Below are positions 1 to 64,000 of a DNA stretch of 64,000 bases, piece after piece. The notes under the pieces were generated by a model. It searched no databases. It was not told where the DNA came from and worked only from the letters and a program-made list of their open reading frames with translations. The DNA is from Undibacterium hunanense (GTDB taxonomy: Bacteria; Pseudomonadota; Gammaproteobacteria; Burkholderiales; Burkholderiaceae_D): contig NZ_JACOGF010000011.1 in assembly GCF_014284335.1 (NCBI RefSeq), forward strand, positions 62,001 to 126,000, read 5' to 3'. The stretch's first letter is position 1; every line of letters begins with the position of its first letter. Made by a program: the position numbers and the translations under genes.

Positions 1-1
1 T

Positions 2-523
2 CTGGACGACATGTGCAGCCACCTGATTGTCAAACGTCAGCCTGCAGCGAATGATCTGCGTACTGTCATGGCGACTGGTAAAGTGATTACCGATCTCGAG
101 CGCATTGGTGACGAGTCGACTAAAATTGCACGTATTTCCAGGGATGCGGCAACCAGCAAACGTGGTGCACCGATGTTCAGCGGCTATGAAACCGTTCGTG
201 TACTGGCCAGCAGCGTGGCAGACATGCTGCATCAGGCGCTGGATGCCTTTGCCCGCCAGGACGGTGCCAAGGCTGTGCAGTTGATTGCACAGGATGCGAT
301 TATCGACAATGATTTCCGTTCCATCATGCGTAATCTGATTACTTTCATGATGGAAGACCCATCTACGATATCATCCTCACTGAACGCCCTGTGGGTAGCG
401 AAGGCGATAGAACGTATCGGTGATCATGCCAAGAATATTGCCGAGCATACGATTTATATCGTTGAAGGCAAAGACATTCGTCATTCCGACTATGTGACCA
501 GCAAGCAGGAACAACAGAATTAA
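2..523 (+). CDS. phoU: Phosphate signalling regulator PhoU (5' end outside window)
   Basis: PhoU links the PstSCAB phosphate transporter to the PhoR kinase and keeps the Pho regulon silent when phosphate is plentiful. The reading frame is already open at base 2, so only the C-terminal 173 or so residues are present. The family's metal-binding helix motif is visible twice: TDLERIGDESTKIA near the start of the visible part and KAIERIGDHAKNIAEH near its end, the E-RIGD repeats typical of the two three-helix bundles. The phoB gene follows 9 bases downstream on the same strand, which is the usual pst-phoU-phoB-phoR arrangement of betaproteobacteria. Identity is secure; the true start lies upstream of the window. 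Confidence 0.95.
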   Translation: MDDMCSHLIVKRQPAANDLRTVMATGKVITDLERIGDESTKIARISRDAATSKRGAPMFSGYETVRVLASSVADMLHQALDAFARQDGAKAVQLIAQDAIIDNDFRSIMRNLITFMMEDPSTISSSLNALWVAKAIERIGDHAKNIAEHTIYIVEGKDIRHSDYVTSKQEQQN

Positions 524-532
524 TTATTGATA

Positions 533-1219
533 ATGGCTACAGACACAACAATACTCATTGTGGAAGATGAGCCGGCGATCGTGGAACTGGTGAGTTTTTC
601 ACTGCGTGCTGCCGGCTGGAACACTTTTGCGGTCAACTCTACAGCAGAAGCCTGGGATTACTTGCAGCGCCGCACACCGCAACTGATTTTGCTGGACTGG
701 ATGTTGCCAGATCAAAGTGGCTTGCGACTTTTGTCCAAGATACGTTCCGATCGTCAATTCAATGAAATCCCGGTCATCATGCTGACTGCGAAAAGCATGG
801 AAGAAGACAAGATTGCCGGCCTCGATCATGGTGCTGACGATTACGTGACCAAGCCTTTTTCACCACGTGAACTGACTGCCCGGATCAAGGCGCTGTTGCG
901 TCGCAAGAGTCCTGAACATGCACAAACTGCTCTGACTGCCGGGCCGGTAGTGCTTGATCCCGTCAGTTGCACGGTCAAGATTGAAGACAATAAGGTCGAT
1001 ATCGGCCACGCTGAATACAAATTGTTGAAATTCTTCATGGCCCACCCGGAGCGTGTATTTTCGCGCAGCCAGTTGCTGGACAAGGTCTGGGGCGATCATG
1101 TCGTCATTGAAGAACGAACTGTTGACGTGCATGTCTTGCGTCTGCGCAAAGTCTTGAAAAATGCCGAATCCCTGATCAAGACAGTACGTAGCGTAGGCTA
1201 TATGCTGTCTGAAAAATAA
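533..1219 (+). CDS. phoB: Phosphate regulon response regulator PhoB
   Basis: OmpR-family response regulator that activates Pho regulon promoters when phosphorylated by PhoR. The N-terminal receiver domain has the acidic pair in VEDEP (residues 10-14), the phosphoacceptor Asp55 in LLDWMLP, Thr85 and Lys107 in YVTKPF. The C-terminal winged helix carries the FSRSQLLDKVWG and RTVDVHVLRLRKVL segments found in PhoB. Length, 228 residues, is normal. I chose the ATG at 533 because it gives the canonical MATxxTILIVEDEP N-terminus. A TTG two codons upstream is possible, and no strong ribosome-binding site distinguishes them. It lies between phoU and phoR. Confidence 0.95.
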   Translation: MATDTTILIVEDEPAIVELVSFSLRAAGWNTFAVNSTAEAWDYLQRRTPQLILLDWMLPDQSGLRLLSKIRSDRQFNEIPVIMLTAKSMEEDKIAGLDHGADDYVTKPFSPRELTARIKALLRRKSPEHAQTALTAGPVVLDPVSCTVKIEDNKVDIGHAEYKLLKFFMAHPERVFSRSQLLDKVWGDHVVIEERTVDVHVLRLRKVLKNAESLIKTVRSVGYMLSEK

Positions 1220-1553
1220 GTGCAGCTACTCAGGCATATGCTGTCAGTCTGAGCATCATTTATGCGAATTACATCACTTCATCGTGGAGGGTTAGCAGCA
1301 AGCCATTTTGCTGCCTCCCTGCATCTGACTGCATCATCTCTTGCATCCGTGATTTTGCTTGCCATCGTTCATGGCAAGGATCATGAGAAAACACACCATT
1401 CTTTTTCAGATAGAGTAAGCTTGACAAGGTATCAAGTTCAACAAGCTTGGGCAGGCTGGACAGATGCCGGAAACAAGTTGAAAACAAGCCGGCTGTCGGC
1501 ATGACCTGGTACAAGTAGCCATCTATCATTCCAAGCAATATTCAGGATCATTC
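1220..1553. other. phoB-phoR intergenic region
   Basis: A 334-base gap between two genes that are often adjacent or overlapping. A reading frame at 1262-1504 is open, but its product is low in recognisable content and looks like chance. There is a short inverted repeat, GCCGG and CCGGC about 18 bases apart near 1466-1494. I see no clear promoter, RNA or mobile element. An AGGA at 1544-1547 serves phoR. Confidence 0.5.
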
Positions 1554-2846
1554 ATGTCACCACGCCTCATTTTCTGGATTTCTGCGTTTGTGCGTATTTT
1601 AGTCGTATTGATAGGAACTGCCTGTGCTGCCTATCTGTGGGGCGCTGTTACCGGTCTGTTGATAGGCATGGCCGGGCTGATTGGCCTGTTTTGTATCCAG
1701 CTGTTTTATCTGCAGCGCCTGGCGGACTGGCTGGACCATCCCAGCAGTTCGCGTTTGCCGGATGGCTGGGGCGCCTGGACTGATATTTTTTCTCGCTTGT
1801 ACAAACTGCGTCGCGGTGATGAAAAAAACCAGGCCGAGCTGGCGGAATGGCTAGCGCGTTTTCGCCAGGCCATGACTCTGTTGCCGGATGGCGTAGTCAT
1901 CATGGACGATGTATTGTTCCTCGAATGGTGCAATCCTGCTGCGGAAAGCCATCTGGGCCTGAGCCTGGCACAAGACAAGGGCATGCGCGTCACCAATCTG
2001 GTACGCAGCCCGGAATTTATGGATTACATCATCCTGGGGCGTTACGAAACACCTTTGACGCTGTCTTTCCGTGACCGCAAGCTTATTGCGCATATCATCC
2101 CGTTTGAAAATCGGCGCCAGATTCTGGTGACTCACGATGTCACCGAGTCTGAACGCATAGACATGATGCGGCGCGATTTTATCGCCAATGCCTCGCATGA
2201 ATTGCGCACACCTTTAACCGTCATCAATGGTTTTCTGGAAATCGCATCGATGCAGGCTGATCTGGATAACCAGACCCGCAACATGCATTTGAAACTGATG
2301 ACAGAGCAGGGCGAGCGCATGCAGCGTCTGGTTGAAGACATGCTGACCCTGACCAGGCTGGAATCAGTCGATTATCCGCCACGCCCTGAACGCATCAACA
2401 TGCTGGGTTTGCTGGAGCAGATATTGCAGGAAGCGCATGCGCTATCTGCCGGCAAGCACACGATTACCCTGGAATGCACCGGGCCGGACATTCGTGGCAG
2501 CAATGATGAAATCCGCAGTGCACTGACCAATCTGGTGACGAATGCAATCCGTTATACGCCAGAGAATGGCCATATCAAAATCAGCTGGATTGATACCGAA
2601 CAGGGACCAAAATTTGCAGTACAGGATGACGGCATAGGTATCAGTACTGAACACATCTCTCGTCTGACAGAGCGTTTTTATCGCGTTGATAAAAGCCGTT
2701 CACGCGAAACCCAGGGTACGGGCCTGGGCCTGGCGATCGTCAAGCATGTACTGCTACGGCACAAGGCAAACCTGCTGATCGAATCCACACCGGATGTCGG
2801 CAGCAAGTTTTGCGTGCAATTTCCCGGTACGATAGTCAGCGCATAA
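1554..2846 (+). CDS. phoR: Phosphate regulon sensor histidine kinase PhoR
   Basis: Membrane-bound sensor kinase that phosphorylates PhoB. Two N-terminal hydrophobic segments (about residues 6-28 and 30-52) anchor it, followed by a PAS domain (about 100-195, with LLPDGVVIMDD). The HisKA helix has the phosphoacceptor His215 in ANASHELRTPL. The HATPase domain shows the N box (NLVTNAIRYTPENG), G1 box (DDGIGIS) and G2 box (GTGLGLAIVKHV). Length, 430 residues, matches PhoR. An AGGA stands 6 bases before the ATG. It is separated from phoB by an unusually long gap, so it may have its own promoter. Confidence 0.95.
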   Translation: MSPRLIFWISAFVRILVVLIGTACAAYLWGAVTGLLIGMAGLIGLFCIQLFYLQRLADWLDHPSSSRLPDGWGAWTDIFSRLYKLRRGDEKNQAELAEWLARFRQAMTLLPDGVVIMDDVLFLEWCNPAAESHLGLSLAQDKGMRVTNLVRSPEFMDYIILGRYETPLTLSFRDRKLIAHIIPFENRRQILVTHDVTESERIDMMRRDFIANASHELRTPLTVINGFLEIASMQADLDNQTRNMHLKLMTEQGERMQRLVEDMLTLTRLESVDYPPRPERINMLGLLEQILQEAHALSAGKHTITLECTGPDIRGSNDEIRSALTNLVTNAIRYTPENGHIKISWIDTEQGPKFAVQDDGIGISTEHISRLTERFYRVDKSRSRETQGTGLGLAIVKHVLLRHKANLLIESTPDVGSKFCVQFPGTIVSA

Positions 2847-2887
2847 ATTACCCTGCTTGTCTGGGATGGGAGGGACTAGTGGCAGGG

Positions 2888-2964
2888 TATCCTGTCTCTA
2901 TTCCCTCTCTATCCTCTCTCTATCCTCTCTCTATCCTCTCTCTATCCTCTCTCTATCCTGTCCG
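2888..2964. repeat. 11-bp tandem repeat, seven units
   Basis: Seven head-to-tail units of 11 bases lie between phoR and the next gene. Units 3 to 6 are exact copies of TATCCTCTCTC; unit 1 is TATCCTGTCTC, unit 2 is TATTCCCTCTC and unit 7 is TATCCTGTCCG. The tract is strongly pyrimidine on the + strand and purine on the other. Perfect central copies and diverged edges are typical of an array that expands and contracts by slippage. Confidence 0.9.
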
Positions 2965-3179
2965 GCATGTGTCCGCGGTTGTCCGCAGTTGCCCGTTATT
3001 TGTAAAGCGGGCACAGATGTAGATAGATAATCTGAATAAAATCAAACACTTAAGTTGCCACATCTACATCGTGGCATATTTCATGCTGTGCAAGTAAGCC
3101 AAGGCTCACTCTGATCCCTTCCATCTTGCGGGCAGGAGAGGGCGTGACATAAAACCTTTGCATATCATGGAGGAAAAAA

Positions 3180-4670
3180 TTGAAAACACCAATTCTGCGC
3201 CGCATTTGTCAGTTGAGCCTGGTCACATTGACGCTTTGCGCCATCAATGTCCAGGCTGCTGCCCCAGTTGCACTCAATGATGCAGACATACTGGCTATTC
3301 TCAAACAGCGCATAGACAGTGAACAAATGGGGGCCAGTATTGTTATTGGCATCATTGACGATAAAGGTAGTCGCGTGATCAGCCATGGCTATGCCAATGT
3401 GCAGGATCGTACCCGGGCAGATGCAGATACCGTGTTTGAAATAGGTTCCATCAGCAAGGTATTCACCGGCCTGATTTTGATGGATATGGCAGAAAAAGGC
3501 GAAGTCAGGCTGAATGATCCCGTGGCGAAGTACTTGCCAGCAACGGTGACCGTGCCAGGTCGAGGTGGCAAGCAGATCAGTCTGCGTGATTTGTCCACGC
3601 ATGTGTCCGGTTTGCCCAGAATGCCAACCAATTTTGCACCAAAGAATCCTCAAAATCCTTACGTCGATTACACCCAGGATTTGCTCTACCAGTTTTTATC
3701 CGGCTATCAGTTGACACGTGATATCGGCGCCAATCCAGAATATTCAAATGTAGGTGTAGGCCTGCTGGGACATGCACTCAGTTTGCGTGCTGGTACGGAT
3801 TACGAAACCCTGATAAGAAACCGTATCCTTATTCCACTGGATATGCGCAGTACCGGCATACGCCTGACCGACGACATGAAAAAACATCTGGCTACACCGT
3901 ATGTCGTGGGAGGGAATTTTGGCGGCGAAACAAAACTGGATGCCACATCCAATTGGGATCTTGGTGTGTTGGAAAGCGCAGGGGGTATCCGTTCTTCCAC
4001 GAATGACATGCTGAAATTTCTGGCTGCCAATATGGGGAAAGACAGCACACTGAAGGCAGTCATCAACAAGATGCAGGAACCGCTGGAACCGCAAGAGCCG
4101 GGCAAACCAGTCAGGCTGGCATGGGGCGGGTACAGCACAAGATATGGCAGTGAAATCACGGGGCATTCAGGTGGTACCGGTGGTTATCGCAGCTATATCG
4201 GTTTTGACCGGAAAGCTGGCAAGGGTGTTGTGGTCTTGTCCAATGCAACAACGGATGTTGCCGATATCGGCAGCAAGATCATCAATAGCGAATACCGTCT
4301 GGCGCAACTAAAAATACCACCCGTATTTTTGCAGGCGCTGGATAAAGCCGGTTATGAGAAGGCGATTGCCGTTTATCAGGAGCTTAAAGCAAAAGATGCC
4401 GATTTTTACCTGCGGGAAGAAGTCTTGAATGAATGGGCTTACTTCAGACTGAAAGATAAAAAAGATCAGGGTACGGTGGAATTATTCAAACTGGCGGTGC
4501 ACTTGTATCCCAAGAGCGCCAATACCTATGACAGCCTGGCGGAAGCCTATGAAGCAGTTAGCATGAATGAACTGGCGGTCAGCAATTACCAGAAATCGCT
4601 GGAGCTTAATCCGCAAAATACCAATGCCGTCAATCGACTGAAAGTACTGGCGGAAACAGGCAAGAAATAA
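3180..4670 (+). CDS. Secreted serine hydrolase of the beta-lactamase / penicillin-binding-protein fold, with C-terminal TPR
   Basis: A class C beta-lactamase-like serine hydrolase (the family that includes AmpC, esterases and D-aminopeptidases). It starts with a signal peptide ending near VQAAA. The nucleophile motif SxxK is SISK (Ser90, Lys93), the YxN motif is YSN (188-190), and the third motif appears as GHSGGTGG. After the catalytic domain, residues of roughly 430-496 form tetratricopeptide-type helices (NTYDSLAEAYEAV). The start is TTG at 3180: a strong GGAGGA at 3169-3174 is correctly placed and there is no better in-frame ATG. Substrate is unknown; the HSGG third motif resembles esterase or peptidase members more than true AmpC (KTG). 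Confidence 0.85.
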   Translation: MKTPILRRICQLSLVTLTLCAINVQAAAPVALNDADILAILKQRIDSEQMGASIVIGIIDDKGSRVISHGYANVQDRTRADADTVFEIGSISKVFTGLILMDMAEKGEVRLNDPVAKYLPATVTVPGRGGKQISLRDLSTHVSGLPRMPTNFAPKNPQNPYVDYTQDLLYQFLSGYQLTRDIGANPEYSNVGVGLLGHALSLRAGTDYETLIRNRILIPLDMRSTGIRLTDDMKKHLATPYVVGGNFGGETKLDATSNWDLGVLESAGGIRSSTNDMLKFLAANMGKDSTLKAVINKMQEPLEPQEPGKPVRLAWGGYSTRYGSEITGHSGGTGGYRSYIGFDRKAGKGVVVLSNATTDVADIGSKIINSEYRLAQLKIPPVFLQALDKAGYEKAIAVYQELKAKDADFYLREEVLNEWAYFRLKDKKDQGTVELFKLAVHLYPKSANTYDSLAEAYEAVSMNELAVSNYQKSLELNPQNTNAVNRLKVLAETGKK

Positions 4671-4700
4671 GAAGCAATTTGTATACAAGACTACAGAAAA

Positions 4701-4735
4701 GACAGGCGGTAACGCATATGCCGCCTGTCATGAAG
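4701..4735. terminator. Bidirectional terminator between convergent genes
   Basis: A perfect 9-base inverted repeat, GACAGGCGG (4701-4709) and CCGCCTGTC (4721-4729), lies between two genes that converge. On the minus strand it is followed by TTTTC; on the plus strand a weaker T run follows at about 4738. Confidence 0.65.
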
Positions 4736-4766
4736 CTGTTTTTGTGTTGATCTGCCGGATGCAGGC

Positions 4767-5009
4767 TTATTTCTTACTGCTCTCTGCATAGACACGCAGC
4801 AGATCAGAGACCAGCACGCCATCTATCCGCATGCCAGTAAACTCGCAGGCTTCCATCGTCACATTGATGAATGAAACATCCCTGAAGCGGCAGGCTTCCA
4901 TATCAACACTATGGAATGAACTGGTGCGCAATTGAACCTGACCAAAATTTGAACCGGCCAAATCCATATTATGAAAATTCCGGCCCTGCAATAATTTGTT
5001 TTCTTCCAT
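4767..5009 (-). CDS. Small pentapeptide-repeat-like protein
   Basis: An 80-residue protein whose sequence cycles every five residues with a hydrophobic or aromatic centre (GRNFHNMDLAGSNFGQVQLR, then SSFHSVDMEACRFRDVSF), the A(D/N)LxX-type pattern of a right-handed quadrilateral beta-helix. About eight to ten pentapeptides are visible. I chose the ATG at 5009, which has an AAGG about nine bases upstream on the coding strand. A longer frame exists upstream but runs into the aminopeptidase gene. It lies 37 bases downstream of that gene on the same strand and may be co-transcribed. Function unknown; short pentapeptide proteins often act as protein-binding scaffolds. Confidence 0.7.
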   Translation of the reverse strand: MEENKLLQGRNFHNMDLAGSNFGQVQLRTSSFHSVDMEACRFRDVSFINVTMEACEFTGMRIDGVLVSDLLRVYAESSKK

Positions 5010-5046
5010 GGCGTGCCTTGTTATGTGAATGGACAATCCTGGTTGT

Positions 5047-6870
5047 TTAGCGCACCAGGGCTCTGGTTCTTTCCTGCAGCCATTCCAGCGCAGCGCCACT
5101 GACGCGGGCTGACAGGCGTTGCAGGACTGTAGCATGGTAATCATTGAGCCACTTGATTTCATCTTCACGCAACAGGCTGATGATGATACAGCGCGTGTCT
5201 ATGGGGCAGAGTGTCAGGGTTTCAAATTCCAGGTATTCACCAAACTCGGTGTGCATGGCTGGCACATTCAATAGCAGGTTTTCTATCCTGACGCCCCATT
5301 TGCCGGGACGGTAAATACCAGGCTCATTGGATGTGATCATGCCAGGCTCCATCGCCATGTGAGCTTCTGCAATAGCGCCTGAAATGTTTTGCGGACCTTC
5401 ATGCACATTCAGGAAATAGCCAACGCCATGACCGGTGCCATGACCATAGTTGATGCCGTCGGCCCAGATAGGGGCGCGGGCGACAGTATCAAGCATGGGT
5501 GACAGGGTGCCGCGTGGATAGCGCATTTGCGAAAGATTGATCATGCCCTTCAGCACCAGCGTGAAATCACGCTTTTGTGCATCGGATACCTGGCCTATGG
5601 GCATGACACGGGTAATGTCAGTCGTGCCGTTCAGGTATTGACCACCAGAATCGATAAGCAGCAAACCATCGCCCTCAATTACGGAATGTGATTCCTCCGT
5701 GGCGCGGTAATGCGGCATGGCACCGTTGGCATTGAAACCGGCAATAGTACTGAAGCTCGGTGAGACAAAGTGTGGCTGGCGTGCACGGGCAGCACAGATT
5801 TCTGCATCAATGGTCAGTTCGGTGATGCGTTGCTTGCCGAGTGCGCCTTCCAGCCAGCTAAAGAATTCACAGAGGGCAGCACCGTCCTGTTCCATCGCTT
5901 CACGCACGTACTGCGCTTCCTGTGCGGTCTTGCGCGACTTGGCAAAGACCGAGGGATTGATGGCTTCTATCACATGCACAGTGGCCGGTATGGTCTGGCG
6001 AAAGCCATAGGTAATACGGCGCGGGTCTATCATGATGCTGCTGCCAGCGGGCAGGGCGGCCAGAGCTGTTGCTGCATTGCTGTAGTCAGACAGGCTGATA
6101 CCGTCATGTGCCAGTGTTGTTGCCAGCTCAGCCGGTACCTTGCCGCTGGATACAAACAGTGTTGCCTCATTTTGGCTGATCAGTGCATGGCCAACAAACA
6201 CCGGGTTATAGCTGACGTCAGAGCCGCGCAGATTGAAAATCCAGGCCAGGTCATCGACAGTGGACACAAAATGCCAGTCAGCGTTCTTGCTGCGCATCTG
6301 TTCACGCAGCATGGCCAGTTTGTCGGCACGTGACACCACGGCATACGGTGCTGCATGTTCATAAATCTGCGCTTGCGGCAAGCCTGGGCGTTGATCCCAG
6401 ACCTGCTGCAAAAGATCTGTAGCGGTATCCAGTTTGATGTTTTTGGCTTTCAAAGCCTGTTCCAGAGCCCTGGCAGTCGCCAACCCCAGAACCGTGCCAT
6501 CCACGCCTGCAGTTTGCCCGGCTTGCAGATTTTCTGCCAGCCAGTCTATATACAGTGTGGCAGCAGCAGAGGCGATCTTCATCATCTTGATGCCGGTTGG
6601 TGCCAGTTCAGTTTCTGCTGAACTCCAGTAGCGGCTATCGACCCACAAACCGGCAAAATCAGCGGTGACGACCAGCGTACCTACCGAGCCGGTAAAACCG
6701 GAAAAATAGGTGCGCCCCTGCCAGCGGTCAGGCAGGTATTCGGACAGGTGGGGGTCTGATGAGGGAACGATATACGCATCCAGCCCCTGTGCCTGCATGG
6801 CAGCGCGCAATTGCACCAGACGTGCAGGGATAGGGGAAGTGACGGCAGAAGGGCTAATGGGGCTGTTCAT
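5047..6870 (-). CDS. Xaa-Pro aminopeptidase (aminopeptidase P, family M24B)
   Basis: Metallopeptidase that removes an N-terminal residue preceding proline. At 607 residues it matches the long, three-domain aminopeptidase P type. Two creatinase-like N-terminal domains (about 1-310) include the substrate-contacting DSRYW segment. The pita-bread catalytic domain shows the five metal ligands in order: Asp in LLLIDSGGQY, Asp in GTTDITRV, His in GHGTGHGVGYFLNVHEGP, Glu in TSNEPGIY and Glu in LEFETLTL. No signal peptide is seen, so it should be cytoplasmic. Its stop is 37 bases before the pentapeptide-like gene. The final helix-rich tail is the normal C-terminus of this type. Confidence 0.93.
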   Translation of the reverse strand: MNSPISPSAVTSPIPARLVQLRAAMQAQGLDAYIVPSSDPHLSEYLPDRWQGRTYFSGFTGSVGTLVVTADFAGLWVDSRYWSSAETELAPTGIKMMKIASAAATLYIDWLAENLQAGQTAGVDGTVLGLATARALEQALKAKNIKLDTATDLLQQVWDQRPGLPQAQIYEHAAPYAVVSRADKLAMLREQMRSKNADWHFVSTVDDLAWIFNLRGSDVSYNPVFVGHALISQNEATLFVSSGKVPAELATTLAHDGISLSDYSNAATALAALPAGSSIMIDPRRITYGFRQTIPATVHVIEAINPSVFAKSRKTAQEAQYVREAMEQDGAALCEFFSWLEGALGKQRITELTIDAEICAARARQPHFVSPSFSTIAGFNANGAMPHYRATEESHSVIEGDGLLLIDSGGQYLNGTTDITRVMPIGQVSDAQKRDFTLVLKGMINLSQMRYPRGTLSPMLDTVARAPIWADGINYGHGTGHGVGYFLNVHEGPQNISGAIAEAHMAMEPGMITSNEPGIYRPGKWGVRIENLLLNVPAMHTEFGEYLEFETLTLCPIDTRCIIISLLREDEIKWLNDYHATVLQRLSARVSGAALEWLQERTRALVR

Positions 6871-7066
6871 GGATGGATTTCCAAATCAGGATAGACGGGT
6901 ACAGTGAATGGGCCAATGTAAGCAAGTCAATACTAAGCAATGGCGGGCATATACACATTGCTGGATAAAAAAGCAAGCACAGGAGAGCAAGCGATTACCT
7001 GCACTATGAATACAAGGAAAGAGTATACCTAAAATATATTAGATACGAGAATCTATGCCGATTTCG

Positions 7067-7546
7067 TTAGTTTCTCAGAAAACGCCGCATGACGTAAGGG
7101 GCTGGCTCATTTGGGTTGGCATGCGAATATTCAAGTTCGGGTGCCAGTTCAAATTCAAATGCCGCATACAGGTCCAGCAGGCGCGGCTGGTCACTGCGTA
7201 CACCCAGGCGCAATTCTTCTATGCCGGCGATCTGGGCGGCATGGATGACTGCTTCCAGCAAGTGCTGCGACAGGGTTTCGCCACGAAACGCGGGCAGCAC
7301 ACCCATGCGCAGCATTTCCCAGCAATTGCTTTCTGCATCCACTGGCAACCAGCGTACCGAACCTGCCGGTTCGTCATCGATCAGCAGAACAAAACCGCCG
7401 CCCTGCATCAAATCATGGTTGACCCGTTCGCTGCTTTCATGATGACCGGTGGAGCTGGTCGCGACCTTTTCTGACCAGCAAGTGCGGGTCAGATGCGCGA
7501 TCAGTTGCGCATCTTCAAAGGCGGCTTCACGGACGACGATATGCAT
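7067..7546 (-). CDS. GNAT family N-acetyltransferase
   Basis: A 159-residue acetyl-CoA-dependent acyltransferase of unknown substrate. The fold is visible from the beta-strand RLGVLPAFRG, whose motif A (R-G-x-x-L-S-x-x-L-L) binds the coenzyme, and from the C-terminal RLLDLYAAFEFE helix. I start it at the ATG at 7546, which gives MHIVVREAAFED, the usual first strand. A TTG five codons upstream is possible; neither has a good ribosome-binding site. It lies just downstream of metG on the same strand (24 bases from the metG stop to this ATG) and is likely expressed with it. Confidence 0.85.
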   Translation of the reverse strand: MHIVVREAAFEDAQLIAHLTRTCWSEKVATSSTGHHESSERVNHDLMQGGGFVLLIDDEPAGSVRWLPVDAESNCWEMLRMGVLPAFRGETLSQHLLEAVIHAAQIAGIEELRLGVRSDQPRLLDLYAAFEFELAPELEYSHANPNEPAPYVMRRFLRN

Positions 7547-7570
7547 ATCAGAACAAAGCAAAGATAGGTA

Positions 7571-9643
7571 TTAACGAACGCGCATGCCTGGCTGGGCACC
7601 GGGCCATGCTTCCAGTATGTACAGACCCGGATTGGCTTTTTCATCGGCGGCTGATGCAGCCAATACCATGCCTTCGGATAAACCAAATTTCATCTTGCGT
7701 GGTGCCAGGTTGGCCACCATGACGGTGAGTTTTCCTATCAGTTGTTCCGGTTGGTAAGCTGACTTGATACCCGAAAACACATTGCGGGTGCGGTCTTCGC
7801 CCACGTCCAGGGTCAGGCGCAAGAGCTTGTCTGAACCTTCAACATGTTCGCAATTGACGATCCTGGCAATGCGCAAATCCACTTTGGCAAAGTCATCAAT
7901 CTTGATTTCTTCGGCCAGTGCTTCAATATCGCTTGTTGCGCTGTCGTCCACAGGGATTGCTTCTGCAGTAGCAGAATTTGCAGGAGCAGCAGGTATATCA
8001 AACAGATCATCAAAAATCTTGATGTCCACCCTTTGCATCAGGTGAGCATACGGATTGATTTTGTGATGATGTGGCAATGGCATCGCAACATCTGCCCATT
8101 GCAATGGGGCGATATTCAATTGCGCTTCTACCTGGGCGGCCAGTTGCGGCAAGACAGGTTTCAGGAAGATGGTCAGGATGCGGAAAGCTTCCAGCAAGCG
8201 GCTGCATACTTCCTGCAGTTTGGCATCGTTCTCTGGCTTTTTCGCCAGTTCCCAGGGCTTGTTGGAATCGACATAGGCATTCACCAGATCTGCCTGTTCC
8301 ATGGCGGCACGCAGGGCTTTGCCATATTCACGTGCTTCAAACAGCGCCTGGATTTCTGGCGCGACCTTGCGCAAATTATTCAGGAAAGCATCATCCGCCG
8401 TGGCCCAGTCAGTCGCGATCACACCATCGAAACGCTTGGTGATGAAGCCTGCTGCACGGCTGGCGATGTTGATGTACTTGCCGATCAGATCGGAATTGAC
8501 GCGCGCGACAAAGTCATCCGGATTCATGTCCAGATCTTCGACCTTGGCATTCAGTTTGGCGGCGAAGTAATAACGCAGCCATTCCGGGTTCATGCCGATT
8601 TCGAGATAGCGCAGCGGTGAAATACCTGTGCCACGTGACTTCGACATTTTTTCGCCAGAGACAGTCACAAAGCCGTGTGCATACACATTGTCCGGTGTCT
8701 TATAACCAGAAAACTTCAGCATCGCTGGCCAGAACAGGGTATGGAAATACGTAATGTCCTTGCCGATGAAATGAATTTGTTCCGTCGTCGGGTCTGCCAT
8801 GAAAGCATCGTAATCACGACCGGTCTTGCCGAAGTAATTCTTCAGCGACGCCAGGTAACCGACAGGCGCATCCAGCCAGACATAGAAATACTTGCCCGGT
8901 TGATCAGGAATCTCGATACCAAAATAAGGTGCGTCGCGACTGATATCCCAGTCGCCCAGACCGCCTTCGCCTTCCAGCCATTCTTTGCATTTGTTCGCTA
9001 CTTCAGACTGCAGGCGGTTGTCTTTCAAGGCCCAGCCGCGCAAGAATTCCACGCATTTTTCATCTGACAGTTTGAAGAAGAAATGCTCTGACGATTTCAT
9101 GATTGGTGTGGCACCGGTCAGGACCGAGTAAGGATTCTTCAATTCAGTCGGTGCATACACGGCGCTACAGACTTCACAGGAATCGCCATATTGGTCCTTG
9201 GCACCACATTTAGGGCATTCACCCTTGATGTAGCGATCAGGCAGGAACATGTTTTTGACCGGGTCAAAGAACTGTTCTATGGTTTTGCTGGTGATGAAGC
9301 CGGCCGATTTCAGCTTGCGGTAAATATCCTGTGACAACTGATGGTTTTCTTCACCATCGGTTGAATGCCAGTTGTCAAACTGGATATGAAAGCCGTCGAG
9401 GTATTGTTTACGCCCAGCCGCGATCTGCGCCACGAAAGCCTGTGGTGTGATACCGGCTTTTTCAGCCGCAATCATGATAGGTGCACCATGTGCATCATCC
9501 GCGCCGACGAAATGTACCTCGTTACCTGACATTCGCTGATGCCTTACCCAGATGTCAGCCTGGATATACTCCATGATGTGACCAAGGTGGAAAGGCGCAT
9601 TCGCGTACGGCAGGGCAGTGGTAACAAACAGCTTACGGGTCAT
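7571..9643 (-). CDS. metG: Methionyl-tRNA synthetase
   Basis: Charges initiator and elongator tRNA-Met with methionine. The class I catalytic motifs are present: HIGH as HLGH (residues 19-22) and KMSKS (332-336). A zinc knuckle has cysteines 143, 146, 156 and 159. An anticodon-binding helical domain follows, and the C-terminal 110 residues form the tRNA-binding EMAP-II-like domain ([25 protein letters not shown], given here in part) that mediates dimerisation. At 690 residues the protein is full length. A linker rich in Ala and Pro near residue 550 separates the core from the C-terminal domain. Confidence 0.97.
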
Positions 9644-9783
9644 GGTTGATGCACTTTTTATGAACGGACAAGGGCATTATTCTAACAGCGAAAGCCCAAA
9701 TTGAAGATGCTTTGCCCCTGGCTCTGGCATGAGAGCAGGGTTTTTATGTGTTTTTGCTAATTTTGTTGCTTGTCGCAGCCAGT

Positions 9784-10878
9784 TCAGACCACCCAGGCAC
9801 CGTTGCTGTACACCACTTCTTCGTCCAGTCTTACGGCTTCGGTAACGGCAAACACGTCAACATGGTGCCTGCCTTCGCCGCGCTTGATATGTGGTTTTGC
9901 ATAACTGCCATGCTTTGTTCCCAAGGACAAATGCACGCCGCACATGCGTTCGTAGGTGCCGATATCGCGTACGCTGCGGTCTTTGGAAAAGGCACGGTTC
10001 ATGCCAAAACCCAGTTCACGCACCCAGATGACACCATCATCCTTACGGATATTCGCCAGTACCAGATCAAATTCAGGTGTGGAATCGTGGGTGTCAACGA
10101 CCTGGCCTTTATCCACGACCAGGGTAATCGGCTGTGCCGGGCGGTTGACGGTAAAACTGGTATCGCCAAAGGCAAATATCCGCACCTGTCCATATACATC
10201 TTCGAGCACGACGGATTCTGTGAATACTTCACCGATAGGAAATTGCCCGCCGATATTTTTCATCTCGCGATAATCGCCGACATTCAGTTTGGCAGGCTCA
10301 AAGCGGCCGCTGAAAATCAGTTCGGCACCACCACTATCGACGATACCCTTGCTGGCATTGTCGATTTTTTGCTTGAGTGCATTGCCTGTACCGCGATAAT
10401 AACTGGCATCATAAGCCAGCGATTCTATGTAATACAGTGCTTCCTGCCCCGACATGCGTGCCAGGTGGGGATGTTCTATGACTTTCAGGCTGCGCTTGAA
10501 TAACTCTACCCGCAGCCGGTATGCCTCAAGGCGGAAATTGGTGGATTGAACCAGAATCGCCAGGTCATTGGCCGACAGGGCATTCAGGGTTTGCAAAATG
10601 TAATCGGGTGTTTCTTTATCAAAATCAATGAACTGTGCATGTGGCAGGCATAGCCTGTAGGCAGCAGTCAGCGTCATCGCCAGCTCGCAGTTACTGTCAA
10701 ACACCAGCACAGCCCGCTGTTGCGCGGTATGCTCAAATGCCAGCAACAGGATATCGCTCAGGTGTTGCGCAGCGGTTTTGATGACGGCTTCGGGCAAGGC
10801 GCAAAAGCTGTCTGGAACTGTGGTTGCAGGCGTGGCAGACATTGCAGCTGTGGCGTTGGGGCTTACGGGGGAAATCAT
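9784..10878 (-). CDS. Leucyl aminopeptidase / NicX-like protein (M29-like, COG2309 type)
   Basis: A 364-residue cytoplasmic protein resembling the M29 aminopeptidase T and 2,5-dihydroxypyridine dioxygenase (NicX) superfamily. The C-terminal half has the features I associate with this fold: GGQFPIGEVFTE, the ELGFGMN strand, HLSLGT and a late HHVDVF (H-x-D type) metal-site segment. The N-terminal half has a Rossmann-like arrangement. It precedes metG on the same strand, separated by 140 bases. The exact reaction (peptidase or ring-cleaving dioxygenase) cannot be told from sequence alone. Assignment to the superfamily is fairly sure, to a function is not. Confidence 0.6.
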   Translation of the reverse strand: MISPVSPNATAAMSATPATTVPDSFCALPEAVIKTAAQHLSDILLLAFEHTAQQRAVLVFDSNCELAMTLTAAYRLCLPHAQFIDFDKETPDYILQTLNALSANDLAILVQSTNFRLEAYRLRVELFKRSLKVIEHPHLARMSGQEALYYIESLAYDASYYRGTGNALKQKIDNASKGIVDSGGAELIFSGRFEPAKLNVGDYREMKNIGGQFPIGEVFTESVVLEDVYGQVRIFAFGDTSFTVNRPAQPITLVVDKGQVVDTHDSTPEFDLVLANIRKDDGVIWVRELGFGMNRAFSKDRSVRDIGTYERMCGVHLSLGTKHGSYAKPHIKRGEGRHHVDVFAVTEAVRLDEEVVYSNGAWVV

Positions 10879-11338
10879 GGTTCTTTCTGCTAGGGTGGCT
10901 GGTACTGCAGCCGGAGGACTTTGTCCAAAACCCCTATTTTAAGGCTGTCTGCCCTGATATGCAGCTTTTCTCATGGAATAAGGCCGGGCGTTTGATTTTC
11001 AGCCGTGTTAGTTGCTATTGATTTAGCATTCCGGGCTTGCAGGTCTGCCAAAAGGCAATCCTGCCTGGTTTTTTGTCAGAAGCAATAAATAATCGCCAAA
11101 TTGATTGATCGGGAAATGGTCCTGCCGGTGATGGTTTGCCATAGCAGGAATTGGATAGAAACCTCATATATTCAAGGCAGGCTGTAAAAATACGCCAGCT
11201 TGACGTTCGCAACTGATAGCGCTACCATTTTTATGTCAACTTTGTAATGCCTAGCTTCATTTTCAGCGCGGGTTGCCTGATGCCGGTGGGTTTAAGGCAG
11301 GTACTCCGGATTTCAACAATTTCTGTGAATGTAAAAAC
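10879..11338. other. Divergent intergenic region upstream of GH2 gene
   Basis: A 460-base spacer between divergently transcribed genes. The right part (11200-11228) holds the promoter and operator listed separately. The part at 10900-11190 shows no gene, RNA or repeat that I can support. Confidence 0.5.
11200..11228 (+). promoter_or_regulatory. Promoter with LacI-type operator for the GH2 gene
   Basis: TTGACG (11200-11205), a 17-base spacer and TACCAT (11223-11228) form a sigma-70-like promoter. The near-palindrome TGATAGCGCTACCA (11214-11227) covers the spacer and the -10 box, ideal for repression. Its reverse-oriented twin lies upstream of gudD at 22017-22030 in exactly the same position relative to -35 and -10. 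The LacI/GntR regulator encoded at 14412-15488 is the obvious candidate ligand. Confidence 0.75.
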
Positions 11339-14300
11339 ATGCCAGCACTTCGCTCTTCCCCATTATTGTTTCAAAGCTTGTTGTTGCTGGCGCTTGGTCT
11401 GGGCGCTGGAATGACAAAGCCAGTGCAGGCAGCACTGGCCACAGAGCCAGTCGTTGCACCTGCCCGCAGTACCTATGACTTCAATCCTGGCTGGAAATTA
11501 TTTATTGGTGACGCATCCGGTGCGGCCAACCCGGCATTTGATGACGCCAGTTGGAAAGCCGTTACTTTGCCACGCGCCTGGAATGAAGACGATGCCTTTA
11601 AAAAAGATATCGTGGACCTGTCCACCGGTATTGCCTGGTATCGCAAGCGCTTCAGCTTGCCGGCGGGTGCCGTATCTGGCAAGGTGTTTCTCGAATTCGA
11701 AGGAGTTCGCCAGGCGGCAGAAGTGTTTGTGAATGGCAAATCCGTTGCCTTGCATGAAAATGGCGTCATGGCTTTTGGCGTCGATATCAGTGACGTCGTG
11801 ACTACCGGTGAAAACACGATCGCCGTGCGCACCGACAATGCCTGGGAATACCGTGAAAAAGCCACTAACCAGCGCTACCAATGGTCCAGCAATAATTTCA
11901 ATGCGAATTATGGCGGCATTCCCAAGAATATCCGCCTGCATCTGAGTGGTCGCCTGTACCAGACCCTGCCGCTGTATTCCAACCTGGGCACAACCGGCAC
12001 CTATGTCTATGCGCAAGACTTTGATGTGCCGGGCAAGGCAGCGACGATTACTGCCGAATCCCAGGTCAGAAATGAAACAACTTCTGCCAGCAACGTGGTC
12101 TATGAAGTCGCTATCACTGATCTCGATGGCAAAAAGATCGCCACATTTGCCAGCCCGGCACAAACCATCGCCGCAGGCCAAACGGCGACAGTGAAAGCCA
12201 ATGCACGTGTCAGTAAACTGAATTTCTGGAGCTGGGGTTACGGTTATCTGTACGATGTCAGCACAACGCTGAAAGTGAATGGCCGTGCAGTGGACACCGT
12301 ACATACCCGCACCGGCTTTCGCAAAACCGAATTTGCGAATGGCATGATCAAACTGAATGACCGTGTATTGCAAATGCATGGCTATGCACAACGTACCTCG
12401 AATGAATGGCCTGCGGTCGGCATGTCGGTGCCACCCTGGTTAAGCGACTACAGCAACCGGCTGATGGTGGAAAGCAATGGCAACCTGGTGCGCTGGATGC
12501 ATGTGACACCATGGAAGCAGGACGTAGAATCTGCCGACAGGGTAGGGCTGATACAGGCCATGCCAGCCGGTGATTCTGAAGCCGATGTTGAAGGCCGCCG
12601 CTGGGAACAAAGGGTGTTGCTGATGCGCGATGCCCTTATTTATAACCGCAATAATCCCAGCATTCTGTTTTACGAATCCGGCAACAAGGGTGTCAGTGAA
12701 GCCCATATGCGCGAGATGAAAGCCATCCGTGATCAGTATGATCCATATGGCGGACGTGCGGCCGGCAGCCGGGAAATGCTGAACAGCCAGGTGGCCGAAT
12801 ACGGTGGTGAAATGCTCTACATCAACAAGAGCGCCAGACTGCCATTCTGGGCCATGGAATATTCGCGTGATGAAGGCTTGCGTAAATACTGGGACAACTA
12901 CACCGCGCCTTATCACAAGGATGGTGACGGCCCCCTGCACAAAGGGCAGGATGCCAGCATTTATAACCGCAACCAGGATTCCCACGCCATAGAAGATGTA
13001 CAGCGCTGGTATGACTATTGGCGTGAACGTCCTGGCACTGGCAAGCGGGTCAGCAGTGGCGGTGTGAATATCGTTTTTTCTGACACCAATACCCATCATC
13101 GCGGCGCAGAAAATTATCGCCGCAGTGGCGAAGTGGATGCCATGCGCATACCCAAAGACGGTTTCTATGCGCATCAGGTCATCTGGGATGGCTGGGTGGA
13201 TGTAGAACAGCCACGCATACATATTATTGGCCACTGGAATTACACACCAGCGACCACCAAGCCAATAACGGTGGTATCCAGTGCAGATGTAGTGGAACTG
13301 TTCCTGAATGGCACATCACTTGGCAAGGGCGAACAAAGCGCGCGCTTCCTGTTCAGCTTCAAGGATGTCAACTGGCAGGCTGGTGAATTGCGTGCTGTGG
13401 GCTATGCAGCCGACGGCAAGAAGCTTTGTGAAACAGTATTGAAAACAGCCGGTGAACCAGCAGCCTTGCGCCTGAGTGTCAAGTCTGCACCAGGTGGCTG
13501 GCGTGCAGATGGCGCTGATCTGGCGCTGGTGGAAGTCGAAGTGGTTGATGCAAATGGCCAGCGCAATCCTGTGGCATTGAACCTGGTTGATTTCAAACTG
13601 GATGGCCCGGCAGAATGGCGTGGCGGTATTGCCCAGGGTGAGAATAACTACATCCTGTCACCCAGTTTGCCGGTCGAGGGCGGTGTCAATCGCGTGCTGT
13701 TGCGCAGCACTACACAGGCTGGGAAAATACATCTGACAGCTACCGCTGCCGGTTTGAAATCAGCCAGCCTGGACATCACGTCAACACCAGTGAAAGTGGA
13801 TTCCGGTCTGGGCTTGCAACTGGCCAGTGCGCAATTGCCTTCGTATTTGGAACGTGGACCAACACCGGCCACGGCGTCATTCAAACCATCGCGTCTGGCG
13901 ATGGATATTGCAAAGGTAACAGCAGGTAGTAATGTCGATACTGCAGCCAGGTCATATGACGACGATGAAACCACGGCATGGCATAGCAGCAGCGTGCCGG
14001 GTGAAGCATGGATCGCGTATGAGCTGGCACGTCCTGCCACCTTGACCGAAGCGGTTTTCAAATTTACTGGCTGGCGTGAACGCAGTTACCCGATACGCAT
14101 CAGTGTTGATGGCAAGCTGGTGTATGAAGGCTTGACACCGAAGAGCCTGGGTTATGTCAGTCTGCCTTTGAAACCTGTGCAGGGGCGGGTCGTCAAAGTG
14201 GAGTTGACCGGCATGGCTTCAGACAGTGACCGGGCATTCGCCATGCAGGAAGTCGCAAACCAGAATAATACGGATACTGGTGCCAAGGTGGTTGCCAAGG

Positions 14301-14347
14301 CAGCGCTGTCCATTATCGAGGCAGAATTCTATGAAGCGCTGCGCTGA
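11339..14347 (+). CDS. Secreted glycoside hydrolase family 2 enzyme (beta-galactosidase / beta-glucuronidase type)
   Basis: A 1002-residue exported glycosidase. The signal peptide runs to about residue 30 (LLLLALGLGAGMTKPVQAAL). Next come the GH2 sugar-binding jelly-roll (WYRKRF, FEGVRQAAEVFVNGK), the immunoglobulin-like domain, and the TIM barrel with candidate catalytic glutamates in FYESGNKG and WAMEYSRDE. After it are a DUF4982-like domain (SADVVELFLNGTSLGKGE), a second Ig-like domain and a C-terminal F5/8-type carbohydrate-binding domain (residues about 860-970). I start at the ATG at 11339 because it begins the signal peptide; an upstream frame is open to 11273. Shared operator with gudD suggests a uronic-acid-containing glycan as substrate. 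Confidence 0.88.
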   Translation: MPALRSSPLLFQSLLLLALGLGAGMTKPVQAALATEPVVAPARSTYDFNPGWKLFIGDASGAANPAFDDASWKAVTLPRAWNEDDAFKKDIVDLSTGIAWYRKRFSLPAGAVSGKVFLEFEGVRQAAEVFVNGKSVALHENGVMAFGVDISDVVTTGENTIAVRTDNAWEYREKATNQRYQWSSNNFNANYGGIPKNIRLHLSGRLYQTLPLYSNLGTTGTYVYAQDFDVPGKAATITAESQVRNETTSASNVVYEVAITDLDGKKIATFASPAQTIAAGQTATVKANARVSKLNFWSWGYGYLYDVSTTLKVNGRAVDTVHTRTGFRKTEFANGMIKLNDRVLQMHGYAQRTSNEWPAVGMSVPPWLSDYSNRLMVESNGNLVRWMHVTPWKQDVESADRVGLIQAMPAGDSEADVEGRRWEQRVLLMRDALIYNRNNPSILFYESGNKGVSEAHMREMKAIRDQYDPYGGRAAGSREMLNSQVAEYGGEMLYINKSARLPFWAMEYSRDEGLRKYWDNYTAPYHKDGDGPLHKGQDASIYNRNQDSHAIEDVQRWYDYWRERPGTGKRVSSGGVNIVFSDTNTHHRGAENYRRSGEVDAMRIPKDGFYAHQVIWDGWVDVEQPRIHIIGHWNYTPATTKPITVVSSADVVELFLNGTSLGKGEQSARFLFSFKDVNWQAGELRAVGYAADGKKLCETVLKTAGEPAALRLSVKSAPGGWRADGADLALVEVEVVDANGQRNPVALNLVDFKLDGPAEWRGGIAQGENNYILSPSLPVEGGVNRVLLRSTTQAGKIHLTATAAGLKSASLDITSTPVKVDSGLGLQLASAQLPSYLERGPTPATASFKPSRLAMDIAKVTAGSNVDTAARSYDDDETTAWHSSSVPGEAWIAYELARPATLTEAVFKFTGWRERSYPIRISVDGKLVYEGLTPKSLGYVSLPLKPVQGRVVKVELTGMASDSDRAFAMQEVANQNNTDTGAKVVAKAALSIIEAEFYEALR

Positions 14348-14361
14348 CTGATTAGGCACCA

Positions 14362-14420
14362 AGCACCTGATCTGAATCTGATGAAGTACTGATGTTGCAG
14401 CAAGGTTCAGATCAGGTGCT
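14362..14420. terminator. Long-arm inverted repeat between convergent GH2 and lacI-type genes
   Basis: A perfect 15-base inverted repeat, AGCACCTGATCTGAA (14362-14376) and TTCAGATCAGGTGCT (14406-14420), with a 29-base loop. It lies between the two convergent genes and overlaps the stop codon of the regulator. No T run follows on either strand, so a classical intrinsic terminator is uncertain. Confidence 0.4.
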
Positions 14421-15488
14421 GTCCCGTTCCATGATGGAAAACCCGATATCCCGTATCGGGTCGCTGATCACTTTTCCGTCCGCACGCTGGATAATAAAAT
14501 CCGCAGCGATGGCACCGATGGCGCTGCCATCAATTCTTACCGATGTCAGTGCCGGGTTCAGGTCACATGAAAAACTCAGGTCACCAAGCCCGATCACAGC
14601 CAGTTTTTCGGGCACAGCAATACCCATTGCCTGTGCTTCAGTCAGAACACCCAGCGCCAGCATGTCAGAGCTGCAAAATATGGCATCAATGGTGGGATGG
14701 TCCTGCAACAGGCTGCGCAAGCCGCTGCGTCCACTGCCCAGCGTGGTGGGGGCGGGGACGATACAGGTAGGAACTTCTGTGCTATCGGCATCCAACATGC
14801 CCAGGTTTTGTGCCGTATCAGAAAACGCCTTGTTGCGTCGCACCGCCCTGTCATCATTGGCACTGATGGTGGCGACTCTGCGGCGTCCACGCGCATGGAG
14901 AAATTCGGCGACTGCAATGCCGATTTTTTCATGAGAAAAGCCAACCAGCATATCGATGGGTGTCGATGTCAGATCCCAGGTTTCTACCACAGGTATGCCA
15001 CTGACCTGCAGGCGCCGTTTGGCCAGTGCAGACCGCATGATGCCGGTCAGAACAACGCCATCCGGCCTGCGCCCGATAATCGCTTCCAGCAAGGCATCTT
15101 CACGCGAATCTTCATAGCCGGATTGTCCCAGCATGAGTTGGTATCCAGACGCGGCCAGGCTGGCTGTCAACGACTGCACCATTTCCAGAAAAACCGCACC
15201 GGTGATGGTGGGAACCACGGCTGCTACCAGTTTGCTCTTGGTGGAAGCCAGGCCACCAGCCAGCAAATTGGGTACATAGCCGGTTTTTTCCACCGCATCC
15301 CTCACCCTTTGCAGGACGGCAGGTGAAACCAGGTCGGGTGATTTCAATGCGCGTGATGCAGTGATCGGCGCAACGTCGGCAATCCTGGCGACATCACTCA
15401 GGGTCAGGCCGCCACTTTTGCGGCGGCTGCGTACAGCAGTGGTGCCTGGCGCTTCAGTAATTGACAGGGGCGTGGTAGTTTTTTTCAT
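14412..15488 (-). CDS. LacI/GntR-family transcriptional repressor
   Basis: A 358-residue sugar-responsive repressor. The helix-turn-helix is at about residues 28-50 (LSDVARIADVAPITASRALK), followed by the hinge helix (NLLAGGLASTKSK), which inserts in the operator minor groove. The rest is a periplasmic-binding-protein-like effector domain (AVVPTITGAVFLEMVQSL onward), closest in style to gluconate-type (GntR) members. It is convergent with the GH2 gene. Two operators of the TGAYAGCGCTACCA type sit over the GH2 and gudD promoters, making it the probable regulator of both. The effector is probably a sugar acid, which is inference from the target genes. Confidence 0.92.
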   Translation of the reverse strand: MKKTTTPLSITEAPGTTAVRSRRKSGGLTLSDVARIADVAPITASRALKSPDLVSPAVLQRVRDAVEKTGYVPNLLAGGLASTKSKLVAAVVPTITGAVFLEMVQSLTASLAASGYQLMLGQSGYEDSREDALLEAIIGRRPDGVVLTGIMRSALAKRRLQVSGIPVVETWDLTSTPIDMLVGFSHEKIGIAVAEFLHARGRRRVATISANDDRAVRRNKAFSDTAQNLGMLDADSTEVPTCIVPAPTTLGSGRSGLRSLLQDHPTIDAIFCSSDMLALGVLTEAQAMGIAVPEKLAVIGLGDLSFSCDLNPALTSVRIDGSAIGAIAADFIIQRADGKVISDPIRDIGFSIMERDST

Positions 15489-15521
15489 GGCCTGATTTTA
15501 TCACTGAGCGCTGGCTTTGCT

Positions 15522-15992
15522 TCAAAAAACGGGCTTGTTCACCATCAGGAAATACACGCCTATCATGGCGATGAAGGCAGGGTAGCCCAGCCATTCCCAA
15601 TATCTGGAATAACGCCAGAATACATCGGGCAGGTCAGTGTTATTTGCATCGGCAATTTCCAGCATGGCCTTCATGCGTATTTGCAGCCATACCACGGGCA
15701 ACCAGCAGGCACCGGCAAACAGATACAGGACAAAAGACCACACGATCCACGGTGTGCTTAATGGCCAGCCTGCCATATGCACCATGGCAAAGCCGGTCAG
15801 TGGCTGGATAATCACGGCTGGTGTGGTAAAGCACCAGTCAGCCAGTACCACCAGGCGCGCAACCACCACCTGTGCCTTGAACTGCCTGCTGCGATTGGTA
15901 AAGAACATATAAAAGGCCGAACCAAAACCGGTACCAACCAGCAAAACCGAAGACAAAATATGCAATGTTTTAAGTAAGAGATAGGTGTTCAT
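15522..15992 (-). CDS. DUF2269 family membrane protein
   Basis: A 156-residue integral membrane protein with four predicted helices (about 5-30, 48-72, 80-105, 130-150). The N-terminal LLKTLHILSSVLLVGTGFGSAF and the PAVIIQPLTGF segment are typical of DUF2269 proteins, which have no proven function. Its ATG overlaps the stop of the upstream SDR-DoxX gene by four bases (ATGA), so translation is coupled. It is the last gene of a three-gene operon (DCC protein, SDR-DoxX, DUF2269). Confidence 0.85.
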   Translation of the reverse strand: MNTYLLLKTLHILSSVLLVGTGFGSAFYMFFTNRSRQFKAQVVVARLVVLADWCFTTPAVIIQPLTGFAMVHMAGWPLSTPWIVWSFVLYLFAGACWLPVVWLQIRMKAMLEIADANNTDLPDVFWRYSRYWEWLGYPAFIAMIGVYFLMVNKPVF

Positions 15993-17290
15993 TGTGCGTC
16001 TCTTTGATGAGCAAATAAAAAAGCAAGCAAGGCCAGGATGGGCAGGTTTTTCAAAACCGGTCCAAACGGGTGTAAATAATATTCAGGCGAATAGATCGCG
16101 ATGATGCAACTGTAGCCAACGATCAGGGCAATTTGCATCAGCCATAAAATGCGCCTCGGCCAGAACAGCGTTGCCAGACCCAGACATAAATCCAGGCTGG
16201 ATGCCGCCATCAGCATGAACATGGCAGGCGCCCCACTCAGACCCAAAGGCTGCAATAAGGCCAGGCTACCCGAGATGGGGTAAATCCCGAAGGACAGCGC
16301 TGCTGTGACAAACCAGACCAGCGCGAGGACATAGCGAAACAATGGCAAACTCCATGCTGCAATGGCTGTACTTGCCAACATGTTTGCCGGTATGCCGGCA
16401 AACCAGTCTTCATGTGATATTGCTGGCCGATGCAGGTGCGCGGCAAATGGCTGCGCATCAGCGACATTGTCTTGTTCCAGCATATCCAGGCTGTCTGGTG
16501 TCAAGGTCGTTTGCGGCAAGAGAGTTGCAAGACGCGCGCTTACACGCATGACAGACATGGGGATGGGGAACATGGTTTGCGCCGGCATACCCATGGCCTG
16601 TCGATAAATTTCCAGCATGCGCCGGTAAGACATGGCTTGCGGGCCGACTGCATTCAACACCAGATTCGAGCGGGTTGCATTCGCCAGCCAGATATTGATG
16701 GCAGTACACAGGTCATCCATATGTACAGGTTGCACTTGCTGTTCACCGCGGCCAGGTAAGCCCAGTACCGGCAGACTGGCCAGAATACGGAATAACTGGC
16801 TGCTGCCTCCATCCACACCAACCACCAAAGAAGGGCGCAAGACCAGGTAAGTCAACCCGCTTTCCATCAGCATGTTGTCGGCAGCGCGTTTGCTTTGCAT
16901 ATAGCCAGTCATGATGTCAGGATGCTCTGCTTCTTGCCTGCCACCCAGCGCCGAGATTTGTACGACCGATTTCACACCGCATTTTTCTGCCGCCCTGAAC
17001 AGGGCTACAGGCGCATCGCGATGTATTGCATCAAAGCGTAATCGGGATGTTTCATTCAGTATGCCTACTGCATTGATGACGACGTCGACTTGCCCCAACT
17101 GCCGCAGACGTGTTTCCCAGATGGCCGGGTCGGTATCGTGCGCATAGTCGATGGCGATTTCAGCAGGGCCAGTACCAGTTACAGCTTGCGGGCGACGCAC
17201 ACCGTGGCAGACTTCATGTCCTGCCTTTTGCAGAGCCAGGCTGATGTGGCGACCGATAAAACCTTGGGCACCGCAGATAAGAATTTTCAT
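15989..17290 (-). CDS. NAD(P)-binding SDR protein fused to a DoxX-like membrane domain
   Basis: A 433-residue fusion. Residues 1-290 form an atypical short-chain dehydrogenase/NmrA-like Rossmann domain, with the nucleotide-binding GAQGFIG at residues 7-13 and a YMQSKRAAD segment that supplies the Tyr-x-x-x-Lys pair. Residues about 305-430 contain four transmembrane helices of the DoxX-like type. The protein should therefore sit on the inner membrane with its redox domain in the cytoplasm. Gap to the upstream DCC gene is 9 bases and it overlaps DUF2269 downstream. Natural substrate unknown; a link to thiol or quinone redox is inference from its neighbours. Confidence 0.88.
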   Translation of the reverse strand: MKILICGAQGFIGRHISLALQKAGHEVCHGVRRPQAVTGTGPAEIAIDYAHDTDPAIWETRLRQLGQVDVVINAVGILNETSRLRFDAIHRDAPVALFRAAEKCGVKSVVQISALGGRQEAEHPDIMTGYMQSKRAADNMLMESGLTYLVLRPSLVVGVDGGSSQLFRILASLPVLGLPGRGEQQVQPVHMDDLCTAINIWLANATRSNLVLNAVGPQAMSYRRMLEIYRQAMGMPAQTMFPIPMSVMRVSARLATLLPQTTLTPDSLDMLEQDNVADAQPFAAHLHRPAISHEDWFAGIPANMLASTAIAAWSLPLFRYVLALVWFVTAALSFGIYPISGSLALLQPLGLSGAPAMFMLMAASSLDLCLGLATLFWPRRILWLMQIALIVGYSCIIAIYSPEYYLHPFGPVLKNLPILALLAFLFAHQRDAQ

Positions 17291-17299
17291 GATCTCGTC

Positions 17300-17737
17300 T
17301 TATTTAAGTGTGCATTTACCGGCCTTGCAAGCTCTGCTGCGTTTTTCAGCCCGCTTCGCGGCAATGCGTATGATGACATCCGCCAGTATTTCAGACACAT
17401 GATGGCGGTTGCTTGCAAAATGTACATAAGCCCAATTGCATATGGGTTTGAGCAAAGGGAAATTGATCGCTGCCGTCAACCATCCCAAACCTGCTGCCTT
17501 GTAGGCAAGATGGATCGTTTCCACCCCGGTCACGATACTGCCATCGGGCCTGACACCATGGATGACACGCATGATTTCGCTGAGTGTCACCCCATATTTT
17601 CCAGCATCAAAACCAGGGGCAGATGCATCGACAAAAAGCAATCTGTTCAGATGATCCCGTTCACGCAAATTATCCATTTCCAGTTTACAGATGGGACAGG
17701 ATTCGTCATACAGCAGTGTCAGTGGATAGTCGCTCAC
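17300..17737 (-). CDS. DCC family (DUF393) thiol-disulfide oxidoreductase-like protein
   Basis: A 145-residue protein of the DCC family, named for the conserved Asp-x-x-Cys-x-x-Cys motif, seen here as Asp11, Cys14 and Cys17 in YDESCPICKLEM. The fold is thioredoxin-like. The start is GTG at 17735-17737, preceded on the coding strand by AAGGA about 7 bases away. It is the first gene of the DCC / SDR-DoxX / DUF2269 operon. The C-terminal tail is rich in Lys, Arg and Cys (ACKAGKCTLK), which is unusual and could bind metal. Confidence 0.88.
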   Translation of the reverse strand: MSDYPLTLLYDESCPICKLEMDNLRERDHLNRLLFVDASAPGFDAGKYGVTLSEIMRVIHGVRPDGSIVTGVETIHLAYKAAGLGWLTAAINFPLLKPICNWAYVHFASNRHHVSEILADVIIRIAAKRAEKRSRACKAGKCTLK

Positions 17738-17767
17738 GTTGATTTCCTTTTATGCCTATATTGTACT

Positions 17768-17802
17768 GATTTTTATTTCTGACATTTCTGTTTAAAAAGA
17801 AA
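17768..17802. promoter_or_regulatory. Probable second binding site of the GbsR/MarR regulator
   Basis: Upstream of the DCC operon is TTTTATTTCTGACA, which closely matches the half-site of the large palindrome at 18439-18474 (TTTTATTTCAGTCA on one strand and TTTTATTTCTGTCT on the other). An inverted GAAAT lies 19 bases further on, giving a looser dyad than the autoregulatory site. The surrounding sequence is very AT-rich, so chance similarity is possible. Confidence 0.4.
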
Positions 17803-17891
17803 TTTATTTTTAAAAAAAATGCCAGGGCATTTTTCTTTGTACTTATTTTTTGTTCTTATTCACTGCAACCATCCCTGCGTTTCAGAGACAC

Positions 17892-18428
17892 TTACTTCTC
17901 ATCCCCGCGCACAAATTTTTGTACTGCAGCACCCATCTTCAACAGCTTCATCAGGGTAGCTGGTTCCAGTCGCAACATTTCATCGGTCCAGGTGGTGACG
18001 GTCTTCATCAGGGCCAGGGTTTCGGCGATACGTAGTTGTGTTGCCTTGTCTTCCTGATCCAGATCGGGGCTGTCCAGACATTGTTGCAGGGTAGTGATAG
18101 TAGGGTTGAATTCCCTTTCCTTGCGTTCACGTACCACCGTGCGAAACAATTCCCAGACATCCAGTGAAGTTTCATAATGCGCCCGGCGGTCACCCATGAC
18201 ATGGGCCAGTTTCACCAGCTTCCAGTTTTGCAGCTCTTTCAGCGAATTCGATACATTCGACCTTGCCACACCCAGGGTGTCAGCAATTTCTTCTGCCTGC
18301 ATGGGGCAACCCACGATATACAGCAAGGCATGGATCTGGCTGACCGTGCGATTGACGCCCCATAAGGTGCCCATTTCGCCCCAGTGCAGGATAAATTTTT
18401 GTTTGACAGGTGTAAGTTCCATATACAT
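17892..18428 (-). CDS. GbsR/MarR-family transcriptional regulator
   Basis: A 178-residue winged-helix repressor of the GbsR subgroup (FILHWGEMGTLWGVNRTVSQIHALLY at the N-terminus, given in part). The recognition helix is in ADTLGVARSNVSNSLKELQNW and the wing in MGDRRAHYET. GbsR proteins often respond to small organic ligands. Two ATG codons, at 18428 and 18422, are possible starts. Just upstream is a 36-base near-perfect palindrome that should be its own operator. The adjacent DCC / SDR-DoxX / DUF2269 operon on the same strand has a related half-site in front of it and is the likely target. Confidence 0.88.
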   Translation of the reverse strand: MYMELTPVKQKFILHWGEMGTLWGVNRTVSQIHALLYIVGCPMQAEEIADTLGVARSNVSNSLKELQNWKLVKLAHVMGDRRAHYETSLDVWELFRTVVRERKEREFNPTITTLQQCLDSPDLDQEDKATQLRIAETLALMKTVTTWTDEMLRLEPATLMKLLKMGAAVQKFVRGDEK

Positions 18429-18438
18429 AGTGTAGGTA

Positions 18439-18474
18439 ATTCTTTTATTTCAGTCAAGACAGAAATAAAAGAAT
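18439..18474. promoter_or_regulatory. 36-bp palindromic operator upstream of gbsR-type gene
   Basis: Arms ATTCTTTTATTTC (18439-18451) and GAAATAAAAGAAT (18462-18474) are perfect reverse complements, separated by 10 bases. The site starts 10 bases before the regulator's ATG on one side and lies about 57 bases before the DUF924 start on the other, so it could control both divergent genes. Confidence 0.75.
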
Positions 18475-18530
18475 GTTGAAAATGCCTGATCATGCTACTG
18501 TTTGACAGCAATTTATTCAGGGAGATATTG

Positions 18531-19142
18531 ATGGATGGTATTAATGTAGTACTGGATTTCTGGTTTGGCCAGGATGTGGGCGGTGTCGTGGATGATGCCA
18601 GGACGGCGAAATCCCAGGCAAAACTGTGGTGGTCGAAGAGTGAAGCACTTGATACCTCAATAAGAGATCAATTTGCCGATCTGAATGCACAGGCTATGCG
18701 TGGTGAACTCGATGGCTGGCAACATACCGCCGAAGGGCGGCTGGCGCTGATCATTCTGTGTGATCAATTCCCCCGGAATATGTATAGAGCCACGCCGGAA
18801 TCGTTTGCATGTGATGCCCGGGCCAGGGCATATACCGAAGCAGGCCTGACCGTGCAGGCAGATCGTCAGTTGCGCCCGATACAGAGGGTTTTCTTTTATC
18901 TGCCGCTGGAACATTCAGAAGCACTGGCAGATCAGGACAGGGCAGTGGCTCTGTATGATGCCCTGCGTAAGGATGTGCCAGAAACGCAGCATGAGATTTT
19001 TGAAGGCTATTATCAGTACGCGATACGGCATCGCGAAGTCATACAGCGGTTTGGCCGCTTCCCGCATCGTAATGCCATACTGGGGCGTACTTCAACGGCG
19101 GAAGAAGTACAGTTCCTGTCTTTGCCAGGGTCTTCGTTCTGA
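18531..19142 (+). CDS. DUF924 family protein
   Basis: A 203-residue cytoplasmic helical protein of the DUF924 family (COG3803). Family hallmarks are the N-terminal VLDFWFG, the ALIILCDQFPRNMYR segment and the C-terminal RFPHRNAILGR. No function is established; the fold resembles a tetratricopeptide array. I chose the ATG at 18531, which has GGGAG six bases upstream and starts exactly at the family's N-terminus; the frame is also open to an ATG at 18492. It is divergent from the GbsR-type regulator across the palindrome at 18439-18474. Confidence 0.9.
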   Translation: MDGINVVLDFWFGQDVGGVVDDARTAKSQAKLWWSKSEALDTSIRDQFADLNAQAMRGELDGWQHTAEGRLALIILCDQFPRNMYRATPESFACDARARAYTEAGLTVQADRQLRPIQRVFFYLPLEHSEALADQDRAVALYDALRKDVPETQHEIFEGYYQYAIRHREVIQRFGRFPHRNAILGRTSTAEEVQFLSLPGSSF

Positions 19143-19149
19143 AACTTAT

Positions 19150-19183
19150 GTGCCACACCCCTGCATGGGCAGGTGTGTGGCAC
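19150..19183. terminator. Hairpin between convergent DUF924 and MFS genes
   Basis: GTGCCACACCCCTGC (19150-19164) pairs with GCAGGTGTGTGGCAC (19169-19183) with one mismatch and a four-base loop. The stem begins 7 bases after the DUF924 stop and ends 7 bases before the MFS stop. No long T run is present, but position and stem strength suggest a shared terminator. Confidence 0.6.
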
Positions 19184-19190
19184 ATTATGC

Positions 19191-20504
19191 TTAAGCCGCA
19201 GTTTTTGATTTGCGTGTCAGGAAAACCAGTGCTGCTGCCACCATGGAAGCCGCTGCCAGGCCATACAAGCCACCCTGGATGGAACCTGTTCTTTGTTCCA
19301 GGAAACCGAAAGTGGCAGGTGCCACGAATCCACCCAGATTACCTAATGAATTGATCAACGCGATCACGGCAGCGGCGATGCGGCTGTCCAGATAAGCCTG
19401 TGGTATCGGCCAGAAAAGCGATGATGCTGCCTTGAAACCTATGCCTGCGAAACAGATCGCAACAAACGCAAACACCGGGCCACCCACGGTGGATGCCAAC
19501 ATGCCGCCGGCAGCGATGGTCAATGCAATTGCCACCCACATCTGCTGATGCCTGAAGCGCAGTGCCAGCGCAGCAAACATATACATGGCGGCAATTGAAA
19601 TCAGCCAGGGTATCGAGTTGAACAATCCAACCTGGAAGTCAGTGAAGTGGCCCATCTTCTTGATGATGCTGGGCAGCCAGAACGTAGCACCGTAGATGGT
19701 CAGCTGGATCGCAAAATAGATAAAGCAAAACAGAGCAATGCGGCTGTCGCGCAACAGACTGAACGCACTGACATGTCCGGGTTTGTTGGCATCGCGTTCT
19801 TTTTGCTCGGCAGCGATGACGGCGGTAAGCTCATTCCGTTCTTCGTCAGTCAGCCATTTGGCGTCACGTGGATGAGAATCCAGACAAAACCAGACGACAA
19901 AGCAGAGTGCGATGGAAGCCAGTCCCTCGATGATAAACATCCATTGCCAGCCGTGGAAACCACCGCCTTCAATCTGCAACAGCGCGCCTGACAGCGGGCC
20001 GGACAATACCGATGCCAGTGCCGAACCACTGAGGAAAATCGCCATTGCCTTGCCGCGCTCACGGTTCGGCAGCCATTGCGTGAAATAGTAGACCGCACCC
20101 GGAAAGAAACCCGCTTCAGCCACACCCAGCAGGAAGCGCATCACGTAGAACGAGGTTTCGCCCTGCACAAAGGCCATGCCGGTGGCAACCACGCCCCAGC
20201 TTGCCATGATGCGCGTCAGCCAGGCTTTGGCACCAAAGCGCTGTTGCAGGATGTTGGAAGGTACTTCAAACAATGCATAAGCCAGGAAGAAGATGCCAGC
20301 TCCAAAACCAAAAGCGGCGGCACCGATACCCAGATCTTTTTCCAGATGGCTGCGCACAAAACCGATGTTGACGCGGTCTATGTAATTGGCGATGAACATC
20401 ACCACGAATAGTGGCAGGATGCGCCATTTGACTTTGCTGACTGCCTGGTCAAGTACACTGGAAGCGGGCACGGCCATAGGGGCCGTTGTAGATACGGTAT
20501 TCAT
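19191..20504 (-). CDS. MFS transporter, anion:cation symporter (sugar-acid type)
   Basis: A 437-residue transporter with 12 predicted helices. ANYIDRVNIGF in helix 1, the loop 2-3 segment and LGVAEAGFFPGAVYY are characteristic of the ACS family, whose members import glucarate, galactonate, tartrate and phthalate. I chose the ATG at 20504, which has AGGAG eight bases upstream. It lies 99 bases downstream of gudD on the same strand with a hairpin between, so it probably imports glucarate or a related aldarate. Substrate is inference from context. Confidence 0.9.
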   Translation of the reverse strand: MNTVSTTAPMAVPASSVLDQAVSKVKWRILPLFVVMFIANYIDRVNIGFVRSHLEKDLGIGAAAFGFGAGIFFLAYALFEVPSNILQQRFGAKAWLTRIMASWGVVATGMAFVQGETSFYVMRFLLGVAEAGFFPGAVYYFTQWLPNRERGKAMAIFLSGSALASVLSGPLSGALLQIEGGGFHGWQWMFIIEGLASIALCFVVWFCLDSHPRDAKWLTDEERNELTAVIAAEQKERDANKPGHVSAFSLLRDSRIALFCFIYFAIQLTIYGATFWLPSIIKKMGHFTDFQVGLFNSIPWLISIAAMYMFAALALRFRHQQMWVAIALTIAAGGMLASTVGGPVFAFVAICFAGIGFKAASSLFWPIPQAYLDSRIAAAVIALINSLGNLGGFVAPATFGFLEQRTGSIQGGLYGLAAASMVAAALVFLTRKSKTAA

Positions 20505-20533
20505 ACTGCTGTCTCCTAGATGTTGTTGGGACC

Positions 20534-20587
20534 TACGCAAAACCGCCCCAGCTGCGTTGCAGCTCCTTGCTGGGACGATTTTGCATA
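20534..20587 (-). repeat. Intercistronic imperfect hairpin between gudD and the MFS gene
   Basis: Read on the coding strand, TATGCAAAATCGTCCCAGC pairs with GCTGGGGCGGTTTTGCGTA: 19 base positions, three differences, all of them C/T changes that still pair as G-U in RNA. The loop is 16 bases. There is no T run, so it looks like an mRNA-stability or REP-like element more than a terminator. Confidence 0.65.
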
Positions 20588-20603
20588 AGTTCCGATTATT
20601 TTT

Positions 20604-21962
20604 TTATCTGACCAGGCAAGGCATTTTGTTATTGAATTTCCAGCCTGGAATCAGATATTGCATGGCTACCGCATCGTCACGTGCCCCCAGGCCCATGCCC
20701 AGGTAGAGTTGATGTGCCGCCTCGACGGCGTCCAGATCAAGCTCTATGCCCAGGCCGGGTTTATCTGGCACCTGTACCATGCCGCCTTTGATTTTTAATG
20801 GGTCTTTGGTCAGGAACTGACCATCCTGCCAGATCCAGTGGGTATCAATTGCCGTGATTTTGCCCGGTGCTGCGGCTGCCACATGGGTGAACATGGCAAG
20901 CGAAATATCGAAGTGATTATTCGAATGCGAGCCCCAGGTCAGGTCCCATTCATGGCACATCTGCGCTACACGCACTGAGCCTTGCATGGTCCAGAAATGT
21001 GGGTCTGCCAGCGGGATGTCGACTGACTGCAGGGCAATTGCATGGCGCATTTCGCGCCAGTCGGTGGCGATCATATTGGTGGCCGTCAGTAAACCGGTGG
21101 CACGACGGAATTCTGCCATCACCTCACGCCCTGAATAACCATTCTCGGCACCGCAAGGGTCTTCTGCATAGGCCAGCACATCATGCTTATCGCGGCACAG
21201 GCGTATGGCATCTTTCAGTAACCAGCCGCCGTTCGGGTCCAGTGTGATACGTGCATCAGGAAAGCGTTCGGCCAGTGCTGTCACGGCTTCCATTTCTGCC
21301 TCACCGCTGAACACGCCGCCCTTTAATTTGAAATCGTTGAAGCCGTAACGTTCATAGGTCGCTTCAGCCAGACGCACGATGGCTTCTGGTGTCAGGGCAG
21401 CCTCGTGGCGAAGGCGTGCCCAGTCATCTTCGGCGTCGGTGGGTACTGTCGCATAAGGCAAATCAGTGACTTTGCTGTCACCGATATAGAACAGGTAGCC
21501 CAGCATCTCGACGGCAGTGCGTTGTTGTCCTTCTCCCAGCAAGGCGGCGACCGGCACACCGAGAAACTGGCCCATCAGATCAAGCAGTGCGGCTTCCAGC
21601 GCAGTGATGGCATGCACCGCAATGCGCAGGTCAAAGGTCTGCAGGCCACGTCCGCCAGCATCGCGGTCAGCAAAGGCGGTGCGTGCCTGGTTCAGTATGG
21701 CGTTGTACTGGCCTATGGGTTTGCCGATCAGCAGATCGCGTGCATCTTCCAGCGTCTGCCGTATCTTTTCACCCCCCGGTACCTCGCCAACGCCGGTACG
21801 GCCTGCGCTGTCGGTCAGGATCACGATATTGCGGGTGAAGTAAGGGCCGTGTGCACCGCTCAGATTAAGCAACATGCTGTCGCGGCCAGCGACAGGCACG
21901 ACACGCATGTTAACGACGCGGGGAGTATCGCCATAAGCGAGGGGGGAATGTTCAATTGACAT
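20604..21962 (-). CDS. gudD: Glucarate dehydratase
   Basis: Enolase-superfamily enzyme that dehydrates D-glucarate (and L-idarate) to 5-keto-4-deoxyglucarate. At 452 residues it matches GudD. Active-site residues are visible: the K-x-K pair Lys212 and Lys214 (FKLKGG), metal ligands Asp242 (LDPNGGW), Glu267 (YAEDPCG) and Asn296 ([10 protein letters not shown]), and the catalytic His346-Asp320 dyad ([16 protein letters not shown]). AGGAA precedes the ATG on the coding strand. Its promoter carries a LacI-type operator shared with the GH2 gene. Downstream is an ACS-type transporter. Gard-type dehydratases are less likely given the GudD-like N-terminus. Confidence 0.93.
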
Positions 21963-22015
21963 TGTGGTTTCCTGTTACCTGAAAAAATTGCCAAATGTTA
22001 GGCTTGTTATTCTCA

Positions 22016-22044
22016 ATGGTAGCGCTGTCATTTGGAAAGATCAA
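22016..22044 (-). promoter_or_regulatory. gudD promoter with LacI-type operator
   Basis: On the minus strand TTGATC (22044-22039), a 17-base spacer and TACCAT (22021-22016) form a promoter reading into gudD. The operator TGACAGCGCTACCA (22030-22017) differs by one base from that at the GH2 promoter and overlaps the spacer and -10 box in the identical register. Confidence 0.75.
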
Positions 22045-22120
22045 TCATTATTTTGTTAAAAAATGAGCGGGAATGTCACTTTGCAAAAAACAGCACCTGT
22101 TAGCCTTTGACGGTCTTTGC

Positions 22121-22168
22121 AAGGAGGTAGCCATGGCTTGGTTAGCCGTTGCCCGGATTCACTTCTAG
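22121..22168 (+). CDS. Possible 11-residue leader peptide with a perfect Shine-Dalgarno
   Basis: AAGGAGGT (22121-22128) is an exact match to the anti-Shine-Dalgarno complement and stands four bases before ATG at 22133. The frame codes MAWLAVARIHF and ends with TAG at 22168. It is followed by an operator-like site at 22177-22190. It may be a leader peptide or simply chance; no homology can be argued for 11 residues. Confidence 0.3.
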   Translation, partial: KEVAMAWLAVARIHF

Positions 22169-22176
22169 ATAAATAT

Positions 22177-22190
22177 GGATAGCGGTACCA
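22177..22190. promoter_or_regulatory. Third, weaker LacI-type operator-like site
   Basis: GGATAGCGGTACCA differs from the GH2 operator TGATAGCGCTACCA at two positions, one of them in the central CG. Its centre is 160 bases from the gudD operator, a distance at which LacI-type repressors can loop DNA. Confidence 0.35.
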
Positions 22191-22408
22191 TTCTTGCCTT
22201 GGAAAGCTGCCGGTCATTGCAGGTTTGTCGGTCGTCGGCTCAGCAAGCAGCTTGTCAAATACTCGTTCCGGGCTTATTTATTACATCAATACTTGTCAAT
22301 TAGTTCAGATGCCTGTGGGATTCTGTGATTAAATAAGATTGTTTTTTACTTATGCAAATACGACATTGCTGATCATGGCGTGCTGCATGCTTACCGGAGT
22401 AAGGATTC

Positions 22409-23980
22409 ATGTCGATACAAGAAACCACGCCAGGCGTCGTGTTTGCCACTGAACATACCACTGAACATACAGCTGAATATAGCGCTGAAGTCGCCAGCTT
22501 TACCGGCCACGTAGTACAGGCTGCTACCGGCATACCTCTGTTTATTGGCTACACACAGACTGCCACTGCGGATGGGAAAAGCGTCGTGGGTCAGCCTATT
22601 TCCATCACTTCGCTGGAAGAATATGCGCGCATATTTGGCGGAGCCGCACAGGTTGAATATGACTATGTCAGCCTGACTCAGGCATATCCTCCTTATGCTG
22701 TGAACGCAGCTACGCCAGCTTTTTTGCTGTATCCGGGTTTGCAGATGTTTTTCAGCAATGGCGGTGGCACTTGCTACGTCCTTTCTCTGGGTACTTATGC
22801 CGGTGTGATCAGTAATGGAAGTGTTTTTTCAAAAGATGCATATACCGCAGCACTTGCCGGGCTGGCAGGCTTGCCTGAACCGGATACCCTGGTCTTGCCG
22901 GACGCCGTGTACCTGGCGCTGGATGACTGGGCGAGTGTGTCACAGACTGCCTTGAGACTATGTAGTGAAACGCAGAACCTGGTGTATATCCTGGATGTGC
23001 TGAACGGTTATTTACCTTCTGACGGCAGCAGCAAAGACCCGATCACGGGTGGCACCGGTAATGGCGGATTTTATAAAGTGGCAGGCCTGGGGGAAGACTT
23101 TAACCAGTACGGCGTCAGTTATTATCCATGGCTTAACACCAATGTAGTGAGTGTCAGTGCCATTGACTATACCTGGATATCGGCAGCCAGCCTGCCGCAA
23201 TTCAGTGCTGACCTGGCTACCGAAGCGCTGGAGCTGTTTGCGTTGCAGCCGGCAGATAAATTGCAGACATATCTGACTACCCTGGTTGACACCTTGACCC
23301 AGGCCGCCGATCCGGCTACGGTCAGGCAGCGCCATCTAGGCCTGCAGGCGGCGTCACCCCTGTACCGGCAAACCATGCAAAATCTGGCAACCAGCGTCAA
23401 TCTGCTGCCACCTTCATCTGCCATGGCAGGTGTGTATACGCGTAATGATGCCACCAGTGGGGTTTTTCATGCGCCGGCGAATACATCCATCATTGATGCG
23501 GTTTCGCCTGCTGTAATGCTTGATGATAGCCAGCAAGCGAAAATAAACGTGCCGTTGAATGGCCTTGCTGTAAATGCGATTCGTGTTTTCCCGAATTTTG
23601 GTATGCTGATCTGGGGTGCGCGCACTATGGCTGGCAATAGTGATGACTGGCGTTATGTGAATTTCAAGCGCATCGTCATCATGCTGGATAAATCCATCAG
23701 AACGGCATTGAAATCCTATGCGTTCTCTGCAAATGATAATTCGACCTGGTCTGCCGTGACTGCCAGTATCAACAGTTTCCTGACTGCGCAATGGAAGGCT
23801 GGCTGCCTCGTGGGGTCTTCACCTGCTGAAGCATTTGGTGTCATTATGGGGATGGGCAGCAGCATGACAGCTGAAGACATACTACAGGGCATGATGCGTG
23901 TATCAATAAAGGTAGCCTTGACTATGCCAGCTGAATTTATCATTCTGGAGTATGAGCAGCAAGTGCTGGTCCCGGCTTAG
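22409..23980 (+). CDS. Contractile tail sheath protein (orphan)
   Basis: A 523-residue protein of the phage/extracellular injection system sheath family. The N-terminus has TTPGVV then TGIPLFIGYTQ, the linker arm and first strand of sheath proteins; the middle has SNGGGTCYVLSLGTY and PDTLVLPDA; the C-terminal core contains WRYVNFKRIVIMLDKSI, FLTAQWKAGCLVG and ISIKVALTMPAEFIILEYEQ-type strands (here VSIKVALTMPAEFI). In contractile particles this protein surrounds the tube and shortens to drive it. AAGGA precedes the ATG. No tube, baseplate, ATPase or spike gene is within the window: its neighbours are gudD and a cupredoxin-like gene. A short TEHTTEHTAEYSAE repeat at residues 15-28 is unusual. 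Confidence 0.85.
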   Translation: MSIQETTPGVVFATEHTTEHTAEYSAEVASFTGHVVQAATGIPLFIGYTQTATADGKSVVGQPISITSLEEYARIFGGAAQVEYDYVSLTQAYPPYAVNAATPAFLLYPGLQMFFSNGGGTCYVLSLGTYAGVISNGSVFSKDAYTAALAGLAGLPEPDTLVLPDAVYLALDDWASVSQTALRLCSETQNLVYILDVLNGYLPSDGSSKDPITGGTGNGGFYKVAGLGEDFNQYGVSYYPWLNTNVVSVSAIDYTWISAASLPQFSADLATEALELFALQPADKLQTYLTTLVDTLTQAADPATVRQRHLGLQAASPLYRQTMQNLATSVNLLPPSSAMAGVYTRNDATSGVFHAPANTSIIDAVSPAVMLDDSQQAKINVPLNGLAVNAIRVFPNFGMLIWGARTMAGNSDDWRYVNFKRIVIMLDKSIRTALKSYAFSANDNSTWSAVTASINSFLTAQWKAGCLVGSSPAEAFGVIMGMGSSMTAEDILQGMMRVSIKVALTMPAEFIILEYEQQVLVPA

Positions 23981-23990
23981 TGGCTTGGTC

Positions 23991-24017
23991 ATCAGCCCCG
24001 GTTTGTTGCGGGCTGAT
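23991..24017. terminator. Bidirectional hairpin between convergent genes
   Basis: ATCAGCCC (23991-23998) and GGGCTGAT (24010-24017) form a stem 10 bases after the sheath stop and shortly before the stop of the opposing gene. The T run is weak (GTTTGTT lies in the loop). Confidence 0.5.
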
Positions 24018-24035
24018 GATCAATGCAGCATGGCT

Positions 24036-24728
24036 TTAATCGTAACCAAAGGTCGCTGTACCCTTGCTCAGGTTGCGGGGTGCCGGTGGTGCCTTGGGTA
24101 CGAAATTGAACTGGAACTTGATATTGCTGGGACCATCGCTGGCCACCTGCACCGTTTGCGTCAGGGGTTCGCCCAGCATATTGGGTGCCCATGCCTTGAC
24201 TTCATACTTGCCTGCCGGCAAATTGTTGATGACGGCACTGCCTGATGCATCCGTTTTGGCGAAATACGGCGTATCGACGACATAAATAAAACCGCGCATC
24301 CAGTCATGGAAATGACAGACCAGCGCCACTTCGCCAGCTTTGTCGAAAAGGATGGGGGCAGGCTCTTCTTTTTTGCTGTTCACGCGCAGTTCAAAGGTTT
24401 TTGCCGGCGAAAATGATTTCAGGTGATGTTCGTGATTATCCTTGTTGGGGAAGCGTATCAGGCTACCGCTGCGTACCACCGTCAGGAAAGGGCTGAACGC
24501 ATAATTTTCTTGTGCAACGATGCTGGTGTCACCAGCTTTTTTGGCAGGCACCGGGGTATCCAGTGGCGTTGCAAACAGGACGGCGTTGGCGACGGACTGT
24601 GTATTCTTGTCAGTCAAGTGTCCCACCAGCAGGCCGGCGTGGGCCGTCAGGGAACAACTGAGCAATCCCAGCGCAGATAACAACAGACAGAACTTGTTGC
24701 GGGATGGGTGTGCGGCTCTTGCTTGCAT
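24036..24728 (-). CDS. Periplasmic cupredoxin-like protein
   Basis: A 230-residue exported protein. The signal peptide ends near LTAHA. A cupredoxin fold follows, with a plausible type 1 copper site: a His in NHEHH, then the Cys-His-x-His-x-x-Met cluster in VCHFHDWMRGF. The C-terminal part (about 150-215) is a carboxypeptidase-regulatory-like beta-sandwich (AVINNLPAGKYEVKAWAPNM). This pairing is found in proteins annotated as methylamine-utilisation-like or plastocyanin-like. I start at the ATG at 24728 because GGAG lies six bases upstream; a TTG one codon earlier is less likely. It is convergent with the sheath gene. Electron-transfer partner unknown. Confidence 0.75.
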   Translation of the reverse strand: MQARAAHPSRNKFCLLLSALGLLSCSLTAHAGLLVGHLTDKNTQSVANAVLFATPLDTPVPAKKAGDTSIVAQENYAFSPFLTVVRSGSLIRFPNKDNHEHHLKSFSPAKTFELRVNSKKEEPAPILFDKAGEVALVCHFHDWMRGFIYVVDTPYFAKTDASGSAVINNLPAGKYEVKAWAPNMLGEPLTQTVQVASDGPSNIKFQFNFVPKAPPAPRNLSKGTATFGYD

Positions 24729-24909
24729 CAATATCTCCTGATTTTCTTGTGAAAAAACAAAATAGTAGCGAACTCATTATGCTTGAACTTGATCCTGCGG
24801 GGAAGCTTGCGCCGTTTCAATATGCCCACTTACAACAAGCCTGTATGCAGCTATGGCAGCCCTGGCGCGCAAATTGCGCTAGACTTGCGGGATATCTATG
24901 GAGAATTGC

Positions 24910-25998
24910 ATGAGTATTACAGTTGATGACATAAAAGCCGTATTGGCAAAAGTGATAGACCCGAACACAAATAAAGACCTGATTGCGAGTAAATCTGCAA
25001 AAAATATCAAGATAGAAGGCGCCGACATCAGTCTCGATGTTGAGCTTGGCTATCCCGCCAAAAGTCAGTTCGAATTGATACATGCTGCCGTTGTGGCAGC
25101 CCTTGCGGCGTTGCCTGGCGTCGGCAAGCTTGCCGTTAATGTGACTTCAAAAATCGTTGCCCACTCCGTACAGCGCGGCATCAAGCTGATGCCGAATGTG
25201 AAGAATATTATTGCAGTCGCATCCGGCAAGGGCGGTGTCGGTAAATCGACTACCGCAGTCAATCTTGCCCTGGCGCTGGCTGCCGAAGGCGCGTCAGTAG
25301 GTATTCTGGATGCCGATATTTATGGCCCTTCACAACCGATGATGATGGGTATTTCTGGTCGCCCTGAAACCGTCGATGGCAAAACCATGGAACCGCTGGA
25401 AAATCACGGCCTGCAGGTATCGTCCATCGGTTTCATGATCGATCCGGATGAACCCATGGTCTGGCGTGGCCCCATCGTCACCCAGGCCTTGCAACAATTG
25501 CTGGAGCAGACCAACTGGCGCGATCTCGATTATCTGATCGTCGACATGCCGCCAGGTACGGGTGACGTGCAACTGACCCTGTCGCAAAAAGTACCGGTCA
25601 CCGGTGCTGTGATCGTCACCACGCCGCAAGACATTGCCTTGCTGGATGCACGCAAGGGCTTGAAGATGTTTGAAAAAGTCGGCATTCCTATCCTGGGCAT
25701 CGTCGAGAACATGAGCATACATATCTGCTCGAATTGCGGCCATGCCGAACATATCTTTGGTGAAGGTGGCGGCCAGAAAATGTGCGCAGACTTTGGCGTT
25801 GATTTTCTCGGTGGACTGCCTTTGACGATGGCGATACGCCAGCAAGCTGATTCAGGTACGCCAACAGTGATTGCTGAGCCTGAAGGGCAAATCGCCGGTC
25901 TGTATAAAGACATCGCCCGCAAAGTCGCCATCAAGGTTGCTGAAAAAGCCAAGGACATGACAAGCAAATTCCCCACCATCACCATACAAAATACTTGA
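24910..25998 (+). CDS. apbC: Iron-sulfur cluster carrier protein Mrp/ApbC
   Basis: P-loop NTPase that delivers Fe-S clusters to target proteins. Residues 1-95 form a MIP18/DUF59 domain. The deviant Walker A is SGKGGVGKST (105-114), with the second lysine typical of the MinD/Mrp group; DADIYGPSQPMMMG and VDMPPGTGDVQLTL follow. The cluster-binding Cys-x-x-Cys is CSNC near residue 275. Length, 362 residues, is normal. The ATG at 24910 has GGAG about six bases upstream; an in-frame ATG four codons earlier is less suitable. ribD follows after 13 bases. Confidence 0.95.
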   Translation: MSITVDDIKAVLAKVIDPNTNKDLIASKSAKNIKIEGADISLDVELGYPAKSQFELIHAAVVAALAALPGVGKLAVNVTSKIVAHSVQRGIKLMPNVKNIIAVASGKGGVGKSTTAVNLALALAAEGASVGILDADIYGPSQPMMMGISGRPETVDGKTMEPLENHGLQVSSIGFMIDPDEPMVWRGPIVTQALQQLLEQTNWRDLDYLIVDMPPGTGDVQLTLSQKVPVTGAVIVTTPQDIALLDARKGLKMFEKVGIPILGIVENMSIHICSNCGHAEHIFGEGGGQKMCADFGVDFLGGLPLTMAIRQQADSGTPTVIAEPEGQIAGLYKDIARKVAIKVAEKAKDMTSKFPTITIQNT

Positions 25999-26011
25999 GG
26001 CGCATCTGAGT

Positions 26012-27124
26012 ATGGATCACCTGAGCGCGGATCAGCAGGCCGATTATGGGTATATGCAACAGGCGCTGGTGCTGGCTGGCCGCGCTACCATAGAAACTTC
26101 GCCCAATCCCAAAGTGGGTTGCGTGATTGTGCGCGATGCCCAGGTGTTGGGGCAGGGCTGGACCCAGCCCGTCGGGCAGGCGCATGCAGAAGTGCAGGCC
26201 CTGCGTGATGCCGCCGCAAATGGCCAGGACGTGCGAGGTGCCACTGCCTATGTCACGCTGGAACCATGCAGCCATTTTGGCCGCACGCCACCTTGCGCGA
26301 ATGGTTTGCGCGATGCAGGTATTGCACGCGTGGTGGCTGCCATGCAGGATGCCAATCCGCAAGTGGCAGGGCGCGGTTTAAGTATCTTGCGGGAAGCAGG
26401 TGTGGTCGTGGAATGTGATTTGTTTCCTGATCTTGCCTTGCAGGCGCGTGAATTGAATATAGGTTTTTTCCAGCGCATGGAAACTGGCAAGCCCTGGGTC
26501 AGGATGAAAGTTGCTGGTAGCCTGGATGGCTTCACGGCTTTGCCAAACGGCCAAAGCCAGTGGATCACCGGACCAGCAGCAAGGCAGGACGGTCATCAAT
26601 GGCGGGCGAGGGCAGATGCCATTTTGACTGGCATAGGCACGGTGCTGGCAGATGATCCCATGCTGAATGTGCGGGGTGTGAACACGCCACGTCAGCCGCA
26701 AAAAATTATCGTCGATTCGCAGTTACGCATCTCGCCACAAGCTAAAGTTTTGCAAGGCGGTGCCTTGATCGTATGTGCTGTGCCAAATGCTAAAAAGCAG
26801 GCGCAACTGGAACAGGCGGGGGTAGAGGTAATCTGCTTGCCAGATTCGAATCAGCAAATTGATTTGTCAGTCCTGATGCAAGAACTGGGTCGCAGGCAAA
26901 TCAATGAATTGCATGTGGAGGCGGGGGCAACACTGAATGGCGCATTGATGCAGCAAAGTTGCGTCAATGAATTATTGTTGTATCTGGCACCCAAGCTCCT
27001 GGGTAGTGGAGCTGGTTTATTTCATTTACCTGAATTGACCCATGTAGATCAGGCCAGGGTTTTGCAGTTTCATGAAGTCAGCCTGGTGGGCAATGATGTG
27101 CGGGTACTGGCTCGTTTCAGGTAA
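26012..27124 (+). CDS. ribD: Bifunctional riboflavin biosynthesis protein RibD
   Basis: Catalyses the deamination and then the side-chain reduction of the GTP cyclohydrolase II product in riboflavin synthesis. The deaminase half shows the zinc site His58-Ala-Glu60 (HAE) and Cys86 and Cys95 in EPCSHFGRTPPC. The reductase half (about 150-370) begins RMKVAGSLDGF and contains the NADPH-binding core. At 370 residues it is complete. It lies 13 bases after apbC, with which it is probably co-transcribed; the other rib genes are not in this window. Confidence 0.95.
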   Translation: MDHLSADQQADYGYMQQALVLAGRATIETSPNPKVGCVIVRDAQVLGQGWTQPVGQAHAEVQALRDAAANGQDVRGATAYVTLEPCSHFGRTPPCANGLRDAGIARVVAAMQDANPQVAGRGLSILREAGVVVECDLFPDLALQARELNIGFFQRMETGKPWVRMKVAGSLDGFTALPNGQSQWITGPAARQDGHQWRARADAILTGIGTVLADDPMLNVRGVNTPRQPQKIIVDSQLRISPQAKVLQGGALIVCAVPNAKKQAQLEQAGVEVICLPDSNQQIDLSVLMQELGRRQINELHVEAGATLNGALMQQSCVNELLLYLAPKLLGSGAGLFHLPELTHVDQARVLQFHEVSLVGNDVRVLARFR

Positions 27125-27152
27125 ATCTGAATAGCTGGTCGGCACAGAAAAG

Positions 27153-27187
27153 AAAAAAGGATCGTTGAATAATCAACGATCCTTTTT
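27153..27187. terminator. Strong bidirectional intrinsic terminator
   Basis: Stem GGATCGTTGA (27159-27168) and TCAACGATCC (27173-27182) with a four-base loop, flanked by A6 on the left and T5 on the right. It ends ribD transcription on the plus strand and the tRNA-Pro transcript on the minus strand. Confidence 0.9.
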
Positions 27188-27190
27188 AAC

Positions 27191-27267
27191 TGGTCGGAGT
27201 ACAAGGATTCGAACCTTGGACCCCCTGCTCCCAAAGCAGGTGCGCTACCGGGCTGCGCTACACTCCG
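27191..27267 (-). tRNA. tRNA-Pro (anticodon TGG), copy 2
   Basis: A 77-base cloverleaf on the minus strand with 7-base acceptor CGGAGTG/TACTCCG, anticodon stem CCTGC/GCAGG with loop reading TGG, TTCGAAT arm and encoded CCA. It is identical to the copy at 27371-27447 and is followed by the terminator at 27153-27187. Confidence 0.95.
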
Positions 27268-27370
27268 AAAAACTGGTCTGTCATTTTTTATTTCAGGCTA
27301 TTCAACTTGAAATAGCCAAGATTTGAATCTACTGAAATAAAAGGGACCGTCTGTGACGATCCCTAGAATC

Positions 27371-27447
27371 TGGTCGGAGTACAAGGATTCGAACCTTGGA
27401 CCCCCTGCTCCCAAAGCAGGTGCGCTACCGGGCTGCGCTACACTCCG
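27371..27447 (-). tRNA. tRNA-Pro (anticodon TGG), copy 1
   Basis: Identical in sequence to the tRNA-Pro 103 bases downstream on the same strand, including the encoded CCA. The spacer contains the inverted pair GGCTATT and AATAGCC, a possible processing hairpin. Confidence 0.95.
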
Positions 27448-27530
27448 AAGACCGCAATATTACCGCTTCAGAGGCTTGCTGTCAACTCGTTTGCCAGTGT
27501 CGCCCTCTATGACAGGCATTCGGCAGGCAT

Positions 27531-28415
27531 TCATAATGATTTCTTACTTTCAAAATAACGTTGCTGGCCCGTCAATGGATCATCAAAACAGATGGATTTA
27601 GCCAGAAGTTGCAAAGGCGCAGAAAAATCATCCGCCTTGCAGGGCAGGGCAACGGGATAGAAGGCATCATTCAGTATGGGCGCACCCAGGCTGCTCATAT
27701 GCAGGCGCAATTGGTGTTTTCTACCTGTCATGGGTTGTAATTGATAAAGGCTATGTTCGCCGCGTCTTTCCTTGATATTGATCAGGGTTTCTGAGTTTGG
27801 ACTGCCTTCTGCTTCGCGCATGACGAAAAACTTTTCTGCTTCTTCCATGCGGCTGTAATGACGCAACGGGAATGTCAGTTCAGGTAAATGGGCAGCAACG
27901 GCATGGTAAGTCTTTGCCATGCTTTTGCTCTGGAACAAAGATTGGTATTGGCCGCGTGTTACCGGATTATGTGAAAACAGCATTACTCCTGCTGTTTCCC
28001 GGTCCAGCCTGTGTATGGGGCTGAGATCCATCAGTCCGGTGCTTTTCTTCAGCCTGACCAGCAGGGTTTCCTGTAGAAACCGTCCAGACGGAATCACAGG
28101 CAGAAAATGTGGCTTGTCCACCACCAGCAAATGCGCATCCTGGAACAGGATGTCTTCATAAAACGGGATATGGGTTTCATGTTCCAGTTCGCGGTAGTAA
28201 AAAATACACATGCCACGTTTGACGCTGCTGCCTGCATGCAAGACTGTACCGTGCTGATCGGCGACTTCGTGTTTTTCCAGGCGTGCCTGCCAGGTGCTGG
28301 CGGTAATATCGGGAAAGTACGCTTGCAAAAAATGGAAGACATTGTCCCAATGGCCTTCAGGTATCCAGATATAGCTGGGCGCGATGCCATCGCGTACGGG
28401 AAGTGGGGCGTGCAT
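27531..28415 (-). CDS. RluA-family rRNA/tRNA pseudouridine synthase
   Basis: Isomerises specific uridines in structured RNA. The catalytic aspartate lies in IHRLDRETAGVML, the RluA/RsuA signature; the later KTYHAV and GRKHQLRLHMSSLGAPILND segments complete the core. A divergent N-terminal region of about 90 residues replaces or resembles an S4 domain. Length is 294 residues. Target RNA cannot be predicted; the closest relatives I can think of are RluA-like enzymes that act on 23S rRNA or tRNA. The ATG at 28415 has no clear ribosome-binding site. Confidence 0.88.
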   Translation of the reverse strand: MHAPLPVRDGIAPSYIWIPEGHWDNVFHFLQAYFPDITASTWQARLEKHEVADQHGTVLHAGSSVKRGMCIFYYRELEHETHIPFYEDILFQDAHLLVVDKPHFLPVIPSGRFLQETLLVRLKKSTGLMDLSPIHRLDRETAGVMLFSHNPVTRGQYQSLFQSKSMAKTYHAVAAHLPELTFPLRHYSRMEEAEKFFVMREAEGSPNSETLINIKERRGEHSLYQLQPMTGRKHQLRLHMSSLGAPILNDAFYPVALPCKADDFSAPLQLLAKSICFDDPLTGQQRYFESKKSL

Positions 28416-28624
28416 GAGGGTGATCTACTCTTAAACGGACTGATTTTCAGCGCCATACTACCACGCAGGCAGTCTGCCACTCTGGCAGCGGGCTTGATTC
28501 CAGCAATAGGCAATGTCGAAAGCTATCCGTCCCCGATGTTAAAACGGTAAAATGCTGGTTTTAACCATTAAAGCGTCTTGCCTGCCTGTCTTCAATTGGC
28601 GGTGGGATGCATGCTAGTGATCTC

Positions 28625-30019
28625 ATGACTGTACGCACCCGTTTTGCTCCCAGCCCTACCGGCTATCTTCATGTTGGCGGCGCCCGCACTGCCTTGTTCA
28701 GCTGGGCATTTGCCCGTCATTTCGGTGGCACTTTTGTGTTGCGTATTGAAGATACGGATCTTGAACGCTCCACCCCGGAAGCCGTGCAGGCAATTCTGGA
28801 TGGCATGAACTGGCTGGGCCTGCAGCATGATGAAGGTCCGTTCTACCAGATGAAGCGTATGGACAGATACAGTGAAGTCCTGGCCGACATGCTGGTCAAA
28901 GGTACGGCGTACCACTGCTATTCGTCGCCAGAAGAAGTCGAAGCCATGCGTGAACGTCAGCGTGCTGCCGGCGACAAACCGCGCTATGACGGTACCTGGC
29001 GTCCAGAAGCTGGCAAAACCCTGCCAGCAATACCGGCTGACCGCAAACCCGTCATCCGCTTTAAAAACCCGCTGGATGGCGAAGTCAGCTGGCTGGATGT
29101 CGTCAAAGGACAAATCACCATCGCCAATCGCGAGCTCGATGACCTGGTCATTGCCCGTCCAGATGGCACGCCAACTTATAACTTCTGCGTCGCTGTCGAT
29201 GACTGGGACATGCAGATCACTCACGTTATCCGTGGTGACGATCATGTCAATAACACACCGCGCCAGATCAATATTCTCAATGCGCTGGGCGCGACCCTGC
29301 CGCATTATGGTCATCTGCCGATGATCCTGGGGGCGGATGGACAAAAGCTGTCCAAACGTCATGGCGCTGTCAGTGTGATGGATTATCCACTGCAAGGCTA
29401 TCTGCCTGAAGCCATGTTGAACTACCTGGCGCGTCTGGGCTGGAGTCATGGTGATGACGAAATCTTTTCCATGGAGCAGATGTGCAGCTGGTTCGATTTA
29501 AATCATTTGTCTGGTTCTGCTGCCCAGTTCAATCCTGAAAAACTTGCCTGGGTCAATAATCATTACATCAAGGCAGCCGACAATCAGCGTCTGGCTGATT
29601 TGATCAAGCCGCAAATGCTGAATGACGGTGCACAGTTCGACAATGCGCCGCCATTGACAGCGGTGATCGCACTCTTGAAAGAACGTGCCAATACCACATT
29701 AGAACTGGGGCAGGCAGCCATGCTGTTTTATCGTCAGCCAGCCGCAGACCCGGCACTGATGACACAGCACGTGACAGAAGCCGTATTGCCCGCCTTGCGT
29801 CAATACGCTGAACTGTGCAAAACCGTAGAGTGGAATAAGGCGGCCCTGTCTGCCGCCATGAAACAAACCCTGGCTGATTTCTCGTTGAAGATGCCGCAAC
29901 TGGCCATGCCTTTGCGCTTGCTGCTGACAGGTCAATTGCAAACACCATCCATTGACGCGGTGATAGAGCTGTTTGGCCGTGAAGTTGTTTTGCAGCGTTT
30001 AAGCCTTATTGCAGTTTAG
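28625..30019 (+). CDS. gltX: Glutamyl-tRNA synthetase
   Basis: Class I synthetase that charges tRNA-Glu. Motif HIGH appears within [18 protein letters not shown] and KMSKS as KLSKRHG. The anticodon-binding alpha-helical domain follows in the C-terminal third. With the ATG at 28625 the protein has 464 residues and begins [13 protein letters not shown], as in most homologues. An in-frame ATG at 28607 would add six residues and has a G-rich stretch directly before it, so that start is also possible. Two tRNA-Glu genes lie within 310 bases downstream, so the enzyme and its substrate are neighbours. Confidence 0.96.
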
Positions 30020-30033
30020 TGAGGGTGGGGGGC

Positions 30034-30062
30034 TTTACATCTTATGAAGCTTCCCCTATAAT
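30034..30062 (+). promoter_or_regulatory. Sigma-70 promoter of the tRNA-Ala/Glu cluster
   Basis: TTTACA (30034-30039), 17-base spacer, TATAAT (30057-30062), ending 22 bases before tRNA-Ala. Spacing is optimal and the -10 is perfect. Confidence 0.85.
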
Positions 30063-30084
30063 CTCGTTTCTGTTCTGCAGCGTC

Positions 30085-30160
<76 letters not shown>

Positions 30161-30191
30161 AAAGATGCGCAGCAGCAGAACATAACTTGTT

Positions 30192-30267
30192 GTCCCCATC
30201 GTCTAGAGGCCTAGGACATCACCCTTTCACGGTGAGTACAGGGGTTCGAATCCCCTTGGGGACGCCA
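30192..30267 (+). tRNA. tRNA-Glu (anticodon TTC), copy 1
   Basis: A 76-base cloverleaf, GTCCCCA acceptor, anticodon loop CTTTCAC (TTC), TTCGAAT arm and encoded CCA. It is 31 bases after tRNA-Ala and identical to the copy at 30328-30403. Confidence 0.95.
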
Positions 30268-30327
30268 ATCAACTTCATCAAGTTCATTGTGGACAACAAG
30301 TTAAGGTCAGTAATACGGACAGATTTT

Positions 30328-30403
30328 GTCCCCATCGTCTAGAGGCCTAGGACATCACCCTTTCACGGTGAGTACAGGGGTTCGAATCCCCTTGGGGACG
30401 CCA
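30328..30403 (+). tRNA. tRNA-Glu (anticodon TTC), copy 2
   Basis: Identical to copy 1, 60 bases downstream of it, ending with encoded CCA. A strong terminator follows at 30425-30457. Confidence 0.95.
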
Positions 30404-30424
30404 GTAAGCTCTTTTGAAGAGAAT

Positions 30425-30457
30425 AAAAAGCCTTGAGAAATCAAGGCTTTTTGCTTT
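30425..30457 (+). terminator. Intrinsic terminator of the tRNA cluster
   Basis: AAAAAGCCTTGA (30425-30436) pairs perfectly with TCAAGGCTTTTT (30441-30452) around a four-base loop, followed by GCTTTTC. Confidence 0.9.
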
Positions 30458-30552
30458 TCTGCTGCAGATTTTATTTGTGCCGGATTATGTCCGTAAAATC
30501 CACTTTCCGTTCAGTCCATGCCAGAACAGAAAGCAGTTAGTTACAGCGCAGC

Positions 30553-31608
30553 TTATTTCTTGGTTTGATAAATCTTGTCGAACTCACCGCCATCATCAAA
30601 GTGTTTTTTCTGTGCCTGTTTCCAGCCACCGAATACCTCATCCACGGTGAACAGACTCACAGGCTTGAACGACGCTGCATATTTTTTTGCTGCGATTTCT
30701 GAACGTGGACGCAGATAATGTTTGGCGATCAGGTCCTGGCCGGCTTCGGTGTACAGGAATTGCAAATAGCCGGTAGCGATTTTGCGCGTGCCCAGTTTGT
30801 CAGCCACCTTGTCTACTACGGCGACCGGGGATTCTGCCAGGATGGAAATCTTGGGATACACCACTTCAAAATTGTCACCAAATTCCTGACGTACCAGTTG
30901 CACTTCATTTTCAAAGGTTACCAGTACATCGCCGATTTCACGCTGTGTAAAGGTGGTGGTGGCGCCGCGTCCACCGCCATCAAGTACCGGCACATTCTTG
31001 AATAAATTTTCCACCAGTTGTCGGGCTTGTGCTTCGGTGCCGCCATTTTTAATCACGGATCCCCATGCGGCAAGATAGCTGTAGCGGCCATTGCCGGATG
31101 TCTTGGGGTTGGGGATGATGACTTTCAGGCCAGGCTTGCCAAGGTCATCCCAGTTGGCGATATGTTTGGGGTTACCCTTGCGTGTCAGGAACACCATGGT
31201 GGAATAAAAAGGCGCAGCATTGTTCGGGAATTGTTTGGCCCAGTCTTGCGGCAGCAAACCCTTGTCTGCCAGGATATCAATATCATTTGCCTGATTCATG
31301 GTAACGACCGAAGCTTCCAGTCCGTCGATCACAGAGCGTGCCTGTTTGCTGGAGCCACCATGTGACTGATTGACACTGACGGTTTCGCCGGTTTTCTTTT
31401 TCCAGTCGGCGACAAAGGCCGGATTGATATCCTTGAACAATTCCCTGGTGACGTCATACGAAGCGTTCAGGATGCTATTGGCTGCCTGTGCCGATGTATA
31501 GGTGGCAAACAGACCTATGCCTGCAATCAGCAGGGCAACGCTGATGCTTTTGCGGCGCAGACTCTGCCGTTTTTCGATGAGTTGCTGGATATGCTTGATT
31601 CTTGTCAT
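30553..31608 (-). CDS. sbp: Periplasmic sulfate-binding protein
   Basis: Binds sulfate or thiosulfate for an ABC importer. A signal peptide of about 42 residues has a long basic front (RRKSISVALLIAGIGLF) and ends at AQAAN. The mature start ILNASYDVTRELF, then NQSHGGSSKQARSV, MNQANDIDIL, NPKTSGNGRYSYLAAWG and TFENEVQL are hallmarks of Sbp/CysP. AGGAG lies before the ATG. The permease and ATPase genes (cysTWA) are not beside it, so this is an isolated receptor that must work with a transporter encoded elsewhere. The N-terminal extension ahead of the signal core is longer than usual. Confidence 0.93.
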   Translation of the reverse strand: MTRIKHIQQLIEKRQSLRRKSISVALLIAGIGLFATYTSAQAANSILNASYDVTRELFKDINPAFVADWKKKTGETVSVNQSHGGSSKQARSVIDGLEASVVTMNQANDIDILADKGLLPQDWAKQFPNNAAPFYSTMVFLTRKGNPKHIANWDDLGKPGLKVIIPNPKTSGNGRYSYLAAWGSVIKNGGTEAQARQLVENLFKNVPVLDGGGRGATTTFTQREIGDVLVTFENEVQLVRQEFGDNFEVVYPKISILAESPVAVVDKVADKLGTRKIATGYLQFLYTEAGQDLIAKHYLRPRSEIAAKKYAASFKPVSLFTVDEVFGGWKQAQKKHFDDGGEFDKIYQTKK

Positions 31609-31858
31609 GTATTACTCCTGTATTTTTGCCAGTGTTGGGGTAGTCCCATCTTGCGCAAAAATGACGGCCTTGGGAACGATGATATTTCTGTTTGCTTATT
31701 TGAAAAATGTATATCAAGTGCCCTTGTTGGCCTCTGGCAAGCATAAACCGCATAAGCTTGCGCAAAATCAGTCTGGCAGAGCAACATGTTGTTGGTGCAA
31801 AGCGGCGCTTAATTTTGTTACACTGATTGCTTGATATATTTATTCCTGGTCAAATCCT

Positions 31859-33418
31859 ATGAAGATGATCCCCTCCCTGATGGCAGCTTTGCTGGCTACC
31901 AGCTTTGCAAGTCTGCCCGTATTGGCGGCAGACGCCAAGGCATCCGCATCTGCGCATGCTGCACAAAATGGTATTGATTGGCGCAAAGACAATAATGTTG
32001 ATGCGGCCTTTGCCCAGGCCAAGGCAAGCAACAAACCCCTGTTCCTGTACTGGGGTGCGATCTGGTGCCCGCCTTGTAACCAGGTCAAGGCGACCATCTT
32101 CAACCGTCAGGAATTTATCGACAAATCGCGTCATTTCATCCCCGTCTATCTGGATGGGGATACGCCGGGGGCACAAAAATTTGCGGCGCAATTCAAGGTG
32201 CGTGGTTACCCGACCATGATTCTTTTCAAGCCGGATGGAACAGAAATCACCCGCCTGCCAGGCGAGGTGGATTCAGAACGTTACTTGCAGGTATTGACGC
32301 TGGCCCTGAACACCAGTCTGTCGGTGCAAGACACCTTGAAGCTGGCACTGGCTGGTGGCAAAACTTTGAAAAATGAAGACTGGAGCCTGCTCGCAGATTA
32401 TTCATGGGATGACCCTGAACAGAAACTGATCGCTGGTAAAGACCTGCCCGCTACTTTGCTGAAACTGTCTGAATTGAGCCCTGCCGGTCTGCATGCGACA
32501 CGCTTGTATCTGCGTGGCATTTATGCGGCGGCCACGGCCAAGCCTGGTCAGGCTCTGCCAGCGATAGACAAGGCACAGGCTAGCGAGAAAATCCTGAAAG
32601 CCATTTCAGATGCCAACACAGCGCGCGACAATATGGATTTGTTGTCCTATGGGGCAGGGGAAGTAACTGAATTTCTGACCACGGTCAAATCAGATTCACG
32701 CAACAAGCTGGTACGCGCCTGGAATGTAGCGCTGGTCAAACTGGCCGATGATGCGACGCTGTCCAAGACCGACCGGCTGGGCGCTGTCGGTGCCCAGGTG
32801 GCCCTGGCCAGTCTGGACAATGCCAAGCCAGAGGCAGCTTTGCAAAAGGATGTACAAAAGCGTGTGGGCCTGATCGAACAGGCGACTACCGATGCCTATG
32901 AGCGTCAGTCCGTGGTCAATGCAGCTGCTCACGCACTGGGGGATGCCGGTTTGCTGGACGATGCTGATGCCTTACTGAAGGCCGAACTCAAGCGTTCCCA
33001 TTCGCCTTACTATTTCATGTCCACCCTGGGTTCGAATGCAAAAAAACGCGGCGACAAGGTGGCGGCAGCAAACTGGTATGAGCAGGCGTATGACGCTGCC
33101 AAAGGCCCGGCCACCCGCTTGCAATGGGGTTCCAACTACGTCAGCAATCTGGTGGATCTGGCACCGAATGATGATGCGCGTATAACCAAGGCTGTACAAA
33201 GCGTATTTGGTGAAGCAGCGAAAGTGGACAATGCCTTCTATGAGCGCAATCGTGCTTATCTGGAAAAGATGGGTAAGAAACTCATAGACTGGAATAAAGA
33301 GGGCAAGCATCAGGTCGCCTACCAGAAAGCTCGCACGCAACTCGATGGTATCTGCGGCAAGCTGCCCGCGACTGATCCGCAAAAGGCAGTGTGTCAGGGC
33401 GTATTACTGAAATCCTGA
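31859..33418 (+). CDS. Exported thioredoxin-family protein with long helical C-terminal region
   Basis: A 519-residue protein with a signal peptide ending at VLAAD and a thioredoxin domain (about 40-150): the active site Cys70-Pro-Pro-Cys73 (IWCPPCNQ) and the cis-proline in RGYPTMILF. The Asp-Gly-Asp insert (YLDGDTPGAQ) resembles the DsbD-gamma/thiol:disulfide-reductase-like DUF953 group. The remaining 350 residues are helical and TPR-like, ending with Cys in GICGKLPATDPQKAVCQG. Probable role: periplasmic disulfide reduction of an unknown partner. The ATG at 31859 or 31865 could both serve. It is divergent from sbp. Confidence 0.85.
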   Translation: MKMIPSLMAALLATSFASLPVLAADAKASASAHAAQNGIDWRKDNNVDAAFAQAKASNKPLFLYWGAIWCPPCNQVKATIFNRQEFIDKSRHFIPVYLDGDTPGAQKFAAQFKVRGYPTMILFKPDGTEITRLPGEVDSERYLQVLTLALNTSLSVQDTLKLALAGGKTLKNEDWSLLADYSWDDPEQKLIAGKDLPATLLKLSELSPAGLHATRLYLRGIYAAATAKPGQALPAIDKAQASEKILKAISDANTARDNMDLLSYGAGEVTEFLTTVKSDSRNKLVRAWNVALVKLADDATLSKTDRLGAVGAQVALASLDNAKPEAALQKDVQKRVGLIEQATTDAYERQSVVNAAAHALGDAGLLDDADALLKAELKRSHSPYYFMSTLGSNAKKRGDKVAAANWYEQAYDAAKGPATRLQWGSNYVSNLVDLAPNDDARITKAVQSVFGEAAKVDNAFYERNRAYLEKMGKKLIDWNKEGKHQVAYQKARTQLDGICGKLPATDPQKAVCQGVLLKS

Positions 33419-33464
33419 TCGCTTACTAATTCAGTTCAGGTAACGGAACTTGAATTGGACTGGA

Positions 33465-33500
33465 ATAAAAAAATCCCGCGACAGCAATCGCGGGATTTCT
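33465..33500. terminator. Bidirectional intrinsic terminator
   Basis: AAATCCCGCGA (33471-33481) pairs with TCGCGGGATTT (33488-33498), loop of 6 bases, with a flanking A run on the left and T-rich sequence on the right. It separates two convergent genes. Confidence 0.88.
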
Positions 33501-33541
33501 TATTTGTGACTGGATATTAAAGCGCGATCAGTCATGCTTGA

Positions 33542-35119
33542 TTAGTCAGGTTTGAATTGGTGCGCAAAAGTAAACTCATCCGCCCTGGCCTTGTAATGCA
33601 GGCCCTTGCGCAAAGCCCAACTGGCGTATTGATGGTGCAGCGGGATCACGGCATAGTCTTGCAAGGCGATGGCTGCCGCTTTTTTGGCAAAGGCTTCATG
33701 CTTGTCGGCTTCAACGGCTGCCAGCGATGACTCTATCGCTTCATCCAGCGCACGATTGCTGTATTTGCCCCAGTTCCAGCTACCCCAGCCGTTTTCGGCA
33801 TTGGTCGTGCCCAAAATGGTACGCAGCGCGAAATCACCGGCCAGCGAACCCCAGCCCAGCAGGGCCATGCTGTAATCACCCTTGGCCGCTTTCGGGAAAT
33901 ACACTGCCAGTGGTTGTGTCTCTACCTTGGCCTGTATGCCGACCTTGCTCAGAAATTGCGCTACCGTCTGCACGATCTGTTCATCATTGATATAGCGGTT
34001 ATTCGGCCCGTGCAGGGTGATGGCAAAGCCATTTGGATAGCCAGCCTCAGCCAGCAATTTCTTTGCACCTTCCGGGTCATAGGCTTCGACCTTCAAACTG
34101 TCGTTATAGCCAAACACACCGGGGGCGACCAGGTTGGATGCTGGTACAGCCAATCCTTCGAGTATGCGTTCAGTCAATGCGTTGCGGTTGATGGCCTTGG
34201 CGATCGCCTTGCGCACGCGTATATCCTTCAGCGGATTGGTCGCCAGCGGTTTGCCAGCCTTGTCGGTAATGTAAGGCGATACTCTGGATTGGTGGTCCAG
34301 TTGCCAGAACACGGTACGCCAGGAAATCTTTTGTTCCAGTTTGAATTTTGGATTGCTCTTCAGTTTGCTCAAATCTGCCGGAGGTATGCTTTCTATGACA
34401 TCGACATCGCCAGACAACAGGGCTGCCATGCGCGGTGCGCCTGCGCTGATGATGCGGAAAGTGACTTTGTCCCAGGCTGATTTTTCACCCCAGTAGGCAT
34501 CATTTTTTGTCAGTTCTACGGCATCGCCACGTTTGAAGCTGGCGAACTTGTAGGGGCCGGTACCGATGGCTGCCTTGCCGCTGTTGAAATCGTCAGTGCT
34601 GGCCTGCAACGTGGCTTTCTTTGAAACGATGAAGATGGAACTCATGTCCAGCGGTAGCGGACCATAAGCTGTTGCTGTCTTCAGGCGCAGCGTGTACGGG
34701 TCAACAATTTGCTTGCCGACAATCTGCTTGGTGAAGCTGGTATAGGGGCCGGGGCTATTCTTTATCTGCGCTGGCCGGTCGAGAGAAAACACGACATCCT
34801 CTGCCGTCATCTCGCTGCCATCATGAAATTTTACGCCGTGGCGTAATTTGAATTCCCAGGTGGTGGGTTTGATGGCCTTCCAGGACAAGGCCAGTCCAGG
34901 TGCGATACGACCGTCAGAATCGACGCTGACCAATGCTTCAAACAGATGCGAAGCCATGGCATTGTTGGGGCCACTGTTGAAATAATGCGGGTCCAGGGAG
35001 TTTACATCTGCCGCCAAACCGATTTTGAGATTGGCAGCATGACTGAAGCTTGGTAAAGCAACACCGATTGAAACGGCAAGCAGAGCAGGGACAAACAATT
35101 TTTTTGAAATGGAAAACAT
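33542..35119 (-). CDS. ABC transporter peptide/glutathione-binding protein (SBP family 5)
   Basis: A 525-residue periplasmic receptor of the DppA/OppA/GsiB type. The signal peptide ends at FSHAAN. Hallmarks are the mature N-terminus LKIGLAADVNSLDPHYFN, LRHGVKFHDGSEMTAEDVVFSLDR (quoted in part as KFHDGSEMTAEDV) and DIRVRKAIAKAINR. GsiB-like glutathione or dipeptide binding is likely. I start at ATG 35119, which has AAGG six bases upstream; a TTG two codons earlier is not preferred. No permease or ATPase gene is adjacent, so like sbp it is an isolated receptor. Confidence 0.9.
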   Translation of the reverse strand: MFSISKKLFVPALLAVSIGVALPSFSHAANLKIGLAADVNSLDPHYFNSGPNNAMASHLFEALVSVDSDGRIAPGLALSWKAIKPTTWEFKLRHGVKFHDGSEMTAEDVVFSLDRPAQIKNSPGPYTSFTKQIVGKQIVDPYTLRLKTATAYGPLPLDMSSIFIVSKKATLQASTDDFNSGKAAIGTGPYKFASFKRGDAVELTKNDAYWGEKSAWDKVTFRIISAGAPRMAALLSGDVDVIESIPPADLSKLKSNPKFKLEQKISWRTVFWQLDHQSRVSPYITDKAGKPLATNPLKDIRVRKAIAKAINRNALTERILEGLAVPASNLVAPGVFGYNDSLKVEAYDPEGAKKLLAEAGYPNGFAITLHGPNNRYINDEQIVQTVAQFLSKVGIQAKVETQPLAVYFPKAAKGDYSMALLGWGSLAGDFALRTILGTTNAENGWGSWNWGKYSNRALDEAIESSLAAVEADKHEAFAKKAAAIALQDYAVIPLHHQYASWALRKGLHYKARADEFTFAHQFKPD

Positions 35120-35471
35120 GGGCAACCTTCAAGCTTTAATAGCGCAAGCTTACCATTGCCTGAACATTTCATCAGAACAGGGATTGCATTTGTATATATG
35201 AAACATATTCTAGTTTTTTTGATAAGGCGAATTTACAAATGGAAGCATTTTCTACAAGAGCGACACGATGCAAATGAGCGTGCAGGGCGGACGGTTGCAC
35301 GTCTGTAACAATCCACAGTTTTGCCGCATTTGATTTACATATCGTTACTTGTGAAAGCACTTCCCATGCCTCTATATTGAGGACATAAGAAAAACAGATA
35401 AGCAAAGACATTTTTCTTCTGAGTAAATACTTTCACAGTTTCCACAGTTTCAATAACGGGTATAAAAATAT
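35120..35471. other. Divergent AT-rich intergenic region
   Basis: A 352-base spacer between the peptide-binding protein and the DUF1800 gene, more AT-rich than its surroundings. It has a direct 9-base repeat, CACAGTTTC at 35434-35442 and 35443-35451, close to the DUF1800 start. Promoters for both genes must be here but no textbook pair stands out. Confidence 0.45.
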
Positions 35472-37055
35472 ATGAAAAACCTGGCAAAAATTTCTGGCTC
35501 GCTGCTATTGGTCATTACTGCAAGTATCTGTTCAGTGCCGGGCTCTGCTGCCGCTGCCGTTTCAACGGATGCAGAAGTGGTGCATGTATTGAACCGTCTG
35601 GCTTTTGGCCCGCGCCCCGGTGATATAGAACGGGTAAAGAAAATGGGTGTGGACAGTTATATCGAACAACAATTGAATCCACAATCCCTGCCTTTGCCAG
35701 AAGGTTTGCAAACAAAACTGAAATCCCTTGATGTCATGGGACAGAGTGCAGGATCTATATTGTTTGATTATCAAAAAGCCCTGAAAGATACCAACGATGG
35801 GTCTGATGCAGCACAAAAGAAGCGTCGTGAGCTGGTAGGTCGCATCATTGAACAAACCGCGCAAGCGAGGTTGTATCGGGCGATAGAAAGCTCACACCAG
35901 TTGGAAGAGGTGATGCTGGATTTCTGGTTCAATCATTTCAATGTCTTCAATGGCAAAGGCCTGGACCGTGCACTGGTTGCCAGTTATGAGCGTGATGCCA
36001 TTCGGCCCTATGTCTTTGGCAATTTCCGTGATTTGCTGGGGGCAACGGCCAAGCACCCTGCGATGTTGTTTTATCTTGATAACTGGCTGTCCACCTCGGC
36101 CGATTTTCATGCAAATGGCCGTCAGGCCAAGGCAGCAGGGCAGAAGGGCAAGTCGAATGGTTTGAATGAAAATTATGCCCGTGAAATTATGGAGTTGCAT
36201 ACTCTGGGCGTGGATGGTGGTTATACCCAGAAAGATGTGACTGAACTGGCGCGCATGCTGACAGGCTGGACATTTGATCAGCGCGCCATGCTCAGGAATA
36301 ATCAGAATTTTTATTTCGATGCCGACAGGCACGATAATGGCAGCAAACAATGGCTGGGGAAAACCATTGCACCACGTGGTCAGGCAGAAGCAGAATTTGC
36401 GCTGGATGTTCTGGCCATGCACCCAGCCACTGCCCGTCATCTGAGTTTCAAGCTGGCACAGTATTTTGTCGCCGACAAACCTGCACCAGCATTGGTGGAC
36501 ATGCTGGCCAAACGTTATCTGGATACCCATGGTGACATCCGTGCGGTGCTGCAAAGCCTGTTTGCCAGTGCCGAGTTTCGTGATCCGCACAATATGGGAA
36601 TGAAATATAAAACCCCGTACCAATACGTCATATCTGCCATCCGTGCCAGCGATGTACCAGTGCAAAACGTCCGGCCTGTACTGGGTGTGCTGGCGCAACT
36701 GGGTATGCCCCTGTACGGTAGCCAGACGCCAGATGGTTATAAAAATACCCAGGATGCCTGGATGAACCCGGATGCCATTACACGTCGCATCAACTTTGCC
36801 ACGGCTCTTGCGACAGGACGCCTGCCATTCGACAAGGACATTGAAGATGGCGAAAAAATGGGTAAGAAACAATTGGCCAAACAGGCTGAAGAAAAATCAG
36901 ACCGGCCAGTAGTGATGCCTGCCGTGAGTGCCGCAGCCTTGATCCAAACCATGGGCGCAGGCTTGTCTGGTCGCACCATAGAAATAGTGAATGGCAATCA
37001 GGAAGCTTTACGCGCAGCCCTGATCCTGGGCAGCCCGGATTTTATGCAGCATTGA
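35472..37055 (+). CDS. DUF1800 family exported protein
   Basis: A 527-residue protein of the DUF1800 family, with a signal peptide ending near PGSAAAAV. Typical features are HVLNRLAFGPRPGD at the mature start, MLDFWFNHFNVF, NENYAREIMELHTLGVDGGYTQ (quoted in part) and ELARMLTGWTF. The family is helical, exported, of unknown biochemical function, and almost always beside a DUF1501 gene, as here: the partner starts 65 bases downstream. No good ribosome-binding site precedes the ATG at 35472. Both proteins of this pair were suggested in other bacteria to be part of cell-surface or secreted-polymer handling; this is uncertain. Confidence 0.92.
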   Translation: MKNLAKISGSLLLVITASICSVPGSAAAAVSTDAEVVHVLNRLAFGPRPGDIERVKKMGVDSYIEQQLNPQSLPLPEGLQTKLKSLDVMGQSAGSILFDYQKALKDTNDGSDAAQKKRRELVGRIIEQTAQARLYRAIESSHQLEEVMLDFWFNHFNVFNGKGLDRALVASYERDAIRPYVFGNFRDLLGATAKHPAMLFYLDNWLSTSADFHANGRQAKAAGQKGKSNGLNENYAREIMELHTLGVDGGYTQKDVTELARMLTGWTFDQRAMLRNNQNFYFDADRHDNGSKQWLGKTIAPRGQAEAEFALDVLAMHPATARHLSFKLAQYFVADKPAPALVDMLAKRYLDTHGDIRAVLQSLFASAEFRDPHNMGMKYKTPYQYVISAIRASDVPVQNVRPVLGVLAQLGMPLYGSQTPDGYKNTQDAWMNPDAITRRINFATALATGRLPFDKDIEDGEKMGKKQLAKQAEEKSDRPVVMPAVSAAALIQTMGAGLSGRTIEIVNGNQEALRAALILGSPDFMQH

Positions 37056-37120
37056 AAAGCGACTGGCAAGCAGACGGCTGTGATTGAACGATGTGCACCA
37101 TCCAGAATGAAGAGAATAAA

Positions 37121-38374
37121 ATGAAACGCAGAAATTTTTTATATTCCATGGCAGCCGGAGCTGGCTTGCTGATTCCTGTCGGTCATGGTGTATGGGCCGC
37201 AAGTGCAGGTAGCGGTGCCACAGAAGCCGCAACAAAAAACAAGCTGATCGTCATCATGTTGCGTGGTGCGGTCGATGGCTTGAATGTGGTGGCCCCTTAC
37301 GGCGATGCAAATTATGCGCGACTGCGCCCAAACATTGCGCTGGCCCGCCCCGGGCAAACCGATGGTGCGATTGATCTGGACGGTTATTTTGGCCTGCATC
37401 CCGCACTGGCTGATATGCAGGAACTATGGCAACAAAAGAAACTGGCCTTCGTGCATGCGAGTGGCTCACCAGATTTTACCCGTTCACATTTTGATGCCCA
37501 GGATTACCTGGAATCCGGTACGCCCGGTCGTAAAGGCACGGCAGATGGCTGGATGAACCGCTTGCTGGGGGTGCTGCCAGGTAATACAACGCCTACCCGC
37601 GCTGTCAGTGTAGGCGCGGTCATGCCGCGTATTCTGTCAGGCAGTATCGCTGCCAGTAATATTGCCAGCGGTGCGGCTGGTACCAAGGCCAACGTGCTCG
37701 ACAGACCCAAGGTCGGTGCTGCCTTCGAACAGATGTACAAGGAAAACGATAAGTACGCGAAAACCTTTAGCGATGCCCAGGAAGCCCACCAGGAAATGAT
37801 GGGCGCTTCGATGGAAAAAGAACAGCAGGTAGCCAACGGTGGCGCACCTTTGCCTAATGGCTTTCCTGATGACAGCACCCGTATTGCCACGCTGATGCGC
37901 AATGATCCCAAAATCCAGATGGTCTTTATGGCATTGGGCGGCTGGGATACCCATGCCAACCAGGGTGCTGGTAAAGGTCAGTTGGCCAACCGTCTGTCAC
38001 CACTAGGGTTGGGCCTGGCCAATCTTGCCAAACGCCTGGGGCCCATGTTTGACGACACCACGATAGTTGTCATGTCAGAATTTGGCCGTACTGCCAAGCA
38101 GAATGGCAATGGCGGTACCGATCATGGACATGGCAATGTCATGTGGGTCATGGGTGGCAAGGTCGCGGGCGGCAAAGTTTATGGCGACTGGCGCGGTCTG
38201 GGCAGTGACCAGTTGTATGAAGGGCGTGATGTGCCGGTGACCACGGATTTTCGTTCCGTTCTGGCGCAGGTATGCGAGCGTCACATGGGCTTGTCGGATA
38301 ATCAATTGATCAAGGTATTTCCTGAACAAACCTATGACAAATCCAACTTCAATTTATTCCAGAATAAAGCCTGA
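37121..38374 (+). CDS. DUF1501 family exported protein (Tat substrate)
   Basis: A 417-residue protein that starts with a twin-arginine signal MKRRNFLYSMAAGAG, implying export folded by the Tat system. The core has the alkaline-phosphatase/sulfatase-like fold signs of DUF1501: MLRGAVDGLNVVAPYGD, HASGSPDFTRSHFDAQ, GGWDTHANQG and MSEFGRTAKQNGNGGTDHGHG (quoted in part), the last carrying candidate metal-binding Asp and His residues. The ATG at 37121 has AAGAG upstream; an earlier in-frame ATG at 37091 would bury the Tat signal. It forms an operon with the DUF1800 gene. Likely a hydrolase, but the substrate is unknown. Confidence 0.92.
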   Translation: MKRRNFLYSMAAGAGLLIPVGHGVWAASAGSGATEAATKNKLIVIMLRGAVDGLNVVAPYGDANYARLRPNIALARPGQTDGAIDLDGYFGLHPALADMQELWQQKKLAFVHASGSPDFTRSHFDAQDYLESGTPGRKGTADGWMNRLLGVLPGNTTPTRAVSVGAVMPRILSGSIAASNIASGAAGTKANVLDRPKVGAAFEQMYKENDKYAKTFSDAQEAHQEMMGASMEKEQQVANGGAPLPNGFPDDSTRIATLMRNDPKIQMVFMALGGWDTHANQGAGKGQLANRLSPLGLGLANLAKRLGPMFDDTTIVVMSEFGRTAKQNGNGGTDHGHGNVMWVMGGKVAGGKVYGDWRGLGSDQLYEGRDVPVTTDFRSVLAQVCERHMGLSDNQLIKVFPEQTYDKSNFNLFQNKA

Positions 38375-38438
38375 GAGTGATTGATTTGCAGATAGTTATC
38401 TGCCAGTGCCTGCTGTTTTAGATCAGCACATCCCAGAT

Positions 38439-38478
38439 AAAAAAGCCACGCTGACATTTGTTCAGCGTGGCTTTTTTT
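38439..38478. terminator. Bidirectional intrinsic terminator
   Basis: AAGCCACGCTGA (38443-38454) pairs with TCAGCGTGGCTT (38462-38473), preceded by A6 and followed by T5. It lies between the convergent DUF1501 gene and the small hypothetical gene. Confidence 0.9.
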
Positions 38479-38506
38479 ATGTGCATTGATATGCTTGAGG
38501 TGGGGT

Positions 38507-38809
38507 TCAGGCCGTCGTATTGATTGTCGTACCGGTCACTTGTCCGCTGGTATTGACGACGGGCTTAGGCTGTTCTGGTGGCTTTGATTCGGCTTGTTTC
38601 GCGCTATTTTGCTTGTTGACTGCCTGCGCCTGTTGTTCAGCTTGCGCATCCGTAACTCTTTTTTGATCTGCAATCGCATCGGCGGTGCCGGAATCGCGAT
38701 CAGCCGCAGCACCTATGGTTTCGCTATTTTGTTTTGCACGTGCGTCAGCAGCTTGCTGGATAAGTTGCTGGTTTTGCGCCGAACTGGCAGAAGTGACTGA
38801 AGTAACCAT
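38507..38809 (-). CDS. Small Ala/Gln-rich hypothetical protein
   Basis: A 100-residue low-complexity protein, rich in Ala, Gln, Thr, Ser and Asp (DAQAEQQAQAVNKQNSAKQA), with a proline-rich hinge and a Gly-Thr-Asn tail (VTGTTINTTA). The middle may form a coiled coil. No signal peptide, no cysteine and no known domain. I start at the ATG at 38809; the frame stays open upstream to 38941 but those residues differ in composition. Ending in a terminator shared with DUF1501 supports it being expressed. I do not recognise it. Confidence 0.55.
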   Translation of the reverse strand: MVTSVTSASSAQNQQLIQQAADARAKQNSETIGAAADRDSGTADAIADQKRVTDAQAEQQAQAVNKQNSAKQAESKPPEQPKPVVNTSGQVTGTTINTTA

Positions 38810-39069
38810 AATATTAACTCGCTTTGCTCGCATGGAGCGTCTGAAGAATCTCTTTCCAACATAGTAGTCATGTCTGGAATATACAAGCGATTTAAACACA
38901 AATCCACTTTTCTTGCTTGAAATAAACTTGATGCGTGGCAAGTTTATGATTTTTCCTTCTGTCTTTATACGTCAGGCTTGTATATACAAGTTTGTTTATA
39001 TGATTGGAAAAGCGCATTTCCTTTCGATACAGTGTTCTCCATCGGCTACATCTTTCGGTTGGGAATTCA

Positions 39070-40107
39070 GTGTTACGTATCGAGCAATTAGGCAAATATT
39101 ACAAGGCAAATGGCCATGCAGTCAGGGCTCTCCACAATATCAATCTTGACATTCAAAAAGGACAAATTTTCGGCATCATAGGACGTTCAGGCGCAGGTAA
39201 AAGCAGCTTGTTGCGCACTTTGAATCTTCTGGAACGACCAAGCAGCGGCAAAGTATGGATAGAGGGTGAGGATATCACCGCGTTTGATCGTCAGCGCCTG
39301 CATGGTTTGCGTCAGCGTATCGGCATGGTGTTCCAGCATTTCAACTTGCTGCATGCAAAAACTGTCACGGAAAATATTGCTTTCCCGCTCAAGCTCACGG
39401 GGGAATATACCAGCGACACCATACAGGCAAGAGTAGAAGAATTACTGGAGCTGGTGGGCTTGAAAGATCAGGGCCGCAAATATCCTGCGCAATTATCTGG
39501 CGGGCAAAAGCAGCGTGTGGGCATAGCCCGTGCACTCGCCAATTATCCACAACTTTTATTGTGTGATGAAGCGACCTCGGCACTGGACCCGGAAACCACG
39601 CAAGCCATCTTGCGCCTGCTGCTGGATATCAATCAAAAGCTGGGGCTGACCATCGTATTGATCACGCATGAGATGCAGGTGATACGCACGATCTGTGATG
39701 AGGTGGCAGTCATTGATGCAGGCGAAATTGTAGAGACTGGCGCAGTGGTTGATGTCTTTTTGCATCCACAGCATGCGGTGACGCAAAGCCTGGTGGCAGA
39801 AAACCAGGCGCTGGATTTATCGGTGCTGGAGCGTAAAGATCAAGATCTGGACCGTCATTTACTGCGCCTGAGTTATGTCGGATCAAGTACACATGAACCC
39901 ATCATCACCCGTATCGCCGTACAAACCGGGATTGATATCGCCATCTTGCAAGGCGTGATAGGACGCATCAAAAATACGCCGTATGGGCAACTGCTGGTCG
40001 AGTTGCGCAGTACGCAAGAACAGTCAGACAGGGTTGAACAGTTGCTGGTGAATGCCGGCGTCAGGGTGGCAAGGATCAGTATCAGTGCTGCGGTAGAGGT
40101 GCATTGA
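39070..40107 (+). CDS. metN: D/L-methionine ABC transporter ATP-binding protein MetN
   Basis: ATPase of the methionine importer. Walker [10 protein letters not shown], signature [15 protein letters not shown], Walker [14 protein letters not shown] and the H-loop ITHEMQV are present. The C-terminal NIL domain (about 265-345), which binds methionine and inhibits transport, is visible. Start is GTG at 39070 with GGGA six bases upstream, giving 345 residues; an upstream open frame to 39004 has no matching homology. metI starts at the stop codon (TGATG overlap). Confidence 0.95.
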
Positions 40108-40766
40108 TGGATTTCTCTCAAATTGACTGGGCCGATATGGCGGTGGCGACGCTGGATACGCTGACCATGACAGGTGCTTCTTTGTTGTTCACAGTGTTGC
40201 TGGGCTTGCCTTTGGGGGTGCTGCTGTTTTTGACTGGTAAAAAACAATTGCTGGAACAGGGTGTTTTCTACGCAGTGTTATCTGTTGTGGTGAATGTCTT
40301 GCGCTCCATTCCTTTCATCATTTTGCTGATAGTGCTGATTCCTTTCACGCTGTTATTGATGGGGACATCACTGGGTGTGCCGGGCACAATACCACCGCTG
40401 GTTATTGGCACAACCCCATTTTTTGCACGTCTGGTGGAAAACGTTTTGCGTGAAGTGGATAAGGGAATTATCGAAGCCTGTCAGGCCATGGGGGCCAGAA
40501 CCTGGCAAATCATCTGGCATGCCTTGTTGCCAGAAGCCTTGCCTGGTTTGTTGGCCGCCGCCACGGTGACGACGATTGCTCTGGTGTCATACGCAGCCAT
40601 GTCAGGAGTTATTGGTGGCGGTGGTCTGGGCGATCTGGCATTGCGTTACGGCTATCAACGTTTTCAAACAGAAGTCATGGTCGTCACGGTATTTATTTTG
40701 ATTGTGCTGGTGCAGTTGCTGCAATTTGTCGGTGACAAACTGGTGTTGAAGTTCACCCGGAAGTAA
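40107..40766 (+). CDS. metI: Methionine ABC transporter permease MetI
   Basis: Inner-membrane permease with five predicted helices; the coupling loop EACQAMGARTWQIIWHALLPEALPG (quoted in part) is the EAA motif that contacts MetN. Length, 219 residues, matches the family. Its ATG overlaps the metN stop by one base, so the two are translationally coupled. Confidence 0.95.
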   Translation: MDFSQIDWADMAVATLDTLTMTGASLLFTVLLGLPLGVLLFLTGKKQLLEQGVFYAVLSVVVNVLRSIPFIILLIVLIPFTLLLMGTSLGVPGTIPPLVIGTTPFFARLVENVLREVDKGIIEACQAMGARTWQIIWHALLPEALPGLLAAATVTTIALVSYAAMSGVIGGGGLGDLALRYGYQRFQTEVMVVTVFILIVLVQLLQFVGDKLVLKFTRK

Positions 40767-40796
40767 GTAGTTTTCTATTCTTTAAATGGAGTTTAT

Positions 40797-41609
40797 ATGT
40801 CTTTAAATTTGAAACGCCGTCTTAGCTTCACCCTGGCCGGTGGCCTGGCAACTGCTGTCTTGTTGGCTCCCGCATCCGTATTGGCGCTGGAAACCTTGAA
40901 CATCGCAGCCAGCCCGGTACCGCATGCAGAGATACTGGAATTCATCAAGCCGCAACTTGCCAAAGAAGGCGTGGATTTGAAAATAAAAGTCTTCACCGAC
41001 TACATACAGCCAGCAGTGCAGGTCAATGAAAAACACCTGGATGGTAATTTCTTTTTGCATCAGCCTTATCTGAATGAATTCAAGAAAAGCCACAAGAACG
41101 ATATCGAAGTGCCTATCGCCAAAGTACATGTAGAACCATTCGCTGCATATTCCAGCAAATACAAGAAGCTGGCCGATTTGCCTGACGGCGCTACGGTCGC
41201 TATCCCGAATGACCCATCGAATTCTGGTCGCGCACTGTTGTTGCTGGCCAAGCAAGGTTTGTTGAAACTGAAGGATCCGAAAAACATCTCAGCCACTCAA
41301 AAAGATATTGTTGAGAATCCTAAAAAACTGAAATTCAAGGAACTGGAAGCTGCGACATTGCCACGCGTGCTGGGGCAGGTTGATCTGGCATTGATCAATA
41401 CCAATTATGCGATCGAAGCCAAACTGAATCCTGTGAAAGACTCGCTGTTTATAGAAGATGCCAATTCACCCTACGCCAATTTGCTGGTGGCACGTGAAGA
41501 CAATAAAAACAGTCCGGCATTCAAAAAGCTGATTGCTGCGCTGAACTCGCCAGAAGTCAAAAAATTTATCGAAGAGAAATATAAAGGCGCAGTTGTTCCT
41601 GCATTCTGA
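40797..41609 (+). CDS. metQ: Methionine-binding protein MetQ (NlpA family)
   Basis: Receptor of the MetNIQ importer. Mature start LETLNIAASPVPHAEIL, DYIQPAVQVNEKHLDGNFFLHQPYL (in part) and VAIPNDPSNSGRALLLL are MetQ hallmarks. Unlike E. coli MetQ it has no lipobox cysteine: the signal peptide ends in PASVLAL, so it should be a soluble periplasmic protein. GGAG precedes the ATG. It is 30 bases after metI and ends in a strong terminator. Confidence 0.95.
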   Translation: MSLNLKRRLSFTLAGGLATAVLLAPASVLALETLNIAASPVPHAEILEFIKPQLAKEGVDLKIKVFTDYIQPAVQVNEKHLDGNFFLHQPYLNEFKKSHKNDIEVPIAKVHVEPFAAYSSKYKKLADLPDGATVAIPNDPSNSGRALLLLAKQGLLKLKDPKNISATQKDIVENPKKLKFKELEAATLPRVLGQVDLALINTNYAIEAKLNPVKDSLFIEDANSPYANLLVAREDNKNSPAFKKLIAALNSPEVKKFIEEKYKGAVVPAF

Positions 41610-41644
41610 TCCAGGGTTTTCGCTTGCAAGCTGAATTCAGGGTG

Positions 41645-41679
41645 AAAAAAAACGCTGCTTGAAAAAGCAGCGTTTTTTT
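41645..41679 (+). terminator. Intrinsic terminator of metNIQ
   Basis: AAAAAACGCTGCTT (41647-41660) pairs with AAGCAGCGTTTTTT (41665-41678) around a four-base loop, with the T run in the stem. It may also serve the opposing efp gene, whose stop is at 41695. Confidence 0.9.
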
Positions 41680-41694
41680 ATGCATCTTTACGTA

Positions 41695-42270
41695 TTAGTT
41701 ACGTACGACTTTTTTGTATTCGTTAGTGCGTGTATCGATCTCGATCATGTCGTCCTGGCTGACGAACAGTGGCACTTGAACGATATGGCAATTTTCTTCA
41801 ATTGCATTTTCGATCTTGGCTTCTTTCAGTACGTTACCGGAAGTATTGCCTTTGACTGCAGGCTCAGAATAGATAACCTGACGAACGATAGTCGTTGGCA
41901 ATTCAACGGAGATTGCTTTGCCATCATAGAACACGGCTTCACATTCCATACCGTCTTTCAGGTAGTTGATGGAGTCGCCCATGTTTTCGGCTTCGATTTC
42001 ATACTGGTTGTATTCTTGATCCATGAATACGAACAGCGGGTCAGCGAAGTAAGAATAAGTAACTGGCTTTTTGTCCAATACAACTACGTCAAACTTGTCG
42101 TCGCCACGGAAGACGTTTTCTTGTGGGCTGTTAGTCAACAGGTTTTTCATTTTCCACTTGTAAGTGAAACCTGTACGGCTGGAACCGTTGACGTCAGAAC
42201 GCAACACGATCATAGGTTTGCTATCAACCATAATAATGTTGCCAACACGAATTTCTTTTGCAAATTTCAT
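41695..42270 (-). CDS. efp: Elongation factor P (arginine type)
   Basis: Relieves ribosome stalling at polyproline. The 191-residue protein has the three beta-barrel domains of EF-P. The acceptor residue is Arg32 (GSSRTGF), not lysine: this type is rhamnosylated by EarP, whose gene is 114 bases upstream on the same strand. It converges on metQ. Confidence 0.95.
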
Positions 42271-42384
42271 AGCGAGTATACGTAAAAAGTAGGTTGCATA
42301 AAAATCATCTGTCGCCCACTGGCAAAAAGCACCGCAAGCCCACGTTTGATTGAGATTTAAAACAGGTTAAAAATTAACCCAACA

Positions 42385-43605
42385 TTATACTGCATCTTTT
42401 TGCCTTGCCTGCTGAACTGATGTCACAAACTTCAGCAAATTTGACGCCAGATCACCATTTTCGCGCATTTTTTGTTGCCATTCGGTGGATAAATCAGCAA
42501 TTTGGTGCATATCCGCCTGCAAGGCTGGCCATAATTGTGACCAGTCCACCGTTTCCATACTGGCATCATTCCATGCCCGGGCAAAGGCTGCCAGGCTGGA
42601 AGTGCAAGAACTGCAGGTTTTTAGAAAGGCATTCAGTTTGACATGATGCAGGCTCTTGTCTTGCGGATAGATGTGCCAGATAAAGGCCTTGTTTGCCCAC
42701 TGTGCCCGGACAAAAGAATCTTCACCACGTACAAAATTGAGGTCGCAAGCCCATAACAGCCTGTCGTAATCTGCCTGCGGAATAAAAGGCAATACCCTGA
42801 CTGTCAGCGCGCCATGGGTGGCTGTGCTGCCGACTGTGGCAGCTTGCCCCAGGAAGGCGGTAACGGCCTCTGTAGCAACGCCTTCAGGCACCAGGCAGGT
42901 GATTGCCTGAGCATTTTTTTGCCATTCTTTAAATAATGCTCCCACTGGTGCATGCGGATAACAAAACAGGGAGATTCTGGTAGCGGCCATTTCGGCTGGT
43001 GTCACGCCTAAACCCGAAAGGAAATTTTCCATCTCAACCGGGCTTGCCTGAAAGGCTGGTCTGTCCTGATCCAGGCTTGATTCACGCAACAGGCCACCAG
43101 TTTTGTGATTGAAGCCGGGAAAGAAAAAGTGTTTGGTCAAAGACAGCGAAGGGTGGGGCGATGGCAGGGTATGGCAGCCTTCCACCCATTCCTCTGCAGT
43201 CAGGCCTTCCAGGTTCAGCCATACTGGCCTGGGTGTGCATTCTGCCATGGCACAGATATATCCTGGCGGTATATCGCAGGCGAAAAATTCAATGACAATG
43301 TCTGCGACATCAGACGCGCTGAACATACCATCCTGGTTGCGCCAGTGGCGTACATGCACGTTGGCAATGTCTTGCTGGCCCTGATCAATAGCAACATCCG
43401 GGCAGATACGGCGAAAGCTGATTAAATCATCGACCCACAGTGTGACGGCAATACCGTGTTCACGCTTCAGTTGTTGCGCCAGCCGCCAGCAAATGCCGAT
43501 ATCACCAAAATTGTCCACGACTTTGCAGAACAGGGCCAGTGTAGTGGCGGTTTTTACTGGCTGTCCAATTTTGTGATTGGGAGTCTGTTGTTCTTCTGAT
43601 TGCAT
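42385..43605 (-). CDS. earP: EF-P arginine rhamnosyltransferase EarP
   Basis: Transfers L-rhamnose from dTDP-rhamnose to Arg32 of EF-P. GT-B type enzyme, 406 residues. The N-terminal motif FCKVVDNFGDIGICWRLAQ carries the catalytic and binding aspartates (Asp31, Asp35), and FVRGEDSFVRAQWA near residue 325 is the nucleotide-sugar site. It lies between gloB (17 bases upstream) and efp, and the gloB-earP-efp cluster is probably one transcript. Confidence 0.95.
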   Translation of the reverse strand: MQSEEQQTPNHKIGQPVKTATTLALFCKVVDNFGDIGICWRLAQQLKREHGIAVTLWVDDLISFRRICPDVAIDQGQQDIANVHVRHWRNQDGMFSASDVADIVIEFFACDIPPGYICAMAECTPRPVWLNLEGLTAEEWVEGCHTLPSPHPSLSLTKHFFFPGFNHKTGGLLRESSLDQDRPAFQASPVEMENFLSGLGVTPAEMAATRISLFCYPHAPVGALFKEWQKNAQAITCLVPEGVATEAVTAFLGQAATVGSTATHGALTVRVLPFIPQADYDRLLWACDLNFVRGEDSFVRAQWANKAFIWHIYPQDKSLHHVKLNAFLKTCSSCTSSLAAFARAWNDASMETVDWSQLWPALQADMHQIADLSTEWQQKMRENGDLASNLLKFVTSVQQARQKDAV

Positions 43606-43622
43606 TTTCTTTTGTTATTCGT

Positions 43623-44405
43623 TCAGAAATGATTCTTCCATTCACGCAAGGCGGCAAAGTGACTGACGTCATCCCCGCCTGCGCTGATTTTTCCATTCTC
43701 CAGCAAGCGGGCGACGATTGTGCTTTCGCGGCAGCGCAAAAAGGGATTGGTTTGCTTTTCCAGTGCAATATTGCTGGGAACGGTAGGTATACCCTGGTCA
43801 CGTCTGGCTTTTTCTTTGAGTATGCGTTCCAGCAGGTTTTGATTGCCTGGTTCCACCTCTTTGGCAAAGCGCAAATTTGACATCGTGTATTCATGCGCGC
43901 AATACACGGCAGTGTCGTCTGGCAAGGCTGCCAACTGATCCAGGGATTGCAGCATCTGAGCTGGTGTGCCTTCAAACAGACGCCCGCAGCCACCGGCAAA
44001 CAGCGTATCGCCGCAAAACAGCCAGTGCTGCAAGGGTGCATAAAAAGCGATATGGCCCAGGGTATGACCAGGCACATCAAGCACGCGTAGTTCCAGCCCC
44101 AGCTCTGGTACGGTGAGCATGTCGTCCTGCTTCAGTTTCTGCGTGACCAGCGCAATTTTATCTTTGCTTGGTCCAAACACGGGCACCTGATAGTGTTCCA
44201 GCAGGCTGGCCACACCACCGATATGATCGGCATGGTGATGAGTGAGTAAAATAGCGGACAATATCAGACCGTGCTCTTGCAAAGCCTGCAATATCGGTTT
44301 GGCATCACCCGGATCAACGACGGCAGCATGCTGGCCATTGTGGATGATCCACAGATAATTGTCGTCAAAGGCAGGTACAGTCAATATACTCAGGGAATTC
44401 TTCAT
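43623..44405 (-). CDS. gloB: Hydroxyacylglutathione hydrolase (glyoxalase II)
   Basis: Hydrolyses S-lactoylglutathione to lactate and glutathione. Metallo-beta-lactamase motif [10 protein letters not shown] gives the binuclear metal ligands His56, His58, Asp60 and His61. [11 protein letters not shown] and CAHEYT follow, and the C-terminal glutathione-binding helix is present. 260 residues, full length. Its start codon is only 8 bases from the start of the divergent methyltransferase gene. Confidence 0.95.
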
Positions 44406-44413
44406 AAACGCGC

Positions 44414-45187
44414 ATGGAAGCTTTGGAAAAAAACATTATAGACCTGGGTGCCTGGTTAGAGTTGCCTGCCGGCCTGTATATCCGTGAGTGGGAGCAAAAT
44501 TTGCTCGATACCCTGACGGTGGATATCTTTGGCTATAATGCGCTGCAAATCGGTTTGCCGCAAATCGATGCGCTGGCAGCCAGCCGCATGCCGCACCGCT
44601 GGCTGACCGATTCGCGCTTGCCCGACCCGGCTGCGCCCAAACAAAACCGGCCTACGGTCGTGGTGCATGATTTTGCCGAATTGCCTTTTGAATCGCAAAG
44701 CATTGATCTGGTGGTGTTGCCGCATGTGCTGGAATTTGCTGCTGAACCACATCAGATATTGCGTGAAGTGGAAAGGGTATTGATACCCGAAGGCCGGGTC
44801 ATCATCAGCGGCTTCAATCGCAACAGTCTGTGGGGCGCAAGACAGGCCAGCGGGCGTTTGAGCAAGAATTATTTCTTGCCCACGGAAGGTGAATTCATCA
44901 GCCATCCACGGCTTAAGGACTGGTTGAAATTATTGGATATGGAAATTGGTAGCAGCGACTTTGGTTGTTATGCGCCCCCCTTCAAATCGGAAAAATGGTT
45001 GCAGCGCTGCCGCTTTATGGAAAAGGCAGGTCAGCGCTGGTGGCCTTATCTGGGGGCCGTGTACATGTTGCAGGCGGTAAAGCGCGTCAAGGGCATGCAC
45101 CTGATCGGCCCCGCCTGGAAACAGAAACGCATAGCTGCCGGGCACGCACTGCCGGTCGCCAACAAATCAAAAAATAAACATGGATAA
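44414..45187 (+). CDS. Class I SAM-dependent methyltransferase (degenerate motif I)
   Basis: A 257-residue protein with a Rossmann-like methyltransferase core: [23 protein letters not shown], the DLV motif and [18 protein letters not shown] are typical (quoted in parts). The first glycine motif is weak (ALQIGLPQ instead of GxGxG), so SAM binding may be atypical. The C-terminal [20 protein letters not shown] is conserved in betaproteobacterial homologues lying between gloB and rnhA. The last 8 bases overlap rnhA. It has no ribosome-binding site and starts 8 bases from gloB. Substrate unknown. Confidence 0.75.
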
Positions 45188-45614
45188 AATAGATATTTAT
45201 ACAGATGGTGCCTGCAAGGGAAACCCGGGCATTGGTGGCTGGGGTGCCTTGCTGGTGGCTGGCGACAAGAAAAAAGAATTATTCGGTGGCGAGAAAGACA
45301 CCACGAATAACCGTATGGAATTGATGGCTGTGATACAAGCCCTGGGCGCCTTAAAACGCCCTTGCCAGATCACTCTGCATACCGACAGCCAGTATGTCCT
45401 GAGAGGCATTACCGAATGGATTACTGGCTGGAAAGCCAAGGGCTGGAAAACGGCTTCCAAGGCCCCGGTCAAGAATGTTGACCTGTGGCAGCAACTGGAT
45501 GAAGCGCGCAACATCCACGAAATAGACTGGCGCTGGGTGCGCGGCCATACTGGTCACCCCGGCAATGAGCGCGCTGACCAGCTTGCCAATCGTGGCGTTG
45601 AAACCGTCTTGTAG
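45180..45614 (+). CDS. rnhA: Ribonuclease HI
   Basis: Cleaves RNA in RNA-DNA hybrids. The catalytic tetrad is Asp9 ([12 protein letters not shown]), Glu47 (NRMELMAV), Asp69 (LHTDSQYV) and Asp133 (NERADQLAN), with His123 in the GHTGHPG loop. At 144 residues it is complete. Its ATG lies 8 bases inside the upstream methyltransferase gene, so the two are coupled. Confidence 0.97.
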
Positions 45615-45625
45615 TCGTAGCCATC

Positions 45626-46525
45626 ATGCCGCCACCAGTAATCAACACCGATACCCAGTTGGAACGACCTGATCGCCAGGTCGCCCATGCAGGCCTGGTG
45701 TTTCCTGGTGTGCCGCAAGTGTTTGAACATGTATCTGACCGGGCCGAATTCAAGCGTGTCGCCCACCGGCCAGGCGTAGAGCTATACCGGGCTCATATCG
45801 TTGCCCATGCATTTGAACCGCATACGCATGAAGCCTTTGGCCTGGGGGCGATAGAATCTGGTGTGGAAAGATTCCGGTACGCTGGCAGTGATCACCTGGC
45901 TCCCAAGGACACCGTGGTGATGATGAACCCGGATGAACTGCATACCGGCAGGGCAGAGACGGCAACAGGCTGGCGCTATCGCATGTTGTATATAGACCCG
46001 CAAGCGCTCGAAGAAATAAGTGGTGAACAAGGCTGGTGGTTTCGCGATGCCGTGGCCCATGATGCGCTGAGTGCGCGTAAGCTCAGCTATCTGCTGGAGC
46101 AGTTATGGCAGACAGAAGATGAACTGGGTTTTGACAGCCTGATGTTTGAATTATTGAACGGGTTTCGTCAGCATGCCTGTGTCGACAAGCCCCAGGTAGA
46201 GGAGGGCAGACAGCGCTTTGCCGACGTGCTGGAGTATATGCGTGCCAACCTGGCGGAAACCCTTAGCCTGGACAAGCTGGCCCTGGTGGCGGGCTTGAGT
46301 CCTTTCCATTTTTTGCGCAGTTTCAAAACGCAATATCATGCAACGCCCCAGCAAATGCTGATGGCCTTGCGCCTGTTCGAAGCCAAATGCCTGCTCGGCA
46401 AAGGCTTGCCACCAGCTCAGGTAGCAGCAGCGACCGGTTTAAGCGACCAATCCCACCTGAACAAGGCATTTGTGCGTCGCTATGGTGTCACGCCGGCACG
46501 TTATCAGCAGCAGGTGCGTAGTTAG
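45626..46525 (+). CDS. AraC-family transcriptional regulator with cupin domain
   Basis: A 299-residue activator. The N-terminal half is an AraC-type cupin (HAFEPHTHEAFGLGAIESG), usually the ligand domain. The C-terminal half has two helix-turn-helix units: SLDKLALVAGLSPFHFLRSFK, and AAATGLSDQSHLNKAFVRRYGVTP (quoted in part). It begins 11 bases after rnhA. Its target may be the adjacent EamA transporter gene, 105 bases downstream; the effector is unknown. Confidence 0.9.
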   Translation: MPPPVINTDTQLERPDRQVAHAGLVFPGVPQVFEHVSDRAEFKRVAHRPGVELYRAHIVAHAFEPHTHEAFGLGAIESGVERFRYAGSDHLAPKDTVVMMNPDELHTGRAETATGWRYRMLYIDPQALEEISGEQGWWFRDAVAHDALSARKLSYLLEQLWQTEDELGFDSLMFELLNGFRQHACVDKPQVEEGRQRFADVLEYMRANLAETLSLDKLALVAGLSPFHFLRSFKTQYHATPQQMLMALRLFEAKCLLGKGLPPAQVAAATGLSDQSHLNKAFVRRYGVTPARYQQQVRS

Positions 46526-46630
46526 TTGATACCTGCTGCCTGATCCTTCAAACTGCTTTTTAATCGCAATCTGGTACAAGACAGAATGCGGGCAGGCTTA
46601 TAAGCTGGCTTTATTTAAGAAAGGCCAGAA

Positions 46631-47572
46631 ATGTGGGCAGGTATTTTTTATGCGTTGGCAGCGGGTTTGATGTGGGGGTTGGTATTTATCGGGCCTCTGT
46701 TATTGCCTGAATATCCGGCGGCCTTGCAATCGGTGGGACGGTATCTGGCTTTTGGCCTGATCACCCTGCCTTTGGCCTGGCTGGACCGCCGGCAATTGCG
46801 CCTGCTGACCAGGGCAGACTGGCTGGAAGCACTGAAGCTGGCAGCTATCGGCAATCTCTTGTATTACCTGTGCCTGGCCAGCGCCATACAGCGTGCCGGT
46901 GCACCTTTGCCTACCATGCTGATAGGTACCTTGCCGGTAGTGATCGCCATCACCGCCAATTACCGTAACGCTGAACGTGATGGCCGCATTGCATGGCGCC
47001 GCATGTTGCCGTCTTTGCTAATGATCGCAATAGGCGTTGCCTGCGTCAATCAGGCAGAAGTCGCTGCCTTGAAAACGGCCAATCGTGCCGATTTGCTGAC
47101 CTATCTGAGCGGTGCCGGTCTGGCCATCATTGCCGTGGCTTGCTGGACCTGGTATCCCTTGCGCAATGCAGACTGGCTGCGTCATCATCCAGACCGTCAT
47201 CCACGTATATGGGCCAGCGCGCAGGGAGTGGCAACCTTGCCACTGGCTGTGCTGGGTTATTTGCTATTGTGGGGCGGAATGAATACAACGCAGGTGGATT
47301 TTGCCATGCCGTTTGGCCCGCGCCCGCAGTACTTCATAGGCCTGATGCTGATCATAGGCTTGTTTGCATCCTGGATAGGTACCCTGTGCTGGAACAAGGC
47401 CAGCCAGTTATTGCCCACCAATCTGGCCGGACAATTGATCGTCTTTGAAACCCTGGCAGCCCTGACGTATGCGTTTATCCTGAAGCGACAATTTCCTGAA
47501 CCTGTGACCTTGCTGGGCATCACTCTGTTAATTGCCGGCGTCATGACGGCCTTGCGTAACAAGCCGGAATAA
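46631..47572 (+). CDS. EamA/DMT-family transporter
   Basis: A 313-residue inner-membrane protein with about ten helices in two EamA repeats (first ends near 140, second has GLMLIIGLFASWIGTLCWNKA). Such proteins export amino acids, nucleosides or metabolites. AAGG precedes the ATG. The AraC-family gene upstream may control it. The substrate cannot be inferred. It is convergent with mipA. Confidence 0.88.
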   Translation: MWAGIFYALAAGLMWGLVFIGPLLLPEYPAALQSVGRYLAFGLITLPLAWLDRRQLRLLTRADWLEALKLAAIGNLLYYLCLASAIQRAGAPLPTMLIGTLPVVIAITANYRNAERDGRIAWRRMLPSLLMIAIGVACVNQAEVAALKTANRADLLTYLSGAGLAIIAVACWTWYPLRNADWLRHHPDRHPRIWASAQGVATLPLAVLGYLLLWGGMNTTQVDFAMPFGPRPQYFIGLMLIIGLFASWIGTLCWNKASQLLPTNLAGQLIVFETLAALTYAFILKRQFPEPVTLLGITLLIAGVMTALRNKPE

Positions 47573-47662
47573 GGCGCAGAAATCACCAAAAAAAAGCGAA
47601 ACTGCGAGGGAGGACACAGTTCCGCTGTCAAACACACTTACAAGTAAAACACTGAGGGAAAA

Positions 47663-48463
47663 TCAGAACGCGTAATTCACCGTGGTGATGACGAGTGGAT
47701 TGGTTTTCTTTTTGGTCAGCGGGCTGTCGCCTGCGTCGCCCAATACCTGTGATACACCAGCGGCCGTGCGTACTGACCAGTTTTTGTCAATCACATGTGT
47801 CCATGCGACACTGCTGGTGGCTTGTGAGAAGCCGGCTTTGGCGGTAAAGGCCTTGTAGCCGGAATTGGCACTTTGCGTAGGTGTCACGCCAAAGTAAGTC
47901 TGGTTGTATTTGGCGTCGCCATAATTAAGCGATGCGCCAATTTCCACTTTGTCGGTATTGGTTTGCATCAGCGGTGCGGACAATCCAAAGCGATACATAT
48001 TACCGTTTTCGCGATGTGACAAGGCCAGGTTGGCGTCGAAGGTGGCATTGATCAGGCCAGCGATATTGGTACCTGCGTGCAGGTTGGCAGTGGCAGAACC
48101 CTTGATGTCGCCCATGCCTTTCAGATCATCAGAACTGAACAGAGAATTTGAATTGCGTGAATCTTCACGGCCTGCACGGTAACCGACTGCGGCACTTAAA
48201 TTGAAGTCATCGACCTTCGTGGCAAAACCGACGCCCCGTGTGGTGCTCGCAAAAAAGCCATTCTTGTTTTTGTATTCGCCAAAAAGTGCAGGGCCGAAGC
48301 GGTTCTTCTTCGCGCCTACATATTCAGGTCCGTAAAATACGCCAGCACCAACGACTGCCTGAGATTCTGCTTCAGGTGCAGTCTTGTCTTCTGCATGGGC
48401 AGAAAATGACATGGCCATAAAACTGGAAAGAGCAATGGCACTGAGTTTGAAAATGGTGTTCAT
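47663..48463 (-). CDS. MipA/OmpV-family outer membrane protein
   Basis: A 266-residue beta-barrel protein. The signal peptide ends at FSAHAED. It has alternating strands ending in the aromatic C-terminus VVITTVNYAF, and GVFYGPEYVGAKKNRFGPA at the mature start, as in MipA/OmpV. Members bind murein-synthesising or kinase partners, or act as porins. A long leader with palindromic elements (48528-48542 and 48612-48650) lies upstream, which suggests tight control. Confidence 0.88.
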   Translation of the reverse strand: MNTIFKLSAIALSSFMAMSFSAHAEDKTAPEAESQAVVGAGVFYGPEYVGAKKNRFGPALFGEYKNKNGFFASTTRGVGFATKVDDFNLSAAVGYRAGREDSRNSNSLFSSDDLKGMGDIKGSATANLHAGTNIAGLINATFDANLALSHRENGNMYRFGLSAPLMQTNTDKVEIGASLNYGDAKYNQTYFGVTPTQSANSGYKAFTAKAGFSQATSSVAWTHVIDKNWSVRTAAGVSQVLGDAGDSPLTKKKTNPLVITTVNYAF

Positions 48464-48611
48464 GGTGTTCCTTTAATCGAGATACGCAAAGTGCTTATAT
48501 TCATAGCGGCCTGTTTGCCGCCTAAAGCTCTCCGGCGGAGAGTTCGAAGCGAAGTCTCGCAAAGAATGAATGCCAGCGCCATTTGAAAATCACAGGCTTA
48601 GTCTTGCTGCA

Positions 48612-48650
48612 CATGAAGTACTGAAATTCGGTACTTCATGCCGAAATTTC
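48612..48650. promoter_or_regulatory. Two interlocked inverted repeats in the mipA leader
   Basis: Stem A is CATGAAGTAC (48612-48621) with GTACTTCATG (48631-48640). Stem B is GAAATTCGG (48623-48631) with CCGAAATTTC (48641-48650). They share bases, so only one can form at a time. This is an attenuator-like or operator arrangement; the transcript direction is unknown. Confidence 0.5.
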
Positions 48651-48893
48651 AATGATCTGTGACTGGATGATGAACTTTTTAGTGCACTGTTTATGTAGTG
48701 CACATGTTTATTGCCAGGAAGACGATTGTCTGGTAGCGCACGGTATTTCAAATATGCAATTACATAAATGGCACATAAATGTTAATTTTTTCTCTTATTT
48801 ATATGTTAATGCCTTGCATATATTGCAATCTTAAGAGATGATAATAAGACCATAAAATGCAAGCCGTATTTTAATCACCGTTGCCACATCATC

Positions 48894-48925
48894 TTAGTAC
48901 CAATAGCACCAATTAGTACCAATAG
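48894..48925 (+). repeat. 13-bp direct repeats upstream of the ferritin-like operon
   Basis: TTAGTACCAATAG occurs at 48894-48906 and again at 48913-48925, six bases apart (19-base period). They end where the ribosome-binding site of the microprotein gene begins. Direct repeats at this place are typical of an activator or repressor binding site. Confidence 0.6.
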
Positions 48926-48935
48926 GGAGATGACG

Positions 48936-49076
48936 ATGTATCACCTGCATACCAGACAGCAGCTTCAGCAGATCCAGTGGCTGCTGTCAGTCACAGATAG
49001 TCACGCCATGACAAGTCACTACAAGGCATTGCAAGCGCGCACCAGGCTTATGATGCATGCCCAGCAAATGAAATAA
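48936..49076 (+). CDS. 46-residue microprotein at the head of the ferritin-like operon
   Basis: ATG at 48936 with GGGAG six bases upstream opens a frame of 46 codons ending TAA at 49074-49076. The protein starts MYHLHTRQQLQQIQWLL and ends LMMHAQQMK. It is helical, rich in Gln, Leu, His and Met, and has no transmembrane segment. It precedes the ferritin-like gene by 45 bases, on the same strand. No known family is recognised; the codon-level case rests on the ribosome-binding site and position. It may be a small protein or a leader. Confidence 0.5.
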   Translation: MYHLHTRQQLQQIQWLLSVTDSHAMTSHYKALQARTRLMMHAQQMK

Positions 49077-49121
49077 CGTAAATGAAATAACCGTCAGCAC
49101 TGATCCCAGCAAGGAGAATTC

Positions 49122-50156
49122 ATGATTCGCCTCAAACATGCACTGATTGAATGTCATGACAATAGCTTTGAAGGTCGCCTGAAAGCGCTCAAACATTCAT
49201 TGCAAACAGCCATAGAGTTAGAGCATTCGACCATACCGCCGTATCTGTATGCCCTGTATTCGATCAAGACTGATCAGAACCTGGAAATTGCCTATCTCAT
49301 CAAGTCCATCGTGAAGCAGGAAATGCTGCATATGGCGCTGGACTGTAATGTCCTCAATGCGATAGGTGGCCACCCGAAAATCGACCATCCGCGTTTTATT
49401 CCCCATTACCCTGGTCATTTGCCTGGTGCTGTGGAAGACAGCCTGATCGTGCCGCTGGCAGCCATGTCGAAACAATTAGTACATGATGTGTTTATGGTGA
49501 TAGAAGAGCCGGCAAAGACGGTAGATGGGGTCGATCCGCCACCTGATGGCATGACGATAGGGCAGTTCTATCAGCATATACAGAAAGAAATCACGGCACT
49601 CGGCAAGCTTGGCAATATTTTTACCGGCAAGCCGGAAAAACAACTGGTCACGGGTTTTCCCGAATTGCAGTACAAGGGTGTCACGGATGAAGCCAGTGCG
49701 CTGGCAGCCATTGATATGATCGTCGAGCAGGGCGAGGGCAGCGATGTCAGTCCTATCGATCCGGAACATCAATTGGCCCACTATTACAAATATGCCGAAA
49801 TTTATTATGGCAGGAAACTCGTTGCCAACCCTGATCCACAGCCCGGCAAACCGGCATGGGTATTCGAAGGCCACCGCATAGAATTTGATGCCGGTGGTAT
49901 CTACCCCGTTATCAGCAATCCGCAAAGACTGAACTATGCATACCAGCCGCGCATTGCAGACCTGAACCTGACTTTCAATGCCACCTATTCAGACATGCTG
50001 CGCAAGCTGCATGCCGTATTCAATGGTCAGCCAGACCGGCTGGCGCTGGCCCTGCTGTCTATGCAGGCACTGCGTGAGCAGGCGCAACTGCTGATGACCC
50101 AGGAAGTGGTACCCGGCCAGACTGCCGGTCCGACCTTTGACTATATTCCCGCCTGA
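49122..50156 (+). CDS. VioB-type ferritin-like protein (iminophenylpyruvate dimer synthase-like)
   Basis: A 344-residue cytoplasmic protein. The N-terminal two thirds form a ferritin-like four-helix bundle: E34-H35 in IELEHSTIPPYLYAL, E67-x-x-H70 in KQEMLHMALDCNVLNAIGG, and the second pair in the HQLAHYYKYAEIYYG helix, the di-metal ligands expected of the family. The closest named relatives are the ferritin-like domains of VioB and RebD and free-standing proteins of the same Pfam family (ferritin-like, 'VioB'). AAGGAG precedes the ATG. The PQQ-propeller gene follows 18 bases after. No haem or FAD domain is visible, so it is not a full VioB. Probable metal-dependent oxidase; substrate unknown. 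Confidence 0.85.
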   Translation: MIRLKHALIECHDNSFEGRLKALKHSLQTAIELEHSTIPPYLYALYSIKTDQNLEIAYLIKSIVKQEMLHMALDCNVLNAIGGHPKIDHPRFIPHYPGHLPGAVEDSLIVPLAAMSKQLVHDVFMVIEEPAKTVDGVDPPPDGMTIGQFYQHIQKEITALGKLGNIFTGKPEKQLVTGFPELQYKGVTDEASALAAIDMIVEQGEGSDVSPIDPEHQLAHYYKYAEIYYGRKLVANPDPQPGKPAWVFEGHRIEFDAGGIYPVISNPQRLNYAYQPRIADLNLTFNATYSDMLRKLHAVFNGQPDRLALALLSMQALREQAQLLMTQEVVPGQTAGPTFDYIPA

Positions 50157-50174
50157 TTTTTTTGGAGAACATCG

Positions 50175-51857
50175 ATGACGCAAACTAACTGGTGGATGTT
50201 TCATGGTGACACTGCCCATACCGGCGAGGTACAGGGCAGCGACATCAATCGTGACAGTCTGGAGCGCTTTGCGCTGCTGCATGATGTACCGATTCCTGGC
50301 CCGGTATTGTCAGTGCCGGCCATCGTGGATGACTATCTGTATGTCGGTCTGGCTAACAACCATGAATTACCTGGTGCAAACGGTGGCAAGTTCATGAAAA
50401 TTGAACTGGCCAGCGGCAAGACGGTGGCCCATTATGAATGGCCGATAGATCCAAAAGAGGGCGACACCCACGGCTTCATGGGCATGGGCTGTACCCCGGC
50501 GATATGGAATAATAATGTGTATTTCAGTGCTTTCAACGGCAAGTTTTATTGCCTGAATGCGACTGATCTCAGTCTCAACTGGGTGGTTGACCTGCGCCAT
50601 GCTGACCCCGATCATAATCAGCCCACCTCCAACCTCGGTGATGTCAGTGCTGGGGTCCCTGCTGCGGGCTGGTCGTCCCCTGTGGTTGCTTCGCAGGATG
50701 GCACTAACGGGCTGGTGTTTGTTGGCATGGGCGAGGGTGAAAACCCTGGCTGCTTTGGCTTTGTGTATGCGCTGGATGCGCTGAGCGGGCAGGTGCAATG
50801 GATATACTGCACCTGCCAGTATGAAGAAGGCGTACCCAATTTGCCGAATGTATTACCGCCCGAATCGGTGTCTGGCAGCTTGCCTGCCATGTATTCAATG
50901 GGGCCGAACAATCCGGCCATACGCGGGGCCTCTGTGTGGTCATCCATTGCCTATGATGAACGACTGGATCGCCTGTACTGCGCCACCGGCAATCCGGTGC
51001 CGGACAGTGCCTTGCCCAGCAAAGGGTTTTCCAACGGCATCCTGTCGCTGGATGCCGCGACGGGCACGTTCCGTGGTTTTTTCCAGCCACCACCAGAAAG
51101 CAGTTATCGTTCCTCTGACGTTGATGTTGACTTTGGCGGATCGCCCACCCTGATGACCATCAATGGCCAGCGCGTGGTGACTGCCGGTTGCAAGAATGGC
51201 GGCTTCTTCAGGCTTGATGCAGCTACATTGAAATTGTTGAACTGGCGCCAGTTACTGCCTTACTACAATGACGGCAGCCAGATCCCTACTGTTGATCCAC
51301 ACGTATCACCGAATGACCAGCGTCTTGATCCTTATGTGCCGAATCAGGCATCGGATGAAGAAGATCAGGAAAATTATTCCGGCACCTATAGCACGGCAGC
51401 CGTGCATACCAAACTGGGGCGTCTGTTCATGGGTGTCGGTGGCAATAATTATCATAATGTCGAAGCCGGTATTGATTACCGCACCACACCCTTCCTGCGG
51501 GCGCTGGACTGGGAAACCCTGGAAGATGCCTGGGCCATGGATGACAGCGATCCGCGCTTGTATATCGAAGCACAGCCACCCATGTACCGGACACCCGGCG
51601 AATCTGGCCTCAGTTCACCGGTGGTGGTGAATGACCTGGTGTTCTTTTCCACCTCCAAAGTGGCGGTGTATGCCTTTGATGCCTATACCGGAAAAATGCT
51701 GTGGCAAGATCAACTGGGCGACCAGACCGGCGGCATGAATGGCGGTTATGGCTATTGCCTGGGGCCTGCGGTGGCCGGTAACTACATGGTGGCTGGTGCA
51801 CTGGTATTTGGCAAACAGGGCGGCGTGCTGCGTATCTACGGTTTGAAAGACAAGTGA
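50175..51857 (+). CDS. PQQ-binding-like beta-propeller protein without signal peptide
   Basis: A 560-residue protein of the quinoprotein alcohol dehydrogenase-like fold. The W-docking repeats appear as GPVLSVPAIVDDYLYVGLA, AAGWSSPVVASQDG, GLSSPVVVNDLVFFS and FDAYTGKMLWQ. It starts MTQTNWWMFHGDTAHTG and has no signal peptide, although PQQ dehydrogenases act in the periplasm. Cofactor ligands of a true dehydrogenase (Cys-Cys disulfide, calcium Asp) are not obvious, so it may not bind PQQ. GGAG stands before the ATG. An MntP-like gene follows 4 bases after. Confidence 0.8.
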   Translation: MTQTNWWMFHGDTAHTGEVQGSDINRDSLERFALLHDVPIPGPVLSVPAIVDDYLYVGLANNHELPGANGGKFMKIELASGKTVAHYEWPIDPKEGDTHGFMGMGCTPAIWNNNVYFSAFNGKFYCLNATDLSLNWVVDLRHADPDHNQPTSNLGDVSAGVPAAGWSSPVVASQDGTNGLVFVGMGEGENPGCFGFVYALDALSGQVQWIYCTCQYEEGVPNLPNVLPPESVSGSLPAMYSMGPNNPAIRGASVWSSIAYDERLDRLYCATGNPVPDSALPSKGFSNGILSLDAATGTFRGFFQPPPESSYRSSDVDVDFGGSPTLMTINGQRVVTAGCKNGGFFRLDAATLKLLNWRQLLPYYNDGSQIPTVDPHVSPNDQRLDPYVPNQASDEEDQENYSGTYSTAAVHTKLGRLFMGVGGNNYHNVEAGIDYRTTPFLRALDWETLEDAWAMDDSDPRLYIEAQPPMYRTPGESGLSSPVVVNDLVFFSTSKVAVYAFDAYTGKMLWQDQLGDQTGGMNGGYGYCLGPAVAGNYMVAGALVFGKQGGVLRIYGLKDK

Positions 51858-51861
51858 GGCT

Positions 51862-52404
51862 ATGATGCTTGAAGTTATTTTATTTGGTGTTGCCGCTGGC
51901 CTGGACAATTTGCAGGTAGGTTCTTCCATCGGCCTGATGCCCATGCAGCGCCGGCGCCTGCATCTGCTGGCACTGGGGTTTTGTATCTGCGAACTGGGTG
52001 GTGCCATACTCGGCCTGCTACTGGGGCGGGCTTTTCTTGCGCAGATCGGTCCCTTGGCCAATGGCCTGGCATCGTTGGTGATGCTGGCCTGCGGGGTGGT
52101 GATCTTGTGGCTGGCTTTTCGCAATGAGGCAAAGGCCTTGCCGGATTTTGTGAATCACAAAGCCGTGCTGTTTCTGCTGCCCTTGTCACTGAGCCTTGAC
52201 AACGTGATTGCCGGTGCCGGCATCAGTTTTTCCAGTGCACCGGTACTCACTTCTGCCATTGTGGTGGGGGTGATCAGTGCTGCCATGGCTTGTTCAGGAT
52301 TGTACCTGGCCAACTGGTTGCGCCGGTTTATGCCACGGCGCATAGAAATGCTCTCTGGTGCTTACCTGTGCTTTCTGGCCGTGCGCATGATGATCGCAGA
52401 CTGA
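51862..52404 (+). CDS. MntP-like membrane protein (putative metal exporter)
   Basis: A 180-residue protein of six predicted helices in two repeats, each with an acidic residue in the membrane: Asp15 in AAGLDNLQVGS and Asp113 in SLSLDNVIAGAG. This is the pattern of MntP (manganese export) and related cation exporters. It lies inside the seven-gene operon, between the propeller genes. Start is ATG at 51862 with GAGG just upstream. Metal specificity is inference. Confidence 0.75.
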   Translation: MMLEVILFGVAAGLDNLQVGSSIGLMPMQRRRLHLLALGFCICELGGAILGLLLGRAFLAQIGPLANGLASLVMLACGVVILWLAFRNEAKALPDFVNHKAVLFLLPLSLSLDNVIAGAGISFSSAPVLTSAIVVGVISAAMACSGLYLANWLRRFMPRRIEMLSGAYLCFLAVRMMIAD

Positions 52405-52407
52405 CTG

Positions 52408-53676
52408 ATGACCATGCGCGCATTTGTTACCGAGCTTAATTTTCCCACCAGCCTGGCGCTGGCACCGGATGGCCAGGTCTATGTGGCAGAGTCGGGTTTG
52501 CCGTTTGACCATGCCCCCAAAGGCGGGCGCGTATTACGTGTCAATGAAGATGGCAGCGTTGCCGAGTTGCTCAAGGATTTGCGGCAACCGGTGAATGGCC
52601 TGGTCTGGCATGACAATAGCCTCATCATTTCTGAAGGCGGTTTTCCGGGGCGTATCAGCCGCTTGGACCTGGCAACTGGTCAGCACCATACCTTGCTGGA
52701 TGATTTGCCCGGTTTTGGCAACTACCATACCAATATGGTGGCGATCGGGCCGGATCATAAAATCTATTTCGGCCAGGGAGCCATGACCAATAGCGGCATC
52801 ATAGGTACCGATTCGAATGATCTTGCATGGCTGCGTGAAATCAAACATGCGGCTGATATTCCCGGCTATGACATCAGCCTGAGTGGGCAGGTGGCGACCA
52901 TTACCGATCCGGAAGGGCGACTGGTGTCCACCAGCGCCTTTGCCCGCTATGGCCAGGTGCATGCCGCGGATACCCGCATGGCGGCACAATTGCCCTGCAC
53001 GGCCAGTGTCATGCGTTGCAATCTGGATGGCAGTGAGCTGGAACTGGTAGCATGGGGCATACGCAATGCCTATGGCTTGCTGTTCTTGCCGGATGGCCGT
53101 TTGATCGCGACCGAACAGGGGACCGATGTGCGTGGTGTGCGCCCGGTCTGGAACTGCCCTGATTTCCTGTTCGAGATCAAGCAGGGGGCATGGTATGGAT
53201 GGCCAGACTATTTGGGCGGAAAACCTGTCAGCTCACCCGTTTATCGCAGCCCGGATGGTGTGGCGCAGGAATTTGTGTTGACCAACCATGCACAACTGCC
53301 GCCGCCAGAATCGCCGCTGCTGGCATTTGATGTGAATGCCTGCGCCGTCAAGATGGCACTGATACCAGACAGACTGTCCCATGCCGGAGATTTACTGGTG
53401 GCGCAGTTTGGTGATGAACGCCCCATGACCGGGCCACCCGGCCCGCGTGTCGGACGTAATCTGGTACGGGTGAATACCCGTGACTGGAGCCTGCATCCTT
53501 TACCGCAACTGCCATGGTATCGCCCCATCGATGTAGCGTTTTCTGCTGACGCTGCCTTTGTCTATGTGGTGGACTTTGGTGACTTTGAATTTACCGCAAA
53601 AAAAGACATTGTGGCGCGCGCCGGTAGCGGTGGCGTCTGGAAAATACCTGTTGATTTTATGGAGCTGAGATCATGA
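52408..53676 (+). CDS. Six-bladed beta-propeller (sugar dehydrogenase / sorbosone dehydrogenase-like) without signal peptide
   Basis: A 422-residue protein with repeating propeller blades: FPTSLALAPDGQVYVAESG, NGLVWHDNSLIISEGGFPG, IRNAYGLLFLPDGRLIATEQG and RPIDVAFSADAAFVYVVDFG. It resembles soluble glucose/sorbosone dehydrogenases and the ScyE-type propellers that occur in some natural-product clusters. No signal peptide is present, so it is cytoplasmic as far as can be seen. It starts 3 bases after the MntP-like gene, and its end overlaps the next gene by four bases. Confidence 0.8.
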   Translation: MTMRAFVTELNFPTSLALAPDGQVYVAESGLPFDHAPKGGRVLRVNEDGSVAELLKDLRQPVNGLVWHDNSLIISEGGFPGRISRLDLATGQHHTLLDDLPGFGNYHTNMVAIGPDHKIYFGQGAMTNSGIIGTDSNDLAWLREIKHAADIPGYDISLSGQVATITDPEGRLVSTSAFARYGQVHAADTRMAAQLPCTASVMRCNLDGSELELVAWGIRNAYGLLFLPDGRLIATEQGTDVRGVRPVWNCPDFLFEIKQGAWYGWPDYLGGKPVSSPVYRSPDGVAQEFVLTNHAQLPPPESPLLAFDVNACAVKMALIPDRLSHAGDLLVAQFGDERPMTGPPGPRVGRNLVRVNTRDWSLHPLPQLPWYRPIDVAFSADAAFVYVVDFGDFEFTAKKDIVARAGSGGVWKIPVDFMELRS

Positions 53677-53897
53677 GCATGGTTTCTTTTGGAAAAGATA
53701 TTGCCCCGCTGTTCAATCAATTTCGCGCGTCCATGATGTGGCGGCTGGACCTGACAGATTATGAACAGGTCAAAGCCAATGCCGACATGGTGCTGACGCA
53801 GATTCAAGGTGGCATGCCACCACCGCCATATCCCCCTCTGACCACGGCACAGGTTGCCATGTTTCAGGCATGGATCAATCAGGGTTTTCCTAAATAG
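53673..53897 (+). CDS. Small cytochrome-c-like domain that lacks the haem motif
   Basis: A 74-residue protein: FGKDIAPLFNQFRASMM, then LDLTDYEQVKANADMVL and GGMPPPPYPPLTTAQVAMFQAW. The 'KDIxPLF ... DLxxYxxVKANAD ... MPP ... LT..QVA.FxxW' layout is that of small c-type cytochrome domains, but the CxxCH haem-binding motif is absent and there is no signal peptide. So it cannot hold covalent haem and must do something else, perhaps bind a partner. Its ATG overlaps the stop of the propeller gene (ATGA). Confidence 0.6.
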   Translation: MSMVSFGKDIAPLFNQFRASMMWRLDLTDYEQVKANADMVLTQIQGGMPPPPYPPLTTAQVAMFQAWINQGFPK

Positions 53898-53930
53898 TTT
53901 ATTTCCAATACGGGAAGAAAGAGAGACAAC

Positions 53931-54428
53931 ATGAGTCTGAATGCGCATTCCATTATCGGCACCTGGGAAATGGTAGAAGCCTGGGATATAGGCGATGACC
54001 CGAATGACCCGACCAAGAAAACCTACCCCTGGGGTAATCCATCCGCTGGTTACTGGGTGTATGACAAAAGCGGACATTTCAGCCTGATGATTTCGCAAAA
54101 TCCGCCACTGCCGATTCCGGCAGATCCCTTCAGCGGCGCACCGCAGTCGTCATGGCTGACGCCGGCCAAGCCCTGGGATGTTCCGCATTCATTGCTGATA
54201 GACAGCTTTGCCACAGCCAGCCCCTATGCCTACTTTGGGACCTATACCGTGGAGATGGATACCAATCATCCGCATCTTGGCGGCACGATAGTCATGAATG
54301 TATTTTCTGATGTCATGCGGGCCTACACAGCGACCGTGCAAAAGCGCACTTTCCTGTTCGACGGCCATGATTACCTGAATGTAGGCACGCCAGGTCAGTA
54401 CCTGCGACGCCTGAAGCGGCTGACCTGA
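53931..54428 (+). CDS. Lipocalin-like domain protein
   Basis: A 165-residue protein with the lipocalin-like pattern IIGTWEMVEAWD at the start, GYWVYDKSGHFSLMISQ in the middle and a YTATVQKRTFLFD segment near the end; it should be an eight-stranded beta-barrel. No signal peptide. Such proteins bind hydrophobic ligands, or hydrate or isomerise small molecules in natural-product pathways. It is the last gene of the co-directional block, 33 bases after the cytochrome-like gene. Confidence 0.75.
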   Translation: MSLNAHSIIGTWEMVEAWDIGDDPNDPTKKTYPWGNPSAGYWVYDKSGHFSLMISQNPPLPIPADPFSGAPQSSWLTPAKPWDVPHSLLIDSFATASPYAYFGTYTVEMDTNHPHLGGTIVMNVFSDVMRAYTATVQKRTFLFDGHDYLNVGTPGQYLRRLKRLT

Positions 54429-54508
54429 AGCGATGCCGCCAATCCTGCTCTTGCCTGCATGTTTTGGTGCCAGCAAGAGCAGGGCGTTCATTGATTTTCA
54501 GGGGCGTT

Positions 54509-55015
54509 TTATGGCGTGGATTGCGTGGATAGTGCAGAACCCGCAGGGCTGCTTGCCAGTCTGTTCAGCGCCTCACCCTGCAAACGGCGCACTACCATAT
54601 GGCTTGCCTCTGTGGCGCCGATGGAATCGTAAAATTGCCTGCTCATGGCTTTGTCTTTGACAGTGAGCCATTCTATCCTGCTGCAAGCATATGCCTGGGC
54701 AATCCCGGCCAGATGTTGCATTATGCCCAGCGCAAGCCCCTGGCGTCGGTAATCTGGATGTATGTAGATGGCTTGCATATACATGTCACGGACACCAGTG
54801 AAAGTACCCCATTTCCACGAATAAATGACAAAGCCGACGATATTCTGCTGTAGCAGAACAAACTTTGCTATGGCTGCCGGTTCAGGGCCAAACAGTGCGT
54901 CCAGCAATGCATCCCGGTCGGTGCGTATTTCTCTCACGCCGTCGCTATGGCCCAAATCAATGAGCATATCCAGCAAGGTATCGACTTCTGTTACCGCTAC
55001 GTTTTTGAATTCCAT
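54509..55015 (-). CDS. GNAT family N-acetyltransferase
   Basis: A 168-residue acetyltransferase. Motif A is visible as QAIYIHPDYRRQGLALGIMQHL, with R-R-Q-G-L-A binding acetyl-CoA, and DKAMSRQFYDSIGATEA forms the closing helix. It is likely to acetylate a small molecule or a protein N-terminus; substrate unknown. No good ribosome-binding site precedes the ATG at 55015. Convergent with the lipocalin-like gene. Confidence 0.88.
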   Translation of the reverse strand: MEFKNVAVTEVDTLLDMLIDLGHSDGVREIRTDRDALLDALFGPEPAAIAKFVLLQQNIVGFVIYSWKWGTFTGVRDMYMQAIYIHPDYRRQGLALGIMQHLAGIAQAYACSRIEWLTVKDKAMSRQFYDSIGATEASHMVVRRLQGEALNRLASSPAGSALSTQSTP

Positions 55016-55082
55016 GTCAAATCAGGCTCAGGTAATGCGTTTGCTGTGATTTATCCGCTAGCTTGGTGGGCGGCTGCATTGT

Positions 55083-55487
55083 TTATTTCCCGTGCCGGGG
55101 TAAAAATGCCCTGATCTGGAATACATTGCCTTCTGGGTCGTAACCGTCGCAGATGCGGCACTGCTGAAATTCCCATTCATGTTCAGGCGCATCAAGTTGT
55201 CCGCCCAGACGGGCTGCTGTCTCCCGTGCAAGGCCGATATCGTTGACGGGCAAGACCAGTTTGATGGCAGTATCTTCTCTGCGCTCAGGCGGGCTTTTGA
55301 TGTCAAAAGTATCGGCAATATGCGCTGGTATGGCGTGTATCACCAGCTGGAAGTGAGGCAATGCAAGGATAGAATACGTGTCATCGGCATGGCTTATGCC
55401 ACACTGCATGATTTGCTCATAAAAATGACTGAGTTTGCTCAGGTTCTTTGCGTAAATGACTGCGCCGGGTATGGGTAAGCTGGACAT
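55083..55487 (-). CDS. VOC (glyoxalase-like) family protein
   Basis: A 134-residue protein with two beta-alpha-beta-beta-beta units: GAVIYAKNLSKLSHFYEQIM at the start and KLVLPVNDIGLARETAARLGG followed by ICDGYDPEGNVFQIRAF at the end. The DPEGNVF segment supplies the terminal glutamate-type or nearby metal ligand position, though a full four-ligand set is not evident. I start at the ATG at 55487, which gives the compact domain; the frame is open to 55613. Function unknown. Confidence 0.75.
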   Translation of the reverse strand: MSSLPIPGAVIYAKNLSKLSHFYEQIMQCGISHADDTYSILALPHFQLVIHAIPAHIADTFDIKSPPERREDTAIKLVLPVNDIGLARETAARLGGQLDAPEHEWEFQQCRICDGYDPEGNVFQIRAFLPRHGK

Positions 55488-55719
55488 GATGTATTTAAAA
55501 TGAGGTGTCTGCATGGGGCGAGTTACCACAAAATGGGGCAAGCGGCGATCAAATTTTACACGGATTGGCTTTTTGTTATGAGTGAACTCGTCAAGTCTTG
55601 AGGGAAAATGCACTTTGCAGTTTATAATTTCAGCTGTTACAACAATTTGATTGGCACTTTGTTACTGATATGGCGAACAATTCCCGGAACCAAGTCAGGC
55701 AAATGAAGTCTCATCGACT

Positions 55720-56589
55720 ATGAATCAGGTTTCCAAGCAAGCGTATCCAGGTTATCACCGGCATCAGTCAGGTCAGTTGCGGTCCATCGTATTGGCTGCA
55801 CTCGTGCATATTCTTTTGATCGGCTTTCTGTGGGTAGGCATACGCTGGCAAAACAAGGAAAGCACAGCGGTTGAGGCCGAAGTGTGGGATCTGACTACCC
55901 GTGAAGCGGCTCCCAAACCTGTTATCCTGCCGGATCCCCCGCCGGTTGTTGAAGAAAAACCCAAAGAACCGGTCCCTGTGAAAGAAGAAGTCAGGCAGGA
56001 AGACCCGGAAATCGCGATCGCCCAGGAAAAAAAGCGCAAGTTGCTGGAAAAGAAAAAAGAAGAAGAACTGCAACGCGAACTGGCTGAGAAAAAACGCAAG
56101 GAAGAGCAACAGGAAAAACTGGCCGAGCAAAAGCGCAAGGCAGAGAAACTGGCGCTGGAAGATGCCGACAAAAAGAAACAACTGGCCAAGGATAAGCTTG
56201 CCAGCGATAAATTGTTCAAAGAACAAATGCAGCGCATGACCAGTCAGGCGGCCAATACGGGTAGCGGTGGCTCAGGTGTTGTTGCCAAATCGACAGGAAA
56301 TAATCGCGGCGACCCCAGTTATATTGCAAAAATTGCCGCCAAGGTTCGTTCCAACACCAATTTCAGTGCAATTGACAGCACGGCCGGTAATCCTACAGTC
56401 GAATATCACATAGACCTATTGCCAGATGGTTCACTCCGTGGTGCAATACGCAAACTTAAATCATCGGGTATCCCCAGCTTTGACGAAGCAGTGGCAAAAG
56501 GCATAGAAAAGTCTGCTCCTTTTCCTCGTGACAAGTCGGGCGAAGTGCCTCCCAGCCTTGAGCTGGTTTATCGTATGAAGGAAGAATAA
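55720..56589 (+). CDS. tolA: Cell envelope integrity protein TolA
   Basis: Spans the periplasm and couples TolQR to TolB-Pal for outer-membrane constriction. One transmembrane helix lies at about residues 24-41, followed by a Pro/Glu-rich linker, a long Lys/Glu coiled coil (about 95-175) and a C-terminal TolA/TonB-like domain (about 200-289, with YIAKIAAKVRSN). Length is 289. It is the first gene of a cluster that continues with tolB, pal and cpoB, but tolQ and tolR are not upstream; the gene before it is an unrelated VOC gene on the other strand. Confidence 0.9.
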   Translation: MNQVSKQAYPGYHRHQSGQLRSIVLAALVHILLIGFLWVGIRWQNKESTAVEAEVWDLTTREAAPKPVILPDPPPVVEEKPKEPVPVKEEVRQEDPEIAIAQEKKRKLLEKKKEEELQRELAEKKRKEEQQEKLAEQKRKAEKLALEDADKKKQLAKDKLASDKLFKEQMQRMTSQAANTGSGGSGVVAKSTGNNRGDPSYIAKIAAKVRSNTNFSAIDSTAGNPTVEYHIDLLPDGSLRGAIRKLKSSGIPSFDEAVAKGIEKSAPFPRDKSGEVPPSLELVYRMKEE

Positions 56590-56595
56590 ATACCA

Positions 56596-57882
56596 ATGAT
56601 GTCCATGTTGAAAAAAATTGCAGTGTCCGCCGTGCTGGCCGCAGTAAGCAGTTTGAGCGTTCTGGCACCCGTGCATGCACAAATACGGGTTGAAGTGTCT
56701 GGTGTTGGTTCCAACCAGATTCCGATTGCCATTGCCGGTTTTACCGATGAAGCGCTGACGCCCCAGCAAGTGACCAGTATCATCAAGGATGACCTGAACC
56801 GCAGCGGTTATTTCAGGCTGATTGATACCAATGTCGTGCTGAATGAAAACGCCGCCATCAATTTTGGTGACTGGAAATCCAAAGGGGCCGACGCTCTGGT
56901 CGTTGGCAGCGTACAAAGCCTGAGCGATGGCCGTTTCGATGTGCGCTATAAATTGTTTGATACCCTGAAATCGGCTGCGCTGGCTGGCTTTTCAGTATCC
57001 GCACCACCTGGCAATATCCGCCTGACAGCCCATCGTATTGCCGATGATATTTATGAAAAGTTGACCGGTGTGCGAGGTGTATTTTCTACCCGCATTGCTT
57101 ATGTCACCAAGGCTGGCTCTGAATACCGCCTGGAAATCGCCGATGCCGATGGCGAAGGCACCAAGATCGCCCTGCGTTCTGCTGAACCCATCATTTCACC
57201 TTCATGGTCGCCAGACGGCACCAAGGTGGCCTATGTATCTTTTGAATCACGCAAGCCTGTCATATGGGTACAAAACCTGATTACCGGCGAACGTACCATC
57301 ATTGCCAACTTCAAGGGCAGCAACTCTGCACCTTCGTGGTCGGCTGATGGCAGCAAGCTGGCGGTGGCGCTCTCGCGCGATGGTCAGACCCAGATTTTTA
57401 CCGTCAGTGCGAATGGCAGTAACCTGCAAAAGCTGACCAGCAGTTCCGGCATTGATACTGAGCCGCAATTTTCTGCTGACGGACAATCGATTTACTTCCT
57501 GAGTGACCGCAGTGGCGGTCCGCAGATTTACCGCATCAGTACTGCAGGTGGCGAAGCAAAAAGGGTAACCTTTAGCGGCACTTACAATATCACACCAAGA
57601 ATATCCCCGGATGGCAAGACTTTGGCTTATATTTCACGTCGTGATGGAAAATTCCAGCTCTACGTCATGGATTTGGCCAGTGGTCAGGAGCAGCGATTGT
57701 CCGACACCACCAAAGACGAGTCACCGAGTTTTTCACCCAATGGCCGTTACATCATGTACGCCACAGAATCAGGCCGTCGCGGCTCGCTCGCTGTGGTGTC
57801 GGTAGATGGCAAGGTGAAGCAGAAATTGACGGTTCAGGCCGGAGATATTCGGGAGCCCACCTGGGGTCCTTTCATGAAGTAA
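56596..57882 (+). CDS. tolB: Tol-Pal translocation protein TolB
   Basis: Periplasmic beta-propeller of the Tol-Pal system. The signal peptide ends at APVHAQIRVEV. An N-terminal alpha/beta domain is followed by six propeller blades with the WSPDGTKVAYVS-type repeats (SPSWSPDGTKVAYV, APSWSADGSKLAVA, EPQFSADGQSIYFLSDR, TPRISPDGKTLAYIS, SPSFSPNGRYIMYA). Starts 6 bases after tolA. Three nearby ATG codons (56596, 56599, 56605) are possible starts. Length 428. Confidence 0.95.
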   Translation: MMSMLKKIAVSAVLAAVSSLSVLAPVHAQIRVEVSGVGSNQIPIAIAGFTDEALTPQQVTSIIKDDLNRSGYFRLIDTNVVLNENAAINFGDWKSKGADALVVGSVQSLSDGRFDVRYKLFDTLKSAALAGFSVSAPPGNIRLTAHRIADDIYEKLTGVRGVFSTRIAYVTKAGSEYRLEIADADGEGTKIALRSAEPIISPSWSPDGTKVAYVSFESRKPVIWVQNLITGERTIIANFKGSNSAPSWSADGSKLAVALSRDGQTQIFTVSANGSNLQKLTSSSGIDTEPQFSADGQSIYFLSDRSGGPQIYRISTAGGEAKRVTFSGTYNITPRISPDGKTLAYISRRDGKFQLYVMDLASGQEQRLSDTTKDESPSFSPNGRYIMYATESGRRGSLAVVSVDGKVKQKLTVQAGDIREPTWGPFMK

Positions 57883-57925
57883 GCAGTATTTATTTCGGTA
57901 TTCATTTATTTAATCAGGAGAGAAA

Positions 57926-58456
57926 ATGCGTTTCACATCCCAATCCAAGACTCTGGCCATGCTGATTTCCAGCGTCGTTCTGATGAGTGCCTGCGCTTCC
58001 AAAGTCCCTCTGGAAGATAAAGCAAAAGTGGAAGAAAAAGCACCGGTTGTTGTCCAGACTACCCAGGCTGATCCTAACTCCGTCAAAACAGTGACAACAA
58101 CAGTTGATCCGTTGACACAAGGTGCACTGGCAAAACGCAGCGTGTATTTTGACTATGACAGTTACACCGTCAAAGATGAATTCAAGCCTGTTATCGAGGC
58201 GCATGCCAAGTATCTGGTTGCCAATAAAAACCGTGGCATCCTGATTCAAGGTAACACTGATGAACGCGGCGGCCGCGAATACAATCTGGCACTCGGCCAA
58301 AAACGTGCTGAAGCAGTACGTAAAGCCCTGAGCCTGCTGGGTGTGTCAGAAGCACAAATCGAAGCTGTTTCTTTGGGCAAAGAAAAGCCAAAAGCAACTG
58401 GCAGCGACGAAGCTTCCTGGGCTGAAAACCGTCGTTCAGACATCATCTACAAGTAA
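57926..58456 (+). CDS. pal: Peptidoglycan-associated lipoprotein Pal
   Basis: Outer-membrane lipoprotein that binds peptidoglycan. The lipobox LMSAC places the acylated cysteine at residue 23. A linker of about 75 residues follows and then the OmpA-like domain (RSVYFDYDSYTV to the end), with the peptidoglycan-binding NTDERGGREYNLALGQKRAEAV. AGGAG stands before the ATG. 176 residues. Confidence 0.96.
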   Translation: MRFTSQSKTLAMLISSVVLMSACASKVPLEDKAKVEEKAPVVVQTTQADPNSVKTVTTTVDPLTQGALAKRSVYFDYDSYTVKDEFKPVIEAHAKYLVANKNRGILIQGNTDERGGREYNLALGQKRAEAVRKALSLLGVSEAQIEAVSLGKEKPKATGSDEASWAENRRSDIIYK

Positions 58457-58559
58457 TCTTCGTGTCTGAAGACCTGGCAATGTCTGGTCTTCATTTGCGT
58501 TCAACGCCGGATAGCTGCCATAGCTGCTCCGGCGTGTTTCCATTTTTTTGCAGATCGCC

Positions 58560-59321
58560 ATGAAACTCAATTCCATACGCACTTCTTTCATTGCAGCGGC
58601 TATCGCCATTGCACTGGCACCTTCTGTCGCCTCAGCCGGCATTTTTGATGATGATGAAGCACGCAAGGCCATACTGGATTTGCGCAACAAGGTCGATGCC
58701 GTCAGCAACAAGCTTGATGCCAAGCTGGAAACCAAGGCAGATAAAAGCACCGCGCTTGAACTGGCCAATGAGAATGAACAACTGCGGGCAGAAATTGCCA
58801 AACTGCGTGGGCAAATTGAAGTGCTCAGCAATGACCTCGCCAATACCCAGCGCCGCCAGCAGGATTTTTATGTCGACCTGGACAATCGCGTACGCAAGCT
58901 TGAACCCAAGCGCATGACCGTGGATGGCAAGGAAGCGACGGTTGATGTTAACGAGCAGCGCGCCTTTGATGCTGCCATGACCCTGTTCAAGGGTGCAGAT
59001 TATAAAAATGCAGCAAACGCATTTTCCAGCTTCCTGGTGAACTATCCGCAATCGGCCTATGCTGGTTCTGCCCAGTACTGGCTGGGTAATTCGTACTACA
59101 CCCAGCGTGATTTCCGCAATACCATCGCGGCCATGCAGCAACTGGTGAAGGCTTATCCTGACCATCCCAAGGCACCAGAAGCCATGCTCAATATCGCCTC
59201 CTGCCATATGGAACTGAAAGAAAAGGCAGCCGCCAAGAAAGTGCTGGAAAGCTTGATTGCTCAGTATCCCGAGACTGAAGCCGCACAGGCTGCCAAGAAC
59301 CGTTTGTCAGCCATGAAATAG
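58560..59321 (+). CDS. cpoB: Cell division coordinator CpoB (YbgF)
   Basis: Periplasmic protein that links TolA to peptidoglycan synthesis at the septum. Signal peptide ends near ASAGIF. A coiled-coil region (about 35-115) promotes trimerisation, and three C-terminal TPRs (FKGADYKNAANAFSSFLVNYP, SAQYWLGNSYYTQRD, MLNIASCHMELKE) follow. I start at ATG 58560; a TTG four codons upstream is less likely. 253 residues. Last gene of the tolA-tolB-pal-cpoB cluster, just before the tRNA-Lys genes. Confidence 0.92.
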   Translation: MKLNSIRTSFIAAAIAIALAPSVASAGIFDDDEARKAILDLRNKVDAVSNKLDAKLETKADKSTALELANENEQLRAEIAKLRGQIEVLSNDLANTQRRQQDFYVDLDNRVRKLEPKRMTVDGKEATVDVNEQRAFDAAMTLFKGADYKNAANAFSSFLVNYPQSAYAGSAQYWLGNSYYTQRDFRNTIAAMQQLVKAYPDHPKAPEAMLNIASCHMELKEKAAAKKVLESLIAQYPETEAAQAAKNRLSAMK

Positions 59322-59361
59322 TGTCAACGGCAGGCCCAAGGGCGATAATCTGCCAGCAGCG

Positions 59362-59390
59362 TTGACAGGGTGGCCTGAACATACTATAAT
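59362..59390 (+). promoter_or_regulatory. Consensus sigma-70 promoter of tRNA-Lys
   Basis: TTGACA (59362-59367), a 17-base spacer and TATAAT (59385-59390): both boxes are exact consensus. The tRNA begins 11 bases after the -10 box, so its 5' leader is only a few bases. Confidence 0.95.
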
Positions 59391-59400
59391 CTCTGTCTTC

Positions 59401-59476
59401 GGGTCGTTAGCTCAGCTGGTAGAGCAGCGGACTTTTAATCCGTTGGTCGCAGGTTCGAATCCCGCACGGCCTACCA
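59401..59476 (+). tRNA. tRNA-Lys (anticodon TTT), copy 1
   Basis: A 76-base cloverleaf with anticodon loop CTTTTAA (TTT), TTCGAAT arm and encoded CCA. Identical to the copy at 59532-59607. A hairpin terminator follows at once. Confidence 0.95.
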
Positions 59477-59484
59477 CGAATACC

Positions 59485-59521
59485 AAAGACTTAGGTCGCA
59501 TCACTAAGTCTTTATCTTTTT
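59485..59521 (+). terminator. Intrinsic terminator between the two tRNA-Lys genes
   Basis: AAAGACTTAG (59485-59494) pairs with CTAAGTCTTT (59504-59513), followed by ATCTTTTTT. It should stop transcription after the first copy, so the second copy needs read-through or its own promoter; none is obvious in the 55-base spacer. Confidence 0.85.
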
Positions 59522-59531
59522 TAGCAGTTTT

Positions 59532-59607
59532 GGGTCGTTAGCTCAGCTGGTAGAGCAGCGGACTTTTAATCCGTTGGTCGCAGGTTCGAATCCCGCACGG
59601 CCTACCA
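59532..59607 (+). tRNA. tRNA-Lys (anticodon TTT), copy 2
   Basis: Identical to copy 1, starting 56 bases after its end. It forms the left border of the accessory region that contains the GGDEF gene and the integrase remnant. Confidence 0.95.
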
Positions 59608-59994
59608 CGAATTTAGTAGTACAGAACAAGGCTACCAGCTTCGGCACGTAGTCTTTTTTTGCGCCCCTATATTTTCTCCCATCCTCGCTCCGTGCGTCCT
59701 GGCACACTATCCGAATGGCAATGCTGTGGCCATCGGGCTGAAGATATTCTCTTCTTTGCTATAGATATAATAGCAATTCCTGAACCACGCCATCCCATCA
59801 CGGCTCCCACCCTTACGGCAACTGCTTTCCTGGTAGCGAATTCAGCACGTCTCAAGCTTAGATTCCACCAAACGGCACGCGCTTATTTGCAGTGCAGAAT
59901 TTCCCCTATAACCAACCGCGCACGCAGTCTATTGCATCGCATGCCAGCTGCCTTCCGACCGGCTAAGACACCGTCTCTAACCAACCGAACAAAT
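59608..59994. other. Spacer between tRNA-Lys and the GGDEF gene
   Basis: A 387-base stretch with no recognisable gene. A frame at 59659-60222 on the plus strand is open but mostly antisense to the GGDEF gene and has no family features. Base use differs from the housekeeping genes to the left. No copy of the tRNA-Lys 3' end is obvious here. Confidence 0.45.
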
Positions 59995-61752
59995 TCAAAA
60001 ATTGGTCATGATGCTTGCAGAGTCCTCGTACGCCCTATCGCTGTCGATAACATAACGATCTTTGCCGCCAGACTTCGCCAAATAAAGCGCCAAGTCCGCA
60101 CGTTTGAATACATCCGACAAGTCCGTATCGCTTTCAAATTTTGCGACGCCAACACTGATTGTTGTCGGCGGCATGAAAGCTTTACGCACTCCATTCACCA
60201 ATTCAGTTGCGAATTCCTGTAACTTATCCCTATCACCTTGGAAGACGATCCCAAACTCCTCGCCCCCCAACCGTCCACAAAGATTTCCCTCTGAAACTCT
60301 TGCGATAATCGACGCAGTACTTTTCAATACTTCATCGCCAACGTCATGCCCCCTGCTGTCGTTTATTTTCTTAAAGTCGTCAATGTCAACCATCAAAAAA
60401 TACAGTCCGTCGTTGACACTACGTTTTTGAGCCTCGCGCGCTTTCCACATGAAACGTCTTCGATTTTTCAGCCCCGTCAATGCATCTGTAAATGCAAGTA
60501 TCCTAAGCCGCTGACTAGAACGCATCATCACCACTACAATAATTATTAGTGAAAAAACGACCAGCATACTCAATCCCAATGCAAGTAACTGTAATTTTTT
60601 AATCTCATGCGCGTTTTTGAGCTCCGCCTGCTGTGACTCGTTTTGCTTTGCTAACTTGCGGTTTTGTTGTTGCTGCTGCTCAGTTTGAAAACGAACCCGG
60701 AGCAGGCCGGTCTGTTGATCCAACGCCTGCTGATCGAGCTTATTCTTAGCCTCTAGCTGAGAGACACGTTCCTCATAGGCAGCTTGAATTTGATTTTGCC
60801 CAAGAAATGCGAGCGCACGGTCTTCATGAATCGTGAGAAGGAAGCGGAGATTCCCAGTTTTCTGAAAATAGGCCAATGCACGATCGAGATCGTGAAGTGC
60901 CTCGGAGTTTTTACCTGCCCGCCTTAATGCTGCACCGCGTGCTTGGAGTAACAACGCCGCCCGCTCCTCACCAGTTGCTGTCGCTTCCAGTTTTATGGCA
61001 TGGTCAAGTTGCGCCAATGCTTCCACATGACGGCCCATTTTCGAAAGGGCCATGCCAATCGAACGCTCGTCAAAAGAAACCTCGTCTGCCGGAGCTTTCC
61101 GTTGCACATCAATCTCGCGTGCCCGGCGAAAATGAGGAAGTGCCAATTCCGACTTGTTTTGATTATTGTAGAGTATGCCAATATTGAACTCAGTGGTACT
61201 CTCCCGCCCTAAGTCCTTGGAGTCACGTGCGATGGCAAGTAGCTTATTCAGAATAAGCAGCGCATTTTCATAGTCCCCGACATGTTTATCGCTATAGGTC
61301 AATGCAAGACTATTCATGACCATAATGTTGTAAGCTTTGTTTCCAGTCTTTTCAAAAATGGAAAAAGCTGTATTAAGGTCATTTAGCGCATCTGGGTATA
61401 ACCCGAAGTACGTGCGCCGATTCCCGCGCACAAAAAGCACACTAGCCTGCAAATTCAAATCATTTTGCTGCAAGGATTGCTCTAGAAATAACGTGTACTG
61501 CGTTTCGATTAGCTCGTAACTCGCCGAATCATCATGAAAGCCCATTTCACATAGACGTACCATAGCGCTCGCCCCGACGTCCCCTGCCAAGTCTCGCTCC
61601 GCTTTCAGACTCGCAATGATGCCTTGAGCCGCAGCGCCATTGTCAGAGGCCAGAATCAGGCACTGATCCGCCCGCTCCCTCAGCGAGGAAGCTCCCTGAG
61701 CGAAATCACTAATGAACAAAAGAAATACTACTACTAAGCGCATATGTCTCAT
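59995..61752 (-). CDS. GGDEF diguanylate cyclase with periplasmic TPR sensor
   Basis: A 585-residue enzyme that should make cyclic di-GMP from GTP. A signal-like N-terminus (MRHMRLVVVFLLFISDFAQG) is followed by about six TPR-like helices (residues 90-310), a coiled coil rich in Gln (about 330-390), a transmembrane helix (about 392-415, LLALGLSMLVVFSLIIIVVV) and a cytoplasmic GGDEF domain with the active site GGEEF near residue 498 and DFKKINDSRGHDVGDEVL before it. AGGAG stands before the ATG. Codon use and GC look unlike the neighbours, consistent with acquisition. The ligand sensed by the TPR part is unknown. Confidence 0.9.
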   Translation of the reverse strand: MRHMRLVVVFLLFISDFAQGASSLRERADQCLILASDNGAAAQGIIASLKAERDLAGDVGASAMVRLCEMGFHDDSASYELIETQYTLFLEQSLQQNDLNLQASVLFVRGNRRTYFGLYPDALNDLNTAFSIFEKTGNKAYNIMVMNSLALTYSDKHVGDYENALLILNKLLAIARDSKDLGRESTTEFNIGILYNNQNKSELALPHFRRAREIDVQRKAPADEVSFDERSIGMALSKMGRHVEALAQLDHAIKLEATATGEERAALLLQARGAALRRAGKNSEALHDLDRALAYFQKTGNLRFLLTIHEDRALAFLGQNQIQAAYEERVSQLEAKNKLDQQALDQQTGLLRVRFQTEQQQQQNRKLAKQNESQQAELKNAHEIKKLQLLALGLSMLVVFSLIIIVVVMMRSSQRLRILAFTDALTGLKNRRRFMWKAREAQKRSVNDGLYFLMVDIDDFKKINDSRGHDVGDEVLKSTASIIARVSEGNLCGRLGGEEFGIVFQGDRDKLQEFATELVNGVRKAFMPPTTISVGVAKFESDTDLSDVFKRADLALYLAKSGGKDRYVIDSDRAYEDSASIMTNF

Positions 61753-61936
61753 TTTTTCTCCTGCTTTGCGTAATTGTACCCCTTGTCATGGCGACGGTAA
61801 AATGCAAAAAAGCAATATTCAGATGGACTAAGAGACAAGGCTACACCAAACCACATGCGTGGGCATCACCAAACTTAGCTCGCGAGAATCATGAGCCGTT
61901 CGAGCGCGGATCACTTCCGTTGTACTGACTCCGCAA

Positions 61937-62227
61937 TCAATGGAGCCGTCTCTTTTTTTCAGCCATCTCTCGCATGTTTGGCATGGACACGTCCGGCAGG
62001 CGAGCTTTGATGTAGATCTCAGTGGTGGTCACGCTCTCGTGGCCTAACAGGTGCTGGATGCGCTCAATCGGCGTTCCAGAGCGATACATATCGGTCGCCC
62101 CCTTCCCCTTCAGATCGTACATGCCAAAATTGGTCAAGTCTTCCTTGCGTACATATCGCCCGAACATGGCGACCAGTCCGGAATACGTGTATTTTTTTCG
62201 ACACGAGTATGTCCGAATGTCGGCCAA
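61937..62227 (-). pseudogene. Remnant of a tyrosine recombinase (integrase), C-terminal part
   Basis: Only about 96 residues remain. DLKGKGATDMYRSG then IQHLLGHESVTTTEIYIK is the C-terminal catalytic box of phage-type integrases: His-x-x-Arg/Lys region, the LLGH histidine and the nucleophilic Tyr in TEIYIK. The N-terminal DNA-binding domains and the first catalytic arginine are missing, so it cannot be active. It lies about 2.3 kb from the tRNA-Lys pair, a usual integrase target. Confidence 0.75.
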
Positions 62228-62337
62228 ACTGTCTTGGCGCTCATTATCCAGTTTCTCTTTTTGCTGGATAAATTGCGTCTAAAATTGACTCACGTTCAGC
62301 ACACAATCCTACTTATCTTGATGAGTAGGGAGCAGGA

Positions 62338-62735
62338 GTGATTGACGTGGCATTACTAGGTATTATTCGACGCTGGCAAATTCGTGAAGGATCCCATTAT
62401 GGGAGATCGCCAGACGACTGGGCATCTCTCGCAACACAGTTCGGCGTTATCTGCGGGCTGAAGTCACAGAGCCAGCCTATGCGGATCGACAAACAACAAG
62501 CGCCATCGATAAATATGCATTACAGCTGTCAAGCTGGCTTAAAACCGAAGCTGGCAAAAATCGTAAGCAGCGACAAAGCTTAAAACAACTTCATCTGGAT
62601 CTAAAAGAACTGGGATTTGAAGGGTCGTATGACCGGGTGGCCGCCTTCGCCAGGAAGTGGAAGGTGGATCAAACTGACAGGGTCAATTCAGCTAGCAAAC
62701 GCACAGGTGCATCAAGCAAACCTACACCAATATAA
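62338..62735 (+). pseudogene. Frameshifted, truncated IS21-family istA transposase remnant
   Basis: The frame opens at GTG 62338 with GGAG upstream: VIDVALLGIIRRWQIRE is the N-terminus of IstA. Near 62395-62403 the frame shifts and continues as EIARRLGISRNTVRRYLRAE (the helix-turn-helix), WLKTEAGKNRKQRQSLKQLH and GSYDRVAAFARKWK, then stops at 62733-62735 before the DDE catalytic domain. No istB follows. An internal small duplication or deletion (CATTATGGGAG region) probably caused the frameshift. It is a dead element fragment. Confidence 0.8.
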
Positions 62736-62822
62736 ATTATGGTTCAGCAGTAGCGATGACAGGCAAAAAAGCACAATGCTATTTTTATGCAGAAATATGC
62801 GGTTGCATTTCTCTTGGATTTC

Positions 62823-63347
62823 TTATTTGAAATTATTAGGGTTCTTTAGTATATTCGCTGCAAGTAGATCAACAGGAGGCTTCTTACTTGCTACAATAGT
62901 TTCAAGATATTTTCTATTATCTGCAGTGAGTTTTTGTCCAAGAGCGAGTATCTTCTCCATTTTTGCGATATTTGTCTGATCGATATCAACTATCCGGTTT
63001 TCTACATTTTGTATTTCCCAGTCTCTGAATTGTAATATGTCAATCCGCTTCATCTTTGCTAGAGTTGCTTCTTGTTCTGCTTGAGGCATTTTTCCAATGA
63101 GTACAAAAGTGGTTTTTTGCCCATCCTTTAATATTATTTCTTGAGTTGATATTACTGCAGCAGTGGATTGAGTTGCATTTACTTTATCCACTGCTACTGC
63201 CGCACCACTGATAGACAATGCGAGCGCTGCCATTGCAAGCGCAGAGTGAACGCGTGATACTTGACCCGATTTAGAGCGGGTTTCTAGACTAGAACGGACT
63301 TGTTCTACTGCGAAGATGTTTTTGCGTGTGTTTGTAGCCATATTCAT
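62823..63347 (-). CDS. Hypothetical protein with signal-anchor, AT-rich
   Basis: I do not recognise this gene. The product is 174 residues: a basic N-terminal stretch (about 1-35), a hydrophobic helix (SALAMAALALSISGAAVAV) that may be a signal peptide with a long front or an anchor, then a soluble helical part with regular Lys/Glu pairs (AKMKRIDILQFRDWEIQNVENR, quoted in part). Start may be ATG 63347 or 63341; neither has a ribosome-binding site. Composition is AT-rich compared with the core genes and it lies beside an IS remnant, so it is probably acquired. Confidence 0.45.
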   Translation of the reverse strand: MNMATNTRKNIFAVEQVRSSLETRSKSGQVSRVHSALAMAALALSISGAAVAVDKVNATQSTAAVISTQEIILKDGQKTTFVLIGKMPQAEQEATLAKMKRIDILQFRDWEIQNVENRIVDIDQTNIAKMEKILALGQKLTADNRKYLETIVASKKPPVDLLAANILKNPNNFK

Positions 63348-63799
63348 CAAAAAATAAGAACAATCCAAGCACAGATACTCTAACCAATGGTATATAGATC
63401 GTCAATTTAATTTATTGATGTCTTTCTGTTTCCCTGACTATATCGGCGTTCACTTTGTAGAAAAATCCAACCATATCAAAAATCTGGGTTTTTGCGATTG
63501 ATTACGGTTTACTGATTGCTTATTTCTCCACGCAATCGAATGCAAATTTAATTGCCAGCTTGATCAGCAAAGAGCAACGCTAAGTAATCCTGAATTTCAA
63601 TTATTTATCTGACTATGACGTCAAACCCGAGCTTTTTTTGTTTTATGGTAGTCTGATCTGCAAGAATTAATCAGCTATCTAGTGCAGTAGATGCCTGATG
63701 CGCGTCATCGGCAAACTAGGCCAGCCTATTTGAAGGCCGCGAAATTATCGTACCCCCTATGTTGGATGTATAAGAAGTATAAGTTACGAGTAGATCATC
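63348..63799. other. AT-rich intergenic region
   Basis: A 452-base stretch between the hypothetical gene and the last gene. It is AT-rich up to about 63700 and shows no gene, RNA or repeat that I can support. A short frame near 63698 coding about eleven codons ends soon and may be a gene fragment. Confidence 0.45.
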
Positions 63800-64000
63800 A
63801 TGAAAAAGACCGGTAGTAAAGTGGCAGAAGTACAAGATAAACAAGAGAAGCATGAAATACGTCCTGGTCAGTCTCTGGAGTTACTGAAAGAGCTGCATAT
63901 ATTGACGCGTGACGGCAAGATGAATCAGGATAGCCGCCGCAAGCTCAAGCAGGTATATCACCTGTATCAGTTTATTGAACCGCTGTTGCTGAAACTGCAG
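63800..64000 (+). CDS. Probable SAM-dependent methyltransferase, N-terminal part (runs off window)
   Basis: The frame is open from ATG 63800 to the end of the window, giving 67 residues of the N-terminus: a Lys/Glu-rich start, then RPGQSLELLKELHILTRDGK and SRRKLKQVYHLYQFIEPLL. This head resembles the leading part of a family of class I methyltransferases (Methyltransf_32-like) common in Burkholderiales, but the catalytic motif lies outside the window, so the call is tentative. No neighbour to the left belongs to the same operon. Confidence 0.4.
   Translation, partial: MKKTGSKVAEVQDKQEKHEIRPGQSLELLKELHILTRDGKMNQDSRRKLKQVYHLYQFIEPLLLKLQ

Follow-up and report, generated by a model that had tools for sequence, protein, structure and literature searches.

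A possible cytoplasmic oxidation module built around a ferritin-like protein in Undibacterium hunanense

Layout of the locus

The window analyzed here is a 64,000-nucleotide stretch of contig NZ_JACOGF010000011.1 from Undibacterium hunanense. Toward its end lies a block of closely spaced open reading frames (ORFs), of which genes 2-7 span positions 49122-54428 and are all read from the + strand. They are listed below with their Pfam scores and their presence among the nine carriers of the cassette, a number that includes the window's own genome along with eight others.

49122..50156, + strand: ferritin-like protein of 344 amino acids (PF12902, 226.1 bits against a cut-off of 22.3); 9 of 9 carriers
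50175..51857, + strand: PQQ-type eight-bladed propeller of 560 amino acids without signal peptide (PF01011, 66.1 bits against 26.7); 9 of 9 carriers
51862..52404, + strand: MntP-like membrane protein of 180 amino acids (PF02659, 67.5 bits against 24.4); 8 of 9 carriers
52408..53676, + strand: sorbosone-dehydrogenase/ScyE-like propeller of 422 amino acids without signal peptide (GSDH, PF07995, 26.7 bits against 25, barely passed); 8 of 9 carriers
53673..53897, + strand: 74-amino-acid domain, overlapping the preceding propeller gene by 4 bases; 9 of 9 carriers
53931..54428, + strand: lipocalin-like protein of 165 amino acids, an accessory member (Lipocalin_5, PF13924, 35.3 bits against 25); 6 of 9 carriers

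A preliminary description of this DNA proposed a block of seven genes on one strand with tight gaps or overlaps. The spacing is borne out, as the gaps between the seven consecutive ORFs are 45, 18, 4, 3, -4 and 33 bases. Membership holds for genes 2-7 but fails for the leading microprotein, which has no Pfam match, no tblastn relative in the eight other carriers (one carrier of nine overall) and, when the upstream regions of eight loci were aligned, no counterpart there; its frame has an in-frame ATG already at 48930. Counts of promoter-like sites (5 observed, 6.2 in shuffles) and terminator-like sites (9 observed, 5.6 in shuffles) were uninformative.

Distribution and conservation

Five genes in a fixed order, consisting of the ferritin-like protein, the PQQ-type propeller, the MntP-like protein, the sorbosone-type propeller and the 74-residue domain, are found in five genomes of the Undibacterium group, one other genus of the same family, one Lysobacterales metagenome-assembled genome (MAG) and one Bryobacterales MAG. 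A second Bryobacterales MAG holds three of the five. The order is kept for all five genes in 8 of 9 carriers and for three genes in all nine; carrier L045 lacks the MntP-like gene and the second propeller. Even a distant contig, L064, retains the propeller-MntP-propeller order. The cassette is nevertheless rare, occurring in 6 of 392 genomes of a family sample and in 1 of 398 genomes of a phylum sample, that one being the window's own. Co-occurrence in order in other genomes, the check proposed in the preliminary description, thus revealed a conserved cassette in unrelated genomes, and since the same set and order recur in other taxa, the association is more than chance. The cassette is best read as horizontally spread.

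A clean empty site was sought among non-carriers and none was found; the region is variable instead. Of 14 non-carriers searched for the GNAT gene on the right flank, 9 gave matches of only 25-33% and 5 gave none. The OmpV-like gene on the left flank has a strong match (76-79%) in 2 of 10 non-carriers, G034 and G018, where other genes lie between tolA and the OmpV-like gene. A literature search, covering the available portions of PMC4417212, PMC6282210 and PMC5133447 among others, found no published description of the cassette.

The ferritin-like protein and its neighborhoods

The candidate dimetal ligands of the ferritin-like protein (E34, E67, H70, E128, E205 and H220) recur unchanged in all 14 PF12902 proteins compared, which come from different neighborhoods, and by alignment the protein keeps a complete Glu/His ligand set of dimetal type. 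The preliminary description called it VioB-type, VioB being a protein to which oxidative dimerization is ascribed; the VioB model (TIGR04492) gave 23.4 bits against a cut-off of 1250, with only part of the domain aligned.

Relatives of the protein were found in 165 plasmid records, of which ten neighborhoods were read. Oxidoreductases or ebo genes adjoin the ferritin-like gene in six, a large partner protein alone in one more, and three contain neither ebo nor GMC genes. LodA is present at one locus of a relative. Among the plausible kin are modules in which PF12902 and the large partner stand beside ebo (metabolite-traffic) clusters, with ferritin-like identities of 38-43% in Azospirillum, Mycetohabitans, Gloeothece and Aureibacter. 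The ferritin-like family and a small GAF protein are common to both arrangements, and in L043 the cassette is joined to the large partner and a second ferritin-like gene of ebo type. By contrast, seven of the nine carriers have propellers in place of the large partner; of the other two, L043 retains the partner and L045 a 40-residue remnant of it directly upstream. Furthermore, five L040 proteins used as queries (EboA, EboC, EboE and EboD/EboF-like) gave no tblastn match at E 1e-3 in the window and 12 carrier stretches of 12-64 kb. A second parallel is the pairing of PF12902 with GMC oxidoreductases in Rhizobium, Methylorubrum and Bradyrhizobium, where the ferritin-like protein likewise adjoins a redox enzyme, although that enzyme belongs to a flavoprotein family and is not a propeller. 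On the best reading, the cassette is related to both kinds of PF12902 module.

The first propeller and PQQ supply

The closest Foldseek match of the first propeller is the quinoprotein alcohol dehydrogenase 8gy2_A (E 6.9e-24, from a predicted model with mean pLDDT 61.6). Like 8gy2, 1kv9 and methanol dehydrogenase, it combines this fold with the Trp, Asn, Asp and Lys columns of the pocket (W255, N273, D317 and K340), all four of which are kept in the distant L064 too; the Trp column is that of the stacking Trp of quinoprotein alcohol dehydrogenases. The Glu column is ambiguous (E189/N190). Unlike those enzymes, the window propeller has no signal peptide, lacks the vicinal cysteines, and scores below the family cut-off (TIGR03075, 82.8 bits against 480.05). 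It also falls short of the Acido-empty-quinoprotein group A (TIGR04528, 68.9 bits against 650). Seven cysteines are invariant in eight close members, but only three of them (C126, C212 and C339) persist in L064, so no Cys metal site is claimed. Matches on plasmids comprise nine records, all below 26% identity.

A further difference is that the hosts of the cassette mostly lack PqqC. It exceeded the cut-off in none of the six genomes of the first set (a weak match of 22.3 bits in G043) and was missing from all five Undibacterium carriers, in a search whose control was weak: none of 14 named control genomes was positive, and the L045 genome served as the positive control. That genome (331.7 bits) is the one of three with PqqC in the second set, which consists of the MAGs of L043-L045. 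Since most carriers lack PqqC, it is questionable whether those hosts have a PQQ enzyme here.

The second propeller and the 74-residue domain

The second propeller has weak similarity to ScyE of scytonemin synthesis, at 45.4 bits against a cut-off of 80 for the ScyD/ScyE family (NF033206). In the part of the source available, ScyE is proposed to dimerize the scytonemin monomer oxidatively and is periplasmic with a Sec signal, in which it differs from the window propeller (PMC6282210). In L030 and L043, two of the eight carriers with both genes, the second propeller and the 74-residue domain form one frame. A second propeller of 54% identity also occurs in D. peraridilitoris, where its vicinity yielded none of the remaining cassette genes.

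For the 74-residue domain the count is 6 of 196 relatives, and these six genomes are the ones that have the propeller. Four helices are predicted (pLDDT 85), and the sole Pfam match is to a phage family at E 0.15; among viral contigs, 52 pattern matches included no relative of the domain. A match in Embleya has E 0.6 in the whole collection and draws its weight from the adjoining ferritin-like gene. The domain had been described as a heme-less, cytochrome-c-like protein. It is indeed heme-less, with no CxxCH motif and no Cys, whereas the likeness to cytochrome c finds no backing: no cytochrome family appears among the Pfam matches of eight members, the best Foldseek E is 3.8 with no cytochrome among the matches listed, and the domain's profile does not match the cytochrome c of Deinococcus aetherius.

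The MntP-like and lipocalin-like proteins

The MntP-like protein remains below the cut-off of the MntP equivalog (NF008546, 31.1 bits against 214), and its two Asp-Asn motifs are kept in six aligned members. The copy in L064 is 33% identical. Its ion might be manganese, as the preliminary description suggested, although the gene is missing from carrier L045. Among the nine carriers, the lipocalin-like gene occurs in the five Undibacterium-group genomes and L043.

Cellular location

Quinoprotein dehydrogenases and sorbosone-type propellers are known from the periplasm. In the window, signal peptides were judged by upstream stops and by 12-residue hydropathy means. An in-frame stop lies 1-11 codons upstream of each chosen start of the soluble members, leaving 6 open codons for the ferritin-like protein, 6 for the PQQ-type propeller, 1 for the GSDH propeller, 6 for the 74-residue domain and 11 for the lipocalin-like protein. 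Within the first 50 residues, their best means are 0.52-1.28, whereas two exported window proteins taken as controls reach 1.81 and 2.25. A signal peptide cannot be gained from any other start codon, so the leaderless character noted in the preliminary description stands in the window, and its own proviso, that other start codons might reveal true signal peptides, did not materialize. Judged from these N-termini, the module members appear to work in the cytoplasm.

The further suggestion that an exported redox set was moved inside the cell receives some support from Deinococcus aetherius. Its version of the second propeller, 34% identical, has a hydrophobic, lipoprotein-like N-terminus, and here too the propeller gene shares 4 bases with the small gene that follows. 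There, however, the small gene encodes a CQQCH cytochrome c, while in the window the propeller is leaderless and the adjoining domain Cys-free.

Possible functions of the cassette

The explanation we favor, though at less than even confidence, is a horizontally spread cytoplasmic oxidation module around the dimetal ferritin-like protein. The cassette probably oxidizes some small molecule. The dimetal center would activate O2 and oxidize, perhaps oxidatively couple, a small cytoplasmic metabolite, probably aromatic or hydrophobic. The propellers may bind substrate or a quinone-type cofactor as the electron-accepting half, while the lipocalin-like protein could hold the product and the MntP-like protein adjust metal supply. 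At a guess, the chemistry could resemble the oxidative dimerizations ascribed to VioB and proposed for ScyE. In favor of such a module are the conserved order, extending to L064, the fusion in L030 and L043, the invariant ligand set, the pocket columns kept in L064, the oxidoreductases, LodA and ebo genes beside ferritin-like relatives, the links of L043 and L045 to the large partner, and the dimerization proposed for ScyE in the part of its source available. Against it are the VioB, PQQ alcohol dehydrogenase and ScyE scores, all below cut-off, the missing PqqC, the reduced L045, the lone second propeller of D. peraridilitoris and the three plasmid neighborhoods without ebo or GMC genes.

Other explanations share parts of this evidence. 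The propellers, the 74-residue domain and the lipocalin-like protein could be a non-catalytic scaffold of empty relics binding a ligand that is sensed or stored in the cell; weak family scores, the heme-less partner and the sub-threshold match to the NCBIfam "empty quinoprotein" group agree with this, yet even distant members retain their pocket and ligand residues, and we consider it unlikely. It is rather unlikely that the cassette is a metal-handling island in which manganese or iron is looked after by an MntP-like pump, the ferritin-like protein and propellers that bind metal, with no small-molecule chemistry. The MntP-like gene in eight of nine carriers and L064, together with a ferritin-like fold with intact ligands, would suit it, whereas L045 has a module without that gene, PF12902 relatives stand beside GMC oxidoreductases, LodA and ebo rather than metal genes, and nothing in this view accounts for the lipocalin-like protein or the two propellers.

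Two explanations turn on the cofactor of the propellers. Quite unlikely in our estimation is a PQQ-dehydrogenase-type propeller that has lost its disulfide and signal peptide and functions in the cell with a non-PQQ quinone-type or metal cofactor. The ferritin-like dimetal enzyme might produce this cofactor, and the electrons would go to a heme-free cytochrome-c-derived domain. Decidedly unlikely is that the propellers are a pair of genuine PQQ-dependent dehydrogenases operating in the cytoplasm on PQQ that the cell imports or makes itself: the predicted quinoprotein fold, the pocket columns and the PqqC of the L045 genome speak for it, but PqqC is below cut-off throughout the first set and absent from two of three MAGs in the second, the vicinal Cys pair is absent, and the periplasm is where one would expect PQQ taken up from outside. 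Finally, the rarity of the cassette might suggest chance neighbors with no joint function, a highly improbable view that is contradicted by the gene fusion and by a gene order that persists in distant taxa although the flanking DNA differs.

Significance

Here two leaderless propellers accompany a ferritin-like protein whose dimetal-type ligand set is intact, and most of the hosts lack PqqC; a cytoplasmic use of the propeller fold with another cofactor thereby becomes testable. In addition, the link by way of L043 and L045 to the ferritin-like companion of ebo clusters offers a handle on a widespread family whose members are mostly named just "ferritin-like protein".

Conservation and distribution of the cassette

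The genome containing the window is 6.28 Mb in size and carries the gene block as a single run of closely spaced ORFs:

48930-54428, + strand: seven ORFs, for a microprotein, a PF12902 ferritin-like protein, a PQQ-type (first) propeller, an MntP-like protein, a GSDH-type (second) propeller, a 74-aa domain and a lipocalin-like protein; intervals of 45, 18, 4, 3, -4 and 33 bases

The preliminary description of a one-strand block with small gaps or overlaps holds, and Pfam supports the ferritin-like, PQQ, Mntp and Lipocalin_5 assignments of the window proteins and barely that of GSDH. Just 5' of the microprotein start, AGTACCAATAG is present twice (48899-48926), and a perfect 11-base inverted repeat (54444-54483), with no T run directly after it, lies 15 bases 3' of the lipocalin-like gene.

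By tblastn, four congeners have the six genes from ferritin-like to lipocalin-like in order and share the OmpV-like and EamA genes of the left flank; G043, from another genus of the family, has the first five in order in different surroundings. A scan of genome contigs gave five cassette loci, three of them additional to the tblastn set:

L043, Lysobacterales MAG: all six genes
L044, Bryobacterales MAG: five genes
L045, second Bryobacterales MAG: ferritin-like, PQQ, 74-aa domain

The ferritin-like, PQQ and 74-aa genes are each present in all nine carriers, the MntP-like and GSDH genes in eight and the lipocalin-like gene in six. In full or in part, the set co-occurs in order across genomes of several taxa, as the check proposed at the outset asked; the microprotein, found in one of the nine carriers, drops out as a member. 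On a distant contig of only 4,893 bases (L064), a propeller (37% identical), an MntP-like stretch (33%) and a GSDH gene (53%) follow the cassette order.

The propeller occurs in 6/392 genomes of the family sample, in the window's own genome alone among 398 of the phylum sample, in 2/297 of the phylum sample of L045 (its own and that of L064) and in 1/200 of the order sample of L043 (its own). Six of 196 relatives have the 74-aa domain, and they are the six that also have the propeller. Identity of the propeller to that of the window is 80% in the Lysobacterales MAG and 71% in same-family G043. Since this patchy spread is out of step with kinship, it points to horizontal transfer of the cassette; the underlying trees comprise few taxa and some weak branches.

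Predicted location

In the window, the soluble genes (2, 3, 5, 6 and 7) meet a stop 1-11 codons upstream of the start, and the N-termini of their products fall short of two exported controls in hydrophobicity. A signal peptide arising from an alternative start is therefore impossible in the window, which bears out the earlier view of these proteins as leaderless, and they are predicted from sequence to be cytoplasmic. Some upstream frames in other carriers are longer, up to 112 codons, and the second propeller of L043 has an N-terminal hydropathy of 1.63, near the weaker exported control (1.81).

The ferritin-like protein and the propellers

An alignment of 14 PF12902 proteins shows no variation at E34, E67, H70, E128, E205 and H220, a Glu/His set of the kind with which ferritin-like enzymes bind two metals. 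VioB, named iminophenyl-pyruvate dimer synthase, has a ferritin-like domain in common with the cassette protein, at a weak score.

The closest PDB matches of the first propeller, searched with a predicted model of mean pLDDT 61.6, are quinoprotein alcohol dehydrogenases. Aligned with three annotated plasmid PQQ-type proteins, its W255, N273, D317 and K340 fall in columns of conserved pocket residues, with roles known from methanol dehydrogenase. L064 retains all four. The alignment leaves the Glu column ambiguous, and the first propeller lacks the adjacent Cys residues that two of the plasmid proteins have. PqqC, a marker of PQQ biosynthesis, exceeded the cut-off in none of six first-set genomes (one weak match, in G043) and was present in one of three second-set genomes, that of L045. 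The latter locus also has a second, long-form propeller paralogue (1871-4158; 42% identity over the main piece), split over two frames by a frameshift or an assembly error in the MAG.

The second propeller scored under the cut-offs for the ScyD/ScyE family (45.4 against 80 bits) and the PVC-type propeller (39.5 against 122.2 bits). It forms a single frame with the 74-aa domain in loci L030 and L043. This domain is Cys-free and predicted to have four helices, and its model gave no PDB match at E 0.001. In a 12-sequence search it weakly resembled the C-terminal region of the large partner, the protein paired with ferritin-like genes beside ebo clusters, in four of eight large proteins (E 3.5e-5 to 0.0024) and showed no similarity in the other four, so that kinship is suggestive only. 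On an Embleya plasmid it is the start of a 166-aa protein adjoining a divergent ferritin-like gene. The second propeller also has relatives in Deinococcus. That of D. aetherius (34% identical) has a hydrophobic N-terminus, and its gene shares 4 bases with that of a CQQCH cytochrome c. That of D. peraridilitoris (54%) has no apparent signal peptide and adjoins another propeller; tblastn over the 11.9-kb stretch found no other cassette gene.

Links to ebo clusters and oxidoreductase genes

Downstream of the L043 cassette come a 645-aa protein and a second ferritin-like gene. The former is 55% identical to a protein next to the ferritin-like gene in a Mycetohabitans ebo cluster; its identity to the counterparts in Azospirillum, Gloeothece, Aureibacter, L035 and L040 is 31-36%. 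In L045, 40 N-terminal residues of the large partner are left (75% identity) just 5' of the ferritin-like gene. Directly upstream of the G043 cassette is the gene for a GAF_2 protein of 140 aa (L031, 3812-4234), separated from the ferritin-like gene by a few bases; related proteins are encoded close to the cassette in L045 and next to ebo genes in L040.

At ebo clusters of several phyla, a 590-910-aa family starting MSYL pairs with PF12902 ferritin-like genes (L040, L043, L102, L103, L104) and is fused with the ferritin-like domain in L040; three members scanned gave no Pfam match. The word 'ferritin' is absent from the main text of two ebo papers (PMC6282210, PMC5133447). Among ten plasmid neighbourhoods of ferritin-like relatives, hand-picked from 30 listed of 165 records, three have ebo-type genes, one the large partner without ebo, three a GMC oxidoreductase and three neither ebo nor GMC genes. 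Elsewhere in G043, a PF12902-type gene lies immediately 5' of a LodA-like gene (L038, 5996-9238; LodA_N 220 bits, LodA_C 140 bits), a pairing likewise reported in fungi (PMC4417212). In the window's own genome, a gene whose 688-aa product contains a PF12902 domain is followed by two genes resembling DUF692 and DUF2063 by eye (L039, 8134-12056).

Proposed function

As far as the literature searched shows, what is undescribed in the cassette is the combination; the families are known ones, their predicted location is unusual, and no new fold is involved. Periplasmic ScyE, from a family to which the second propeller is weakly similar, has been proposed to dimerise the scytonemin monomer oxidatively (PMC6282210); together with the dimer-synthase name of VioB, this leads to the guess, by analogy, that the cassette might couple an aromatic metabolite oxidatively. 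The evidence best supports reading the cassette as a cytoplasmic oxidation module, in which the dimetal-type ferritin-like protein would be the oxidising core inside the cell and the propellers may serve as its partners.
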